A stretch of 64,000 nt of DNA, taken from Verrucomicrobiales bacterium. Lineage in GTDB: Bacteria > Verrucomicrobiota > Verrucomicrobiia > Verrucomicrobiales > DEV007. Location: the NCBI GenBank assembly GCA_029212615.1, contig JARGPJ010000005.1:62001-126000 (forward strand). Reading direction: 5' to 3'. The notes under the pieces were generated by a model that made no database searches, was not told where the DNA came from, and saw only the letters and a program-made list of their open reading frames with translations. The position numbers and the translations under genes were made by a program. Below are positions 1-64,000 of the stretch, one piece after another (the stretch's first letter is position 1; every line of letters starts with the position of its first letter).

Positions 1-2140
1 ACTGAGGCCGCGGATACTCGCTCCATACTTCTTCAGGAACCACTTTTTCTGACCAGGGAGTTCGCATCGCCACTTTCCTCATCTCCGAGACGACTTCGTG
101 CTGAAGGATGCTCCCGTTAAAACGATTCGGGACTTTGTACCTGGCCACTGCATGCACTCCGTCTGCTCCCACAAACATCCCCAGGCCCGGCTGCTCCGCC
201 ATCAATTCACTGATCGGACTGCTCGCAACGGTGGCTCCGTCCACCATCAGCGTCAGCATATTTTCCTCCACCTTCACCACCAGATCGACGGCACCACTGA
301 CCGCTTTCTCTGAACGTATTACCTTCAGATCGCTGCGGTTTCGCCAGGCAAAAGCGGGAACTCCATCCTCGAAGAAAAGGGAGTATCCAAACGCATTCCC
401 CCCTTGCGAAATCACGACCCCATTCGGCTTCTTGTGTCGGACCCTGGCCTTGATCGTAAACTCTCTCCCCCCTATTTGCGGGGTGATCTCCTCGTGAGTC
501 GGAACCCCGGGTCGGGGACTGTTTTTATCACGCGGATAAACTTTTACCCTGTCTGCCCATGCCGCCCATGCGTCAGCCAGTTCACGAACCTTACCCGGAT
601 TCGAGACGGCGAGATTATTCGTTTCGGTGCGATCGGCGAGCATGTCATATAGCTCCCACTTCATCCCGTCGGTGCCGTTTATTGTCGCTACGTTCTTCCC
701 GACAAGTTTCCACTGACGGTCTCTGGCAAACGCATTTGTCTCATGCTCCACGAAAATCGGCTCCTCCCTCGCCAGCGGCTCACGCTCAAAGGCAGGCCGA
801 AGCGAAATTCCGTCCAGAGACGGAACCGGCCTCCCATCACGCTCTTCAGGATACTTCGCCCCGGCTACATCCAGGATCGTCGGAACGATATCGATGAGCT
901 GTGCTGGAGAATCATACCATTCCCTGCCGGTCTCGATGCCCGCAGGCCAATGCATAAAGAACGGAGTCGCGGTCCCACCTTCGTGAGCAAAGTGCTTATA
1001 GTAGCGAAACGGAGTACTCCCCGCATTTGCCCAGGCCTCGCCATAACTGTTCGTATCTTCAAGATTACGTTTTTCCTTATCGAAGAATTCACCGCGTCCC
1101 AGCATGCCCCCTTCCTGACAGGCTCCGTTGTCGGAAAGAAAAAGAATCAAGGTGTCCTCATAGGTACCGCTTGCTTTGAGTCGTTCGACGAGCTTTCCGA
1201 TATTTTGATCCACCCGGTCAACCATTGCCGCATAAATCGCCATTTTAAGATCCATCTCATCCTGCTTCGCTTCGTCCAGCGAATCCCAGTCAGGAATTCC
1301 TTCCGTCTTCGGTGAAAGCGCCCAGGATTCGTCAATTAAACCCAGTTCAATCTGACGGCGATATCGCTGCTCGCGCAGCTTATCCCACCCCATTTTGTAC
1401 TTCCCCCGATACTTCGCAATATCGTCCTCGAAAGCCTGCAGAGGCCAGTGCGGGGCCGTGTAGGCAAGATAGAGGAAGTAGGGGTCCTCCGATGAATCTC
1501 CCGCGAGATGCTCCTCAATAAAGCGAATTCCGTAATCGGTAAAAGCGTCCGTCGTGTAATAGGCTTCGTCGGTTGTGCTTTCCGGCGTTTCAATCATCTC
1601 ATTGCCCAGTGTGATCCCCCGGTCGCCGTGAGGATGAAAGAATCGTGTTGCCCCGGTGATGCTGCCATAGAACCGATCGAAGCCCCTTTGCCTCGGCCAG
1701 TCCGCTTCATCGTTAAAGCCGAGATGCCACTTACCGGACATCAGCGTCGCATAACCATAAGGCTTCAAGGCCTCGGCAACCGTAGCACACTGCTCATTCA
1801 AATGTCCTTGATACGCTGGCGGGGCTCCGACCTTCTCCTTACTTGTCGGAGATTCTGTCATCCAGCCAATTCCTGTCTGATGAGGATGAAGCCCGGTCAC
1901 CAGTGTTGCCCGTGTCGGGCAACACCTCCCCGAATTGTAGAATTGAGAAAACCTCACACCTCCCCCCGCAAGCGCATCCAAATTCGGGGTTTCAATCTCC
2001 CCACCATGATAACCGAGGTCTGAGAACCCCATGTCATCGACCATAATCAAGATGATATTAGGTCTCTCTTCAGCATGAAGAAAGGGGCTCAACACCGAAA
2101 TTATCAGGATCGGGAGAAAAGTTTGGAGGAAATTTTTCAT
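1..2140 (-). CDS. Sulfatase (type I, arylsulfatase-like) with C-terminal concanavalin/LamG-like domain; 3' end cut by window edge
   Basis: Not in the ORF track because it runs off the edge. Reverse complement from 2140 reads MKNFLQTFLPILIISVLSPFLHAEERPNIILIMVDDMGFSDLGYHGGEIETPNLDALAGGGVRFSQFYNSGRCCPTRATLVTGLHPHQTG; sulfatase signature C-C-P-T-R; C-terminal beta-sandwich-like YKVPNRFNGSI. Confidence 0.93.
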   Translation of the reverse strand, partial: MKNFLQTFLPILIISVLSPFLHAEERPNIILIMVDDMGFSDLGYHGGEIETPNLDALAGGGVRFSQFYNSGRCCPTRATLVTGLHPHQTGIGWMTESPTSKEKVGAPPAYQGHLNEQCATVAEALKPYGYATLMSGKWHLGFNDEADWPRQRGFDRFYGSITGATRFFHPHGDRGITLGNEMIETPESTTDEAYYTTDAFTDYGIRFIEEHLAGDSSEDPYFLYLAYTAPHWPLQAFEDDIAKYRGKYKMGWDKLREQRYRRQIELGLIDESWALSPKTEGIPDWDSLDEAKQDEMDLKMAIYAAMVDRVDQNIGKLVERLKASGTYEDTLILFLSDNGACQEGGMLGRGEFFDKEKRNLEDTNSYGEAWANAGSTPFRYYKHFAHEGGTATPFFMHWPAGIETGREWYDSPAQLIDIVPTILDVAGAKYPEERDGRPVPSLDGISLRPAFEREPLAREEPIFVEHETNAFARDRQWKLVGKNVATINGTDGMKWELYDMLADRTETNNLAVSNPGKVRELADAWAAWADRVKVYPRDKNSPRPGVPTHEEITPQIGGREFTIKARVRHKKPNGVVISQGGNAFGYSLFFEDGVPAFAWRNRSDLKVIRSEKAVSGAVDLVVKVEENMLTLMVDGATVASSPISELMAEQPGLGMFVGADGVHAVARYKVPNRFNGSILQHEVVSEMRKVAMRTPWSEKVVPEEVWSEYPRPQ

Positions 2141-2236
2141 GAGAATAAACAAAAGGAAACGGGAATTGGCAGGCTATCGGAACGCGTTCAGTGAACACAC
2201 CGGAGCAGCATCATGGACGCCGCCGAATCCCCGCTC

Positions 2237-2257
2237 AATACCCGGCACTTGAGTATT
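2237..2257. repeat. Intergenic inverted repeat, family 2 (AATAC-ccggcacttga-GTATT)
   Basis: 5-bp stem with 11-nt loop resembling 5644-5664. Confidence 0.5.
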
Positions 2258-2300
2258 CGGATGAAGTTTTAGAAAAATCAGACAGAGCGCCGCTCGACGA

Positions 2301-2747
2301 TCACGCCTGCTTCATGAGCTCTTCAGCCGCATACTCACGAATGCGTTCAATCATACCGACGAGACCGTTTCGACGGGTCGGGCTGAGGTGAGACTCCAGG
2401 TCAAGACGCTTCAATTCTTCGGAAGCATCAAGGTCCAGTATCTCTCTCGCCGTCAATCCTGCATGAAGACTGAGAACCGTCGCAATGATACCACTGACTA
2501 GAACCGAATCACTCTTTCCCCGAAATTTGATCACGCCCGGTGTTTCCGCATCCGTGTAAGGCACGATCCACACCATCGACTGACAACCGAAAACACGAAA
2601 ATCATCCGACTGCTCTTCTTCAGAAACAGGAGGAAGCCGCTTACTCAAGTCGATCAGAAATTGATACTTTGCATCGAGATCAGGAAGGTAACTCATCGTT
2701 TCAGCGATGTCCTCAAAATCGGGTAATGGCAAAGTATCGGCGCTCAT
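2301..2747 (-). CDS. sufE: SufE family Fe-S cluster assembly/cysteine desulfuration protein
   Basis: MSADTLPLPDFEDIAETMSYLPDLDAKYQFLIDLSKRLPPV...FRVFGCQSMVWIVP; typical SufE GCxSxVW motif. Longer start at 2813 also possible. Confidence 0.88.
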   Translation of the reverse strand: MSADTLPLPDFEDIAETMSYLPDLDAKYQFLIDLSKRLPPVSEEEQSDDFRVFGCQSMVWIVPYTDAETPGVIKFRGKSDSVLVSGIIATVLSLHAGLTAREILDLDASEELKRLDLESHLSPTRRNGLVGMIERIREYAAEELMKQA

Positions 2748-2831
2748 GGGCAAAAGAGAATTCGACGCCACCGTAGCCGGAAATCGTCGTCTTTCAACGA
2801 TACGGTTCCCCATGCTGCAATGCTACCCAAT

Positions 2832-4154
2832 CTAAAGGGCCTTCAGCCGAATCCGGCGATACTCCATTTGCCCGCGATCTCCCTCCAGGCCGATCGGTCC
2901 ACTTTCTGGGACCTCCATGTCGTCGGTTAAAAGTTCTCCGTTGCAAGTCGCACGCGCCACTCCCCCCTCAACCGTCACGACCAGTTCATTCCAATCCTGC
3001 GGCTTGTAATTTTCGAGATCAAAATATGGCCCGGCGAGAGGATAGTCGCGACATTGCAACTGGGGCTTCCTGATAAAGACTCCACTGTCAGCATTGGGTG
3101 TCGCACGAAACTCCAGCTTCAACACAAAATCACCGCTGAACTCCCGGGTGGTCCAGAGCTGCTGAATCCGCCGACCCTCGGCCGGAGTCTTCACCACGAG
3201 CCGCCCGTTCATCGCGGCATATCTTCCATCGTCACTCTCTTTCAGCCCGTCAAATGCGACATCCTCTTTCACTTCAACGAACACCGGCATGTCCGGTCGC
3301 GGCTTCTTCGGAGCCTTTCTCGGAGGAGTTACCCGGTACCCCCACCCCGTGAGATCATTTCCGTTAAAAAGACTTTCGAACCCTTCCTCAAGCACAAAAT
3401 CGTCGGGTTCCGGCTCCGCCAGCCCGAGAGATTCAAAGACCGGCTGAAGAGCTCTGGCCCACCGCCGGTATCCCGCCTCATTAAGGTGAAGCAAATCCTT
3501 AAACCAGACAGGGTCGGCATCGCCGTTCTCATCGGCAAACAGCGTCCACGTGTCAATAACCGTGACCTGAGGATCCCCTTTCACAACTGCTTCGAAGAGC
3601 CCATTCACCTCCTCAATCGTTTCACGTGGTCGATTCTTCTCCGCAGAACTGGGAAAGGTCCGGCAGAGAATGATGGGTGTCTCTGCGCTTTGTTCCTTGA
3701 TCGCTGCGACGATTTTCTCGAAATTCCTCGCAATCGCTTTCGGAGCAATATCGACTTCAATATCATTCGTCCCCATCAGCATGACCACCGCTGAAGGATT
3801 AAGAGAAAGAACGTCCTCCTTCAAGCGAATCAACATTCCCCGGGTGGTGTCGCCGCCAATTCCACGGTTGGCAAGCTTCATCCCCTCGAATCTCCCTTTG
3901 AAATCATCCCGCCATCCCTGAGTGATGGAGTCACCCAGAAAAACGACAGCGCCCTGATCTTTCTCAACCTCTTTCGACCAACGCTCCCGGTACTGAGGCC
4001 ACTTAGTTACATACCCGGAGTAGCGACGTAACATTCCCTCCCCGATATAACTTCTTTCCTCATCCGGGGTAGGCAAGGCAAAGGACTTTGATTCCTCAGC
4101 AAATATCGAAGAAGCAAATACAAGCACGAAGGCAAACAACAGTAGGAGTTTCAT
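2832..4154 (-). CDS. Secreted SGNH/GDSL hydrolase fused to DUF1080 (3-keto-disaccharide hydrolase) domain
   Basis: Signal peptide; blocks in canonical order: FLGDSITQG, NRGIGGDTT, MGTNDIE, DLLHLN; C-terminal GFESLFNGNDLTGW...DSGVFIRKPQLQCRDYP. Confidence 0.9.
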   Translation of the reverse strand: MKLLLLFAFVLVFASSIFAEESKSFALPTPDEERSYIGEGMLRRYSGYVTKWPQYRERWSKEVEKDQGAVVFLGDSITQGWRDDFKGRFEGMKLANRGIGGDTTRGMLIRLKEDVLSLNPSAVVMLMGTNDIEVDIAPKAIARNFEKIVAAIKEQSAETPIILCRTFPSSAEKNRPRETIEEVNGLFEAVVKGDPQVTVIDTWTLFADENGDADPVWFKDLLHLNEAGYRRWARALQPVFESLGLAEPEPDDFVLEEGFESLFNGNDLTGWGYRVTPPRKAPKKPRPDMPVFVEVKEDVAFDGLKESDDGRYAAMNGRLVVKTPAEGRRIQQLWTTREFSGDFVLKLEFRATPNADSGVFIRKPQLQCRDYPLAGPYFDLENYKPQDWNELVVTVEGGVARATCNGELLTDDMEVPESGPIGLEGDRGQMEYRRIRLKAL

Positions 4155-4267
4155 GGCGGGAGATTACAAAATTTCTTCTCTTTGTCCATCTTCGGCAGGG
4201 GCCTCCATCGCGGTATAAGCGCTTTCACGGACGTGACAACTGAGAACTCATCCGGCAACTTCCAGGC

Positions 4268-5659
4268 ATGCGTTTCCTGCTTTCTCTTCTCATTGCCTGC
4301 GTCATTGGCTCCCTCCACGCCAATGAAAAACCCAATGTCCTCATGATCTCGGTGGATGACTTGAATGACTGGATCGGATGTCTTGGCGGGCACCCCGATG
4401 CGATCACTCCGCATCTCGATTCCCTAGCTGCCCGCGGGGTCAACTTCACCAATGCGCATTGCTCAGTGACGGTCTGCTCCCCCTCCCGAATCAGCGTCAT
4501 CTCAGGAGTCGGGCCGACGACACACGGGAGCTATGAACTGGGCACCCCCTATCAGGAGATCGCCCGCCTCGACGATGTCCCGACAATGCCCGGATTTTTC
4601 AAGGCAAATGGCTACACCACCATCACCGGCGGAAAGATTCTCCATCACAATTTCACAGGACGCCTTGAGGCAGACAACAACCTTGTCCTCACCCTCAGGA
4701 AGGGAGGACCAAATCCGAAAAAGACATTTCACGCTCCAAAGCCATGGGACTGGGGTGCCTTCCCGAAAACTGATGCAGAGATGTATGACTACCAACTCGC
4801 CGGGGCTGCTGCTGAAACTCTCAGGCAGGAACACGACAAACCTTTCTTTCTCTCTGTCGGGCTGTTCCGCCCTCATGTTCCCATGTTTGTTCCACCTCAC
4901 TGGTATGAACTTTACGATGCCGAAGCAATCACGATGCCTGACGCCGATCCGACAGACATGGACGATATTCCCGGGAACTTTCAGTATAAGATGTGGATAG
5001 CCCCGACCCTGGCCGAGTTACAGGACAGGAAGCACTGGCGAAGCATGGTGCATGCCTATCTCGCCAACACCAGCTTTGTGGATCACTGCGTTGGTGAAAT
5101 CATCAAAGGTCTCGACAGTGGCCCTAACAAAGACAACACCATTATTGTTCTCTGGAGCGATCATGGATTTCACATCGGAGAAAAACAACACATCGCAAAA
5201 CGAACCCTCTGGGAGGAATCAACCCGCGTCCCCCTCTTCTTTGCCGGCCCCGGCATTGAACCGGGGACCTCTCCTGAACCCGCCAGCCTTCTTGATATCT
5301 TTCCCACTCTCATCGAACTGACTGATCTCCCGGAGAACAAACACCTCGAAGGAATATCACTGACCCCCCAACTGAATAATCCATCAACTCCCCGCGAACG
5401 GCCGGCCCTTTCTTCCAGCTACTTCGGAAACCACTCCGTCCGGACACGTGACTGGCGTTACATTCGCTATGATGACGGGGCCGAAGAACTCTACGACCAT
5501 CGCGTCGACCCTGATGAAAAAACAAACCTGGCTGACAAGGCGGAATACACAGACCTCAAGAAAAAACTCGCCGCACACATTCCCGTCGGGGCCGCCCCTG
5601 AAGTAAAAACCTTTGAAACAAGGGAACAAGTCCGCACCGGAAAGGTATCCCGCCCTTGA
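4268..5659 (+). CDS. Sulfatase (iduronate-2-sulfatase-like)
   Basis: MRFLLSLLIACVIGSLHANEKPNVLMISVDDLNDWIGCLGG...HCSVTVCSPSRISVISG; C-S-P-S-R. Confidence 0.94.
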   Translation: MRFLLSLLIACVIGSLHANEKPNVLMISVDDLNDWIGCLGGHPDAITPHLDSLAARGVNFTNAHCSVTVCSPSRISVISGVGPTTHGSYELGTPYQEIARLDDVPTMPGFFKANGYTTITGGKILHHNFTGRLEADNNLVLTLRKGGPNPKKTFHAPKPWDWGAFPKTDAEMYDYQLAGAAAETLRQEHDKPFFLSVGLFRPHVPMFVPPHWYELYDAEAITMPDADPTDMDDIPGNFQYKMWIAPTLAELQDRKHWRSMVHAYLANTSFVDHCVGEIIKGLDSGPNKDNTIIVLWSDHGFHIGEKQHIAKRTLWEESTRVPLFFAGPGIEPGTSPEPASLLDIFPTLIELTDLPENKHLEGISLTPQLNNPSTPRERPALSSSYFGNHSVRTRDWRYIRYDDGAEELYDHRVDPDEKTNLADKAEYTDLKKKLAAHIPVGAAPEVKTFETREQVRTGKVSRP

Positions 5660-5664
5660 ATACC
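5644..5664. repeat. Inverted repeat, family 2 (GGTAT-cccgcccttga-ATACC), overlaps sulfatase stop
   Basis: Same loop length and near-identical loop as 2237-2257; stem bases change in pairs. Confidence 0.5.
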
Positions 5665-5695
5665 GGATCACCCCATCCGTTCTGCTGCCCTTCCC

Positions 5696-7192
5696 CTACT
5701 TCCCCTCCAAAGCCCAGCGCTTCATCAGTTCAGCATTGGCACTGAACTCTTCGTATCTGGTCGAACCGGGCTTGATGTGGTTCAGTTCATCCTCAATCTC
5801 CTGCGCATAGATTTCCGGCGATTCAGAACCCATGTCACCGGTTTCCACAATCCAACGGTCCAGTCGTTGACGATGCTCGAGCAACGCTGCCGCGTGATTC
5901 GGATCAGCAGCAAGATTCCGAAGTTGCCACGGGTCTTCGTGATAAAGGTACAACTCTTCCGGGGCACGCCCCGGCGAGAAGAAGAGTCTTTCACTCAACT
6001 CGGCTAAACTCCCTTCACCGTGAAGTTCCCGGAGACGCCTCACGATCGCCTTACTGTCCTTGTAATTACTCGGCTGGAGATGTGGACGCTTTGGATAAAA
6101 ATTGCGTAGATAGAGATACTTCTCTGTCCGCACTGAGCGAATTCGATCAACCGTCTCCCCACAACGATCGCGCGCCGCGTAAACACCCGGCTTTGAGCGG
6201 TATTTCTCTGACAGAATATCATCCCCCTGCATGGACTCAGGAATACCGATCCCGGCGGCAGCAAGAGACAAGGCAGTTACATCAATATGTTCGACGAGAT
6301 CTTCCCTGATGGTTCCCGGAGAGATTCCGGGACCACTCAGAACGAGGGGAATATGAGTGCCTTCATCGTAAAGAAACTGCTTTCCGCGCGCCGTGCTGAT
6401 CCCGTGATCGGTAAAGAAAACGATCAACGTATTCTCGAGGAGGTCCTCTTCCTCTAAACGCTCTAACACTTTTCCTACATGATAATCTGTCATCCGAACA
6501 GAATCGAGATAGGCGGCCCAATCATTCAGAAACACCGGATCATCCGGATAGTGCGGGGGCAAAGTCACCAATGCCGGACTCGTGGCACTGCCGAGTTCAG
6601 CTTTAACCCTCTCCTGGAATTTTGCATTGGAGGCTTCAGATGCTCCCCTCAGTTTTCCTCCATGAAGCTGCACCTGCATGAAAAACGGCTGACCATCGTC
6701 ACGCCCTGCCCAGTCATTGCTATCATAAATCTCTTCCTCCCAGTCAAAATTGTAATCCGCCTTGCCCAGCTTCTGATTCGGCCTCATTGGCTCGCTCCGA
6801 TAATCCAGCTCAGGAAGTCCGCTCCCCATGCAGGTCCAGTATCCGGCCTTCTGAAAAATCTCGGGGAGCGGGCGCACTCCGGCCGGCAACTGAATGCGAT
6901 GCTCACCTCGGCCACTGCGGTGATGATGAACCCCGACAGAGGTCTGATACATCCCCGTGATAAGCGCTGAACGAAACGTCGAGCAAACCGGAGAGGTTGC
7001 ATAGGCGCGAGTAAACTTCACCCCTCCTGCGGCAAGCCCGTCAACGACCGGTGTTTCGATCGCCGTCTCTCCGTAGCAGGAGAAATTGGCGGACATGTCA
7101 TCGACCACAATCCAAAGAATATTTGGACGGTCACCGGCCTGAGACGAGCCGCATAAAAACACTGAAAAAAGAAGGGGGAGCCATTGCTTCAT
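5696..7192 (-). CDS. Sulfatase (heparan N-sulfatase-like)
   Basis: Signal peptide, RPNILWIVVDDMSANFSCYG, ATSPVCSTFRSALITGMYQTSVGVHHHRSGRGEH; active-site motif is C-S-T-F-R. Confidence 0.92.
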   Translation of the reverse strand: MKQWLPLLFSVFLCGSSQAGDRPNILWIVVDDMSANFSCYGETAIETPVVDGLAAGGVKFTRAYATSPVCSTFRSALITGMYQTSVGVHHHRSGRGEHRIQLPAGVRPLPEIFQKAGYWTCMGSGLPELDYRSEPMRPNQKLGKADYNFDWEEEIYDSNDWAGRDDGQPFFMQVQLHGGKLRGASEASNAKFQERVKAELGSATSPALVTLPPHYPDDPVFLNDWAAYLDSVRMTDYHVGKVLERLEEEDLLENTLIVFFTDHGISTARGKQFLYDEGTHIPLVLSGPGISPGTIREDLVEHIDVTALSLAAAGIGIPESMQGDDILSEKYRSKPGVYAARDRCGETVDRIRSVRTEKYLYLRNFYPKRPHLQPSNYKDSKAIVRRLRELHGEGSLAELSERLFFSPGRAPEELYLYHEDPWQLRNLAADPNHAAALLEHRQRLDRWIVETGDMGSESPEIYAQEIEDELNHIKPGSTRYEEFSANAELMKRWALEGK

Positions 7193-7203
7193 GACTCAAG
7201 CCT

Positions 7204-7234
7204 AACAGGGTAGGATTGAGGCACCAACCCTGTT
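7204..7234. repeat. Intergenic inverted repeat, family 1 (AACAGGGT-N15-ACCCTGTT)
   Basis: AACAGGGT 7204-7211, ACCCTGTT 7227-7234. Confidence 0.65.
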
Positions 7235-7244
7235 CATGGCGCGA

Positions 7245-10200
7245 TCACTTCGCAAACATTTCGTTACTCTTATCACCTCCACTGAGGGTGTAGGCAACGA
7301 GGTCGAGAATCTCATCTTTCGTCAACATGTTAAGCAGCATCGGAGGCATCGGTGAAACCTTCGAAACCTCGATCGACTCCACCTGTGTCCGGTCGACATT
7401 CACCCGTTGATTCGGATCAGAAAGATCTGTATTCAAGGTGACATTGTTACCACTCAGATTGACGACCACACCGGAAACGACCGTGCCGTCTTTTTGGGTC
7501 ACGACGATAGGTGCAAACTGTTCATTGATTTCCTTACTCGGATTGATGACCTGATCGAGGAAATCATGAGGACTGTAACGCCCCCCCGCCCCGGTCAGAT
7601 CCGGCCCTGTCATTCCACCTGCGTTCCCAAAACGGTGACAGGCATAGCAGGCCGCCGCCGCGAACATTTTGCGGCCGTTTTCAAAATCGCGCTGCGTCAT
7701 CCCGGTGGCCGCCGCTTCACTGAGTTCTTCGAGCGTCCACATCTTCGGTGTCCGCCCCGCAAAAACCGCCCCGACATTTTCAATGGCGGACTTCACTTCA
7801 GGTTTCTTTGCCAACAGCTCAGCATGCGTCTTCTTCTCCGCATCGGTATAGGTCGCCAGACTGTCATTTCGAATAAACTCGATGAACTTGGTAAAACTCG
7901 CCCCACCGCGATAGTTCGCGGCGGTAAGGAACCACTCAATCTGCTGCTCGCGAAGTTCAGGTGTCCACCCGGCTTTAAGGTGGGCGAGAGAACGGGCAAA
8001 CTGCATTTGCGGCTCCTGGCTCTTCGCCTCAGCAAGAAGCTTCATGCCCTTCTCTGCCGCGCCTGGATCCTGCAGGGAGACAAGTGTTTCAAGAAGAACC
8101 CAGTTCAACTCGTAGCTCGTCGACGGAAGTGACGGGTCCAGCTTCGCAATCAACGCCTCACGATGCTCAGCAGAGGGGTCACCAAAGCGAACCAAAACAA
8201 TCTGAAGAACCCGTGTGTAATCAATTTTCCACGCTTCACTGAGAGCATCAACCTCAACCTCAAGAAGACTGCTCAGGATGGCTTCACGGAGTTCACTATC
8301 AGACCCGTAAATCTCACTGCGCTTTGCCGTCGAAATCCCGGAAACGCCCCCCTCCTCACGTTGGCTGGGCGCCGATCCTGCGACTCGGGCCAGGGCAAGA
8401 ATCCCCTCGATGCGACGTTCCGCCGCCTTCTCTTCGAGCGCCTTTGTCGCCCACTCCTTCACCGGCTGATGCTCGATCGCAACCCGTGCCGCCCAGCGGA
8501 CCCAACGGTCCTCGTGGTCAAGGTATTCCCAGGACTCACTGACTGCCCCGTCCTTCTCCACTCCGTGAAACGACTCGAGATGATGACGAATCCCGGCCTC
8601 TTCAGTTGGCTCAGGAATTTTATCCACGGCGGCAACGCTGTCCGCGCCGCGGTAGCTGACACGATAGAGGCCCGATTGGACACGACGCCCGCCAATCGCA
8701 AAATACATCGCTCCGTCACCCGGATGAATGATCGCATCAGTGACAGGCAGCGGAGCACCTGTAATGAACTCCTCCTTCGTTCCTGTATAGCTCGCGCCAT
8801 CCTGTTCCAGGTGGATCGCGTACACCTTACCCCAACTCCAATCGAGAGCATAAAAGGCATTCTGATACTTCGCCGGGAACTTCGCCCCGTAACCGAAAAG
8901 CGTTCCAGTGGGAGAACCCGGACCGATGTTCACCGTCGCCGGCAGGTTGTCGGCGTAGAACTCCGGATACTTACCTGCTCCGTTGCGCCATCCGTATTCA
9001 CCGCCACTGACCACATGATTCACACGGGTCGGGCGATACCATGGCGTATTGAAATCATACTCCATGTCGGCATCATAAGTAAACAACTCACCTTCCCGGT
9101 TCAGAGAGGCATCGTAGATGTTTCGGAACCCGGAGGCGAAAATTTCGAAATTATTGCCGTCTGGGTCGACACGATAAATGATGCCGCCCGGCGCAAGAAC
9201 GTGGCGGTTGTGACCACGACCATCGAGCATCCTCGGAAGGAGATGATCATCACCCCAGGTTTTCGTGACTGGTGAATTGTCAGAAGTGCCGGCAACCGGC
9301 CCTCCGTCGATCACCGCATTATTGCCTGTGACGAGATAGAGAGATTTGCCATCAGGCGTTGGCACAATCGCATGGACTCCGTGATCACTCTTCGACTCAA
9401 AAGCCTTGAGCATCTCCACTTTGTCCAACTCATCGTTTCCATCGCTGTCAGAAATCCGGTAGAGGCCGCTCTGAATCTTACGCTCATAATCATTCACTCC
9501 GACATAGAGCGCATCAAAAGCGAAGGCCATTCCGTTGATCGCCCGAATGTTCACCGGAAGCTTTTCAACGTCAGCTTCGCTCAATTCCTCACCAGCTGCA
9601 GGAGGAGTGAAACGGTAAAAATCACCATACTGATCGCTCGCATAGATCCGACCTTTATCATCATTGGCAAGAGCCACCCAGGATCCCTGATCACCACCGG
9701 GCACCGAGTAGAGAAGCTCCACTTCAAAGCCTTCAGGAACTTTAATTCGATCCACCGGTGTCGCCTGATTCTCTCCGATACGGGGGCCAACTTCAGTTTG
9801 ACGCTTTGGCTTCGGCTTCGGCGCTGCTTTCGCAGCGGCCTTCGGCTTTGCCGGAGCAGCTTTCGGTTTCGCTTTCGGCTTTCCAATTTCCTGTGCATCA
9901 TTCGGCACATCGGCATTCGACCATGGATTAATTCCACCTTCAGGGAGCTTTTTGAGACGAATATCTTTCACCTGAACTTCCATCGCAGGCCCGCGGTGAA
10001 CCTGAATCGCGAGAAGGCCACTGAGACAACGCCCCTCTTTATCGTAATCATGCACCACCGCAGTCACTTCACCGTTCAGGAGATGAGTGACATGATTTCC
10101 CTTTGCGATAATCGTATACTCATTCCACTCAGCGGTATCAACGGCCACCGCATCACGCTCCGCCGTGAGCCACTTCCGACCTTCCGGATCGACCGCAACC

Positions 10201-10610
10201 GTCTGTCCATTCTTCGCGATGATGCCGCGACCCCGCTCATGATAGAGCATCGCATTGTTCTCCGCTGCAGGATGGACGTCGCATTGATACCCTCCGATCG
10301 ACCATTTTCCGATCTCCGGCATTTCCTTGCTGCGATACTGAATTCCTGAATTGTTTCCGGTGACGCGGATTTTTGCGCGAAGCTCAAAGTTCTCGACCTC
10401 ACCGCCGCGATAGATGAGAAACTGATTGTATTCCAGATCCTCAGGCGACTTCGTGCGACCAGTGATGGCACCGTCTTCCACTGCCCAGAACTTCGGATTA
10501 CCATCCCACCCCGTGAGATCCTTTCCGTTAAAAAGACTTTCGAAGCCGTCTTCGGCTTGAGTATGCTGAAATAAGCAAACGGCGGTGATCAGGAGGAGTA
10601 ATTTTCTCAT
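7245..10610 (-). CDS. DUF1080 + membrane-bound-dehydrogenase-type beta-propeller + HEAT-like + c-type cytochrome (CxxCH) multidomain protein
   Basis: Start MRKLLLLITAVCLFQHTQA at 10610; GFESLFNGKDLTGWDG; KPKAKPKAAPAKPKAAAKAAPKPKPKR linker; GRIYASDQYGDFYRFTPP propeller; AACYACHRFGNAGGMTGPDLTGAGGRYSPHDFLDQVINPSKEI. Confidence 0.92.
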   Translation of the reverse strand: MRKLLLLITAVCLFQHTQAEDGFESLFNGKDLTGWDGNPKFWAVEDGAITGRTKSPEDLEYNQFLIYRGGEVENFELRAKIRVTGNNSGIQYRSKEMPEIGKWSIGGYQCDVHPAAENNAMLYHERGRGIIAKNGQTVAVDPEGRKWLTAERDAVAVDTAEWNEYTIIAKGNHVTHLLNGEVTAVVHDYDKEGRCLSGLLAIQVHRGPAMEVQVKDIRLKKLPEGGINPWSNADVPNDAQEIGKPKAKPKAAPAKPKAAAKAAPKPKPKRQTEVGPRIGENQATPVDRIKVPEGFEVELLYSVPGGDQGSWVALANDDKGRIYASDQYGDFYRFTPPAAGEELSEADVEKLPVNIRAINGMAFAFDALYVGVNDYERKIQSGLYRISDSDGNDELDKVEMLKAFESKSDHGVHAIVPTPDGKSLYLVTGNNAVIDGGPVAGTSDNSPVTKTWGDDHLLPRMLDGRGHNRHVLAPGGIIYRVDPDGNNFEIFASGFRNIYDASLNREGELFTYDADMEYDFNTPWYRPTRVNHVVSGGEYGWRNGAGKYPEFYADNLPATVNIGPGSPTGTLFGYGAKFPAKYQNAFYALDWSWGKVYAIHLEQDGASYTGTKEEFITGAPLPVTDAIIHPGDGAMYFAIGGRRVQSGLYRVSYRGADSVAAVDKIPEPTEEAGIRHHLESFHGVEKDGAVSESWEYLDHEDRWVRWAARVAIEHQPVKEWATKALEEKAAERRIEGILALARVAGSAPSQREEGGVSGISTAKRSEIYGSDSELREAILSSLLEVEVDALSEAWKIDYTRVLQIVLVRFGDPSAEHREALIAKLDPSLPSTSYELNWVLLETLVSLQDPGAAEKGMKLLAEAKSQEPQMQFARSLAHLKAGWTPELREQQIEWFLTAANYRGGASFTKFIEFIRNDSLATYTDAEKKTHAELLAKKPEVKSAIENVGAVFAGRTPKMWTLEELSEAAATGMTQRDFENGRKMFAAAACYACHRFGNAGGMTGPDLTGAGGRYSPHDFLDQVINPSKEINEQFAPIVVTQKDGTVVSGVVVNLSGNNVTLNTDLSDPNQRVNVDRTQVESIEVSKVSPMPPMLLNMLTKDEILDLVAYTLSGGDKSNEMFAK

Positions 10611-10827
10611 CAATAAAAAAGAAGGGGGTGATTTTGGACGGCATGACACCGGTTGAAAAGATAATCTCACGAAGAAAAAGCGAAACAGGCACGATAACGC
10701 TCCAAGGGGCCCGAATTTCTGCCATGTCATAGCCAAATCGGACACATCCCCCGATCAGAAATACGAGCCTGACAAATTCGTCATTGAAACTGATGCCGAC
10801 ATCCACGCCGGGTAAAAGGATCGAACC

Positions 10828-12198
10828 CTAGTTAAGAGGATCACCAAAGGCATCGACTTCCACCTTCGCGGCCGCGGAAACAGGACCGGACATTTTCTCA
10901 TCGATAACTGCCTGCAACTTCGACGCGGCAGCAATGGCTTCAGCATCAGGTTCGTCTTCGAGAAGATTCTCTTTGAGCCCGTCACCCGAGATATCGTAAA
11001 GCCGACCATCTGAAAAGAGCTTGTAATGATGATCGAGCGCGAAAATGTGCCGGGCGAACCTTTCCTTATCCCATCCGGGCCTTGGATCATACCAGAAAAA
11101 TGACGCCTCACGTGCCCCCTCATTCTCTCCGAAAAGGGCCGGCGCGAAACTGATCCCGTCGATCGGCCAATCAGCGGGGACCTCGACGCCGGCGAGCTCC
11201 GCCAGGGTCGGAAGGAAATCGGAGGCATCGATGAGATCATCCTTTATCTGCCCCGGATTGATTCTTCCCGGCCAATGCGCAATCAGAGGCACCCTAATCC
11301 CCGTCTGAAGCGGAGAGGCCTTGCCCCCCTGAATCGCTTCACCTCGGAACTGCGTCGTCACCTTCGTGTCGGTGCCATTGTCACTGTAAAAGACAATGAG
11401 CGTGTTCTCTTTGAGACCCGCCGCGGCAAGCCCCTCCTCGAGTTGCCCGACGATCTTGTCCAGGTAGTGCACCATGTCCGGAAAATAGTGATCACTTTCA
11501 TCCAGTCGCATCGCCGGGTCAGCCCATTCCTCTGAATCCGGCGTCGGGTTCACCGGCCAGTGCGGCAGCGCCATGGCATAATAGGCAAAGAACGGCACCT
11601 CCCGTTCACGGGTCATAAAATCGAGAAGAAATTCGACCGAGGTGTCAGGACCATATTTGCCATCAAGCGGTCCGTTCAGCTTCCCGTTCCGATCAAAGCT
11701 GGGATTGCCGTAGCGGGAACCTTTGTCCTCCGTATTCCAGGCATGATAGAGTGACCATTCATCGAACCCGGCATCCTCAACTTTCATCCCGGTACCCCGC
11801 CGGCGATCAGCATTCGGATAATCAGGTGGATCGTAGGACTGCAACTGCCACTTACCGGCGATCGCCGTTTCATAGCCCGCGTCCTGCATGAGGTGCCCGA
11901 AGGTGCGCTCCTTCGGATCAAGGGTGCCGAAGTATAGCCAGTTCCGGTGGTTATACTTTCCCGTCATGATCTGGACCCGGGTTGGCGTACAAAGCGGTTG
12001 AGAATAGGCATGGGTAAAACGAATTCCTTCCTCCGCGAGGCGATCCAGGTTCGGTGTTCCGTAGGACTCCGAACCATAACAGCTCAGGCCCTCGATCCCG
12101 AGATCATCAGCCATGATAAAAAGGATATTTGGCTTCTCTGCCCCGGACAAATTCAATGTCAGGCTCAGAAATAAAAAGTAACAGGGAATGAATTTCAT
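10828..12198 (-). CDS. Sulfatase (arylsulfatase-like)
   Basis: MKFIPCYFLFLSLTLNLSGAEKPNILFIMADDLGIEGLSCYG...QPLCTPTRVQIMTGKYNHRN; C-T-P-T-R. Confidence 0.94.
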   Translation of the reverse strand: MKFIPCYFLFLSLTLNLSGAEKPNILFIMADDLGIEGLSCYGSESYGTPNLDRLAEEGIRFTHAYSQPLCTPTRVQIMTGKYNHRNWLYFGTLDPKERTFGHLMQDAGYETAIAGKWQLQSYDPPDYPNADRRRGTGMKVEDAGFDEWSLYHAWNTEDKGSRYGNPSFDRNGKLNGPLDGKYGPDTSVEFLLDFMTREREVPFFAYYAMALPHWPVNPTPDSEEWADPAMRLDESDHYFPDMVHYLDKIVGQLEEGLAAAGLKENTLIVFYSDNGTDTKVTTQFRGEAIQGGKASPLQTGIRVPLIAHWPGRINPGQIKDDLIDASDFLPTLAELAGVEVPADWPIDGISFAPALFGENEGAREASFFWYDPRPGWDKERFARHIFALDHHYKLFSDGRLYDISGDGLKENLLEDEPDAEAIAAASKLQAVIDEKMSGPVSAAAKVEVDAFGDPLN

Positions 12199-12199
12199 C

Positions 12200-13642
12200 T
12201 TAATTACGTTTGTGAGGGGGCAGGCCGACGAAAGGTTTAAGCTGAGCAGAGAGTTGTTTGATCAAGTCAGCCTTTGATTCATCTGAAGCGAGATTGGTGA
12301 TCTCTTCCGGATCATTCTCATGATCGTAAAGTTCACGCCCTGCCTCTCCCTCAAGCCACTCGGTGTACCGCCAGCGATCCGTCCGAATTGAGTATCCCCA
12401 CGCCTCAGGGCTGTGCCAGATCTGGGTCACAGCAGGCTTCTCCCATTTGGCATTGTCAGGATCAGAAAGCAAAGGACGAAGAGACGCCCCCTCCAGATTC
12501 TCCGGAGCGGTCAATCCGCAGAGATCCGCAAGGGTGGGATACAGGTCAAGCAACTCAACCGGCTTCATCGTTGACGCACCCTCAGCCAATCCGGGGGCCG
12601 CTATGATCATCGGCATCTTGGCGGAACGCTCGAAAGCCTTACGCTTATACCAGAGCCCCTTCTCTCCAAGAAAGTAGCCATGATCGGACCAGAAAACGAT
12701 AATGGTGTTCTCGATGAGTCCAGTCTCTTCCAGCGCATCAAGGAGACGCCCGACCTGAGCATCAACGAAACTGTTGCACGCATAGTACGCCTGTTTGCAG
12801 CGGCGGGCCTCTTCCACGGTGACGTCTTCAAAATAATACGGCCAGTGCTTTATATCACGCTGCATCGCCATCGGAGGAACATCGAGGAGGTCCGCCTTCG
12901 CTTCATCCAGATCAGGTATCGTGATCTCATCCAGAGGATACATATCGAAGTAACGCTTCGGCGCGACGTAGGGACAGTGCGGGTTAAAAAATCCAGCGGC
13001 GAGAAAGAAGGGCTCGTCCTTCTTCTCCTTCATCAACTCGATGATCTTCGTCGCGACCATGCCGTCGGTATGTTCCCCGTCCTCACTGACAGGATCCCAC
13101 CACGCCATCGAAATGCCGAGCCCTTTATCCTGCCGCCCTTTACCATAACGGATAATATTCTCCTCCTGGAGACTGTCGATACCCTGCGGGTTGTATCGCT
13201 CATCCCAGGTCTCAGGGTCGTCATTGCCGTCCGTGCCAATCATACTCGGATTACCGTAGTGATAAATCTTTCCGGCACGGGCTGAGAAGTAGCCGTTCCG
13301 GCGAAAGAGCTGCCCCAGAGTGACGAGGTCAGGATTCCTCTCGCGAAGCTCATGCTTCAAGGTATGCAGATCCAGCGTATCAGGCCGCAGCCCGGTCATG
13401 AGGCTCGCCCGGCTCGGCCCACACAATGGTTGCTGACAGTAGGCGCGATCGAAGCGCACCCCCATCGAGGCAAGACGTTCGAGATTTGGCGTTTTGACCT
13501 GATCGTAGCCAAAGGCACTGAGGTCATTGTTCATGTCATCAGCGGCGATGAAAAGAACGTTGTATTTTTCTTCTCCCGAGGCCGGGGAAAGATAGAGAAA
13601 GCCGGTGACGACCAGGCAGAATAGGGAGCGAAACATCATCAC
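12200..13642 (-). CDS. Sulfatase (iduronate-2-sulfatase-like)
   Basis: YNVLFIAADDMNNDLSAFGYDQVKTPNLERLA...QQPLCGPSRASLMTGLRPDTLDL; C-G-P-S-R. Confidence 0.94.
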   Translation of the reverse strand: MMMFRSLFCLVVTGFLYLSPASGEEKYNVLFIAADDMNNDLSAFGYDQVKTPNLERLASMGVRFDRAYCQQPLCGPSRASLMTGLRPDTLDLHTLKHELRERNPDLVTLGQLFRRNGYFSARAGKIYHYGNPSMIGTDGNDDPETWDERYNPQGIDSLQEENIIRYGKGRQDKGLGISMAWWDPVSEDGEHTDGMVATKIIELMKEKKDEPFFLAAGFFNPHCPYVAPKRYFDMYPLDEITIPDLDEAKADLLDVPPMAMQRDIKHWPYYFEDVTVEEARRCKQAYYACNSFVDAQVGRLLDALEETGLIENTIIVFWSDHGYFLGEKGLWYKRKAFERSAKMPMIIAAPGLAEGASTMKPVELLDLYPTLADLCGLTAPENLEGASLRPLLSDPDNAKWEKPAVTQIWHSPEAWGYSIRTDRWRYTEWLEGEAGRELYDHENDPEEITNLASDESKADLIKQLSAQLKPFVGLPPHKRN

Positions 13643-13701
13643 TCATGGATTGCCCTGTCAGCGCAAAAATGTCAATCCCCGATCTCCCGCAACCCGCTAA
13701 C

Positions 13702-14391
13702 TTAACGGGCGCTCCATCGGTCCAGAACCTGATACAAAACCGCTCCACCGGCAGCCCCGTGCGTTGAAAAGCCTTCCACCATCTCCATCGATGACTGCAC
13801 CGTAGGCCCTCCCGCCTCGACTTCGCCGGCAAAGGCTTGAAGGAAACCGCTGAGTGACTCTTCATTCACTTCAACATGGCACTGCAGTCCCAAACACTGC
13901 TCGCCCCATTGGAACGCCTGCACCGCGCAAATCTTTGAAGAAGCCAACAACTTTGCCGCCGGAGGCAACTGAATCTGTTCGCCATGCCAGTGAAACACCG
14001 TCATCCTGTCCGGGAGAGCTTCAAGCAGATGCTCCCCTCTCTCCCTTTTAAAAACCGGAAACCAGCCGATTTCCGCCTGAAGCCCCGGGACCACTCTCCC
14101 CCCGATCGCTAAAGCCATCATCTGGGCGCCAAGACACACCCCGAGAACCGGTTTTCCGGAATCCATAAACTCGCGAACGCGATCCATCGCAAAGGCAACA
14201 TCCGGATTCTCGATCGCATCGTTTGCGCTCATGGGGCCTCCCATGATCACAAAAGCATCATAATCCTCAAGTTCGATGACAGGAGCATTCACCGCCAGAA
14301 AACGATCCATCGAGTATCCACGGTCCTCAGCCCAGGTGGCGATTCGCGCAGGTCCCTCCTCGGCGAAATTCTGGAGACAAGCTATTTTCAT
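13702..14391 (-). CDS. Class I glutamine amidotransferase (GMP-synthase-like GATase domain)
   Basis: FVIMGGPMSAND, PVLGVCLGAQMMALAIGG (nucleophile elbow), FHWHGEQ, LGLQCHVE. ATGA overlap with the upstream gene. Confidence 0.9.
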   Translation of the reverse strand: MKIACLQNFAEEGPARIATWAEDRGYSMDRFLAVNAPVIELEDYDAFVIMGGPMSANDAIENPDVAFAMDRVREFMDSGKPVLGVCLGAQMMALAIGGRVVPGLQAEIGWFPVFKRERGEHLLEALPDRMTVFHWHGEQIQLPPAAKLLASSKICAVQAFQWGEQCLGLQCHVEVNEESLSGFLQAFAGEVEAGGPTVQSSMEMVEGFSTHGAAGGAVLYQVLDRWSAR

Positions 14392-15116
14392 GGATCGAGA
14401 AGTCGGAAAAGTTGACCGGGATAACTCGTACTATCCGGCCCCGCCTTACCCGCTTTTTTCATGCCAGCCCCATAGGTAATGCTGTCACCAAGACAAACAA
14501 CTGTCGAACGATCGCCAACCCACTCCAGCCCGGCCAATGCCTCGTGAAGCGCTTCCGCAATAACCGCATACCCTTCCGCTGTGGGATGAACCCCGTCTTT
14601 CACCCCGCTGTTCGTTTCATTCCGAATCAGGGACGCAGGAAGCTCACTTGCGCCGCCCCTTTCCTTGAAAAGCGCGTGAATATCGACAACCTGCACCGCC
14701 GGTCGATCCCCCGCTTTTCGAATGAGTTGATTCAATGCCAAAACCCTCTCATCCGGCGAGATCCCTCCATACGCCTCCCTCGAATGCCGGGCCAGCAAAT
14801 AGCCGCTATGACAGGGGGGAATCGTCATGATCAACAGCCGACTGCCGCTCTCGATGATCTCAGCAATGAGAGAAGCAAGGTTCGCTTCAAAAGCAGCCGG
14901 TGAGCTCAGCTTCCGGGAATTGAGAGCGTCATTCGTACCGACCATTAAGATGACGAGGTCCGGCTCCCGCGAGAGCACATCCTCTTCAAGTCGCTCTAAC
15001 AAATCAGCCGAAGAATTTCCTCCCACCCCTGCATTGATCACCGTCAAGGCCGCGGCCGGGCTCACTGAAACGTGAACAAGCGCGAGAAACAGGAACGATA
15101 AAAACAAGCGGATCAT
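14388..15116 (-). CDS. Secreted SGNH/GDSL hydrolase with circularly permuted block order
   Basis: Signal peptide MIRLFLSFLFLALVHVSVSPAAA, then LTVINAGVGGNSSADLLERL (block II), VGTNDAL (block III), DGVHPTAEGY (block V), and C-terminal STVVCLGDSITYGAGMKKAGKAGPDSTSYPGQLFRLLDP* (block I). In-frame TGA at 15135-15137 rules out an N-terminal extension. Confidence 0.9.
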   Translation of the reverse strand: MIRLFLSFLFLALVHVSVSPAAALTVINAGVGGNSSADLLERLEEDVLSREPDLVILMVGTNDALNSRKLSSPAAFEANLASLIAEIIESGSRLLIMTIPPCHSGYLLARHSREAYGGISPDERVLALNQLIRKAGDRPAVQVVDIHALFKERGGASELPASLIRNETNSGVKDGVHPTAEGYAVIAEALHEALAGLEWVGDRSTVVCLGDSITYGAGMKKAGKAGPDSTSYPGQLFRLLDP

Positions 15117-16528
15117 TCCCTCTTCAAAGCCGGCTCAAACACTTGAAAGAAATCGACCTGAGCTGATCCACCGTCAACAGGGCGGAGCTCCAGAGTATGC
15201 TCAGTATTTGGAAGGACTTCAGCCAGCCTTACCACGAAGCTTTCACCATCCTCTCCCTGGAAGTTCACCTCATCACTCACGGAACGCCTCACTTCAAAGG
15301 TGAAGAAATCTCCGGCACGATTCCTTTCAGCGCGCCGCCAGAGATAGGGACTGATTTCAATCTGTCCGGAATCACTCGTGAAAGGCTCGAAGGCATTCCC
15401 CTGTCCATCGGGTCCTGTCACGCTGCCTTCAATCCTGTAGTCACCACGATCACTTGTCATCTCGATCCTCCAGGTTTGGGGAATCACCTCATCCCGCAGG
15501 GTCACTCCGTGAGGCGACTGATCACGGGGGTTCGAACCTTTACCCACTTTAGCATTCCGCGGATCCGGCAAGACATAACTCATGAGAAATGCGTCGATCT
15601 CCCGGGCGGGCCTTCCATCGATGAACACCTCAAAGCGCCCCCCTTCCGGGGACTGTTGACCAATCAGGTCAATGCGATTCCCTGTGAACCGAACCGTGTA
15701 TCCGCCCTCATCACCCACCTGAGGCTGAATCTTGCGTTCACGGGATGATGGCTCATAGCTGAAGGGGGAATCAGGTTGAAAATGAGCAGCTATGTTAGAG
15801 TTCACAATCCATGCCCCATAGTCACTCTGGTGCACGGCATCCTTCAAGAGAGCCTCAATCGGAAGATCGTTTTCTCTCAAGTAGGTCGCCCAGTCACGTC
15901 GGCTTTCCACAAACTCGACTCCATACTTCCGGCACACAGCCCTCACCGCTTCGACATCCTGGTCGGGAGAATTTTCCGACTTCCCCCACATCTCCTGACC
16001 TCTCAATCTCCAGTGGATACTGGGAACAATGATATCCGCAGTCGTCTGGGACTGAATTTCAACGATCAGTTTTTCAAGGTCCTCCGGCTTGCCCAGCGTA
16101 TAGGTGATCACAAGATCCGGCTGATCCGGAACAAGGAGATGCCTTGCCCATCCTCTCAGGTATTGCCACGGGCAGGAGTTACCGACCATTTTTTCATAGC
16201 GGATCTCCGGCGCATTGGGAAACCGCTTCGGAATCTCCTCCTGCCAGAACTCACCACTACCAAGCATGTTCGTGTAACTCGAACCGATCGCCCAAATCAG
16301 GAATGGTCGATCCGGTTCTAAACCGTTCTTCAATTTATGCATTGTCAGGGCAAGATGCTGCCCCGCCTTCGGACCGGATTTAGCGACATATTTCGCCGCC
16401 CCCTCCGGTTTTCCCATCGAGAAAACAGGCTCATCCGTGATGAGGCTTCGCCCCGCTTCCCGGGACTCAACCCTGTCAGGAATGAGACCTAACAGAGTTA
16501 AAAACACGATCAGCACCCCCCTGCTCAT
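15113..16528 (-). CDS. Divergent SGNH/GDSL-like secreted hydrolase with C-terminal beta-sandwich
   Basis: FLIWAIGSSYTNMLG (block I-like), YEKMVGNSCPWQYL (block II-like), DAVHQSDYGAWIVNSNIAAHF (block V-like); signal peptide. Confidence 0.7.
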   Translation of the reverse strand: MSRGVLIVFLTLLGLIPDRVESREAGRSLITDEPVFSMGKPEGAAKYVAKSGPKAGQHLALTMHKLKNGLEPDRPFLIWAIGSSYTNMLGSGEFWQEEIPKRFPNAPEIRYEKMVGNSCPWQYLRGWARHLLVPDQPDLVITYTLGKPEDLEKLIVEIQSQTTADIIVPSIHWRLRGQEMWGKSENSPDQDVEAVRAVCRKYGVEFVESRRDWATYLRENDLPIEALLKDAVHQSDYGAWIVNSNIAAHFQPDSPFSYEPSSRERKIQPQVGDEGGYTVRFTGNRIDLIGQQSPEGGRFEVFIDGRPAREIDAFLMSYVLPDPRNAKVGKGSNPRDQSPHGVTLRDEVIPQTWRIEMTSDRGDYRIEGSVTGPDGQGNAFEPFTSDSGQIEISPYLWRRAERNRAGDFFTFEVRRSVSDEVNFQGEDGESFVVRLAEVLPNTEHTLELRPVDGGSAQVDFFQVFEPALKRE

Positions 16529-17424
16529 GCCATCTCCTCCATGACCCGCTCGATAAGATTTTTCGTCAGCTTGATCCCTTCAATGGGAGAAACTTCATGG
16601 CCTTCAAACTCAATCCCGATGTACCCGGAGAACCCGCTGTCTTTCACAATCTTAAGCATGCGACGGTAATCGACATTGGCCTCATTCCCCTCTGCATCAA
16701 AGCTCTTCGCCTTCGCGCAGACAATCTTCGCCCAGGGCATCATTTCCTCGACGCCCAGATACGGATCATACTCCTTAAAATTCTGAAAATCAGGAAGGGT
16801 TCCGCAACCCTCCATCGCGACCCCCTTCATGACTTCGGCAATCCAGGCTCCGTTGCTGGAATGGCCACCGTGGTTCTCCACCACGATGCCAAGCTCATAC
16901 TCCGACTCCGCGACTGCTGTAAGCGACTTCAGCCCGGCAACGGCGTGCCTTTTCTGCTCTTCGGCGTCTCCGCCTGATCGCACATCGACACGAATGCACT
17001 GTCCGCCGAGAATCTGCATGGCCTCAAGCCAGGGACGGTATCCCTCGATGGCCGCAGCCCTCACCGCAGGGTCCGGTGAATCCAGAGCCGCTTTACTCCG
17101 ACACAGCATCATCGTGTTCACCGCACCGAGATCATCCGTGCGTTTCCGGAGCTCTTTGAAAAATCCGGCGTTTCCGGCCAGTTCCTCCATGTGCCCGTTG
17201 AAATACTCAAGAGCCTTGATTCCCGTCCCCTCGACCACCGTCTTCGGGTAATCATTCATCGCGAGAGCTCCGGACTTCAGTTCCCGGTTAAAACTGTATT
17301 GCTGCACCGCAAGCTTTAACCACGGGTCGCCGGTCGAAACCGGATCTTTAGCAGACAATGAAAAAGCGGGAGCAGCGGCTCCGGCGGAAAGGGCGATCGT
17401 TTGAAGCGCGTGACGTCTATTCAT
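16525..17424 (-). CDS. Tat-exported sugar phosphate isomerase/epimerase-like TIM barrel protein
   Basis: Start MNRRHALQTIALSAGAAAPAFS (Tat-like); LAVQQYSFNRELKSG, GIVVENHGGHSSN, CGTLPDFQNF, GYIGIEFEG; paralogue of 25212-26111. Confidence 0.87.
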   Translation of the reverse strand: MNRRHALQTIALSAGAAAPAFSLSAKDPVSTGDPWLKLAVQQYSFNRELKSGALAMNDYPKTVVEGTGIKALEYFNGHMEELAGNAGFFKELRKRTDDLGAVNTMMLCRSKAALDSPDPAVRAAAIEGYRPWLEAMQILGGQCIRVDVRSGGDAEEQKRHAVAGLKSLTAVAESEYELGIVVENHGGHSSNGAWIAEVMKGVAMEGCGTLPDFQNFKEYDPYLGVEEMMPWAKIVCAKAKSFDAEGNEANVDYRRMLKIVKDSGFSGYIGIEFEGHEVSPIEGIKLTKNLIERVMEEMA

Positions 17425-17471
17425 AGCACGGCACTCCAACGTGATTCCCTCCCTCCGTCAAGCTCGCGGGC

Positions 17472-19076
17472 CTACGGCATCGGGGCTCCAATGCACAGGA
17501 TCTCCTTCATCGTGTGAGCGTAAAGCCTGCCGTTTGCGTAACTCATGGAAGCCAGCGACCAGGTCTCCCCGCCCCTTCCCAGATCATTCACCGCGATGAT
17601 CGCGTCAGGGTTCAATTCCCCGGCACGAGTATCGATCACGTAGACGGTCCCTGTCACGACCGGGAGAAAGAGGTATGGACCAACGCAGGTGGGACTCGCT
17701 GCAGAAATGTGACCCCAACCACTGCCGTCACTGCCTTTGTCCCCCACTGAAAACCCGGCCGCATTGAGGGGACGGTTGTCGGGATCAGCCTTGCCCCACA
17801 ACCAAATGTCATTCTCCCTTTTTTCCTCATCAGCCAAGAGCTGTGCCGGGAGTTCGAGATACTCAACCGCTCCGGACTCAATGTTCACCCGGCCAAGATA
17901 GTGAAAATGATGAGAGAGAAACCAATGCCAATTTCCTACCACGAGATTTGCCTGGTTCGTGTTGGGGTGTCCTTTCCCCGCCTTAATCGCGACATCTGTT
18001 TCCTTTTCCCAGCCTTTTCCATCATTCCCCCTTTTCCAGAGCATTGCCCCCTCATACAGTGGCTGCTCCCGAAGCACCTTCCCTGTCGCGGCATCAAGAA
18101 CAAGATGGCGCCCCCGGCTGAAACCGAAAACGTAGTCACTGTTCCAGTGGCAGGCGAAAGAGGGATCGTAGCCGGCAATCTCCTCAGCCCAGAGCGTTTG
18201 ACCTTCGCTGCCGGGCTCAAGACTTGTCAGGGAATGTCCGTAGGGCTTTTCGATGGGAGCGTGAGGCCCTCCCCGCGCATGAGAAACGGCAAGCTCTCCC
18301 TCCGCTGTCCTCCCCACGACCGGAGTAGTGTGAATTGAAGTGCCGAGCCTCTCCCTCCACTTTACCTCTCCATTCCACTTATCGATCCCGTGAAGGTATG
18401 TCCACACCTCCCTTTCATCGACGCCGTCGGGAACTCCGGTGCCATGCTCAGACTTCACTCCCGGCGCAGCCCACTTCTGCATGAGTGATCCGACTGCTTT
18501 ATTTGCCACTTCGACATTTAGAATGAATTCTCCCGCGAGAAACGGCTCAGCCTGACGGTTATTGTGTTTGAAGCGCGGCGTCCACTCACGCAACCAGACT
18601 TCATTCCCTTCAAAATCATAGCAGCCCATCGAACCGCACCGGTTGAAGAACCAAACATACTCACCATCGGTAACCGGAGCGAAGACCGTTCCATCCGTGA
18701 ATCCTCCAGCAAGGGAAATGAAAGCCGTTCCCGGCAAGATCACTTCCCAGAGAACTTCGCCACTATCTGCATCGAGACAGAATCCGATGATATCCGTAAC
18801 GGCATTCTTTTCCTCCTCCTTCCTGATCGGCACGTGAGTGGTCACAAAAACGCGATCCCCCCATATCGTGACATTGCTCATCCCTGCCTCCGGTAGAGCA
18901 GTTCGCCATCGAATGTTCTCATTTCGTGTCGCACTCCACTCGGTAGGCGGATTACCCTCAACCTGCCAATTGCGGTTTGGGCCCGCCGCTTCCGGCCAGT
19001 TCCCCACTTCTTCCGCATAGAGAAAACCGGCAGAGAAAGTAAGGAAAAAGAACAAGGTAAAATAGAATCGAATCAT
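17472..19076 (-). CDS. PQQ-binding-like beta-propeller repeat protein, secreted
   Basis: Signal peptide; [90 protein letters not shown]. Confidence 0.87.
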
Positions 19077-19212
19077 GAGACCATGCCATGGAACGAAGTG
19101 AAAACCACCAGGTCAAGATTATACCTGCGTGACCGGAATACCTGAATTCAACTCCCGGCCCTATCGTGATTGACCGACCTGACAAGACAGACTTATCACT
19201 CTACTGTGCCTT

Positions 19213-19872
19213 TTGACCTCCCTTGAAATGTCTTTAGAAGAAATTTCACTACCCACTGAAAGCACCCCCCCACCGCCGGAAATCGAAAGCTTCATCGTCG
19301 AAGCGAATCGACGAGCCGATGAATTTTACAACGCCGGACTCGGGCTGCGTTACCCAAGATATATCCAGAGCGATCCGAACCTCTTCCATTCAGCCTTAGT
19401 CTTCCTGCAAAATGAAAAACGCCTTCAGGGAAACGTCTTCTGTGAATGGGGCTCCGGGTTTGGGATTGCCTCAGGCATCGCAAGCCTCGCCGGCATGAAA
19501 GCCTACGGAATCGAGATCGAAGAGGAACTCGTGAGCCGCGCCACCGGCCTGATGAATGACCTCAACCTGTCGGTCGAGATTCTCAATATCAGCTATTTGC
19601 CGGACGGATTCGAAGAAAGTGAAGGCCATGGCGGAAAAGACCTCATCAACCCTATCTCCAGCACCTATCAGGAAACCTGTGTTGGCAGCCCGCAATACGA
19701 TGGCCTCGATCCGGAAGAGGTTGACCTCTTTTACGTCTACCCCTGGCCGGATCAGGAGGAAATGATGTTCGACCTCTTCGAAGCCGTCGCAACGCCCGGC
19801 GCAGTGCTCCTCATGTATCTCGGCGACGGGGAGATGGCAGCCTTCACCCACGCGGATGGAGAGGACGATTAA
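19213..19872 (+). CDS. Class I SAM-dependent methyltransferase-like protein
   Basis: NVFCEWGSGFGIASGIASLAGMKAYGIEIEEELVSRA (SAM-binding motif I/II); VDLFYVYPWPDQE. Confidence 0.78.
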   Translation: MTSLEMSLEEISLPTESTPPPPEIESFIVEANRRADEFYNAGLGLRYPRYIQSDPNLFHSALVFLQNEKRLQGNVFCEWGSGFGIASGIASLAGMKAYGIEIEEELVSRATGLMNDLNLSVEILNISYLPDGFEESEGHGGKDLINPISSTYQETCVGSPQYDGLDPEEVDLFYVYPWPDQEEMMFDLFEAVATPGAVLLMYLGDGEMAAFTHADGEDD

Positions 19873-20906
19873 GGTTCCGTCAGGCGTGCAGCGAGACGAA
19901 CCGCTTCGACGAGGCTGCCGGGGTTCGCTTTCCCCTGCCAGGCAATATCAAGGGCCGTTCCATGGTCTACTGAGGTCCGGACAATGGGCAATCCCAGCGT
20001 CACATTGATCGCCTCATCAAAGGCGAGGGCTTTCAAAGGGATCAACCCCTGGTCGTGATACATGCAAATGTAGGCATCCGTTTCAGCCCGCCGCCAATCG
20101 AGAAATGCCGTATCCGGTGGCAATGGCCCAACGAGATCAGCTCCCGCCGCCCGGGCTTTTTCCATCGCCGGCAGGATCGTTACTTCCTCCTCCCGGTTCC
20201 CGAAAAGCCCTTTTTCACCTGCATGGGGATTCAAGCCGCAGACAACCATCTTCGGTTCGCGTCCGCGGATGCGTGTCATCGCGGCACGCGTCAATTCAAT
20301 GACCTCATGAATGCGATCCACCGTCAGCATTGCGGGTACTTCATGATATCCCACGTGCACCGTGACAAGGCTGCAAGTGATGATCTCTGAAGTCATCATC
20401 ATGCAGAATTTTTCGGTACCGCTCTGATTCGCAAAGATCTCCGTGTGGCCCGGCTCTTTCACCCCCGCGAGATTCAACGCCTCTTTATTGATCGGAGCGG
20501 TCGAGACCCCGTCGATCACTCCGGAGAGAGCCAGCTCGATTCCTTTAATGATAAATCCATAAGCAGCACGACCTGTCGCCGCGCTGATTTCACCAGGCGT
20601 GAATCCTTCCATCGAAAAACAGCCCGGATCGACGAGCGAAGGAACCTCACAACCTGACAGGTCCTCTTCGGTGATCAGATGAAGAGGGGAAGGTTTTCCC
20701 GTCATCGCAGCACACTTATTCAGGACCGCCCGGTCACCGATCACAATGGGAGTGCAAAATTCAGCAACTGCGGAATCCGCAAGAAGGTCGAGACAAATTT
20801 CAGGCCCCACCCCGGCGGGGTCGCCCATGGTGATCGCAATCTTCGGTTTTCTCCTCATTTTCAGGCTGGCTCCTCCGAAGGAAACCCATCTCTCCAAATA
20901 TGCCAC
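19869..20906 (-). CDS. pdxA: 4-hydroxythreonine-4-phosphate dehydrogenase; start likely internal at MRRKPKIAITMGDPAGVGPE
   Basis: IAITMGDPAGVGPEI, GVSTAPINKEAL, GHTEIFA, ICMYHDQGLIPLKALAFDEAINVTLGLPIVRTSVDHGTALDIAW. Confidence 0.95.
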   Translation of the reverse strand: MAYLERWVSFGGASLKMRRKPKIAITMGDPAGVGPEICLDLLADSAVAEFCTPIVIGDRAVLNKCAAMTGKPSPLHLITEEDLSGCEVPSLVDPGCFSMEGFTPGEISAATGRAAYGFIIKGIELALSGVIDGVSTAPINKEALNLAGVKEPGHTEIFANQSGTEKFCMMMTSEIITCSLVTVHVGYHEVPAMLTVDRIHEVIELTRAAMTRIRGREPKMVVCGLNPHAGEKGLFGNREEEVTILPAMEKARAAGADLVGPLPPDTAFLDWRRAETDAYICMYHDQGLIPLKALAFDEAINVTLGLPIVRTSVDHGTALDIAWQGKANPGSLVEAVRLAARLTEP

Positions 20907-21012
20907 GATGATTCCACCGGATTCCAGACAAATTCCTGCCGTCAGAAATTCCCGCTTTTTCCCGCGTTCATGGATCGTGACACAGGGGGCTGAAAACGCT
21001 CAAAGTATCCGA

Positions 21013-22764
21013 ATGCGCCGTCTCCTCTGCCTTCTCATCGCCGGAACGATTCCCCTCCTCTCCCATGGAGCAGAGTCACCTCCCAATGTTGTCATCTTTC
21101 TGAGCGACGATCAAGCCTGGGGAGACCTCAGCGTAAACGGCAACACCAATCTGAAAACCCCGCACATTGACTCACTCGCGAGGGACGGCAGTTCCTTCGA
21201 GAATTTCTACGTCTGTGCCGTGTGTGCCCCGACCCGCGCCGAATTCCTCACAGGCCGCTACCACTACAAAACCGGCGTCAGCGGGGTGAGCGAAGGAACC
21301 GAACGGATCAACCCTGACGAAACCACCCTGGCAGATGCCCTCAAAGAAGCTGGTTACGCGACTGGTGCCTTCGGTAAATGGCACAATGGAACACAGGCTC
21401 CCTATCACCCCAATGACCGCGGCTTCGATGAATACTACGGATTCACCTCGGGACACTGGGGTCACTACTTCAGCCCGCCTCTCGACCACAACCGGAAAAC
21501 GGTGAGAGGCAACGGCTACGTCGTCGATGACTTCACTGACAAAGCGATCGATTTCATCAGAGAAAACAAGGACCGGCCCTTCTTCTGCTACCTCCCCTAC
21601 AACACCCCTCATTCACCCATGATGATCGACGATCAGTTCTATGATCGATTCGCAAACCTAGATCCGGAAATGAAATACCGCTCCCCGGAAAAAGAAGACA
21701 TCATGATGACGCGCGCTGCCCTCGCCATGTGCGAAAACATCGACTGGAATGTCGGCCGCATTCTTGAAACACTGGAATCCCTGGACCTCAGCAGGAACAC
21801 TATCGTGATCTACTTTTCCGACAACGGACCAAACTCATACCGCTGGAACGGCGGCATGAAAGGAAAGAAAGGAAGCGTCGATGAAGGCGGGCTTCGTTCG
21901 CCCTTCATGATCCGCTGGCCGGGGGAAATCGAGGCAGGCCGAACGATTTCCCAAATCGCGGGCGGCATCGATATTCTTCCGACCCTCCTCGATCTCACCG
22001 ATACCTCCCCTGAACTTGAAAATCCTCTCGACGGAGTCAGTTTAAAACCCCTTCTTCTGGAAACCAATCCCTCGTGGGACGACCGGATCCTCTTCAACGC
22101 CTACCGGAAAAAGCTCAGCCTTCGCACGCAACGGTTCAGACTCGATGGTGCCGGAAAGCTGTTCGACATCGAATCGGACCGCGGCCAGGAGCATGATATC
22201 AGCGGGCAACATTCTGCCGTGGCAAATGATCTCAAACTCGCCGCGCAGGCGTTTAAGGAGGAGGTTGCGACCTTCGCAGAGCAGAATACCGAACGCCCCT
22301 TCACAGTTGGCTTTGCGAAACATACCACCCTGCCCGCCCGCGATGGCATTCCGCATGGTTCCATCGAACGAAGTTCAAAAGCTCCTAACAATTCCTTCTT
22401 TGAAAACTGGACTTCTGAATCAGGCCACATCACCTGGAAAGTCGAAGTGTCGGATCCTGCCACCTTCCAAATCACCCTGAACTACACCTGCCGCGAGGAA
22501 GATCTCGGAGTGAAGATTCGATTGGAGGATACAAAAGGCTCCTCAGCCGAATCGACCATTACCGAAGCCTTTGATCCCCCCCTCTATGACAAATCGAAGG
22601 AGCGGGTCGAAGAATCCCACTACTATGTTAAGGACTTCAAGGCGGTCAGCCTCGGAGAACTCACCTTGCCGGCCGGAGAGAACCTCCTGACACTCTCGGC
22701 CGCTGATTTCACCGGCAATGAAGCCATCGACGTCCATTCCATTGAACTGACACTTTCTGAGTAG
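21013..22764 (+). CDS. Sulfatase (arylsulfatase-like) with extra C-terminal beta domain
   Basis: MRRLLCLLIAGTIPLLSHGAESPPNVVIFLSDDQAWGDLSVNGN...CAVCAPTRAEFLTGRYHYKTG; C-A-P-T-R. Confidence 0.94.
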   Translation: MRRLLCLLIAGTIPLLSHGAESPPNVVIFLSDDQAWGDLSVNGNTNLKTPHIDSLARDGSSFENFYVCAVCAPTRAEFLTGRYHYKTGVSGVSEGTERINPDETTLADALKEAGYATGAFGKWHNGTQAPYHPNDRGFDEYYGFTSGHWGHYFSPPLDHNRKTVRGNGYVVDDFTDKAIDFIRENKDRPFFCYLPYNTPHSPMMIDDQFYDRFANLDPEMKYRSPEKEDIMMTRAALAMCENIDWNVGRILETLESLDLSRNTIVIYFSDNGPNSYRWNGGMKGKKGSVDEGGLRSPFMIRWPGEIEAGRTISQIAGGIDILPTLLDLTDTSPELENPLDGVSLKPLLLETNPSWDDRILFNAYRKKLSLRTQRFRLDGAGKLFDIESDRGQEHDISGQHSAVANDLKLAAQAFKEEVATFAEQNTERPFTVGFAKHTTLPARDGIPHGSIERSSKAPNNSFFENWTSESGHITWKVEVSDPATFQITLNYTCREEDLGVKIRLEDTKGSSAESTITEAFDPPLYDKSKERVEESHYYVKDFKAVSLGELTLPAGENLLTLSAADFTGNEAIDVHSIELTLSE

Positions 22765-22874
22765 ACGGGTGCTACGAGAAGGGCAGGACCGGCTTATGAG
22801 CTTCAATAGTTCAGCGCTTGAGAGCACTTTCTGCTTAGATTGATTCGCCAGTCGTCTCTCTTCCGAACGCACCC

Positions 22875-24491
22875 ATGAAACCGCTTCTTTCGCTCTCCAT
22901 TCTCATCCTCTCAGCTGGCGCCGCTCTTTCTCAGAACAGCCAGTCGCATCTCCTCATCGAGGACACCACATCCCCCGACGGGCGCTATGCGATCGGCTGG
23001 GGCATTCCCTATGTGAACGCCAAGCTCGCCTCGGCGAATGACCTGGACCTTGAGGCGGCAGAGAATTACCTCATCGACCTGACTACCGGGGATCAGATCG
23101 CCACACTCGGAACCCATTACTTTGCCACTGAGGAATACACGAAAAACCACAGCGGCATTTCCACCGCCTGGAGAAGCGACAGCCGCGCTCTCTTTTTCGT
23201 CGAAGCCTCCAAATGGGGCTTTGAAAGAGCCGGGGTGATCTACCTCACCTCACCCGACAAAGGCTACGATCAATGTTCAGACGCTATCCCGCTCGGGCAA
23301 TCGCTGAGGTCCATTGTCCGCGCTGAAATGAAGAAAGATCATCCTCAACTCAGCGATCGCCTGAATGACTTTGAGATTTCCGCGTATCCCCTTACCCCGG
23401 TTTGGAAAGATAATCTTTCGCTCAATGTCACCGCGGAAGTCCCTAAGTCAGCGGATGAAATGTTCTACGAAAAAGCGATCAGCGTCGCTCTTCCCGGCCC
23501 CGACCTCCTGACACTTCAGCCTCTCAACGGGGACCGGGCCAATGCGTTCAGTGATTTGATCACTGCGAATTCAGTCGGGCCCGTCCGTATTGGAATGACG
23601 ATTGGCGAAGCTCGCGCAGCAATACCATCAGCCACCTTCGAGCGCACCTCTGACGGCGAGGGCATTGCCTATGTCGCGGTCATTGAAAACGGGGAAACCC
23701 TGTTTGAACTCAATACTGACACCTATGATCCCGCCGCACCGATCGATGACGCGGAGACGATTGGCTTTATTCAGGTGTGGAGCCCCCGCTACAAAACAAC
23801 TGACCATATCAGCACGGGCACTTCCGTCGAAGAAGCTGAGACAACCTTTGGCCCGATCAAAGAAATCATGTTGAGTGAAATTGAATCCAGAGAGTATGCC
23901 GAGTTCAAAAATCAACCATCGGGACTCTACTTTCGCCTCACCCACAAAAGCGGTACCGCGGGAAACTATCTTAACAACAACCTCACGACCCGATACAACA
24001 GCGGCGCGACGATCCACACGATCGAAGTGACAGGGCCACACATCATGAAGGATGGAAGCATCGGCGGGATCAAACTTGATGCCGGATCAGAGGAAATTCT
24101 CCGACTCGCCCGGGAAAATGAATTCGGGGTCCTCGAAAAAGGAGACGACGAAATCTGGGAAGCCTTTGGACAAGCGGTTCAGACCTGGAGCTTTCCACAG
24201 GCAGGTATTTCATTCGACATGATTTCAGATGAAATCGGTGGGCCTAAATCCGTTTTCTCCATCACCGCGACAGCGCCGTGCGAATTAACTACCGGCATGG
24301 GGATCCAAACAGGGGATTCAAAAACAGAGGTCATCGATGCCTACCGTGCCTATGAATCGACCAACGAGAGCGCTGATGGGTATTTCGGCGATGGCGACGT
24401 CCATCTCGTCGGCTCGATCTACGGAGGAATGATCTTCACCTTCGAAAATGGACAGCTCTCTGAAATCTTTCTCGGTGCCGCCGCAGAATAA
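22875..24491 (+). CDS. Secreted protein of unknown function with BamE/SmpA-like motifs
   Basis: Long ORF with signal peptide MKPLLSLSILILSAGAALSQ; VGPVRIGMTIGEARAAIPSATF and ELTTGMGIQTGDSKTEVIDAYRAYES. Confidence 0.75.
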   Translation: MKPLLSLSILILSAGAALSQNSQSHLLIEDTTSPDGRYAIGWGIPYVNAKLASANDLDLEAAENYLIDLTTGDQIATLGTHYFATEEYTKNHSGISTAWRSDSRALFFVEASKWGFERAGVIYLTSPDKGYDQCSDAIPLGQSLRSIVRAEMKKDHPQLSDRLNDFEISAYPLTPVWKDNLSLNVTAEVPKSADEMFYEKAISVALPGPDLLTLQPLNGDRANAFSDLITANSVGPVRIGMTIGEARAAIPSATFERTSDGEGIAYVAVIENGETLFELNTDTYDPAAPIDDAETIGFIQVWSPRYKTTDHISTGTSVEEAETTFGPIKEIMLSEIESREYAEFKNQPSGLYFRLTHKSGTAGNYLNNNLTTRYNSGATIHTIEVTGPHIMKDGSIGGIKLDAGSEEILRLARENEFGVLEKGDDEIWEAFGQAVQTWSFPQAGISFDMISDEIGGPKSVFSITATAPCELTTGMGIQTGDSKTEVIDAYRAYESTNESADGYFGDGDVHLVGSIYGGMIFTFENGQLSEIFLGAAAE

Positions 24492-24499
24492 AATCTGCT

Positions 24500-25081
24500 C
24501 TAGCTTACCGGATAGATAAACCCGCCGGGTGCCTTTTCGATTTCGCCATAGGATTCGAGATCAACAAGCTTTCCAACTTCGGCTGAGATTGCCGCCTCGT
24601 CCCCCTGACACCGTTTTTCCAGGGAAGTCGAGATACGGAGCGGCTCCACCGCGAGGGCGAGATCAAAGGACATTTCCACCTGCTCAAGGTCATCGCGGTC
24701 AGCTTCTATTTCGAAATCGACCTCCGTTTCGAAACTCACGATGACTTTCCCGTCCTCAACCTTGCCAAAATTCATCTTCGTGACATCGGCCGGATTGTGC
24801 TCCCCGAAAAGTAGAACAGCTCCTTCCACCGAACCGGGTTTCGGCGCATAGGGAAAGTCAACAACCCGGTCCTGAAGCGACTTCCAGCTTCCCGCTTCGA
24901 CCACAATATTGTCCACCCGCAAAATCGGACTGACGCTTTCGTCATCAATCTCAAAAGGGGCAAAGGCAATCTCGACGAAAAACTGAAGTCGCGGCCCGAC
25001 ACCGTCAGCAGGATTCTCGTAGATCAATTGGCCCAGTTTTCCGCTGACGGGTTTAAAATACTCTTCCGGCAAATCACTCAT
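24500..25081 (-). CDS. Hypothetical protein
   Basis: 193-aa ORF in the gap between confident genes; acidic, ordinary composition; no recognised family. Confidence 0.65.
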   Translation of the reverse strand: MSDLPEEYFKPVSGKLGQLIYENPADGVGPRLQFFVEIAFAPFEIDDESVSPILRVDNIVVEAGSWKSLQDRVVDFPYAPKPGSVEGAVLLFGEHNPADVTKMNFGKVEDGKVIVSFETEVDFEIEADRDDLEQVEMSFDLALAVEPLRISTSLEKRCQGDEAAISAEVGKLVDLESYGEIEKAPGGFIYPVS

Positions 25082-25211
25082 CGTGGCACCCTTAAAGCGA
25101 AGCTTCCAAACTGCAATGAGAATACATGCTCATCCCGGTTACGGGAAAAAGGGATACTTTAGGCCGGGGAAAGCCTTTCCAGGCGGCTTCGAATCAGCGA
25201 AACTCTTCGCC

Positions 25212-26111
25212 ATGAGCTCTCCCACCCCTTCCCGTCGCCAGTTTCTCTCCCGCAGCAGCCTTGCCGCCGGTGCCTTTGCCATGACCGGAACCCCCGCCCT
25301 TGCCGATAAACCACTCTTCAAGATTTCTCTCGCCGAGTGGACGATCAACCCCGAGCTGAAATCCGGAAAAATTGACCACCTGGATTTCGCGCAGGTCGCT
25401 CACGATCATGGAATCCAGGCACTCGAATACGTGAACCAGTTCTTCATGGAGAAAGCCGGAGACAAATCCTATCTCGGTGAAATGAAGAAACGGGCCGATG
25501 ATCTCGGCGTCAGAAGCCTCATTATTATGTGCGACCGCGAAGGAAACATCGGAGATCCCGATGAGGCAGCACGCAACCAGACCGTCGAAAATCATCGCAA
25601 GTGGATCGACGCCGCGAGCTTTCTCGGTTGCCACTCCATCCGGGTGAATGCGGGGAGTTCAGGAACCTGGGACGAACAGGTCAAACTCGCGACTGACGGG
25701 CTCACGAAACTGAACGCCTTCGGAGCGGAAGCCGGCATCGGCATCATCGTCGAAAATCACGGCGGCCTTTCCAGCAACGCTGACTGGCTTGCAAAAGTGA
25801 TCACCACTGTCGGGCATGAGAACTGCGGCACCCTCCCCGACTTCGGAAACTTCCGCATCAGCGAAAAGGAGAGTTACGACTCCTACGAAGGTATTCGAAA
25901 ACTCATGCCCTGGGCCAAAGGGGTCTCGGTCAAAGATGTGGTGTGGGACGCTGAAACAAACCATTTCGATCTCGATTATGACCGCATGCTCAAGATTGTG
26001 ATTGATGCCGGATTCGACGGCTACTGCGGCATTGAGCACGGAGGGTTTGCAGGACTGAATCAGTCACGTGAAAAGCTCGAGCAAGTGAGAGATCGCCTCG
26101 CGGGTGCCTAG
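25212..26111 (+). CDS. Tat-exported sugar phosphate isomerase/epimerase-like TIM barrel protein
   Basis: Start MSSPTPSRRQFLSRSSLAAGAFAMTGTPALA (Tat); PELKSG, GIIVENHGGLSSNADWLAKV, CGTLPDFGNFRI, GYCGIEHGG; paralogue of 16525-17424. Confidence 0.9.
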   Translation: MSSPTPSRRQFLSRSSLAAGAFAMTGTPALADKPLFKISLAEWTINPELKSGKIDHLDFAQVAHDHGIQALEYVNQFFMEKAGDKSYLGEMKKRADDLGVRSLIIMCDREGNIGDPDEAARNQTVENHRKWIDAASFLGCHSIRVNAGSSGTWDEQVKLATDGLTKLNAFGAEAGIGIIVENHGGLSSNADWLAKVITTVGHENCGTLPDFGNFRISEKESYDSYEGIRKLMPWAKGVSVKDVVWDAETNHFDLDYDRMLKIVIDAGFDGYCGIEHGGFAGLNQSREKLEQVRDRLAGA

Positions 26112-26336
26112 TGCCATTCCACCCGTAAATAGACAAGCTATATCACCACTCAAGACCGTTTCTTGCATTTTTGACCACATCGCCGATAGTTACCGCATCG
26201 AAAATCATTTCTGTGATCGAGTCAGCGAACCATCTACGCTGTGCTGCGACTCCGTGAGACAACGTTTTCACCTCTCTCCCTTCCGTGAAGAATCCGGTCG
26301 GAGACACTCAATCCACTGACGCATCGACGTCAATCT

Positions 26337-28661
26337 ATGGAAGAAAATATCCTGAAACTACTAGGCAGAAAAAGATATCTGCCATCCAACATTCCCGAGC
26401 TCCTCAAACAGCTCAAGCTCTCCGCGAACGATCAGCAGACTCTACAACGTTCACTCAAGGAACTTGAGCGAAACGGCCTCGTAGCCCGCATCAAAGGCAA
26501 TCGCTACATCCTGCCGAAAGAGGCTGACCTTGTCCCCGGGCGAATCCAAATCACTCGCGCGGGACGGGGCTTTCTCATGCCCGACGAACCGGGAGCAGGT
26601 GAAATAGCCATTCCCGCCAACGCGACCGGAACCGCGATGAACGACGACCGGGTCCTTGTGCGCCTCGACGTGAAGCCTCAGGGCAAACGTACTAAAGCAG
26701 ACAAACCTGAATCCGGCACCGTCGTCCGCATCCTCGAACGTCGGCGTACGCAGATCGTGGGCACTTTAAAAAAGGGGCAGCAAACCCACTATGTCGTCCC
26801 TGACGACTCACGCTTTCAACAGGACATCACCGTCCCGCCGGCCAGGGACACCGGCCGTCCCGCCCGAGTCGGCGACAAAGTCGTCGTCGAATTAAAGGAA
26901 TGGAAATCACGTCATCACAACCCCGAAGGGATCATCACCGAGGTTCTCGGGCCGCCAACCGCGGAAGGCGTCGACATGCTCGCGGTCCTGCGACAGTATG
27001 ATCTTCCTCTCAAATTTCCCCGCGCCGTTCTTCAGGAAGTAAAACGCTTCGGAACAAAGGTCATCGAGGAAGACTGCGAAGGGCGGACTGATTGCCGCGA
27101 TCACAACGTCATCACGATTGACCCCGCCGACGCGCGGGACTTCGACGATGCTTTCTATCTTGAACCGGCCCGTGGCAACCGATGGAAACTCTGGGTTCAC
27201 ATCGCCGATGTTTCCCACTATGTAAAACCCGGCTCCGCGCTCGATAAAGAGGCGCTGCATCGCGGCAATTCGACCTACCTCGTCGATCGGGTCATCCCCA
27301 TGCTTCCGGAGGCCCTCAGTAACGAACTCTGTTCCCTGAAGCCGAAAGTGGATCGCCTCTCAAAATGTGTCGAATTCCTTATCGACAACAACGGCAAAGT
27401 CGTACGGACCCGCTTTCACGAAGCCGTGATTCATTCAAAGCGTCGTTATAGTTACGAAAGTGCTTTCGAAGTGCTGAATCGCAAACCGAAAGACGAGATC
27501 GAATCGATGCTCTGCAACGCCGGGCAACTCGCGATGAAAATCCGGGCGCGCCGCTTCGCCGCCGGGTCCCTCGATCTTGATTTTCCCGAAACCAAGATTC
27601 GACTGGATGACAATGGCAAAGTTGCCCGTATCGAAAAAGTCGACAATGACCAGTCCCACCAGCTCATCGAAGAGTTTATGCTTCTCGCCAACGAAGCGGT
27701 CGCGGGACGACTCATGAAGACGAGGCAGCCGACTATCTATCGTGTTCACGAAAGCCCCGATCCGAAGCGCCTTTATGACTACCGGGAGGAAATCCTCAGT
27801 CACAATCTTCCCTGTGGAAACCTCGAGAAAACGGTCGAAGTCCAGAAGTTGCTCAAACGACTCGGCACCGTCGCTATCGGTGCGGCGCTCAAGATCGGCT
27901 TTCTTAAATCGCTGATGCGGGCCCGCTACGCCGTCGAGCCTCTCGGCCACTACGGTCTCGCCAAAGACAAATACGCTCACTTCACTTCCCCGATCCGACG
28001 CTACGCCGATCTCATTGTCCACCGGAGCCTCTTTGGAAAAACAAAACTCTCACCGAGCTTTCTCCAGAAGACCGCGGAACATATTTCGACAACAGAGCGA
28101 AATTCAGGCGATGCGGAGCGGGACAGTAAAGACGTGAAGATGTATGCCTACCTGAAGGAGCAACTCACTTCTAAAAATCCACAGATCTACGAAGCACTCA
28201 TCACCGACATTCGGAACTTCGGTCTCTTTATTGATGTCCCCGACCTCGGAATGCGGGGCCTTGTTCCTTTGTCAGGAATCGAAGACGACTTTTACGAATT
28301 CGACTCGACAAGAGTGCAGGTCATTGGACGCCGGACGAATAAGGTCATTAAACTCGGTGACATGCTCGAAGTGCAGGTCGAGAAAGTCGACACCTTCAAA
28401 AAGGAAGTCGACTTTCAACTCGCCGGCGGGAGCGGAAAATCGCGAACCTCGCGCCATCAGCCCCGACAGGGGGCGCGTTCAAAACAGGGCGGAAAGCAAC
28501 GTTCCGATCAGAATCGAAACCGCCGAAAGGGATCAAGTTCGAAGAAACAGGAGTCCCCTCAAGGTCGCAGCAAATCTTACAAGCCACCTCAGAAGAAAAA
28601 CACAGGAGATACCCCGCCCAAGCGGAAACGCTCCCGTTCCCGCCGAAGCAAACAGGGTTAA
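26337..28661 (+). CDS. rnr: Ribonuclease R
   Basis: N-terminal winged helix; DHNVITIDPADARDFDDAFYLE; HYGLAKDKYAHFTSPIRRYADLIVHR; S1 domain; basic C-terminal tail. Confidence 0.97.
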   Translation: MEENILKLLGRKRYLPSNIPELLKQLKLSANDQQTLQRSLKELERNGLVARIKGNRYILPKEADLVPGRIQITRAGRGFLMPDEPGAGEIAIPANATGTAMNDDRVLVRLDVKPQGKRTKADKPESGTVVRILERRRTQIVGTLKKGQQTHYVVPDDSRFQQDITVPPARDTGRPARVGDKVVVELKEWKSRHHNPEGIITEVLGPPTAEGVDMLAVLRQYDLPLKFPRAVLQEVKRFGTKVIEEDCEGRTDCRDHNVITIDPADARDFDDAFYLEPARGNRWKLWVHIADVSHYVKPGSALDKEALHRGNSTYLVDRVIPMLPEALSNELCSLKPKVDRLSKCVEFLIDNNGKVVRTRFHEAVIHSKRRYSYESAFEVLNRKPKDEIESMLCNAGQLAMKIRARRFAAGSLDLDFPETKIRLDDNGKVARIEKVDNDQSHQLIEEFMLLANEAVAGRLMKTRQPTIYRVHESPDPKRLYDYREEILSHNLPCGNLEKTVEVQKLLKRLGTVAIGAALKIGFLKSLMRARYAVEPLGHYGLAKDKYAHFTSPIRRYADLIVHRSLFGKTKLSPSFLQKTAEHISTTERNSGDAERDSKDVKMYAYLKEQLTSKNPQIYEALITDIRNFGLFIDVPDLGMRGLVPLSGIEDDFYEFDSTRVQVIGRRTNKVIKLGDMLEVQVEKVDTFKKEVDFQLAGGSGKSRTSRHQPRQGARSKQGGKQRSDQNRNRRKGSSSKKQESPQGRSKSYKPPQKKNTGDTPPKRKRSRSRRSKQG

Positions 28662-28680
28662 GCAAAGGACCAAACCCTGT
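28651..28680. repeat. Inverted repeat, family 1 (ACAGGGTT-N13-AACCCTGT), left arm overlaps rnr stop
   Basis: ACAGGGTT 28652-28659, AACCCTGT 28673-28680. Confidence 0.65.
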
Positions 28681-28729
28681 CTATTCTTGAAATGGAGAGG
28701 TGGAGGCATCGACCGCCACCTCGAAAGAA

Positions 28730-29263
28730 TCACTTCTCCTCGACACCGAGTTCGAGGAGCTTGGCGGCCACATCAGCTCCTGCTGATTTCGTATTGATCG
28801 CCTCATCAATGAAAAGAATTTTACCGTCTTTTCCGATGTAAATGGTGTGTCGCTTTGCGTTGCCTTTTTCGTTTTTGACCAACCCATAATCCATTGCCGC
28901 GTCGCGCTCCGGATCACAGAGAATGGGATAATCCAGATCGAGGGACTCGGCGAATTTAGCGTTCGTCTCTTCGTCGTCACAACTCGCAGCAAAATAAGCG
29001 ACGTCGAATTTAGCCAACTCTTTGCCACTCTCACGGAGCGATTTACATTCGGCGGTACACCCCCCCGTAAAAGCTTTCGGGAACCAGGCGATAACCATGG
29101 CCTGCTTCCCTTTGAAATCTCCGGTCGAATAGGTTTTTCCATCGCTCCCTTTGAGAGAAAAAGCAGGGGCTTTTTCCCCTACCTCCGGCGCTCCTGCAGC
29201 GGAAGAGGTGAAAGCGAGCATACCCGCGAAAAGCATCGTCAATGTGATAGTAGAAGTGTTCAT
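28730..29263 (-). CDS. Peroxiredoxin (AhpC/TSA, Bcp-like), exported
   Basis: Signal peptide; GEKAPAFSLKGSDGKTYSTGDFKGK; AWFPKAFTGGCTAECKSLRE. Confidence 0.92.
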   Translation of the reverse strand: MNTSTITLTMLFAGMLAFTSSAAGAPEVGEKAPAFSLKGSDGKTYSTGDFKGKQAMVIAWFPKAFTGGCTAECKSLRESGKELAKFDVAYFAASCDDEETNAKFAESLDLDYPILCDPERDAAMDYGLVKNEKGNAKRHTIYIGKDGKILFIDEAINTKSAGADVAAKLLELGVEEK

Positions 29264-29370
29264 TGACTGAACGGTAGCGCTTTCGATCTTTTCCTGTCCA
29301 TGCCGTATTCATGGAAAATGCCGCGAATTCGTCCTTTTCATTTTTCGTCCCCCTTCGTTATCTAAGGGCC

Positions 29371-30471
29371 ATGAATCGAATCATCTCTTTCGCCCTTTTC
29401 CTGCTGCTTGCGATCCCTGCCATCACCGCGGAAGCAGCGAGAAAGGAAAAAGCTCCACCAGTCGTTTCCCCTCTCATTGATGCCGATCGAAATGTCACTT
29501 TTCAGATCAAGGCACCGAATGCCGGAAAAGTCTCTGTCTCCAGTAAAATGAGCAACAAGCCCCTCAAGTTGACAAAGAATGAAGACGGAATCTGGAGTGG
29601 AACACTTAAAGCAGTTCCACCCGGGCTCTACGGATACAGTCTTTCGATCGACGGAGTGAAAATCATTGACCCCGGTAACCCCCGCTCAAAACCAATGCGG
29701 TCACCACGCACGAGCATTCTCCATCTTCCCGGAGACCATGACTATGACTTCAAGAATGTTCCGCACGGGACAGTTCACTATCATGCCTACCAATCAAAGC
29801 CGATTGATCGTTTCCGGGAACTTCAGGTCTACACGCCCCCCGGATACGAAGAAGGAACGCAGGAATATCCGCTCCTTGTTCTCCAACATGGTCACGGCGA
29901 TTGTTTTGCAACATGGATCACCCACGGAAAGGCACATTGGACCCTCGACAACCTCATCGCAGAAAGCCGTGCCGTCCCCATGGTGGTGGTCATGCTTGAC
30001 GGTCACCCCATTCCTGAGTCTCACGGAAACGGGCGCATGCCGGAGAATACTGAGGAACTGAGAAAAGACCTTATCGATCAAGTTCTCCCCATGATCGAAT
30101 CCACCTATCGAATCAAAGAAGGGCGCAAGCATCGTGCTATTGCCGGACTTTCCATGGGCGGCATGCACGCGCTTACGATTGGGTTCAGCGAACTGGAGAC
30201 CTTTGCTTCAATTGCTTCGTTCAGCGGCGCCATTCCTGAGGGTGATACCCTGACAGAGACGCTGAAAGATGCGGAGAATACCAGTGCGAAAATAGATCTC
30301 CTCTGGATAGGCTGCGGAGAGGATGACTTTCTCCTCGAAGAGAATCAGAAACTGATCGCCGATCTCGAAAAATACGGAATTAACCACAAGTGGCACCTGA
30401 CAGGCGGAGCCCATGAATGGAGTGTTTGGCGGCAGTATCTCAGTGACTTTGCACCCCTCCTCTTTCGCTAG
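29371..30471 (+). CDS. Secreted esterase (enterochelin esterase/feruloyl esterase-like) with N-terminal E-set/CBM48-like domain
   Basis: VTFQIKAPNAGKVSVSSKM; LLVLQHGHGDCFATW; RAIAGLSMGGMHAL (GxSxGG); HEWSVWRQYLSDFAPLLF. Confidence 0.88.
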   Translation: MNRIISFALFLLLAIPAITAEAARKEKAPPVVSPLIDADRNVTFQIKAPNAGKVSVSSKMSNKPLKLTKNEDGIWSGTLKAVPPGLYGYSLSIDGVKIIDPGNPRSKPMRSPRTSILHLPGDHDYDFKNVPHGTVHYHAYQSKPIDRFRELQVYTPPGYEEGTQEYPLLVLQHGHGDCFATWITHGKAHWTLDNLIAESRAVPMVVVMLDGHPIPESHGNGRMPENTEELRKDLIDQVLPMIESTYRIKEGRKHRAIAGLSMGGMHALTIGFSELETFASIASFSGAIPEGDTLTETLKDAENTSAKIDLLWIGCGEDDFLLEENQKLIADLEKYGINHKWHLTGGAHEWSVWRQYLSDFAPLLFR

Positions 30472-30473
30472 CC

Positions 30474-31358
30474 ATGGCACGCCAGCTTTTCCGCTCCCCC
30501 CTCATCGCCGCGCCAGCGCTCCTTCTCGCAGCCTTGGCTTTTTCGATCATTCCCCTGTCGAAATCGAACGTCGAAAAGCGTTACGGAGAAATCATTCATG
30601 AAACCACTTCCGACTTTTCGCGCATTCGCATCCGCGAAAAGGGTCCTGTCCGCAGCCTTCTCTTTATCGATAAGAACGGGAAAGAACAGTGTCAGTCCTC
30701 AGTGAATACCGAAGCACCCGGCGAACATCAACTGGGCTACACCAGAAGCCTCTTCGCTTCCTTCCTCTTTCACTACCCTCAAAACCGTGTCCTCATCGTC
30801 GGACTGGGTGGTGGTGGAATGGTCCGGTTCCTCAACTCTACGTTTCCTACGATGATGGTCGAAGCAGTCGAAATCGATCCGGTCGTGGTTCAGCTCGCCG
30901 CGGAGTATTTCGGGACCCGTCCCGGCCCGCGGACGAAAATCCACACCGAAGATGCCTTTGTCTTCCTCAATCAGGATCACGGACTCTACGACGCGATTTA
31001 CATGGACGCCTTTTTACAGCCCCCCGCCGGCTCCGGGCTTAAGGAGAAAACACGACGACTCAAGACTCTCGAATTCCTGATAAGCCTCCAAGACCACCTC
31101 ACTCCCGACGGCATGGTCGCCTTCAACATTATTCCCGCGGAAGAAGGCGCTGATGAAAATATTTCCGCGATCAATGAAGCCTTTACCTCAACCTTTGCCT
31201 TCGACGTTCCCCGAACCGGGAATCGAATCATCATTGCCTGCAAAGAGGAGACAATCGCTTCACCCGAACAGCTCTCCAAAACGTCGAGGGATCTCGATGA
31301 ATCACTCGACCTCCACTTTTCTTTTCAAGAAATCGCCAAAGCACTTAGACACCCATGA
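30474..31358 (+). CDS. Spermidine synthase-like (polyamine aminopropyltransferase family) protein
   Basis: VLIVGLGGGGMVRFLNSTFPTMMVEAVEIDPVVVQLAAEYFG; DAIYMDAFLQPPAG; N-terminal membrane/signal segment. Confidence 0.82.
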   Translation: MARQLFRSPLIAAPALLLAALAFSIIPLSKSNVEKRYGEIIHETTSDFSRIRIREKGPVRSLLFIDKNGKEQCQSSVNTEAPGEHQLGYTRSLFASFLFHYPQNRVLIVGLGGGGMVRFLNSTFPTMMVEAVEIDPVVVQLAAEYFGTRPGPRTKIHTEDAFVFLNQDHGLYDAIYMDAFLQPPAGSGLKEKTRRLKTLEFLISLQDHLTPDGMVAFNIIPAEEGADENISAINEAFTSTFAFDVPRTGNRIIIACKEETIASPEQLSKTSRDLDESLDLHFSFQEIAKALRHP

Positions 31359-32041
31359 ACTTCATTCCCACCACCCTTACACTCTGCTTTTTAGTTAGCA
31401 TACTTTCTGCCGGAGAGTCCGGATTTACCCCGATGTTTAATGGAAAAGACCTGACAGACTGGGATGGTAAACCCGGAGCATGGAAGGTCATCAACGATGA
31501 AATCCACTGCACCGGTGAAGCCCAGGAAAGGAACTGGCTCGTCTGGCGGAAAGAGCAACCCGCGAACTTCATTCTGAAACTGGAGTTCAAGTGGGATGCC
31601 GGCAATTCCGGGGTTCAGGTTCGCAGCGATGATCTCGGCGACTGGCAAATCTTCGGCTATCAGGCAGAGATCGCACGTCAAGAAGTGATGGGGCTCTGGC
31701 ATCACTCCCTTCTCTCACAAGGCCACCCTACCAAGGAGGCACGCCACCTCATGACAACAGCGGGACAGCTCGCGGAGATCGACGATGCCGGCATCCGAAC
31801 CGTGACTCAGATAGATGACACCGCAGAAATACAAGCCCACTATGACGCAGGCGAATGGAACACGATGGAGATCATCGCAGAAGGCAATACCCTGACGCAG
31901 AAGGTAAACGACATCGTTTTTGCCACCCTGATTGACGATGACCCCGGGATGGGGCGGAAGAGCGGATTTATCGCTCTGCAGGACCATGGAAAGGGTTGCC
32001 TCGTCGCCTTTCGTAACCTTAAGATCAGAATTTTGCCATGA
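31355..32041 (+). CDS. DUF1080 (3-keto-disaccharide hydrolase) family protein
   Basis: GFTPMFNGKDLTDWDGKPGAWKVINDEIHC...NSGVQVRSDD; signal peptide; ATGA overlaps at both ends. Confidence 0.92.
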   Translation: MNFIPTTLTLCFLVSILSAGESGFTPMFNGKDLTDWDGKPGAWKVINDEIHCTGEAQERNWLVWRKEQPANFILKLEFKWDAGNSGVQVRSDDLGDWQIFGYQAEIARQEVMGLWHHSLLSQGHPTKEARHLMTTAGQLAEIDDAGIRTVTQIDDTAEIQAHYDAGEWNTMEIIAEGNTLTQKVNDIVFATLIDDDPGMGRKSGFIALQDHGKGCLVAFRNLKIRILP

Positions 32042-33234
32042 CCCGTCGCCAAACCCTGCAAACACTCCTCGCGGCCTCCGCAGCCAGTGCAACAAGTTCA
32101 CTTCTCAATGGGGGGGAACCGGCCCTTCGCATCGCCGTGATCGGACATACCGGCCGGGGTGATTTCGGGCACGGACTCGACTACCTCTGGCGCGGCGTTC
32201 CCCAAACCGTGATCGCAGGTGTCTCTGACCCCGTCGAAGAAGGTCTGAAGAAAGCACTGAAAACCCTGAGGCTCCCTGAAGAGTCCGGATTTTCGGATTA
32301 CCGGGAACTGCTACAAGCCACTTCTCCTGATATTGTGGCAGTGGCTCCGAGGCATGTTGATCAGCACGCCGCCATGGCCATCGCCTCTTGCGAAGCGGGA
32401 GCGAAAGGGATCTACATCGAAAAGCCATTCTGCCGCGACCTCGGAGAAGCGGACCGGATCATCGCCGCATGCCGGGAGAACCGAACGAAACTCACGATTG
32501 CTCACCGGAATGGCTACCACCCTGTCCTGCCGGTCATCCTCGATCTCGTCGACGAGGGGAAAATCGGCCAACTCCTCGAAATCAGGGCGAGAGGGAAAGA
32601 GGATCACCGGGGAGGATGTCAGGATCTCTGGGTCCTCGGATCTCACCTCCTGAACTTGATCAACATCCTTGCCGGGAAACCGGCCTCGTGCACCGCCACG
32701 ATTCTTGCTGACGGTCGTCCCGCGACGAAAGCAGACCTGATCGAAGGCGAGGAAGGACTCGGCCCCATTCTAGGTAACGGGATTCATGCCCGCTACGACA
32801 TGGAGAACGGGCTCCCGGTGTTTTTCGAATCGATCGCGAAGGCCGGCTCAAGAGAAGCCGGTTTCGGCTTACAACTCATCGGCACTGAGGGCATTATCGA
32901 CTTAAGGGCTGACCGTGAACCACTTGCTCATTTCCGCGCCGGAAACCCCTTCAATCCACGGGTGGAGAGCGGGGCGTGGCAGGCAGTCACCTCTGCCGGA
33001 ATTGGAAAAGCAGAACCCATTCCTAAAATCACCCGCTTCGTGGGCGGGCACATCGCGGCAGTAGAAGACCTTATCTCCGCCATCGACGAAGATCGAATGA
33101 CACGATGCAACGAGGAAGACGGGCGAACTGTCGTGGCGATGATCATGGCCGCCTTCGCCTCGCACGTCGACGGAGGAAGACGGGTCGATTTTCCAGTTCA
33201 GGAAAAACAGAACCCGCTTCTTCGCCTCATTTGA
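32038..33234 (+). CDS. Gfo/Idh/MocA family oxidoreductase, Tat-exported
   Basis: MTRRQTLQTLLAASAASATSS (Tat-like); LRIAVIGHTGRGDFGHGLD; GAKGIYIEKPFCRDLGEADRIIAACREN. Confidence 0.92.
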   Translation: MTRRQTLQTLLAASAASATSSLLNGGEPALRIAVIGHTGRGDFGHGLDYLWRGVPQTVIAGVSDPVEEGLKKALKTLRLPEESGFSDYRELLQATSPDIVAVAPRHVDQHAAMAIASCEAGAKGIYIEKPFCRDLGEADRIIAACRENRTKLTIAHRNGYHPVLPVILDLVDEGKIGQLLEIRARGKEDHRGGCQDLWVLGSHLLNLINILAGKPASCTATILADGRPATKADLIEGEEGLGPILGNGIHARYDMENGLPVFFESIAKAGSREAGFGLQLIGTEGIIDLRADREPLAHFRAGNPFNPRVESGAWQAVTSAGIGKAEPIPKITRFVGGHIAAVEDLISAIDEDRMTRCNEEDGRTVVAMIMAAFASHVDGGRRVDFPVQEKQNPLLRLI

Positions 33235-34611
33235 TTATTTCGGCTGAAACAAGGTGTCGGTAGCGGGGGCAGTCCGCCCGGCATCCATCAAGGTACTGAG
33301 TTCTTTGACGACCCCGGGATTAGCGTCGGCAACATTACTCTCTTCGGCAATATCCTTCGAGAGATCATAAAGTTCAAAAACGGCATCCCCCTTCGTACGC
33401 GTTCCAATGCGATGCCCCTTCCAATTCCCCCGGCGAACGGCCTGCCAGCCCTTTTTATCCGCAGCCTCCCAGTAGAGATGATCATGGACAGCCTGCTGAG
33501 CATCGTTCCCCAGAAGGGTCGGTAGAAAGCTTACACCATCGACAGCCTCAGGAACCGATGCGCCTGTTAGCTCAGCCGCCGTTGGCAGGAGATCCCACTG
33601 GGCGGAAACATGATCCGTCTCCGACCCGGCGGCGACTTTTCCGGGCCAGCGGGCGATCATCGGACAGCGAATCCCCCCCTCGTAGAATTCAAACTTGATG
33701 CCGCGAAAGGGACCGTTCCCATCGAAAAATTCAGGATCAGCACCACCGGCCGGGGTCGGCCCGTTGTCACTGGAGAAAATAATCAGAGTGTTCTCCGCCA
33801 TTCCCAACTCATCCACCAGATCAACAATTCTCCCGACATCACGATCCAGTCTCGAGACCATTCCGGCGAAGGCAGCATGCGGCGTCTCCTGATAAATATA
33901 ATGCTGACCTCCGGGGCTGCCATGCGGCGAGGTCTCTTCAATATTGCCGATCCAGGGCTCCATTGAGTCAGCCGGCACATCGAGATCGACGTGAACCAGA
34001 GTGTAGGGCACGTAGAGAAAGAACGGCTCGTCCTGATTTTCATGAATGAAACTCAAGGCCTCCCGGGTGAACTCATCATGACTGTAATGCGTTCTCATTT
34101 CAGCATTTCCCGGATAAAGGACCTTTTCATCGTTCCGCCACATAAAAGGCGGATAGTGAGAGTGGGCATTCCTCTGATTCAGGTAGCCAAAGAAGTAATC
34201 AAAACCCTGATTCCACGGAACACCTGTCGTCTCTATCTCACCCACACCCCATTTTCCGATCGCTGCCGTTTTGTAACCGACCTCCTGCAAGACTTCTCCA
34301 ATGGTGACATCCCCGGGCAGAAGCGGACCGTCCCCGTTTTTCCGCACACGCGTGTGACCGGTGTGCTGACCTGTCATAAGACAACTTCTGGTGGGAGCGC
34401 AACTCGCACTTCCTGAATAATGCTGCGTGAACCTCATCCCCTCCTCCGCCAGTTGATCGATCCGGGGCGTTTTCAAAAGCCTCTGGCCATAGCATCCGAC
34501 ATCACCCACGCCGAGGTCATCAGCGAGAATATAAATAATATTGGGCCTGTCAGCGGCGGATAGAGATCCACAAACAAGAGCTAAACTGAGAAAGGAATGA
34601 AGTAATTTCAT
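33235..34611 (-). CDS. Sulfatase (arylsulfatase A-like)
   Basis: MKLLHSFLSLALVCGSLSAADRPNIIYILADDLGVGDVGCYGQ...GSASCAPTRSCLMTGQHTGHTRVR; C-A-P-T-R. Confidence 0.95.
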   Translation of the reverse strand: MKLLHSFLSLALVCGSLSAADRPNIIYILADDLGVGDVGCYGQRLLKTPRIDQLAEEGMRFTQHYSGSASCAPTRSCLMTGQHTGHTRVRKNGDGPLLPGDVTIGEVLQEVGYKTAAIGKWGVGEIETTGVPWNQGFDYFFGYLNQRNAHSHYPPFMWRNDEKVLYPGNAEMRTHYSHDEFTREALSFIHENQDEPFFLYVPYTLVHVDLDVPADSMEPWIGNIEETSPHGSPGGQHYIYQETPHAAFAGMVSRLDRDVGRIVDLVDELGMAENTLIIFSSDNGPTPAGGADPEFFDGNGPFRGIKFEFYEGGIRCPMIARWPGKVAAGSETDHVSAQWDLLPTAAELTGASVPEAVDGVSFLPTLLGNDAQQAVHDHLYWEAADKKGWQAVRRGNWKGHRIGTRTKGDAVFELYDLSKDIAEESNVADANPGVVKELSTLMDAGRTAPATDTLFQPK

Positions 34612-34831
34612 GAACCTCGACGATGGCACAAACTCCCTGCACCTGACAGTGCCTGATCCCGTCCCTGTGCCCCGCTCCGCTTACGTTCACTTCAATTTCA
34701 CCCTGTTTGTGGGTAAAGAATGGGGTTGTGCGCTGTTCATTTGGGCCGAAACTCTCTCAATCCTTTTTCCGCGCTGAATGCGGTCGGATCTCAACAGGCT
34801 GATCTTCTATCATCCTGACACCTGCTATTAA

Positions 34832-35914
34832 ATGAAAGTCCCTAAAACTCTGTTCACTGCTGCGCTACTTTTGCTCAGCCTCCTCGCTGCCTCTCTTCCT
34901 CTCTTTGCTGAAGAAGAGGCCCCCGCCAAAGAAGAAGCTCCCGCCGCGGCCGCTTCCAACCCTGTCCTCCTCACCGTCGACGGCACTCCGATCACGGAAG
35001 AAGACGTTCGTGAAATTATGATGGCCCGGTTCGGTAATCAGCTCCAGCAAATGCCACCCGAGCAACTCGCAATGGTTCAGGGGCAAATGCAACAGATGGT
35101 GATGGGTGATCTTATTTCCAAAGCTCTCTTCATCAACGCAGCCAACGACGCCGGTTATGAAGCCTCCGCCGGGGAAATCGATGAAAAAATGGGCGAAGTG
35201 GCCTCAAGACTCCCTGAGGGAGTTAAGCTTGAGGATTACGCAGCACAAGCGGGTGTCGATCTCAATCGCATCAAAACGCAGATCGCTGATGACATCAAAA
35301 TTCGCCAGCTTTTCGATGAGGTCACGAAAGAAATCGAGAAGCCTGAAGAAGCTGCGGTAAAGACCTACTACGAGGAGAATCCGGACGAGTTTAAGCAGGA
35401 GGCAAACGTTTCCGCTTCTCACATTCTCGTCTCAACTCAAGGCATCACCGACGAAGCTGAGCTCGCCGCCAAAGAGGAAGCTGCCAAAGATCTCATCGCC
35501 CAGCTTGCTGAGTCCGATGGAGAAAATTTCGCGGAACTTGCCGGAGCGCATTCCGACTGCCCTAGTAAGGCGGAAGGCGGAAGTCTCGGACAGTTTGCGA
35601 AGGGCCAGATGGTTCCTGAGTTTGAAAAAGCAGCTTTCGAGCAAGAAGTCGGCGTGATCGGCGATCTCGTTAAAACTCAATTCGGCTACCATATTATTAA
35701 AGTCACTGATCGTGCCGAGGAGAAGAAAATGACCTACGACGAAGTGAAAGACGATCTCGCCACCAACCTTTTCGAGAAAGCAAAAGGAGAGAAAATCGAA
35801 GGCTACCTTGCTGAGCTTCGCACCAATGCCAAAATTGAGCAGATGAATGCACCGGCTCCTCCTGCTGAGAATGCCGCACCTGAAGTGGAAGCCGAAGGCC
35901 CTACTGACATCTAA
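34832..35914 (+). CDS. Peptidylprolyl isomerase (SurA/PrsA-like, PpiC rotamase)
   Basis: Signal peptide; NVSASHILVSTQ...FAELAGAHSDCPSKAEGGSLGQFAKGQMVPEFEKAAF...GYHIIKVTDR. Confidence 0.95.
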   Translation: MKVPKTLFTAALLLLSLLAASLPLFAEEEAPAKEEAPAAAASNPVLLTVDGTPITEEDVREIMMARFGNQLQQMPPEQLAMVQGQMQQMVMGDLISKALFINAANDAGYEASAGEIDEKMGEVASRLPEGVKLEDYAAQAGVDLNRIKTQIADDIKIRQLFDEVTKEIEKPEEAAVKTYYEENPDEFKQEANVSASHILVSTQGITDEAELAAKEEAAKDLIAQLAESDGENFAELAGAHSDCPSKAEGGSLGQFAKGQMVPEFEKAAFEQEVGVIGDLVKTQFGYHIIKVTDRAEEKKMTYDEVKDDLATNLFEKAKGEKIEGYLAELRTNAKIEQMNAPAPPAENAAPEVEAEGPTDI

Positions 35915-35964
35915 GGCGGGAATTCGCGGTGGGCCCACGCCCGCCACTGCCTCTCAATCAATCA

Positions 35965-35987
35965 TTTCGGGCAATTCATGCCCGAAA
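35965..35987 (+). terminator. Hairpin downstream of the PPIase gene (first of two in tandem)
   Basis: TTTCGGGCA-attca-TGCCCGAAA, perfect 9-bp stem. Confidence 0.55.
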
Positions 35988-35992
35988 ACTGA

Positions 35993-36028
35993 ACAATGCC
36001 TGCGCAACCGCGCGGGCATTGTCGTTTT
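35993..36028 (+). terminator. Intrinsic (rho-independent) terminator
   Basis: ACAATGCCTGCGC-AACC-GCGCGGGCATTGT then cgTTTT; 13-bp stem with one G-U pair. Confidence 0.85.
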
Positions 36029-36068
36029 AAGAGTGGACCATCAGGGAGATAGAGGATTTGCTACTCTC

Positions 36069-36314
36069 ATGCCCCTGAAACATCACCCCCTTCTCACCGA
36101 ATTTCCCGAGCATCATGAGGCGATCCATCAGCTGAAGCTGGACAACGCACATTTCCGACGTCTCATGGATGAATATGAGGAGACCGACAAAGAGGTTTTC
36201 CGCATGGAGGAAAACATTGAGACTCCGGAAGACACGGTAGTTATCGAAGCGAAAAAGAAACGACTCGATCTCAAAGATCAACTTTTTGCAATGTTGCAGG
36301 AAGTTGCCCGGTAG
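36069..36314 (+). CDS. DUF465/YdcH-like small protein
   Basis: MPLKHHPLLTEFPEHHEAIHQLKLDNAHFRRLMDEYEETDKEVFRMEENIETPEDTVVIEAKKKRLDLKDQLFAMLQE. Confidence 0.87.
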   Translation: MPLKHHPLLTEFPEHHEAIHQLKLDNAHFRRLMDEYEETDKEVFRMEENIETPEDTVVIEAKKKRLDLKDQLFAMLQEVAR

Positions 36315-36394
36315 AACAGGTCCTTCCGGGACCACACCTTTCACACCCCTCGAGGCACGCTCAACAAGCGCTGCCCCGGGAGTGAGAAACATTC

Positions 36395-36598
36395 TCACAT
36401 ACCAAAGAGTCGCGGATCGACAACCTCTTCGGCTCCTTTGATAAGTCGACAGAACTCCTTTTTCGTTACCGAATGATGAGTTCCCGCCTCAGGGTCTTTG
36501 GGGTCGACTGTCTTGTAGTCGACCGAAAGTCGCTCCAGGTGCACGATACGGTAGAATTGATCGCCTTGCTTCCAGAGTTGATTTTGCCTGAGCTTCAT
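36395..36598 (-). CDS. Small hypothetical protein (67 aa)
   Basis: MKLRQNQLWKQGDQFYRIVHLERLSVDYKTVDPKDPEAGTHHSVTKKEFCRLIKGAEEVVDPRLFGM; plausible protein-like composition in a gap. Confidence 0.6.
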   Translation of the reverse strand: MKLRQNQLWKQGDQFYRIVHLERLSVDYKTVDPKDPEAGTHHSVTKKEFCRLIKGAEEVVDPRLFGM

Positions 36599-36715
36599 AA
36601 AAAGGAGCCTAGCATACGGGCGGATCAGCCGGATGCCAATGCTTCCTACCCGGAGGGTTGAAGTTCCGCTTCACTTCAGGATCGCCGTGGGTCATCATAC
36701 CGATGCACCTGCATC

Positions 36716-37603
36716 ATGACCGCCAACATCCTTTACGACCTCGACTGGATTCTTCCTCTCAGAAATGAGTGGCTCACCGCGGTGTTCAAAGGCTTTACCC
36801 ACCTCGGATACACCGGCTTTTTCTTCGCCGCACTTCCACTCCTTTATTGGTGCTGGAATAAAGACAAAGCCAACCGCATCGCGACCCTCACTCTGATCGC
36901 GGCATTGCTCATGTTTTTCCTGAAAAACCTTTTTCAGGACCCACGCCCTCCGGCAACATTTGCGATGGAAGGGTACCGGCCCGAGAGTTTTGGACTTCCT
37001 AGCGGTCACACCTTTCTCGCGATTGTCTTCTGGGGGGGAATGGCGGGGGAAATCCGCACAAAGTGGTTCACTTTCATCGCCCTCGTTATGATTATCGGCA
37101 TTGCTTTCAGCCGACTCTACCTGGGCGTGCATGATCTCGAAGACATACTGGGCGGAGCGATTCCCGGCGGTCTCCTCCTCGCGGGACTTCGTGTTTCTAA
37201 ACCGGGGATGAAGGGAAGGAGTAAACGCCTTTCCGCACTCTTGACCATGATCTGCGCCTTCGCCCTTCCACTCATCCTTTGGGGCCTCTGGGATAACGGC
37301 GAGCCACCGGGAAAATTCATACTCATGAGCAGCTTCTTTATCGGCTGGCAAGCAGGAAGAATGCTAGAGCAGCAAGGGCTGGACTTCACCCGCCCTCAGG
37401 GGTGGCGTAGCTTGGGGGCAGCCCTGACCGGAGTGGTCATTCTGGCGATAACTGCCGCCGCCCTGAAATCGCTTCTCGAGACGGCTCCGCTCGAACCATG
37501 GGTTGCTCAGATCACGGGCGGACTAATGATTGGATTGCTCATCACCTGGATCATTCCCGTCATCCTCGTAAAAACAGGAATTACTCAGCGCTCAAAGACT
37601 TGA
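36716..37603 (+). CDS. Phosphatase PAP2 family membrane protein
   Basis: KNLFQDPRPP, GLPSGHTFLAIVFWGG, SRLYLGVHDLEDILGG; several TM segments. Confidence 0.93.
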   Translation: MTANILYDLDWILPLRNEWLTAVFKGFTHLGYTGFFFAALPLLYWCWNKDKANRIATLTLIAALLMFFLKNLFQDPRPPATFAMEGYRPESFGLPSGHTFLAIVFWGGMAGEIRTKWFTFIALVMIIGIAFSRLYLGVHDLEDILGGAIPGGLLLAGLRVSKPGMKGRSKRLSALLTMICAFALPLILWGLWDNGEPPGKFILMSSFFIGWQAGRMLEQQGLDFTRPQGWRSLGAALTGVVILAITAAALKSLLETAPLEPWVAQITGGLMIGLLITWIIPVILVKTGITQRSKT

Positions 37604-40600
37604 AGCTCGTCGGGACCGACCGTGCCATAGGCAGGATCTTTCGCGCGAATGAAAAGATCCCCATCCTCAAGAAGCTTCACTTCCATCGGAACAATCGTTG
37701 TTCCTCTTCCGTTGATCGTCTGAGCGGTATCCTTTAAATCACGATTTTCGATTCCTGAAGGGTTTAACGGAGGAACATTTCCATTATAGAAAGCGGTGCA
37801 CCACCAGCGACCTTTGGGATCCTGAAACGGAGTTCCATGGCCAAGAAAACGACCCGCAAACTTTCGCTCACTGTAGGGCCCAGTGACCTCATCAGCCACT
37901 GCGTAGTAAAGGTTGTAACTTCCGCGGCGCATCTCACCCGTCGACCACCCGGTCCCGAAAAGAACGTATTTTCCTTCGATCTTCATGATAAGACAGCCTT
38001 CGTGCCCCATTTCCTTGGTATCCCCACCCGGAGTGATCGTGACCTCCTCTCCACTGAATCCCGAAAAATCCGGCTTCAGTGGTGCAATTTTGGTAGCCCC
38101 CCAAACCATCCACCACGTCCCGTCGTCATCGCGAAAGAGAGAAGGATCGTGTCGTTTCTGAATTGCTGTTCCCATGGGGTTCGTCCACGGCCCCTTGATC
38201 TCCGGGCCGGCACTCAACGACAAATTTGCCCCCGCCACCGGAGTCGGACTGGTATGAACCAGAGCCCACTTCTTCATCGATTCAATCCAATGCAATTCGG
38301 GTGCCCAGAGAAACCAGTGTTTTTCAGGGGTCTCTGAAAATGCTTCAGGTTGATCCGCATACCAGATTCCGTCTTTGAGCGAGTAGGGGGCATCGAGAGA
38401 TTCCCATGTCGCAAAGTCTTTGCTACGCCACACGTTTGCCTGCCAACCGACAATCGATTCATCGCCGAGCCCCGTGTTGTACGGGTCGGTCGACTCTCGC
38501 GGATCCCCCGCCAACGGTGAAGTTCCCGTCAAATACATCCATCCATCCGGACCAGTGACCAGGTAGGGATCACGAATCCACCCCTCCTTGACGAAAAGCG
38601 CTTTGTCATGCGAGGCGAACCCCTCTTTAATCTTCTTTGACCTCATCGCCTTCGCCACCGCCGGAGGATTCCCTCCGGCCTCGACCCGGGTGTTGGAAAT
38701 CATCACGTTCAGCGGGTTCGGAGCCTCATAATCCCCCGCCGCAGAGAGCCGGTCGAGTCCCACCGAAAGCCCATCTTGCGGCTGCTTTGGAATGAGCCCC
38801 GGAGAAGAGGTCACCAGAGGCTCTCCTCCGTTGATGGACAATGTCATCTCTGTTCGGGTGAGAACCGCATCAAGGCGGACAATTCCCTTGAGCGGTTCAG
38901 CTCCAATGAGCCGGGTCACCTTCCCCTTAATTCTCACATCAAAGGCAGGCCGCCCCTCAACAAAATGCAGCGCATAGCCGTTCTCCCGACCTCCCTGCGC
39001 GAGAACAACCCCCCGCGCCATCATCTTCCTCGGACGAACTTCCGCATGAATCTTCAAGGGCTCATTTTCAATGAGCGGCTCATAGTCCTCAAGCCCCGCG
39101 ACCTTTTGGCCCTTCTTTTTCTGCTTCGACGGTAACGCGGCAGGCTTACGACTCACCGCTTCAGGATACTGAGAAAGCATTTCCTGCAACCTCGCCAACA
39201 CCTCAGGCTCTTCGGTCGCGATGTTTAGAATCTCCTCATCGCCTGTCGCGTAGTCGTAGAGTTCGTACTCAGCCGAAGATGGCGCCCCACCCGGCTTTTT
39301 CCACTCAACGAGGCGATACCGTTCCGTTCGAATCGACCGGCCCATCTTTGCCTTCGGAAAGGCATGAAAAGCGTGATCTCTCACCCGCGCCCCGGCATCC
39401 TTCAGCACCGGAACCAAACTCACCCCGTCGACCGGTTGAGGGCCCTCCGGAGCCGGCAGCCCCGCCAGTTCGGCCAGGGTCGGAAAGATGTCGACGCTTT
39501 CCGTGAGCTGCCCGGTGGAACTTCCCGCCCGGATGACTCCGGGTGCCACGAAGAAAACAGGGATGCGATTCGCCTGCTCGTAATTCGTGTGCTTTGTCCA
39601 GATCCCCAGGTCACCGAGATGGAACCCGTGATCTCCCCACAGCACAATGATGGTATTCTCCGCAAGATCCAACTCATCAACCGCATCGATCACTTTGCCG
39701 ATCTGGGCATCTACATAACTGGTGCTCGCATAGTAACCGTGAATTAGCTCTCGCTTCACTTCATCGGAAATCTCAGCAGGATCATCTTTGTCCGGCACGG
39801 GGAAATAGTTTCGAATCTCACCACCACGTTTATGGGCAACCGCAGGAGAGCCTGAAGGCAGGTCTTCATTTTCGGGCATCGGAAGATCGGCGGGATCATA
39901 CAGATCCCAGTATTTCTTCGGAGCAGAAAACGGAAGGTGCGGTCGGGCGAAGCCCGCCGCTATGAAAAAAGGAGTCCCCTCCTCAGCCCGGCGTTTCTTC
40001 GCCGTTTTGAGCCGGGCGATCGTTTCACGAGCGACACGTCCGTCAGCATAGGCGTCATCTTCAACGTCCGGTGATTCATAGGCAGCCCCGCGGGGCAGAC
40101 GATTGTAGTCATCCACTATCGTGTTGGTAAACATCGCCTCTTCCCGGGTCAATTCCCCGCCCGGGGTGCTTTCAGGATCGACATACTCGACGACTTTCTC
40201 CTTAAAATGAGGAACCGAAAACGAATCCGGATCCCCCTCATTCCCATGGCCGATATGAAAAATCTTTCCAAGTGATTCAGTGCGGTATCCATGTTTTAAA
40301 AAATGCTGCGGCATCGTCACTGCATCAGGTATCGTTTCCCGAAGATTGCTCCCCAGCCCGTACAAACCGGTCGAAGTCGAATGAGAGCCCAGCATCAAAG
40401 TGAAACGGGAGGGGGCACAAACGGCCTGATTACAATAGGCGGAATCAAAACGCATCCCCCGGGAGGCGAGGGAATCGAGATGCGGCGTCAATGCTGTCTC
40501 GTCACCGTAACATCCAAGAACCGGTTTAAGATCATCGACCAGAATAAGAAGGACGTTTGGGCGATCAATAGAAACAGTGTCATCAGCGATCGCAGTAAAT

Positions 40601-40650
40601 AGAAGACCTGAAACGCAAAGAGCCGGAATAAGGAAACGATTCAACATCAT
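37585..40650 (-). CDS. Sulfatase - concanavalin-like domain - GH43-like five-bladed beta-propeller fusion
   Basis: Start MMLNRFLIPALCVSGLLFTAIA; CNQAVCAPSRFTLMLGS (C-A-P-S-R); IPKQPQDGLSVGLD beta-sandwich; then WIRDPYLVTGPDGWMYLTGTSP, RHDPSLFRDDDGTWWMVWG, GHEGCLIMKIEGKYVLFGTGW, GHGTPFQDPKGRWWCTAF. Confidence 0.9.
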   Translation of the reverse strand: MMLNRFLIPALCVSGLLFTAIADDTVSIDRPNVLLILVDDLKPVLGCYGDETALTPHLDSLASRGMRFDSAYCNQAVCAPSRFTLMLGSHSTSTGLYGLGSNLRETIPDAVTMPQHFLKHGYRTESLGKIFHIGHGNEGDPDSFSVPHFKEKVVEYVDPESTPGGELTREEAMFTNTIVDDYNRLPRGAAYESPDVEDDAYADGRVARETIARLKTAKKRRAEEGTPFFIAAGFARPHLPFSAPKKYWDLYDPADLPMPENEDLPSGSPAVAHKRGGEIRNYFPVPDKDDPAEISDEVKRELIHGYYASTSYVDAQIGKVIDAVDELDLAENTIIVLWGDHGFHLGDLGIWTKHTNYEQANRIPVFFVAPGVIRAGSSTGQLTESVDIFPTLAELAGLPAPEGPQPVDGVSLVPVLKDAGARVRDHAFHAFPKAKMGRSIRTERYRLVEWKKPGGAPSSAEYELYDYATGDEEILNIATEEPEVLARLQEMLSQYPEAVSRKPAALPSKQKKKGQKVAGLEDYEPLIENEPLKIHAEVRPRKMMARGVVLAQGGRENGYALHFVEGRPAFDVRIKGKVTRLIGAEPLKGIVRLDAVLTRTEMTLSINGGEPLVTSSPGLIPKQPQDGLSVGLDRLSAAGDYEAPNPLNVMISNTRVEAGGNPPAVAKAMRSKKIKEGFASHDKALFVKEGWIRDPYLVTGPDGWMYLTGTSPLAGDPRESTDPYNTGLGDESIVGWQANVWRSKDFATWESLDAPYSLKDGIWYADQPEAFSETPEKHWFLWAPELHWIESMKKWALVHTSPTPVAGANLSLSAGPEIKGPWTNPMGTAIQKRHDPSLFRDDDGTWWMVWGATKIAPLKPDFSGFSGEEVTITPGGDTKEMGHEGCLIMKIEGKYVLFGTGWSTGEMRRGSYNLYYAVADEVTGPYSERKFAGRFLGHGTPFQDPKGRWWCTAFYNGNVPPLNPSGIENRDLKDTAQTINGRGTTIVPMEVKLLEDGDLFIRAKDPAYGTVGPDELQVFER

Positions 40651-40837
40651 GACGGAGCTTCGGGCTTCAGCATGGGAAGCACAATGCACGCAGGAAGAGG
40701 ATTCAGGCATCAGTTTGTAAATATCGGATACGAAATCCTGCTTAACCGATCCGGCTAATTCGTCGCTCTTCTATCGGGTTTGTTGATTGCAAACCGACCT
40801 CATTGATGGTTGCCTAAAGTGAACTCTTTTTCCTCTC

Positions 40838-42307
40838 ATGAAATCAATAGCCAAGACAGTTTGGAATCGAATCAATCCGATAGGTACGTTGAATGTTGGG
40901 ATTCCCCTTCTCGCTCTAGTCGTTCTTTTCCTCGCGGGTTGTGATGCACCTGAAGTAGAGGAACCTCCGATCAAGGAACCTGTCGAAGTAACCCCGCCAC
41001 CAGCGGCACCTGAAACGGCCCCGCCGGTCAGCGAACCTGCTCCCCCGGCTCCTGAACCAACCCTACCCGTTCCAAAACCTGTCCCCCCTGCCGTTGTGCC
41101 ACCGGTAGCGCCGGCCGTCGAACCTCCAGCAGCGCCAGCCGTTAAGCCTCCAGTATCAGTTACCGACCCTCCGCTTCAGGAAATGCCGGTCGACGTGGAA
41201 TTTCCCGATCCTGAGCCTACCCTCACGACGACTCTGTCACCAACCCGGGGCTCCACTTCCTTCACCACCCGGGGAGTGAGCCAAACCACTCCTGAAGTGA
41301 AAGAGCCGTCTTCAAAAGAGTTTCATACCGTTGACATCTTCTACGGAACCAACCGGAAGCCAATTGAAGGAGTGGGAGAAAGCAGCAATGGGCACTATGG
41401 AGGCGAGCGCCACCGGGAAGGTCCAATGGAATACGGGAAGACCACCGTCTCGATCCCTCTCCATCACCAAATCGGCATCGTGGAGCGGCCCAAGTGGTAT
41501 AAATTGGAGTTTTCAGAAGATCCTAAAAAACACGTCACGATCATGGATCTCGAGAAGATGGATTCAGATTCTTTCTTCAGCACGGTCAGTTCCACGGCCG
41601 GCGATAAACCTAAGAATGAAGCCCTTCTCTTTATCCATGGATTTAACGTCGCCTTTGATGATGCTATCAGGCGCACGGGACAAATCGCCTATGACCTCGA
41701 TTTCGGCGGTGTCACGCTGACCTACAGTTGGCCCTCACAGGCTTCACTGGGTGCCTACACGATCGATGAGGCGAACGCCGAGTGGTCCATCCCTCACCTC
41801 ACTCAATTCCTTATCGATCTTCAGGAAAACACAGAAATCGACAAAATTCACGTCATCGCTCACAGCATGGGAACAAGAGTGCTCAGTTATGCTCTTGCGA
41901 ATGCGAAAGATGAAGGATTCGACCTTGATCTCCACAATGTCATCCTCGCCGCTCCCGACATCGACGGGGATGTCTTCAAGGATCAGATCCTTCCCAAGCT
42001 CACTGACGCGACCGATAAGCTCACGATGTATGCGTCTTCCGACGACACCGCGTTGAAGCTCTCGCAAAGCATCCATGGTAACAGCCGACTCGGACTTTCC
42101 GGGGCTAGCCTTCTCGTCATGGGCGGAATGGACACCGTCAACGCCTCCGGCATCGATACCAGCATGCTTGGCCACGGTTACTACGGAAGCCACAAGGTCG
42201 TCGTCACCGACATCTTTAATCTCATCATCAAAGGCCTCGACCCCGTGAAGCGCGAGCTCATTCCGGGTTCGCATGGAGAATGGGATTTTAGAAATATCTT
42301 AAAGTAA
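40838..42307 (+). CDS. Alpha/beta hydrolase (DUF900-like) lipoprotein with Pro-rich linker
   Basis: Lipobox LFLAGC; Pro/Ala-rich tract; VDIFYGTNRKP; EALLFIHGFNVAFDDAIRRTGQIAYDLDFGGVTLTYSWPS; VIAHSMGTRVLSYAL. Confidence 0.9.
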   Translation: MKSIAKTVWNRINPIGTLNVGIPLLALVVLFLAGCDAPEVEEPPIKEPVEVTPPPAAPETAPPVSEPAPPAPEPTLPVPKPVPPAVVPPVAPAVEPPAAPAVKPPVSVTDPPLQEMPVDVEFPDPEPTLTTTLSPTRGSTSFTTRGVSQTTPEVKEPSSKEFHTVDIFYGTNRKPIEGVGESSNGHYGGERHREGPMEYGKTTVSIPLHHQIGIVERPKWYKLEFSEDPKKHVTIMDLEKMDSDSFFSTVSSTAGDKPKNEALLFIHGFNVAFDDAIRRTGQIAYDLDFGGVTLTYSWPSQASLGAYTIDEANAEWSIPHLTQFLIDLQENTEIDKIHVIAHSMGTRVLSYALANAKDEGFDLDLHNVILAAPDIDGDVFKDQILPKLTDATDKLTMYASSDDTALKLSQSIHGNSRLGLSGASLLVMGGMDTVNASGIDTSMLGHGYYGSHKVVVTDIFNLIIKGLDPVKRELIPGSHGEWDFRNILK

Positions 42308-42384
42308 CGACCTGCCGGATTTACACCGGTGATACGTCCCTTTTTTCCTTCGACGAGTTCGGGAAAGAGGAGGATAAAAGAACA

Positions 42385-43662
42385 ATGAAACCCCCATCCC
42401 TGCCCTTGCGGTCACTGGCACTTACGACCCTGGTTCTTTTCGCCACGACCCTCCTTCCGGAAGCTCAGGCTGAACCACCGAAAGCGTCCAAAACGGATAA
42501 GTATCGACTGATTTGGACCACGAAACCAACGAACCGCGTCACGATTGGCTGGAATCAGAAAGAGGGAAAACCGGGCACCGTCCACTTTGGGGAGACCGAT
42601 CACGGTCGAAATGCCGAAGCCTATCCGGAAACCCAGGCAGCCACTCATACCAAGAAATTCGACGGGCTCCACAACTGCTTTGCGAAGATTGAAAATCTCA
42701 AACCTGATACCCGGTACTATCTCGTCATCTCAGATGAATTCGGAACAAGCAGTCGCTTTCAATTCCTGACCGCCCCTGAAGAAGCTGTCCCTTTCACTTT
42801 TATTGCCGGCGGTGACTCAAGGAATTTTCGCGATGTCAGGATTTCCGCCAATCAGATTGTGGCCAAACTGAGACCCCTCTTCGTTGCTTTCACCGGTGAC
42901 ATGATCAACAAGGACACACCCGAAGAGTGGGACGAGTGGCTCGACGATTGGCAGCACACAACCGGCGAAGATGGACACCTCATGCCGATCGTCGCCCATC
43001 GCGGAAATCATGAGAACCGCCCCAAATCCATCCCCGCATACTTCAACACCCCCTCAGATGCCTACTACTCATTCTCCGTCGGAGGCTCACTCTTCCGCTA
43101 CCTTGTTTTAAACAGTGAAATCCCCGCAGGGGACAAACAGGGTAAATGGCTCGATGAGCAGCTTGAAAAACATTCATCATCCGCCGTCCATCTTGTCGTC
43201 GGATACCACAAGCCCATGCGACCTCACGTGAGCAAGAAAAGCGAAGGAACCAATCCTTTTCTCTGGGCCGGAAAATTCTATGAGCATGGCGTCGATCTGG
43301 CCATTGAATCAGACTCACACGTCATGAAACGAACGCTGCCGTTAAAACCATCCGATTCAGGTCATGAAGGTTTTATCGCTGTCGAGAACGATCCCAAATC
43401 CACTGTCTACATCGGCGAAGGATGCTGGGGCGCGCCGCTCCGCTCGAATGACGACAACAAACCCTGGACGCTCGACTCCGGTTCCTTCAACGGATTTGAC
43501 TGGATCCAGGTATCGGAAGATAAAATCGAGATCAAAACCGTCATCGTTGAAAACCCGTCACGGGTCGGCGTGATCGATCCTCAAGCCCCTTTCAAGGACC
43601 CGGAGGGACTGGCCCTCTGGGAAGCTAAAGGCGGAACCGTCCTCACGATCGAAGCAGACTAG
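42385..43662 (+). CDS. Purple acid phosphatase-like metallophosphoesterase, secreted
   Basis: FIAGGDSRNFRD, FVAFTGDMINKDTPEEWDEW, IVAHRGNHENRP, LVVGYHKPMRPH; N-terminal Fn3-like domain. Confidence 0.9.
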   Translation: MKPPSLPLRSLALTTLVLFATTLLPEAQAEPPKASKTDKYRLIWTTKPTNRVTIGWNQKEGKPGTVHFGETDHGRNAEAYPETQAATHTKKFDGLHNCFAKIENLKPDTRYYLVISDEFGTSSRFQFLTAPEEAVPFTFIAGGDSRNFRDVRISANQIVAKLRPLFVAFTGDMINKDTPEEWDEWLDDWQHTTGEDGHLMPIVAHRGNHENRPKSIPAYFNTPSDAYYSFSVGGSLFRYLVLNSEIPAGDKQGKWLDEQLEKHSSSAVHLVVGYHKPMRPHVSKKSEGTNPFLWAGKFYEHGVDLAIESDSHVMKRTLPLKPSDSGHEGFIAVENDPKSTVYIGEGCWGAPLRSNDDNKPWTLDSGSFNGFDWIQVSEDKIEIKTVIVENPSRVGVIDPQAPFKDPEGLALWEAKGGTVLTIEAD

Positions 43663-43673
43663 CCTCCGGACTT

Positions 43674-44549
43674 TTGACTTCTCCCATGAGATTTCAACGT
43701 TGGCTGTTCCTTCTTAAAATTTGCGTCTCCGTCACCTTGTTTGCCCGGGGCTGGCTGACCTGGAAATGGGACAGCCCCGTAAGATCGCTGATTTGGCAGG
43801 AGGACTGGTGGTCATCTCTTATCGAGAAGACGACAGGAGTATCCTGGAGGACCTTTGCCACCACCTCTGACCCCTGGATCAGCGGCGGTCTCGGTGCGAT
43901 GGGAATTATCCTGATGTCAGGAGCTATCCTTCCCTGGATCGCCGATAGATCCTGTTGCCGCGGAATACGCTGGCTCCTCGTCCCCATGACCCTGCTGCTG
44001 CTGCTCGATGGCTTTGCGAGTTGGGTTGCCGTTGACTATCGGTTCGGGATGGCGATTGAACATACCCTGCAGATTGTCACCCCTCTCGCCCTTTTCCTTG
44101 CCCTCGGACCAAACCTCTCACTTCCACGGTGGCAACTCATTGTCAGCATCGCAGCTGCTCTCACCTTCATCGGGCATGGCTGCTTTGCCGCCGGTATTCA
44201 TCCTGTCCCGCTATCCTACCAAAACATGACCATGAATATTCTGGGCGTGAGCCAGGATACCGCGATTCGCTTGCTCAGCGTCGCCGGCTGGCTCGACCTC
44301 ATTGTCGCGATTTGTCTCTTTTTTCCCCGGACCGGAATCATTTCACTCTTTTACCTGATAACCTGGGGAGGCGCGACAGCTTGCGCCAGAGTGGTCGCCC
44401 ACTTCGATTTGAACGCCACAGGGTACGCCCTCGATCCGTGGGCCTTCGAAACCGCAGTACGAACCTCTCACTGGCTACTGCCACTGCTGCTGCTCTTTCT
44501 TGTGCGTTTCAAAATCAGCCCGGAATCCCCCTCAGAAAAGGCAGCTTAG
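43674..44549 (+). CDS. Hypothetical multi-pass membrane protein; start may be internal MRFQRW
   Basis: Many hydrophobic segments; 291 aa; fills the gap between two confident genes. Confidence 0.72.
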   Translation: MTSPMRFQRWLFLLKICVSVTLFARGWLTWKWDSPVRSLIWQEDWWSSLIEKTTGVSWRTFATTSDPWISGGLGAMGIILMSGAILPWIADRSCCRGIRWLLVPMTLLLLLDGFASWVAVDYRFGMAIEHTLQIVTPLALFLALGPNLSLPRWQLIVSIAAALTFIGHGCFAAGIHPVPLSYQNMTMNILGVSQDTAIRLLSVAGWLDLIVAICLFFPRTGIISLFYLITWGGATACARVVAHFDLNATGYALDPWAFETAVRTSHWLLPLLLLFLVRFKISPESPSEKAA

Positions 44550-46003
44550 GTGCCACAAAAAGTGGCGACCACTTTTTCATCATCCTGCGGGGGCAGCTCC
44601 AAATCACGATATTCCTCCCGCTCTTCATAGGGATTCAAGAGAGCTTCATTCAAGCGGTGAAAAAGAGAGTAGTCTCCCTGCATCGCCGCCTCAATCGCCG
44701 CTTCAACCTGATGATTCCGGGGAATAACAACCGGATTCGAGCGCCTCATTCTTTCCAGCCCCGAACCGCCATCCGCTACTAATTCCTGCCAGTCATCGAT
44801 CCAACCGCTCCAGTCAGGATCACCTTCGAAGGCGAAAGGCAGGTCGGCTGGATCTTTACTCTCTTGAAAGCGGGTCAGGCAGGTGAAGAAAACGGTGAAA
44901 TCCAGCTTCGATCCGGCAAGAAGTCCGAGCGTCCTTTCGATTAACGCCCTCGCATTCTCCGCGTCCCTTTCGATCCCCAGCTTGTCAGCAAAGCCGTCAA
45001 AATAGGCAGAGTTAAAAATACGTTCAAACTCGTGAATCTCTGCTTCCGCGATCTTCACTGCCTCGTCCCGATCCTCTGAAAACAGAGGCAGCAGCGTTTC
45101 CGCAAGGCGGGCCAGATTCCAGCTTCCGGCCACCGGTTGATTTATCCACGCGTAGCGCCCCTGACGATCGATTGAGCTGAACACCGTTTCCGGATGGAAA
45201 GTATCCATGAAAGCACAGGGACCGAAATCAATCGTCTCTCCTGAAACACTCATGTTATCCGTGTTCATGACACCGTGAATAAACCCGAGCTGCATCCATC
45301 GGGCGATGAGAGAAGCCTGGCGCTTAATCACTTCCCTGAGGAGCGCCGGATAAGGATTTTCTTCTCCCGCAACCTCCGGATAGTGACGTTCAATCACGAA
45401 ATCCGCCAAAGTCTTCAATGCCTCCACATCCTCACGGGCGTAGAAAAACTGAAAGGTCCCCACCCTGACATGACTTGACGCGACCCTCGTCAGGACCGCG
45501 CCCGGAAGGCTTTCCTCACGATAAACCAACTCGCCCGTTGAGACCGCTGCGAGAGCCCTCGTTGTAGGAACCCCTAGAGCAACCATCGCTTCACTGACAA
45601 GATATTCCCGTAAAACCGGGCCGAGGGGCGCTTTTCCATCCCCGCCCCGAGAGTAGGGCGTCCGCCCCGCTCCTTTTAGCTGAAGGTCCCGCAGACTCCC
45701 GTCCTCATGCCGAAGCTCCCCCAGAAGAATGGCGCGCCCATCTCCAAGTTGCGGAACCCATCCACCGAACTGATGCCCCGCGTATGCCTGCGCAACAGGT
45801 TCAGCCCCTTCCGGCACCCCATTGCCTGACAACATGCCAAGACCATCTTCTGATTCCAACGAGCCGGGATCAATGCCAAGTGCTGAAGCAAGCGGACCGT
45901 TGATCTTGATAATCTCCGGCCGGGGAACTTTTGCAGGAGTGACCGGCGAATAGAAACGCTCCGGTAACCGGGCGTAGTGATTTTCAAAAGAAGGCGAGGA
46001 CAT
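44546..46003 (-). CDS. selO: SelO/YdiU-type protein adenylyltransferase (pseudokinase fold)
   Basis: MSSPSFENHYARLPERFYSPVTPAKVPRPEIIKINGPLASALGID; AYAGHQFGGWVPQLGDGRAILLGE; LQLKGAGRTPYSRGGDGKAPLGPVLREYLVSEAM; GFIHGVMNTDNMSVSGETIDFGPCAFMD; C-terminal CGT. Confidence 0.96.
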   Translation of the reverse strand: MSSPSFENHYARLPERFYSPVTPAKVPRPEIIKINGPLASALGIDPGSLESEDGLGMLSGNGVPEGAEPVAQAYAGHQFGGWVPQLGDGRAILLGELRHEDGSLRDLQLKGAGRTPYSRGGDGKAPLGPVLREYLVSEAMVALGVPTTRALAAVSTGELVYREESLPGAVLTRVASSHVRVGTFQFFYAREDVEALKTLADFVIERHYPEVAGEENPYPALLREVIKRQASLIARWMQLGFIHGVMNTDNMSVSGETIDFGPCAFMDTFHPETVFSSIDRQGRYAWINQPVAGSWNLARLAETLLPLFSEDRDEAVKIAEAEIHEFERIFNSAYFDGFADKLGIERDAENARALIERTLGLLAGSKLDFTVFFTCLTRFQESKDPADLPFAFEGDPDWSGWIDDWQELVADGGSGLERMRRSNPVVIPRNHQVEAAIEAAMQGDYSLFHRLNEALLNPYEEREEYRDLELPPQDDEKVVATFCGT

Positions 46004-46067
46004 GGGCTCTGATCCTCCGCGCCGCACCACCCTTCGTCAACCACACCGCTCGAGTCACTCCGCTAAA

Positions 46068-47480
46068 TCAGGGACTCTTTCTCTTGTAGGTGGGATCACC
46101 CGCATCTTTCGGCATCTCCGCGTTCCAATCGAACAGCGCTTTTTTCAAACGTGCCACAACCTCCGGATGCTCAGCCGCAAGATTATGGGCTTCAGAAACG
46201 TCAGTAGTGAGATCGAAGAGTTGCGGTTCACTTTCATCATAGTTGATGAGAAACTTCCACTTCCCCGCGCGAACTGCGAGATCAGGATTGTCTTCGTCAC
46301 CCCACCGCTGAAATCCGGGGCGATCAGGTGGACGTCGAAAAAAGATGGGGGCCTGACGACCCTCTTCTGTCTTTCCAAGGATGGTATCCACCACATTCTC
46401 CCCGTCGAGCTGATGGCCTTCCGGCACCTCTACACCGGCAAGCGCATAAAGCGAACGGTTGATATCGATTGCGGAAAAAATCGCCGTCTCGTTCACCCCA
46501 CCGGCGGAGCTCTCCTCTATCAGGCCCGGTCCCCACACGATCAGTGGAGAACGAATCCCGCCTTCATAGGTCCAGGTTTTACTTCCGCGCAAAGGATCGG
46601 AGTTTCCCACTTCATACTCGTGACCATTGTCTGAACAAAGAACGATGAGGGTGTTCTCCCGCAGCGTCGGATCTTCATGAATCCGGTCAAAAAGCGGAGC
46701 AAGTTGCTCATCCATGGTATCAAGTACACCGTAGTAGAGCGAACTCCTGTCATCCCCCCAACGATCCAGAGGAGGAAACCAGGGGCCATGCACATCGTCA
46801 GGCCAGACGTTGACAAAGAAAGGCTGATCCTTCTCTGCCGCCTTATCGATGAAGGCAAGAGCCGCGCCGACGAACCCCTGTGTGATCTCAGAACGCTGCA
46901 TCCAGATAACAGGATCCCCGAGGATGGTCGCCTTCTCCCAGATTCGACCGGGTTCCGGAGAATCCGGAGTCATCGTGAGAGGAAGCAACTTTGCTCCCAT
47001 TCCTTCGAAATTCGTCAGGCTGGTATCGAACCCGTACTGGGTGATCTCAGGCGCATTAGTCACGTCCCGCTGCCCCCCCATGTGCCATTTCCCGAAATGG
47101 CCCGTTGCGTATCCGGACTTCTGAAGCTCCCTGGCCAGGACCGGTGCCTTGGGGTCCAGCCACTGTGCCAATCCGCGCTGCCTGTTGTCCTTTCGATTAT
47201 TGAGATATGAAGTGATTCTCCAGCGCTGCGGGTACTGCCCTGTCGTCAAGGCCGTCCTTGATGGCGAACAAATCGGCGAGTTCACATAGAAATTCGTGAA
47301 CTTGATCCCTTCCGAAGCAAGGCGGTCGATATGTTCCGTCTCGACACGTGTACCCCCGAAAGCAGATAAGTCAGAGTAACCCATATCATCGATGAAAACC
47401 GTGATAATGTTAGGACGATCAGCCGCCGCGAGCATTGAGAAGAGGCAGGGAAGCAGTAGACACAGAAACTTTATTTTCAT
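46068..47480 (-). CDS. Sulfatase (arylsulfatase-like)
   Basis: RPNIITVFIDDMGYSDLSAFGGTRVETEHIDRLA...NSPICSPSRTALTTGQYPQRW; C-S-P-S-R. Confidence 0.95.
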   Translation of the reverse strand: MKIKFLCLLLPCLFSMLAAADRPNIITVFIDDMGYSDLSAFGGTRVETEHIDRLASEGIKFTNFYVNSPICSPSRTALTTGQYPQRWRITSYLNNRKDNRQRGLAQWLDPKAPVLARELQKSGYATGHFGKWHMGGQRDVTNAPEITQYGFDTSLTNFEGMGAKLLPLTMTPDSPEPGRIWEKATILGDPVIWMQRSEITQGFVGAALAFIDKAAEKDQPFFVNVWPDDVHGPWFPPLDRWGDDRSSLYYGVLDTMDEQLAPLFDRIHEDPTLRENTLIVLCSDNGHEYEVGNSDPLRGSKTWTYEGGIRSPLIVWGPGLIEESSAGGVNETAIFSAIDINRSLYALAGVEVPEGHQLDGENVVDTILGKTEEGRQAPIFFRRPPDRPGFQRWGDEDNPDLAVRAGKWKFLINYDESEPQLFDLTTDVSEAHNLAAEHPEVVARLKKALFDWNAEMPKDAGDPTYKRKSP

Positions 47481-47504
47481 GATAGAACCAGGATAGAAAA
47501 AGAA

Positions 47505-49139
47505 TCACCCCTTAGCGAGAAGCAGATAGATAACGAGAACCGTCACGATGAGAATTCCGCCCACAATCGGCGCGGGTTTCCAGGGAGTGAGGTCGACAAC
47601 TTGCGCGTCCGCCTGCACGTAGCGGGTCGTCCGTCTCAATTTCATCCCGAGAGCAAGTTGCAGAAGGACGAGACCAATGAAGACGGCGCCCATGAAATGA
47701 TAACCTGAACCGAAGACGCTTCCGATCACATCACCACCGAGGAAAGTCCCCCACATCATGATCGCCAACCCTACCAGAATCGTGATAAAGGCGGAATGCC
47801 CGTCGACGCGTTTATTAAACATGCCCACGAGAATAACTGACAGCAACGGAATGAAATAAACGCCGTTCAACTTTTGAAAATAGCCAAAGATCCCCTCCTG
47901 CCCGAGAAAGATCACCGGTGCTCCAATCGCGGCACAGACAGCGACGATGGCACTGCAAAGTCGTCCTGATTTCACAACCTCTTCAGAGGTAGCTGTCTTA
48001 TTAATGACCTTCTTGTAAACCCCGAGTGAAAACAATGTCGCACTGGAGTTGAGAACCGAATTAAAAGTGGAAAGGATCGATCCGACAACCACGGCCGCAA
48101 AGAATCCAGTGAGTGCACCGGGAAGGACAAATCGAACCAGCGTTCCATAAACTCGTGCCCCCTCGCGCTCTCCATCAGCATTCATCAGTGCCTCGTTGAA
48201 CTCCGGATTCTGGCTCGCGATGTGAAGAGCAACGATGCCGGGCAGGACGAGGATGATCGGGGCAAGAATCTTAAAGAAAGCAGCAAGAAGGACCCCCTTC
48301 TGCCCTTCGGCGAGATTCTTCGCGCCAAAGGTACGCTGGATAATCTGCTGGTTCGTGCACCAGTAGAAAAAATTCAGAATGAGAACACCGGTAAACAACG
48401 TGGGCCAATGAACATCCTCCCCCGCTTTCCCCAGAGAGACAAAGGCATCGGGATTCTCCACCTTAATCTCTTTAAACACCGACGAAATTGACTGCCCGTC
48501 ACTGGCGGCAAATTGAATAGAGAACCAGGTGATCATCAAACCGCCGATAAGAAGACCCAGACCATTGAAGGTGTCTGAAACGGCCACCGCGCGAAGCCCG
48601 CCGAAAATTGCATAGGCGGATCCGACCAGCGCAATGAAGGCCACTACTACCCAAATCGTAGCGGTGTCACTCAGCCCGAGCAGCTCCGGCAAATTCAACA
48701 TATAGGCGAGGGCACTTGCTCCGCTGAAAAGCACGAAAGGCAGGAGAATCAGCATATAGGCAATGATGAAAATGCCTGTCGTCAGGGCCCGGACTTTTGC
48801 GTCATAACGCTCCTCCAGGAACTGAGGAATGGTCGCAATGCCGGACTTCAGATAACGGGGCAGAAAGAAGAGAGCCAGGACAACCAGAGAGCAACCGGCG
48901 ATCACCTCCCAAGCCATTACCGAAAGACCTTCCGCGAAGGAACCGGCATTCAAGCCGACAAGCTGTTCAGTGGAGAGATTGGTGAGGAGAAGGGAACCGG
49001 CAATCACGACACCGGTAAGACTCCTGCCCGCGAGGAAGAACCCTTCCTCCGTGCTTGTCGATTTACCGCGTGTAATCAGCCAGGTCAGGACCGCCACGAG
49101 AGCGGTGAAAAGAACAAAGGTAGTGAGCGTCAGGATCAT
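47505..49139 (-). CDS. SSS-family sodium:solute (sugar) symporter
   Basis: FFLAGRSLTGVVIAGSLLLTNLSTEQLVGLNAGSFAEGLSVMAWE; many TM segments; QQIIQRTFGAKNLAEGQKGVLLAAFFKI. Confidence 0.94.
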   Translation of the reverse strand: MILTLTTFVLFTALVAVLTWLITRGKSTSTEEGFFLAGRSLTGVVIAGSLLLTNLSTEQLVGLNAGSFAEGLSVMAWEVIAGCSLVVLALFFLPRYLKSGIATIPQFLEERYDAKVRALTTGIFIIAYMLILLPFVLFSGASALAYMLNLPELLGLSDTATIWVVVAFIALVGSAYAIFGGLRAVAVSDTFNGLGLLIGGLMITWFSIQFAASDGQSISSVFKEIKVENPDAFVSLGKAGEDVHWPTLFTGVLILNFFYWCTNQQIIQRTFGAKNLAEGQKGVLLAAFFKILAPIILVLPGIVALHIASQNPEFNEALMNADGEREGARVYGTLVRFVLPGALTGFFAAVVVGSILSTFNSVLNSSATLFSLGVYKKVINKTATSEEVVKSGRLCSAIVAVCAAIGAPVIFLGQEGIFGYFQKLNGVYFIPLLSVILVGMFNKRVDGHSAFITILVGLAIMMWGTFLGGDVIGSVFGSGYHFMGAVFIGLVLLQLALGMKLRRTTRYVQADAQVVDLTPWKPAPIVGGILIVTVLVIYLLLAKG

Positions 49140-49162
49140 GGGGATTTTTCAGAAAGGTGAAT

Positions 49163-50311
49163 TCACTCAGCCGAGAAGGCGTGGACCATTTTATGATAAT
49201 AGACATCACCGGGACGGAGCACTGATGAGGGTGCTTTCGGATTGTTCGGAGCGTCCGGAAAATTCTCCGTCTCGAGGCAGAGGGCGGTGCGGTAGGCATA
49301 GGCAACGCCGCCTTTTCCGGTCGCCGTTCCATCCAGAAAATTGCCACCATAGAACTGGACCGCAGGCTGGTTCGTCGAAAGAGTCATGACACGACCTGTC
49401 TCCGGATCCCTGACCCGTGCCGCCTCGTGCAGTTCACTGCCCTTCTCTGCATCAAGGACCCAGGCGTGATCGTAACCTCCCCCGAATTTGAGCGATTCGT
49501 AATCTTCGTCAACCCGTTCTCCGATCAAATGGGACGTCGTGAAATCCATCGGCGTTCCTTTGACAGGCTTCAGGACCCCTGTCGGAATCAATCCCGCATC
49601 AGTGGGAAGGTAGTTTCCCGCGAACAAAGTGAGCTCATGGTCATTGATTGAGGTGTTAGGGTCACCACTCAGATTCCAGTAACTGTGATGGACAATATTA
49701 AGAACCGTCGGGGCATCGGTAGTCGCACTGGCTTCCCACACGAGTTCATTGGCATCCGTCAGAGTATACGTCACTTCCACCACCAGATTCCCCGGGTATC
49801 CCTCTTCACCATCAGCACTGTGATAAGTCAGCTTAACCCCACGGGAGTCTTCCTCCTCAAAGCTTTCGCCGGACCAGAGAACTTTATCAAAACCTTTGAG
49901 TCCACCATGCAAGTGGCACGGAATGCCACCGGGATCATTGTTTGTCGCGAGGGTGTATTCCTTTCCTTCCAGCGTGAATTTTCCATTCGCGACCCGATTC
50001 CCGAAACGTCCCACCGTCGATCCGAAATATGACGTATTCGTCAGCCATCCCTCCAGCGAGTCATAGCCGTGGGTGACATCAGCAAATTTCCCGTCACGAT
50101 CCGGAACCGTGATGGAATCAAGGATAGCCCCGTATTCCGTAACCTTCGCCATCATCCCGTTCGCATTGGTGAGCGTATAAAGTGATACCTCCTCACCATC
50201 CGGCATCTTCCCGTGAAGGGATTCAACAACCGTCGACGCAGAGTCGGCATTTTCACAGGAACTAAGGGCACACATCACAACAAAAACAGGGATTAAGACA
50301 AGGGTTCTCAT
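49163..50311 (-). CDS. galM: Aldose 1-epimerase (mutarotase), lipoprotein
   Basis: Lipobox ALSSC; NANGMMAKVTEYGAILDSITVPDRDGKFADVTHGYDSLEGWL; GRFGNRVANGKFTLEGKEYTL; HHSYWNLSG; GGYDHAWVLD. Confidence 0.94.
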   Translation of the reverse strand: MRTLVLIPVFVVMCALSSCENADSASTVVESLHGKMPDGEEVSLYTLTNANGMMAKVTEYGAILDSITVPDRDGKFADVTHGYDSLEGWLTNTSYFGSTVGRFGNRVANGKFTLEGKEYTLATNNDPGGIPCHLHGGLKGFDKVLWSGESFEEEDSRGVKLTYHSADGEEGYPGNLVVEVTYTLTDANELVWEASATTDAPTVLNIVHHSYWNLSGDPNTSINDHELTLFAGNYLPTDAGLIPTGVLKPVKGTPMDFTTSHLIGERVDEDYESLKFGGGYDHAWVLDAEKGSELHEAARVRDPETGRVMTLSTNQPAVQFYGGNFLDGTATGKGGVAYAYRTALCLETENFPDAPNNPKAPSSVLRPGDVYYHKMVHAFSAE

Positions 50312-50335
50312 AAGGTTTAGTTAAAAATTGATGAT

Positions 50336-51481
50336 TTACAACGCATGAACTCCGGCACCATCAACGGCGGATGTTATGAAACTATCGGGCGAACGGCCAA
50401 ACTTTTCCTCAAAGGATTTTTTCTGCCTTTCACAGAAAGCCCCGGCCGAGTCACGGGCGACAAAAGTCACCGTCGAGCCACCGAAACCGCCGCCGGTCAT
50501 GCGCGACCCCACGACACCGAACTCTTCCGGCAAGTCGTAGGCGGAGGCCACGAGGTAGTCGAGTTCGGGACAACTCACTTCATAGTCGAGCCGAAGAGAA
50601 TCGTGGCTCGCCCTCATGAGACGAGCGAGCGCTTCACGGTCTGAAGACTGTAGCGCCCCGGCGAACTGGTCGACCCGCTCAAATTCACTCACGGCATGAC
50701 GAGCCCGCCGCGATAGTTTCTCATCCAGTTCACCAATCCGCGTTTCAAGCCCCGCCTTTCGAAGCTCATCAAAAGAGTTCAGATCCAAACGACGAAGAAT
50801 CTCGTCACAATCCTCGCGGCGTCGCTTGTATTCACCATCCCCCAGAGCGTGCTTTACCCTGGTATCAGTCGTGACAATAGCGAGTTCGGGTGGGAGCGGG
50901 ATCTGGCGGGTCGAAAGATCTGCGCAATTCAGGAGAAGGGCATGTCCCTTTTTCCCGGCACCCACCGCGAGCTGGTCCATGATTCCGCAGGGAACCCCGG
51001 CAAACTCATGTTCCGCCCGCTGGCAAAGGAGCGCACGATCGACCACATCCTGTTCGACTCCTGAAAGCGCTTCAACAACCAGGGCGATCGCTGTCTCCAG
51101 GGCAGCACTTGAACTGAGCCCCGCCCCCGTCGGCAAATCAGAAGAGATAGTGGCTTTGAAAGCAGGGATCTGAATGCCGGCATCCCGGTAGACCGAAAGC
51201 ACACCAATGACATAGTTCATCCACGACTCCGAAGGCTTCGTCCGTCTCTCGAGGCTTTTCAGATCGATCAAGGCAGGAGCCGTAAAGTCCATCCCCTCCG
51301 GCATGATCTCCACGACGCCGCTATTCGAAGGGGCCGCTTCGACGGTGAGATGTCGATTGATCGCGATCGGCATCACTTTTCCACCGAGATAATCAATGTG
51401 CTCGCCGATCAAATTAATACGTCCAGGCGCAATCACCCTGACCGGTGCTGATTCTCCATACTGTGATTCGAACGCTGACAT
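50336..51481 (-). CDS. galK: Galactokinase
   Basis: Start MSAFESQYGESAPVRVIAPGRINLIGEHIDYLGGKVMPIAI; LPTGAGLSSSAALETAIALV; GSRMTGGGFGGSTVTFV. Confidence 0.96.
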   Translation of the reverse strand: MSAFESQYGESAPVRVIAPGRINLIGEHIDYLGGKVMPIAINRHLTVEAAPSNSGVVEIMPEGMDFTAPALIDLKSLERRTKPSESWMNYVIGVLSVYRDAGIQIPAFKATISSDLPTGAGLSSSAALETAIALVVEALSGVEQDVVDRALLCQRAEHEFAGVPCGIMDQLAVGAGKKGHALLLNCADLSTRQIPLPPELAIVTTDTRVKHALGDGEYKRRREDCDEILRRLDLNSFDELRKAGLETRIGELDEKLSRRARHAVSEFERVDQFAGALQSSDREALARLMRASHDSLRLDYEVSCPELDYLVASAYDLPEEFGVVGSRMTGGGFGGSTVTFVARDSAGAFCERQKKSFEEKFGRSPDSFITSAVDGAGVHAL

Positions 51482-51577
51482 TGGGAGGGAGACTAGCGGC
51501 GTCCGGCGCAATCAGGCAACGAAATGCTATTGAGAAAGCGGGGCGTTGTTTGTAGAGATCGGACACTACAAGCCTTC

Positions 51578-52738
51578 ATGTCCACCCCTTCCCGCCGCCG
51601 CGTTGCACTCCTCGTCGAAACCTCCCTCGGTTCCGGCAGAGAGATTCTACGCGGTATTGGTCGATACGCCCGACATGCCGGAAACTGGCAACTTTTCCAT
51701 GCGGCAGGCGGGCTTGCTGATGCGATCCCCCACTGGATGAAGGACTGGAAGGGAGATGCCGTGATTGCCCGGATTCAGAATGCGGAGACACTCGAACAAC
51801 TCTCCAAACTCGATATCCCCGTGATCGACGTCCTCGGCGTTTGTGAAAATCAGTTCCCTCTCGTGCATGTCGACGACATCGCGATCGGGCATCTCGTGGG
51901 GCGTTATTTTGTGCAGCGAAACTACCAGCACTTCGGATTCTACGGGATCGCCGGAGAGAACTGGTCCGAGCGCCGGTGCAGCGCCTTTCGCGAGGAATGC
52001 GGAGAGGTAAAAACCTTCCACGAATTGAGTATTCCGCGCCGCCCGAAAGGAGAAGCCCCCGAACGATTCCAGCAAGTTCAGGAATGGGTGCGTCAACTGC
52101 CCAAACCGGCGGCGATCATGGTGTGCAGTGACCAGCGCGGCCTCGAACTACTCGAAGCCTGCCTTTCAGAAGACATCGCAGTACCGGAGGAAATCGCGGT
52201 TGTCGGCGTCGACAATGATGCCGCGCTCTGTGAAATCAGCGACCCACCCCTCAGCAGTGTGAGAGGTGGACACTTTAATGTCGGACTAGAAGCGGCCCGC
52301 AATATTGACCTTCTTCTCTCCGGAGAGAAGATGCCCGCAAAGTCAGTTCACATTCCCCCGAACGAATTAATCGAGCGGGAGTCTTCGGCGACCCACGCGA
52401 TTCTGGATCCCATTATCGCGCGGGGGGTTTCCTTCATCCGGCAGAATCTGGCCTCACCGATCACGAACGATCTGATCGCCCGGCATTGTGGAATCTCCCG
52501 AACTCTTTTTCAAAAAAGGTTCCGCGAAACAATGGGCCAATCGATTCGGGAATTCATTCTCGAGCGGAGAGTGGAGCGGGCACTCGTCCTGATCCGAACC
52601 AGTAATATCACCCTTGCCGATGTGGCCGAACGGAGCGGGTTTAAGCACCAGGAATACCTGGGCCAAATCATCAAAAAATCGACCGGGGAAACTCCCGGAC
52701 AAATCAGGCGTTCATCGCTCGAACCATCACCAGCCTGA
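51578..52738 (+). CDS. XylR-type transcriptional regulator (LacI-like sensor + AraC HTH)
   Basis: Start MSTPSRRRVALLVETSLGSGREILRGIGRYAR; EEIAVVGVDNDAALCEISDPPLSSV; C-terminal AraC HTH ISRTLFQKRFRETMGQSIREFILERRVERALVLI...EYLGQIIKKSTGETPGQIR. Confidence 0.94.
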   Translation: MSTPSRRRVALLVETSLGSGREILRGIGRYARHAGNWQLFHAAGGLADAIPHWMKDWKGDAVIARIQNAETLEQLSKLDIPVIDVLGVCENQFPLVHVDDIAIGHLVGRYFVQRNYQHFGFYGIAGENWSERRCSAFREECGEVKTFHELSIPRRPKGEAPERFQQVQEWVRQLPKPAAIMVCSDQRGLELLEACLSEDIAVPEEIAVVGVDNDAALCEISDPPLSSVRGGHFNVGLEAARNIDLLLSGEKMPAKSVHIPPNELIERESSATHAILDPIIARGVSFIRQNLASPITNDLIARHCGISRTLFQKRFRETMGQSIREFILERRVERALVLIRTSNITLADVAERSGFKHQEYLGQIIKKSTGETPGQIRRSSLEPSPA

Positions 52739-52748
52739 AGTGCGACCC

Positions 52749-53279
52749 TTATGTGTCTTCGTAGGAAGGAAAAAGATCCAGCACCTTTTCTGAAACTCCC
52801 TCGACCGTCGCAAAGTCTTCCGTCGCATCAGCTGAAGTCACCGGCGAAGCAGCCCGGAAGATTCCGGAAACTCCAATCGTGACCAGTCCGACGAGAATGG
52901 AAAAATAGCTGAAGGTAAGGACGCTTACCACGAGAAGAATCATCCCCACACCGAAAAGCGACCAGGTCAACGCCACGGCCACCGAATGGTTTTCGTAATG
53001 CTTTCGGCAAAGCCCGATCTCAATCTCTGGACGCTTTCCGAACCAGGTCAGCGGATTTCGTGGATTTCGCAGCGAAACAACGATCTGATTGGTTGCCGGT
53101 CGACCGCTTTTCAGGCAGATATCAGTGGGAAGATCCGGGTAATTTTCCACGATTAATGAATTGCCTGATCTTGATACAACCGGACCGGCAGTGTGAGGAA
53201 ACTCTTCACTTTCCGGAGGCACAGGTTCAATCACAGGAACAGTTCGTGGGCGGGAGACGGCGGCGGCTCGTGAACTCAT
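52749..53279 (-). CDS. Hypothetical membrane protein with Cys-containing N-terminal domain
   Basis: DICLKSGRPATNQIVVSLRNP...GLCRKHYENH followed by two TM segments. Confidence 0.78.
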   Translation of the reverse strand: MSSRAAAVSRPRTVPVIEPVPPESEEFPHTAGPVVSRSGNSLIVENYPDLPTDICLKSGRPATNQIVVSLRNPRNPLTWFGKRPEIEIGLCRKHYENHSVAVALTWSLFGVGMILLVVSVLTFSYFSILVGLVTIGVSGIFRAASPVTSADATEDFATVEGVSEKVLDLFPSYEDT

Positions 53280-53394
53280 ATCGTTTTACAAATCGACGCA
53301 TCAGCTGTGCCAAGAGAGATCACTAAACAAATATCTTCGCGTAGAAAAAATTCCCTTTTTCTGTCCAAATTTAGAACTGCCGGACCTTAAGCTG

Positions 53395-53934
53395 TTGATG
53401 ATGTCGGACTTGGACCCCAGCGAGCAGACCGAAGCCTACTTAAATCTGCTGAACAAACATGAGCGAAAACTTTCGGTTTACGTTCACACCCTTGTTCGTG
53501 ACCTCGCCGATGCCGAGGACATTATGCAGGCCTGCCGCCTCACGATGTGGAAGAGATTCTCCTCTTTCGAAGCAGGGTCGTCCTTTCCTGCCTGGGGAAA
53601 AAAGATCGCCCTGAATCAGATTCTTAACTACCGCCGTTCCGTGAAACGGAAACCTCTCCACACTGCCGACCCGGAATTTATCGAATCGGTTGCCAAAGAA
53701 ATCGACCGGCAGTCCGATGAACTTCTGGAGCGATCGGAAGCTCTCAAAGAATGTCTCCGGAAGCTCCCCGATCAGCAACGGCAGACCATTGTGCTTCGCT
53801 ACTATGATGGCTGCGAAATTGAAGAAATCGCCCGCACCACGGGACGAACCGGAGGAGCGGTCTACCGACTCCTCAGTCGCATTCGTCGCTCACTCAACGA
53901 ATGCATCACCAGCCGCCTGCGCCTCTCCGCATGA
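53395..53934 (+). CDS. ECF-subfamily RNA polymerase sigma factor
   Basis: Region 2 LVRDLADAEDIMQACRLTMWKRFSSFEAGSSFPAWGKKIALNQILNYRR; region 4 LRKLPDQQRQTIVLRYYDGCEIEEIARTTGRTGGAVYRLLSRIRRSL. Confidence 0.93.
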   Translation: MMMSDLDPSEQTEAYLNLLNKHERKLSVYVHTLVRDLADAEDIMQACRLTMWKRFSSFEAGSSFPAWGKKIALNQILNYRRSVKRKPLHTADPEFIESVAKEIDRQSDELLERSEALKECLRKLPDQQRQTIVLRYYDGCEIEEIARTTGRTGGAVYRLLSRIRRSLNECITSRLRLSA

Positions 53935-55307
53935 CTATTGAAGAACAAATCGACCTGTCTCTGGATAACCGTCTCACCGCTACGGAGCAAGCCGCACTTG
54001 AAGCGGCGCTGCTCTCTGATCCGGAATCCATGACGCTCTATGTGCAGCGACGCTGGCTCCATGCCGAGCTCTTGTGCGATCGCTCCCTGCTTTCAACCCC
54101 GGAAGAAGACTCACCCCTCAGAGAAACGAAAAAGGCCAAAGGATCCCTCCTCGCTCTTGCTGCCGCAGCGACGCTTTCTCTCTTCAGCCTTACCTCCTTC
54201 TTTCTCAAAGACCTGAACGAAAACCATCCTGTAGCCACTCTCATCGAGGCGGAAAACTGCCGCTGGGAAGGGTCGGATCTTCCGACGGCGGAGGGCGCGA
54301 GCCTCGGGACCGGCACCCTTTCTCTCGCGGAAGGGATGGCAACGATCCAGTTCGAAAGCGGAGCCACCGTGACCCTGGAAGCACCCACCGTTCTTGAAGT
54401 CGCCTCCTCGATGCGTTGCCGACTCATCGAAGGATCGGTCGTCGCTGAGGTTCCGGAATCCGCTCACGGGTTCACGATCGACACCGAAAAAATGGAAGTC
54501 ATCGACCTGGGAACCAGATTCGGAGTGACTAGCTCTACCGTGGGAGGCTCTCACGTTTTTGTCTTCGATGGAGAAGTGAAAGTGAGACAGGATGATCAGG
54601 AGAAAGCGAAACATATTTTCTCCGGCAAATCGCTGCACCTCGGGGCGCCCCCCGTCACCGCCGATCAGGAGATTGTCCAGCGCCCCCATCCTGAAAACGC
54701 ACTCTCAAACTGGATACCGGTTTCAACAGCCTTTGGAAAGGGCAAGGACGCCTACCTCCGGCGAACGGACCGGAGCGGGATGACAGGAAAAGATCCTCTC
54801 CTCATGGTAAAGCACACGGAGCTCGCCCCCGGAAATGAACGCCGTGCCCTCCTCACTTTCGACCTCGCCCGCATCGATCGATCAGGAATGCAGGATGCCA
54901 AACTCACCCTGATGATGGAATCCAGCGGACTGGGTTTTTCATCACTGGTACCCGATTCCACCTTCACCGTTTACGGTGCCCTCTCGCGAGGCACGCATCA
55001 GTGGAATGAATCGAAAATCACCTGGGAGAACTCGCCACACCTCACGAAGCCATCTCCTGAGAAAGCCCTCTTTGCGCCCCTTGCCCAATTCACCATCACT
55101 AAAGGCAGCGCTAGATCCCTCATCGAAATCGGATCGGATGAGCTCTCGCGTTTTCTCCTCTCAAACGATGATGAACTCGTGACCCTGCTTCTCGTGCGGG
55201 AAACCGGTGAATTCGACAAGCAGGGCCTCGTCCATGCGTTTGCGTCAAAAGAACACCCTTCCGGTCCCGCCCCTACGCTCTGGTTTCAACCTGCCCCCCG
55301 CCCATGA
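53931..55307 (+). CDS. FecR-domain protein with single TM and C-terminal DNRLRE-like domain
   Basis: ATGA overlap with sigma gene; MTIEEQIDLSLDNRLTATEQAALEAALLSDP; TM LLALAAAATLSLFSLTSFFL; VDLGTRFGV-type FecR motif (IDLGTRFGVTSS); DNRLRE-like AYLRRTDRSG...RALLTFDLARI. Confidence 0.85.
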   Translation: MTIEEQIDLSLDNRLTATEQAALEAALLSDPESMTLYVQRRWLHAELLCDRSLLSTPEEDSPLRETKKAKGSLLALAAAATLSLFSLTSFFLKDLNENHPVATLIEAENCRWEGSDLPTAEGASLGTGTLSLAEGMATIQFESGATVTLEAPTVLEVASSMRCRLIEGSVVAEVPESAHGFTIDTEKMEVIDLGTRFGVTSSTVGGSHVFVFDGEVKVRQDDQEKAKHIFSGKSLHLGAPPVTADQEIVQRPHPENALSNWIPVSTAFGKGKDAYLRRTDRSGMTGKDPLLMVKHTELAPGNERRALLTFDLARIDRSGMQDAKLTLMMESSGLGFSSLVPDSTFTVYGALSRGTHQWNESKITWENSPHLTKPSPEKALFAPLAQFTITKGSARSLIEIGSDELSRFLLSNDDELVTLLLVRETGEFDKQGLVHAFASKEHPSGPAPTLWFQPAPRP

Positions 55308-58300
55308 AGCGACTTGCCACCTGTTCCATTCTCTGTTCATCCCTTATTTCGCTCTGCGAGGGAGATGATCTGTCGTCACTGAAGTTCTTTGAAACCCACG
55401 TGCGGCCACTGCTCTCAGCGGAGTGCTACGAATGCCATGGCGCGGAAAAAGCCAAAGCCGGGCTGAGACTTGACCACCTCGACTTTATTCTCAAAGGCGG
55501 CGACACCGGCCCTGCTCTGGTCAGGCATGACCCCGGAAAATCACTTCTCATCGAAGCGGTGCGGCGAACCGATCCCGATTTTTCGATGCCTCCGAAAACC
55601 ACCCTGACAGATCAACAGATCGCCACCCTCGAGCAATGGATCTCGATGGGGGCACCATGGCCTGAAGAGAAAGTGACTGAGGTCGAACGCGATGAACACG
55701 GATTCACGAACGAGGACCGTGAATGGTGGGCCATTCAGCCGCTCGCCAAAGTCAGCCCTCCCGTCGAAAACGACGGCTGGGCCAAAAACGGGATCGATCA
55801 GTTCATCAGCCGGAAGCTGAAAGAGAATCACCTCAAGCCCTCCCCCGCCGCCACGCCGGAGGAGCTCGTCCGTCGACTCTACTTTGACCTGCACGGACTC
55901 CCTCCTTCAGCCGCGCAGAGCAGTGCCTTCGTCAACGCCTACCGGGCGAATCCGGATGAAGCGGTCGCGAACACCGTCGATGAACTCCTCGACAGCCCGC
56001 ACTACGGGGAGCGATGGGGGCAGCACTGGCTCGATGTCGTGCGCTATGCCGAAAGTGACGGATACCGCGCCGACGGATACCGGGCTGAAACGTGGCGTTA
56101 CCGCGACTATGTGATTCGTTCATTCAACGAAGACAAGCCCTACGATCAATTTGTGCGTGAGCAGCTCGCAGCCGATGAACTGACGCCCGGGGACCCCGAC
56201 TCACTCATCGCGACCGCCTTTCTTCGACTCGGCATCTACGAGTGGAATCAGCGGAATGCAGAAATGCAGTGGGATCTCATCCTCACCGAAATGACCAATG
56301 TCACCAGTGAAGCCTTTCTCGGGCTGGGGATGGGATGCGCTCAATGTCACGATCACAAGTTCGACCCCATCCTCCAGAAAGATTACTTTGCCCTCCAGGC
56401 GTTTCTCAATTCAACCTGGTGGCCCGAATCAGAACCCTTCGCGAGTCCTCAGGAGAAAGCGGACTATGAGAGAAAAGAAGCAAGCTGGAGAAAAGCAGCG
56501 GCACCGGTCCTGAAAAAACTGGAGGCGCTCACCGCTGAAAGAAAAGCCCGCAGCATCGACTTTGTTGTCGGACAGTTTCCCGAAGAGGTCCAGGAGATCT
56601 ACCGGACACCGGCCGGGGAGCGCACCGCCTACGAAGAACAAATTGCCCAACTTGTCCAGCGACAGGTCGACCACGGGGAGCGCCGCCTCGACTTCGAGAA
56701 AGATTTCTCGAAGGACAAGGCAAAACTGGCGAAGTATCAGAAACTGAAGGCCGAGCTGGCTGAACTAGATACGCTGAAACCCGCCCCCCTTCCCGCCGCC
56801 TTCGTCACCACCGATGTCGGACCGGACCCCGCCCAAACCTTTTTCAAAAAACGCGGCGAAAAAGTCACCGTCGAACCGGCCTTCCTCACCCTGCTTGATC
56901 CGGAAACCCCTGAGATCACTCCCACTGCAAACACCACCGGCCGCCGCACCGCACTCGCAAACTGGATCACCGACGAGGCGAACCCCTTCTCGACCCGCGT
57001 GATCGTGAACCGGATCTGGCAACGGCATTTCGGACGCGGCCTCGTCGCAACGCCGAACGATTTCGGCCGCCTCGGTGACCCGCCGAGCCATCCCGAACTT
57101 CTCGACTGGCTCACGGGGGAATTCCTCGAGCAGGGATGGCAGCTGAAACCTCTGCATCGCCTCATCACCACGAGCGCCACCTACCGACAGACCGCGAGAA
57201 GAGAACCGATGACTGAGGAATCCACCACCGATCCGGAGAACCGGCTTCTCTGGCGCTTTACTCCCCGCCGACTCGACGCCGAAGAAATCAGAGATGCCGG
57301 GCTCGCGATCTCAGGCGAGTTGGATCGCCACACCGGCGGCCCCTCCGTTGACGGAAAGATTCCCCGACGCTCTGTCTACGTGAAGAAACGACGCAACACG
57401 CGCGACCCCATGATTGGGGGATTCGACGCCCCCTCCGGATTCAGCTCCGCCCCGACCCGCCTCACCACGACCACGCCCAACCAGTCACTCATGCTCGTGA
57501 ACAGCGAATGGCCAATGGCGCGGGCGGAATCCTTCGCGAAAAACCTCCTCGCAGGAAAGGCGAAGGCCGATCAGAAAATGATCCGTCAATCCTTTGAAGC
57601 GGTCTTCGGTCGCCTCCCTGAGAGCGGGGAAATCACGCAGGCCTTAGCCTTTATCGAAAAGCAGCAGGAAGTCGTCGAAAGCTCTATCGCCGAGCCTGTT
57701 TACAAGTATCCCAATGAAACCGGTCTGCGTCCCGTCAGCCAGCAATTCAGTGGAATCGCCCCGGTCGAAACAGGTGATCAGTCACTCTGGCTTCAACCCG
57801 GAAGTCGCTTCGAAAAACTCGAAATCCATCAGGTGGATTGGCCGGAAGATTCGTTCACGATCGAAGCCGTTGCCCGTCTTGACCGTATTCAGAAGGACGC
57901 TTCCGTTAACACGCTCGCCTCGCGCTGGAACGGATCGCAGGAGGACACCGGTTGGAGCTTCGGAGTCACCAGTGAAAAGTCCCGCTACGATCCGCGGAAT
58001 TTCATTGTACAACTCACCGGTGACGACTTTCAGCACAACCGCATCTATGAAGTCGTCGCCTCCAATCTGCGTTTCCCTCTCAACAAACCGGTCTACTTTG
58101 CCGCGGCGATCTCAGCGCATCCCTGCGACAACGGAGGCACCGCCGGAAAGGTGACCTTCTACCTGAAAGACCTTTCCGATCCGGCATCCCCTCTGCAAAC
58201 GGAAACTGTTTCTCACGGCATCGTGGGAGGGCTGCAAACCGCGGATCAAGTGAAAGCGCTCCTCGGGGGACGGGATCAGAAAGGGCATCTCTGGGATGGG

Positions 58301-58552
58301 CAACTCGCCCGCTTCAGCGTCAGTAAAGGACCCCTAACAAAAGAACAACTTCTCATTTCAAAGAGGCCCCGTTCGGGGAGGCTGATCGATCTCCAATTCG
58401 GATCGGAAGCCGGGCATCCCCCTGCACCCGGAACCGCCTGGGTTCGCCGCCCGCAAGCTAAGAGGGCTGACACTTCCTCCAAACAGTTGAGTGCTTTGAC
58501 GGACTATTGCCATGCGCTCCTCAGCTCCAACGAATTTCTCTACCTTCACTGA
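55304..58552 (+). CDS. Planctomycete-type cytochrome C (PSCyt1) / DUF1549 / DUF1553 protein with LamG-like domain
   Basis: [35 protein letters not shown]...[70 protein letters not shown]. Confidence 0.95.
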   Translation: [1082 protein letters not shown]

Positions 58553-58566
58553 ATCATTCCGCGACC

Positions 58567-59997
<1,431 letters not shown>

Positions 59998-60009
<12 letters not shown>

Positions 60010-60252
60010 CTTTGCCCAGTCCAGGGCCTTCTGAAAACTGCAGTTTCCGAGGAAGTGATTCAATCGCGGAGACAACGATGCTTCGTGCTTTCGATGAAAG
60101 GCACTGATCGCTTCGGATACCTCCTGAAGGAGAGCCAGTTGCTTTTCAGGATCATTTGCCCGCAGCTCAGCATTGCCAATCACCTCAAGCCTTCGCTCAA
60201 GGAGATCGACGAGCACGTTCATTTCCACCTTCGAAATTTTATCAACTCCCAT
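59998..60252 (-). CDS. Small hypothetical protein (84 aa)
   Basis: Helical, acidic/basic composition; MGVDKISKVEMNVLVDLLERRLEVIGNAELRANDPEKQLALLQEVSEAISAFHRKHEASLSPRLNHFLGN. Confidence 0.7.
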
Positions 60253-60265
60253 ATCTCAATGACTC

Positions 60266-60296
60266 AACAGGGTTAGATCACAGAGTCAACCCTGTT
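60266..60296. repeat. Intergenic inverted repeat, family 1 (AACAGGGTT-N13-AACCCTGTT)
   Basis: Perfect 9-bp arms at 60266-60274 and 60288-60296. Confidence 0.7.
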
Positions 60297-60311
60297 CACT
60301 CTGAACCGTTC

Positions 60312-62192
60312 CTAACGAAACGGCCACAGCACGGGAATCAAAAGAGAGGCCAGACCCCAGAGAATCAAATTCAGCGGCACACCCACTTTGGGAAAGTCGG
60401 TGAACTTGTAGCCTCCCGCCCCGTAGACATAGGTATTCGTCTGGTATCCGATCGGTGTCGCAAAACTGGCACTGCAACCGAACATCATCGCGATAATGAA
60501 CGGTCTCGGATCGACACCGGTCTCGCCTTCATAGACAACCTTCGCCGCGATTCCGATAACGATGGGAGTCAACAAGGCGGCCACCGCGTTATTACTGATT
60601 AACTCCGTTAAGGTCGAACTGAGAAGGTAAACAACCGCGAGAATCACAAAGGGCGAGAAATCACCGAATATCGACATGATTCCGTTCACGAGAAGCTGTG
60701 CCGCACCGCTTTGATCCATCGCCAGACCGAGTGCGAGCATGCCGAAGATCAAAAAGACAATATTCCACTGCACCGCCTCGTAGGCCTGTTGCGCGGTGAG
60801 ACACCGCGAAATGATCATTCCCAGGGCCGCGAGAATCGCCAGCGCGGGAATGCCCATGACCTTAAAGGAAGCACCGAGAACAAACGCCATCGCGATCGCG
60901 ACACCGATCCAGACTTTCTTTGAATTCACCTTCAACTCCGGGGTGTCCGAGATGCTCACAAAGTCCCTCTGACTCTGGAGCCGGCTGAAGGCCTCGGGCG
61001 GTCCCTCCATGAAGAGGGTGTCACCGAAAGCGAGCCGCATCGTGTTGAAATCCGCTTTCAGATTGACGCCCTGACGGTGAATCGCGAGGACGTTGATCCC
61101 ATAATTTCGACGAAAACCGATTTGCTTGAGCGTTTTTCCCACCATGTGCGAACGCGGGCCGATGATCCCTTCGATCATTTTCAGCTCGCGGGTCTCCAAC
61201 TGCGTCAAATTGAGCGTATCCTGTCCCTCAAAACTGACGCCGCCTTTTTCTTTCAGCTGCTTAAAGGCCTCACCGTGCACCGTGATGAGAAGACGGTCTT
61301 TCTCATGAATCGTCAGTTCATTCAACTCCATCGCAAGAGTGCGCCCCCGACGCCTCACCTCGAGAACCTGAGTGTTCGGGTAGTCCTTCAACAAAGTCTC
61401 CACGAGCGTTTTCCCGACCAGTGGCGAACCCGGCTCCACCTGAAACTGCGTCAGCACTTCCCGCGTCGTCTCGCTGTCGATCAATTCAGAAAGAAGACTG
61501 CGATTCGGGAGCAGTTTCCGTCCGATGAAGATAAGATAAAGAAAGCCGACAACCGCGTAGAGAATCCCCAGCTTCGTGAGTTCAAACATGCCGAAGGCCG
61601 CCTGCCCGTAGTCCTGCGCCACACCATCGATGATCAAATTCGTCGAGGAACCGGTCAACGTGCAGGTTCCTCCGAGAATGGAGGCAAAGGACAGCGGAAT
61701 GAGCAAGCGCGAAGCCCGCAAGCCCACGGCGCGGGCATGAGCCAGAACGATAGGGAGAAAAACGACAACAATGGGCGTGTTGTTCACAAAGGCGGACAAC
61801 ACCGCCACCATCGTCATCATGACGAGAAGGACCCGCAGTTCGCTTTCCCCGGCGACTTTGGAGAAAAATTTTCCCATCGCATCGATCACCCCGGTTCGTT
61901 CCAGTCCGGCAGAGAGGACAAACATACAGGCAATCGTAATCGGGGCGCCGTTGCTGAACACGGTGAGAAGACCTCGTTCGAGAATCACTCCATTCTCTAC
62001 CACATCTGTCAGCGGAAGGATCCCGAACACCAGAATTGCCCCCAGAGCCGAAAGCGCGACAACATCGGGAGAACCCCACTCCCGGAAGAAGGCGAGGACA
62101 ACGGCAATCAGGATCACATAGATCGTGATCACCCCGAGATCGACGGAGGGAATAAGCGGCTGAATAAGGTCAATAATCACGAAGGTGATCAT
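60312..62192 (-). CDS. SLC13-family permease with two RCK_C (TrkA-C) domains
   Basis: FVNNTPIVVVFLPIVLAHARAVGLRASRLLIPLSFASILGGTCTLTGSSTNLIIDG; VEPGSPLVGKTLVETLLKDYPNTQVLEVRRRGRTL; GPRSHMVGKTLKQIGFRRNYGINVLAIHRQG. Confidence 0.95.
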   Translation of the reverse strand: MITFVIIDLIQPLIPSVDLGVITIYVILIAVVLAFFREWGSPDVVALSALGAILVFGILPLTDVVENGVILERGLLTVFSNGAPITIACMFVLSAGLERTGVIDAMGKFFSKVAGESELRVLLVMMTMVAVLSAFVNNTPIVVVFLPIVLAHARAVGLRASRLLIPLSFASILGGTCTLTGSSTNLIIDGVAQDYGQAAFGMFELTKLGILYAVVGFLYLIFIGRKLLPNRSLLSELIDSETTREVLTQFQVEPGSPLVGKTLVETLLKDYPNTQVLEVRRRGRTLAMELNELTIHEKDRLLITVHGEAFKQLKEKGGVSFEGQDTLNLTQLETRELKMIEGIIGPRSHMVGKTLKQIGFRRNYGINVLAIHRQGVNLKADFNTMRLAFGDTLFMEGPPEAFSRLQSQRDFVSISDTPELKVNSKKVWIGVAIAMAFVLGASFKVMGIPALAILAALGMIISRCLTAQQAYEAVQWNIVFLIFGMLALGLAMDQSGAAQLLVNGIMSIFGDFSPFVILAVVYLLSSTLTELISNNAVAALLTPIVIGIAAKVVYEGETGVDPRPFIIAMMFGCSASFATPIGYQTNTYVYGAGGYKFTDFPKVGVPLNLILWGLASLLIPVLWPFR

Positions 62193-62259
62193 ACTGACGG
62201 CAGGACGGAAACCAAGTCAGCAATTGCACGCCGCCCTTCTTTTCGTTAGGCTCACCGGA

Positions 62260-62595
62260 ATGGAATTGCACCGCCCCCCGACAGAGTTTGAGCGCAAGGT
62301 CTTCGACGCGCTGCACCTCATCCCGCGCGGGAAGGTCACCACCTACAGTCAGCTGGGGAAATACATCAACTGTCGCTCTCCTCGGGCGATCGGCCAGGCC
62401 TTGAAGCGAAACCCCTTCGCTCCCGAAACGCCCTGCCACCGTGTCGTCAGCGCCGATCTGAAAATCGGTGGATTCGGCGGACAGCGCGACGGGGAGCCGA
62501 TCGATCGAAAACGCCGCCTCCTCGAAGGCGAAGGGGTTACTTTTGCCCCCGACGGCTCCATCGCCCCGGAATGTTACTACTCTTTCGATGAATAA
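62260..62595 (+). CDS. MGMT/Ogt-like DNA alkyltransferase family protein
   Basis: MELHRPPTEFERKVFDALHLIPRGKVTTYSQLGKYINCRSPRAIGQALKRNPFAPETPCHRVVSADLKIGGFGG; catalytic PCHRV. Confidence 0.92.
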   Translation: MELHRPPTEFERKVFDALHLIPRGKVTTYSQLGKYINCRSPRAIGQALKRNPFAPETPCHRVVSADLKIGGFGGQRDGEPIDRKRRLLEGEGVTFAPDGSIAPECYYSFDE

Positions 62596-62857
62596 ACCCG
62601 GAGAAGAAATCGATCCGGCGGAGGCCATGAAGAAGGAGCTCGCTGACAATCTCGCGGACCTCGAAGTCTACCGGATGCCCTTCGGTCGCTACATCAATCG
62701 CGGCATTCACACGCTTCCCTACGAGTACCTCCACTGGTTTGTCGAAAGGCAGAATGGATTTCCGTCAGGACGCCTCGGGGAGCTCATGGAATTTGTCTAC
62801 CACACCAAGGCCGCCGGAGCTGAGATCGTTTTTTCAAAGATCGGAAAACGAAACTGA
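62588..62857 (+). CDS. DUF3820-like protein
   Basis: MNKPGEEIDPAEAMKKELADNLADLEVYRMPFGRYINRGIHTLPYEYLHWFVERQNGFPSGRLGELMEFVYHTK; overlaps the MGMT stop. Confidence 0.85.
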   Translation: MNKPGEEIDPAEAMKKELADNLADLEVYRMPFGRYINRGIHTLPYEYLHWFVERQNGFPSGRLGELMEFVYHTKAAGAEIVFSKIGKRN

Positions 62858-62882
62858 AGAACGCCCCGATCGGGACCACAGC

Positions 62883-63512
62883 CTACCTCGCAGTCGGATC
62901 CAGGACCTCAACCGCACAGCCCACCGCCTTCAAGAGTCGATCGATGCGGACCGGCTTACTGATCGTGTCCTTTACCCTGACGTCGCGCGTCAATTCAGTG
63001 GGAAGCTTCGGATCTCCGCTTTCCCGAATAAAAATCACGCCGGGGGCGAGACGCTTCGGCCCATGCCCCGTCGTGTAAGCTTTTGATATCAGCTCATAGA
63101 GCATCGGCCCGCTCAGCTCACCAGTCTGCATCCCGAAGACAAAAATCTCATAGGATTGCTGAAGGGCCAGTTCAAAGCCACGCAACGCATCTGAAGTCGA
63201 GACGACCTCCGCATTCGTAAAATTCTTGATCGTCTCCCGGATCAGTCGTGTCGTCGAAGCCACCGGCATGACGATGAGCACCCTCTCTTCCGGCTCCACC
63301 TCCACCGCGGCAGGCTCCTCCGGCTCACTTTCCACCACTTCCCCGGTCACCGGAGCCTCCCCTCCGTAATCGACAAATCGAATCGCCTCCTCGACTTCCT
63401 CGACTTCCTCGACTTCCCCGGGCGACAATTCCACGTCAGCACCTTCAGACTCCTCTTGCGGGGAGCCAATATGCCTTAATGTTTTCCATTTCCGTTCTGA
63501 CCGACCTTCCAT
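62883..63512 (-). CDS. Response-regulator receiver-like protein with acidic N-terminal extension (likely pseudo-receiver)
   Basis: [67 protein letters not shown]...[18 protein letters not shown]; CheY-like layout with conserved KP. Confidence 0.72.
63390..63416. repeat. Three perfect tandem copies of CTCGACTTC inside the receiver-like gene
   Basis: Read directly; encodes an EVEEVEEVE-type tract. Confidence 0.9.
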
Positions 63513-64000
63513 ATGGGCGATAATGCTGTGATCAAAATTCAGGGAGCTCGACAGCATAACCTGAAAAACCTGAATTTGGAAATCCCGAGAAACCGCTTCG
63601 TCGTTATCACCGGCGTTTCCGGGTCAGGAAAATCCTCGCTCGCCTTCGACACGCTCTACGCCGAAGGGCAGCGGCGCTACGTCGAATCGCTCTCTGCCTA
63701 CGCCCGTCAATTCCTCGATCAGCTCGAGAAACCGGAGGTTGATTTCATCGAAGGACTCACTCCCGCCATCGCCATCGAGCAACGAAGCTCGCAACCGAAC
63801 CCCCGCTCAACGATCGCGACGGCAACGGAGATATACGATTATCTGCGGATTCTCTACGCAGCCCTCGGCCAGCCCCACGACCCCGAAACCGGCGCGCCCC
63901 TCGTTCGCCACACCGTCAAAGACATCGTCGATACGCTCACAGCCCATGCGGAACGGACAAAAATCATCCTCCTCGCACCGATCAAGGTGGAGAAGGGCGA
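63513..64000 (+). CDS. uvrA: Excinuclease ABC subunit A, 5' part (runs off the window)
   Basis: Translated from 63513: [116 protein letters not shown]. Not in the ORF track (no stop in window). Confidence 0.98.

Follow-up and report, generated by a model that had tools for sequence, protein, structure and literature searches.

A circularly permuted SGNH/GDSL protein with block I at its carboxyl terminus, a probable secreted esterase

Gene organization at the locus

The window, the whole 64,000-nucleotide stretch of Verrucomicrobiales DNA analysed here, carries on its reverse strand a gene coding an SGNH/GDSL protein whose conserved sequence blocks are arranged in a circularly permuted order (Table 1). 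The coordinates and translation given to this open reading frame in a preliminary description of the sequence are correct, and the in-frame TGA that the description placed upstream of the ATG is found at positions 15137-15135. The gene belongs to a conserved run coding xylose-isomerase-like, divergent SGNH-like, permuted SGNH, amidotransferase-like and sulfatase proteins. Its start codon shares bases with the end of the gene before it, and its stop codon with the start of the gene after it, the sequence being ATGA at both junctions. The two overlaps are also present in genome G027 (locus L140); in G006 (L139) the downstream overlap is present and the upstream genes are close without overlapping. 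Such conserved overlaps with the neighbours argue against an assembly error or a frameshift at the permuted gene. Both the 471-aa upstream protein and the amidotransferase-like downstream gene are conserved partners in G006 and G027.

The upstream 471-aa protein appears to be secreted and features a GSSYT-like block I and a DAVH-like block V in canonical order, with no clear block III Asn. A PDB search with its sequence gave no informative relative. Elsewhere in the window (2832-4154, reverse strand) a canonical SGNH domain is fused to a 3-keto-disaccharide hydrolase domain.

Table 1. Position of the permuted gene, its sequence elements and its flanking genes in the window
Feature	Coordinates	Strand	Remarks
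Circularly permuted SGNH/GDSL hydrolase gene (predicted activity)	14388..15116	-	242 aa, blocks II-III-V-I
Signal peptide, amino-terminal, ~residues 1-22 (MIRLFLSFLFLALVHVSVSPAA)	15051..15116	-	Sequence reading; lower model confidence
Block II, residues 28-34 NAGVGGN	15015..15035	-	G33 invariant in alignment A1
Block III, residues 60-63 GTND	14928..14939	-	Invariant in A1
RH motif, Arg110-His111	14784..14789	-	Invariant in A1
Block V, residues 174-177 DGVH	14586..14597	-	Invariant in A1
New linker, residues 198-204	14505..14525	-	Rotation-scan peak at 198-202; without secondary structure
Block I at the carboxyl terminus, residues 209-214 LGDSIT	14475..14492	-	Ser212; Cys208 just before, invariant
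Helix alpha1 as carboxyl-terminal helix, residues 232-242 YPGQLFRLLDP	14391..14423	-	H232-240 in the model
471-aa divergent SGNH-like protein, upstream	15113..16528	-	Overlaps the permuted gene by 4 bases; PF13472 weak, E 0.005
Class-I glutamine amidotransferase-like protein, downstream	13702..14391	-	PF00117; start overlaps the stop of the permuted gene

Block order and profile matches

The signal peptide stops just ahead of strand beta2, and residues 25-30 are the first strand of the mature chain in the structural model. The mature polypeptide then presents VINAGVGGN (block II), VGTND (block III), DGVHPT (block V) and CLGDSIT (block I), or G-N-DH-S when the blocks are named by residue. CLGDSIT, whose GDSIT motif spans G210 to T214, ends 28 residues short of the carboxyl terminus; the final segment is SYPGQLFRLLDP, with the YPGQLFRLLDP helix running to the stop. 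The order II-III-V-I with block I last, as first described, is found both in the sequence and in its homologues. G33, N62, R110, H111, D174, H177, C208 and S212 are among the invariant columns of alignment A1 (60 sequences). Gly33 and Asn62 are expected to be the oxyanion-hole residues, while Asp174 and His177 of block V should be the catalytic Asp and His, with Ser212 as nucleophile. The canonical superfamily order is S-G-N-H with the Ser near the amino terminus; the G-N-DH-S order assigns the protein to a permuted branch of the SGNH superfamily rather than to its standard members.

The Pfam profile Lipase_GDSL_2 (PF13472) matches the native protein over residues 24-185, starting only at profile position 33, with 89.2 bits. 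When the protein is rotated the match becomes one uninterrupted stretch over profile positions 1-178 with 100.8 bits; both scores exceed the curated cut-off of 32.9 bits. The single full-length match agrees with the proposal that joining the termini recreates a standard SGNH hydrolase. Every rotation of the mature protein was also scored against a profile built only from 59 canonical relatives, which were picked by similarity to the permuted family and are not a random SGNH sample. Against this profile the native protein scores 122.5 bits (profile 36-204), and the best rotations, cut at residues 198-202, reach 141.6 bits (profile 2-204). Rotation raises the score in 58 of 59 permuted homologues, with a median gain of 28.6 bits. 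Shifting block I to the carboxyl terminus of canonical proteins changes their score by a median of -36.2 bits (54 proteins).

No NCBIfam model reaches its cut-off for the permuted protein, and profile searching of the PDB found no chain with the permuted order. Annotation by profile returns a plain GDSL lipase with a truncated amino-terminal match, which makes the family easy to overlook. Four other PF13472 matches that start late in the profile occur in the genome of the window; they have no block I match to the permuted profile and look merely divergent.

Predicted structure

AlphaFold2 run on alignment A1 gave a confident SGNH-type model (pLDDT 92.7, pTM 0.88), in agreement with the fold anticipated in the preliminary description. 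Its first half consists of E25-30, H36-46, E54-58, H61-65, H73-89, E93-97 and H104-110, and its second half of H121-135, E141-144, H146-152, H167-170, H180-197, E205-210, H212-215 and H232-240 (E, strand; H, helix). The alpha/beta/alpha five-strand fold is present, with strands 25-30, 54-58, 93-97, 141-144 and 205-210, so that the block I strand, E205-210, sits in the sheet. Confidence is lower between block I and the last helix (blocks of 74-84).

The model of the canonical relative L061 (alignment A2) has a mean pLDDT of 83.4, owing to a disordered amino terminus, and a core above 90. It shows E64-69, H71-74, H77-85, E88-91, H99-113, E117-121, H138-154 and E158-162, and further elements up to H232-250. 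These are the same elements as in the permuted model, but E64-69, H71-74 and H77-85 come first rather than last, and H232-240 of the permuted protein is the counterpart of H77-85. The matches listed by Foldseek against the PDB are SGNH enzymes or designs on such scaffolds, with SGNH structures at the top. Their sequential TM-scores of 0.40-0.56 (query-normalised) are expected, since one strand and one helix cannot be aligned in order.

Distribution and conservation

A scan of 85,488 species genomes yielded 126 relatives, 80 of which were kept. They include 59 intact proteins with a carboxyl-terminal block I (L001-L059) and one frameshifted copy of the permuted gene (L069). A profile search in 295 genomes of the phylum of the window gave matches at E<=1e-30 in 32 genomes. 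All but one of the matches listed extend to the last positions of the profile or close to them, and therefore include the carboxyl-terminal block I; the exception, G325, is a canonical protein. In a 250-genome sample of Bacteroidota, the phylum of L005, a match was found in three genomes, the centre included. Permuted and canonical proteins were sorted with two profiles, one in native and one in rotated order, which left few rows undecided. After removal of duplicates the collection holds 91 permuted and 59 canonical proteins. The permuted homologues are mostly from Verrucomicrobiota and Bacteroidota, with some from Planctomycetota and Lentisphaerota, so that the search for relatives with the same block order proposed at the outset found them in four phyla. 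Since about 90 distinct homologues in four phyla have it, the rearrangement is a natural circular permutation, real and of old date, and not a sequencing quirk.

The Ser, Gly, Asn, Asp and His residues are all kept in 89 of the 91 permuted rows. In L085, one of the two rows lacking the full set, a contig end cuts the sequence before block II. The other row is a degenerate permuted domain inside the 1448-aa protein of L137 (521-4864, reverse strand), probably catalytically dead, in which Ser is replaced by Asp, Asn by Val and His by Arg. The Cys that precedes GDS is present in every permuted row (91/91) versus 11 of the 59 canonical rows.

Origin of the permuted order

The closest canonical relatives (L061, L063, L075, L080, L144, L149 and L177) are from Planctomycetota, Verrucomicrobiota and one Hydrogenedentota MAG. 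Like the permuted proteins they have the RH motif and a Cys just ahead of GDSIT, and most also have a YP-like pair after GDSIT. Between helix alpha1 and strand beta2 these proteins have hardly any loop (KRGYPEELATLLN-LEVINSG in L144), and it is exactly at this junction that the permuted chains start and end. Comparison with the canonical relatives thus agrees with the early placement of the permutation point between the first helix and the second strand.

In a tree for which permuted rows were rotated to canonical order, 49 permuted and 34 canonical representatives lie on either side of one branch (SH-aLRT 94, all columns). The same split, supported at 85/64 and present in 87% of the bootstrap trees, is recovered when only core columns from block II to block V are used, a choice that keeps the moved segment from influencing the result. 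The permuted proteins form one clade in these unrooted trees, with moderate support. The standard explanation for a permutation is that a canonical gene is duplicated and the outer parts are then lost. We infer that the permuted family arose in this way, from a tandem duplication. A search for tandem intermediates, carrying one copy of block I at each end, found none. L050 gave a double match to the block I regular expression (ILLIGSSLT), which lies in a hydrophobic amino-terminal stretch and is probably not a second block I, and L152, a candidate at first on account of an early match to a canonical query, has block I only at its carboxyl terminus. A tblastn search of plasmid records returned no full-length copy of the permuted gene.

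Comparison with known permuted SGNH proteins

Circular permutation is already known in SGNH proteins: AlgX, AlgJ, WssI and PatB1 are permuted with the order H-S-G-N or variants of it (PMC9487903, PMC4148444, PMC10302187, PMC5697884). AlgX, AlgJ and WssI resemble the family described here in having an SGNH fold with permuted blocks, an extracytoplasmic location and a glycan substrate (PMC9487903, PMC4148444, PMC10302187). Their order is H-S-G-N (or H-S-G-Y/D), cut between blocks III and V, whereas the present family has the order G-N-H-S, cut between blocks I and II. They carry the motifs GTSYS and DXH and have the Asn replaced, while GDS, GTND and DGXH are intact here. AlgJ and AlgX bear in addition a cap domain, and the three proteins are acetyltransferases of exopolysaccharide synthesis. 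PatB1, of the DHHW family, likewise has a permuted SGNH core (PMC9487903), but its order is H-S-G-N, its motifs are KDS and TDHHW, and it is a transferase for secondary cell wall polysaccharide. By the published definition of the AlgX/AlgJ and DHHW groups (PMC9487903) the permuted protein of the window belongs to neither, having another block order than H-S-G-N and unaltered DGVH and GTND motifs.

The canonical GDSL_2 lipase/acylhydrolases L061, L075, L080, L144, L149 and L177 have Cys-GDSIT followed by YP (or nearly so), the RH motif, an INAGVGGN-like block II and the same fold, as in the permuted family, but their block I is amino-terminal and alpha1 runs straight into beta2. L061 is 31-32% identical to permuted proteins in pairwise BLASTP. 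The acetylxylan esterases Axe2 and AlAXEase and the acylhydrolases 4iyj, 3p94 and 1yzf belong to the solved structures nearest in sequence and fold; they have the canonical order, and only their block II-V part aligns sequentially with the permuted protein.

A literature search on permuted SGNH/GDSL/acetylesterase proteins, covering mostly sources outside subscription journals so that an earlier report could be missed, returned only AlgX, AlgJ, WssI and PatB1 as permuted SGNH proteins and no G-N-H-S order with intact motifs. The SGNH superfamily thus gains a second, different permutation beside the AlgX/PatB1 type. Natural permutations that retain the whole catalytic machinery, have unpermuted relatives and occur in several phyla are good cases for tests of protein rewiring. 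Here one can point, residue by residue, to the parent-like proteins, the cut site (the alpha1-beta2 loop, which is very short) and the new linker, so that re-permuting the enzyme offers a way to test what the rewiring does to folding and activity.

Proposed mechanism and alternatives

The gene very likely codes for a secreted SGNH serine esterase with a naturally circularly permuted chain. The mature polypeptide would begin at strand beta2, which bears block II, and continue through blocks III and V. A short new linker (~198-204) would connect the old carboxyl-terminal helix to the old amino-terminal strand beta1 bearing block I, and the chain would finish after helix alpha1. The fold would then close like that of an ordinary SGNH enzyme: Ser212 would be the nucleophile and Asp174/His177 the rest of the triad, and the Ser212 backbone, Gly33 and Asn62 would form the oxyanion hole. 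We infer catalytic activity and, as the most likely role, carbohydrate O-deacylation (as an O-acetylesterase) in polysaccharide breakdown.

A misplacement of block I by a sequencing or assembly error, or by misread gene boundaries, has a practically negligible probability. The genome of the window is a draft assembly of 21 contigs and one relative (L069) has a frameshifted copy, but the same order in about 90 distinct homologues from many independent assemblies, isolate genomes included, already refutes such an error, which the preliminary description had named as a possible objection; the start and stop overlaps with neighbouring genes, largely conserved in two other genomes, speak against it as well. 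The fold could also be genuinely permuted without being that of an ordinary hydrolase, the protein acting as an acyltransferase like AlgX, AlgJ, WssI and PatB1 or as a carbohydrate-binding protein. The permuted SGNH proteins of the literature are indeed O-acetyltransferases. This role is nevertheless unlikely, as the known transferases have altered motifs (DXH, and Tyr/Asp for the block III Asn) where GDS, GXND and DGXH are kept here, the closest relatives of the permuted family are canonical SGNH hydrolases, and the gene context is one of glycan breakdown.

It is very improbable that the carboxyl-terminal GDSIT completes the active site of a neighbouring molecule in a domain-swapped dimer or intertwined oligomer. 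The lower model confidence between block I and the last helix (74-84) would fit such an exchange, but AlphaFold2 models the monomer with confidence (pTM 0.88) and places the block I strand in its sheet, and the termini coincide with a very short loop of the canonical fold. Several independent, convergent origins of the permuted order, a reading left some room by the moderate one-clade support on core columns (85/64), are somewhat less improbable than domain swapping and still hardly to be expected: a single branch sets the permuted rows apart in both trees and in 87% of the bootstrap trees, and the Cys before GDS separates all 91 of them from most canonical proteins (11/59 with the Cys). Returning to the permuted serine esterase, it is likely that the G-N-H-S proteins are an undescribed and active esterase family with one origin from a canonical GDSL acylhydrolase, whose first strand and helix moved to the carboxyl terminus, and that the family then spread over Verrucomicrobiota, Lentisphaerota, Planctomycetota and Bacteroidota, becoming part of operons for glycan utilisation and of multidomain proteins that act on glycans.

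Putative function and genomic context

The neighbours of the permuted genes vary between lineages and no one substrate stands out. A PF12831-type FAD-dependent oxidoreductase gene (FAD_oxidored) lies on the same strand in 36 loci, all belonging to the 45 loci that the first scan gave for Bacteroidota. It usually adjoins the permuted gene directly, before or after it and sometimes overlapping (loci within L004-L058). Clusters that look like the SusC/SusD type, a reading of the sequences without a profile, are found near the permuted gene in 18 and 21 loci. Other neighbours include GH28, GH88, GH95, GH20 and 3-keto-disaccharide hydrolase. Fusions of the permuted domain occur as well. In Flavobacteriia its partners are beta-helix proteins; in the phylum of the window they are CBM4_9, DUF6259, or NPCBM plus melibiase.

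Such surroundings, whether neighbouring genes or fused domains (GH28, GH88, GH95, melibiase, CBM4_9, sulfatases), point to an O-deacylase acting on carbohydrates, and the nearest PDB sequences include acetylxylan esterases. The permuted protein may well be a secreted O-deacylase, probably an O-acetylesterase, that removes acyl groups from complex glycans; the group removed could possibly be other than acetyl.

Some fused proteins from the phylum of the window are large. L132, L134 and L136 code for proteins of 1134-1201 aa with an amino-terminal permuted SGNH domain and DUF6259, to which L134 adds CBM4_9. A single protein coded at L143 (2406-5540, forward strand) combines NPCBM, a GH36-like melibiase and a carboxyl-terminal permuted SGNH domain.
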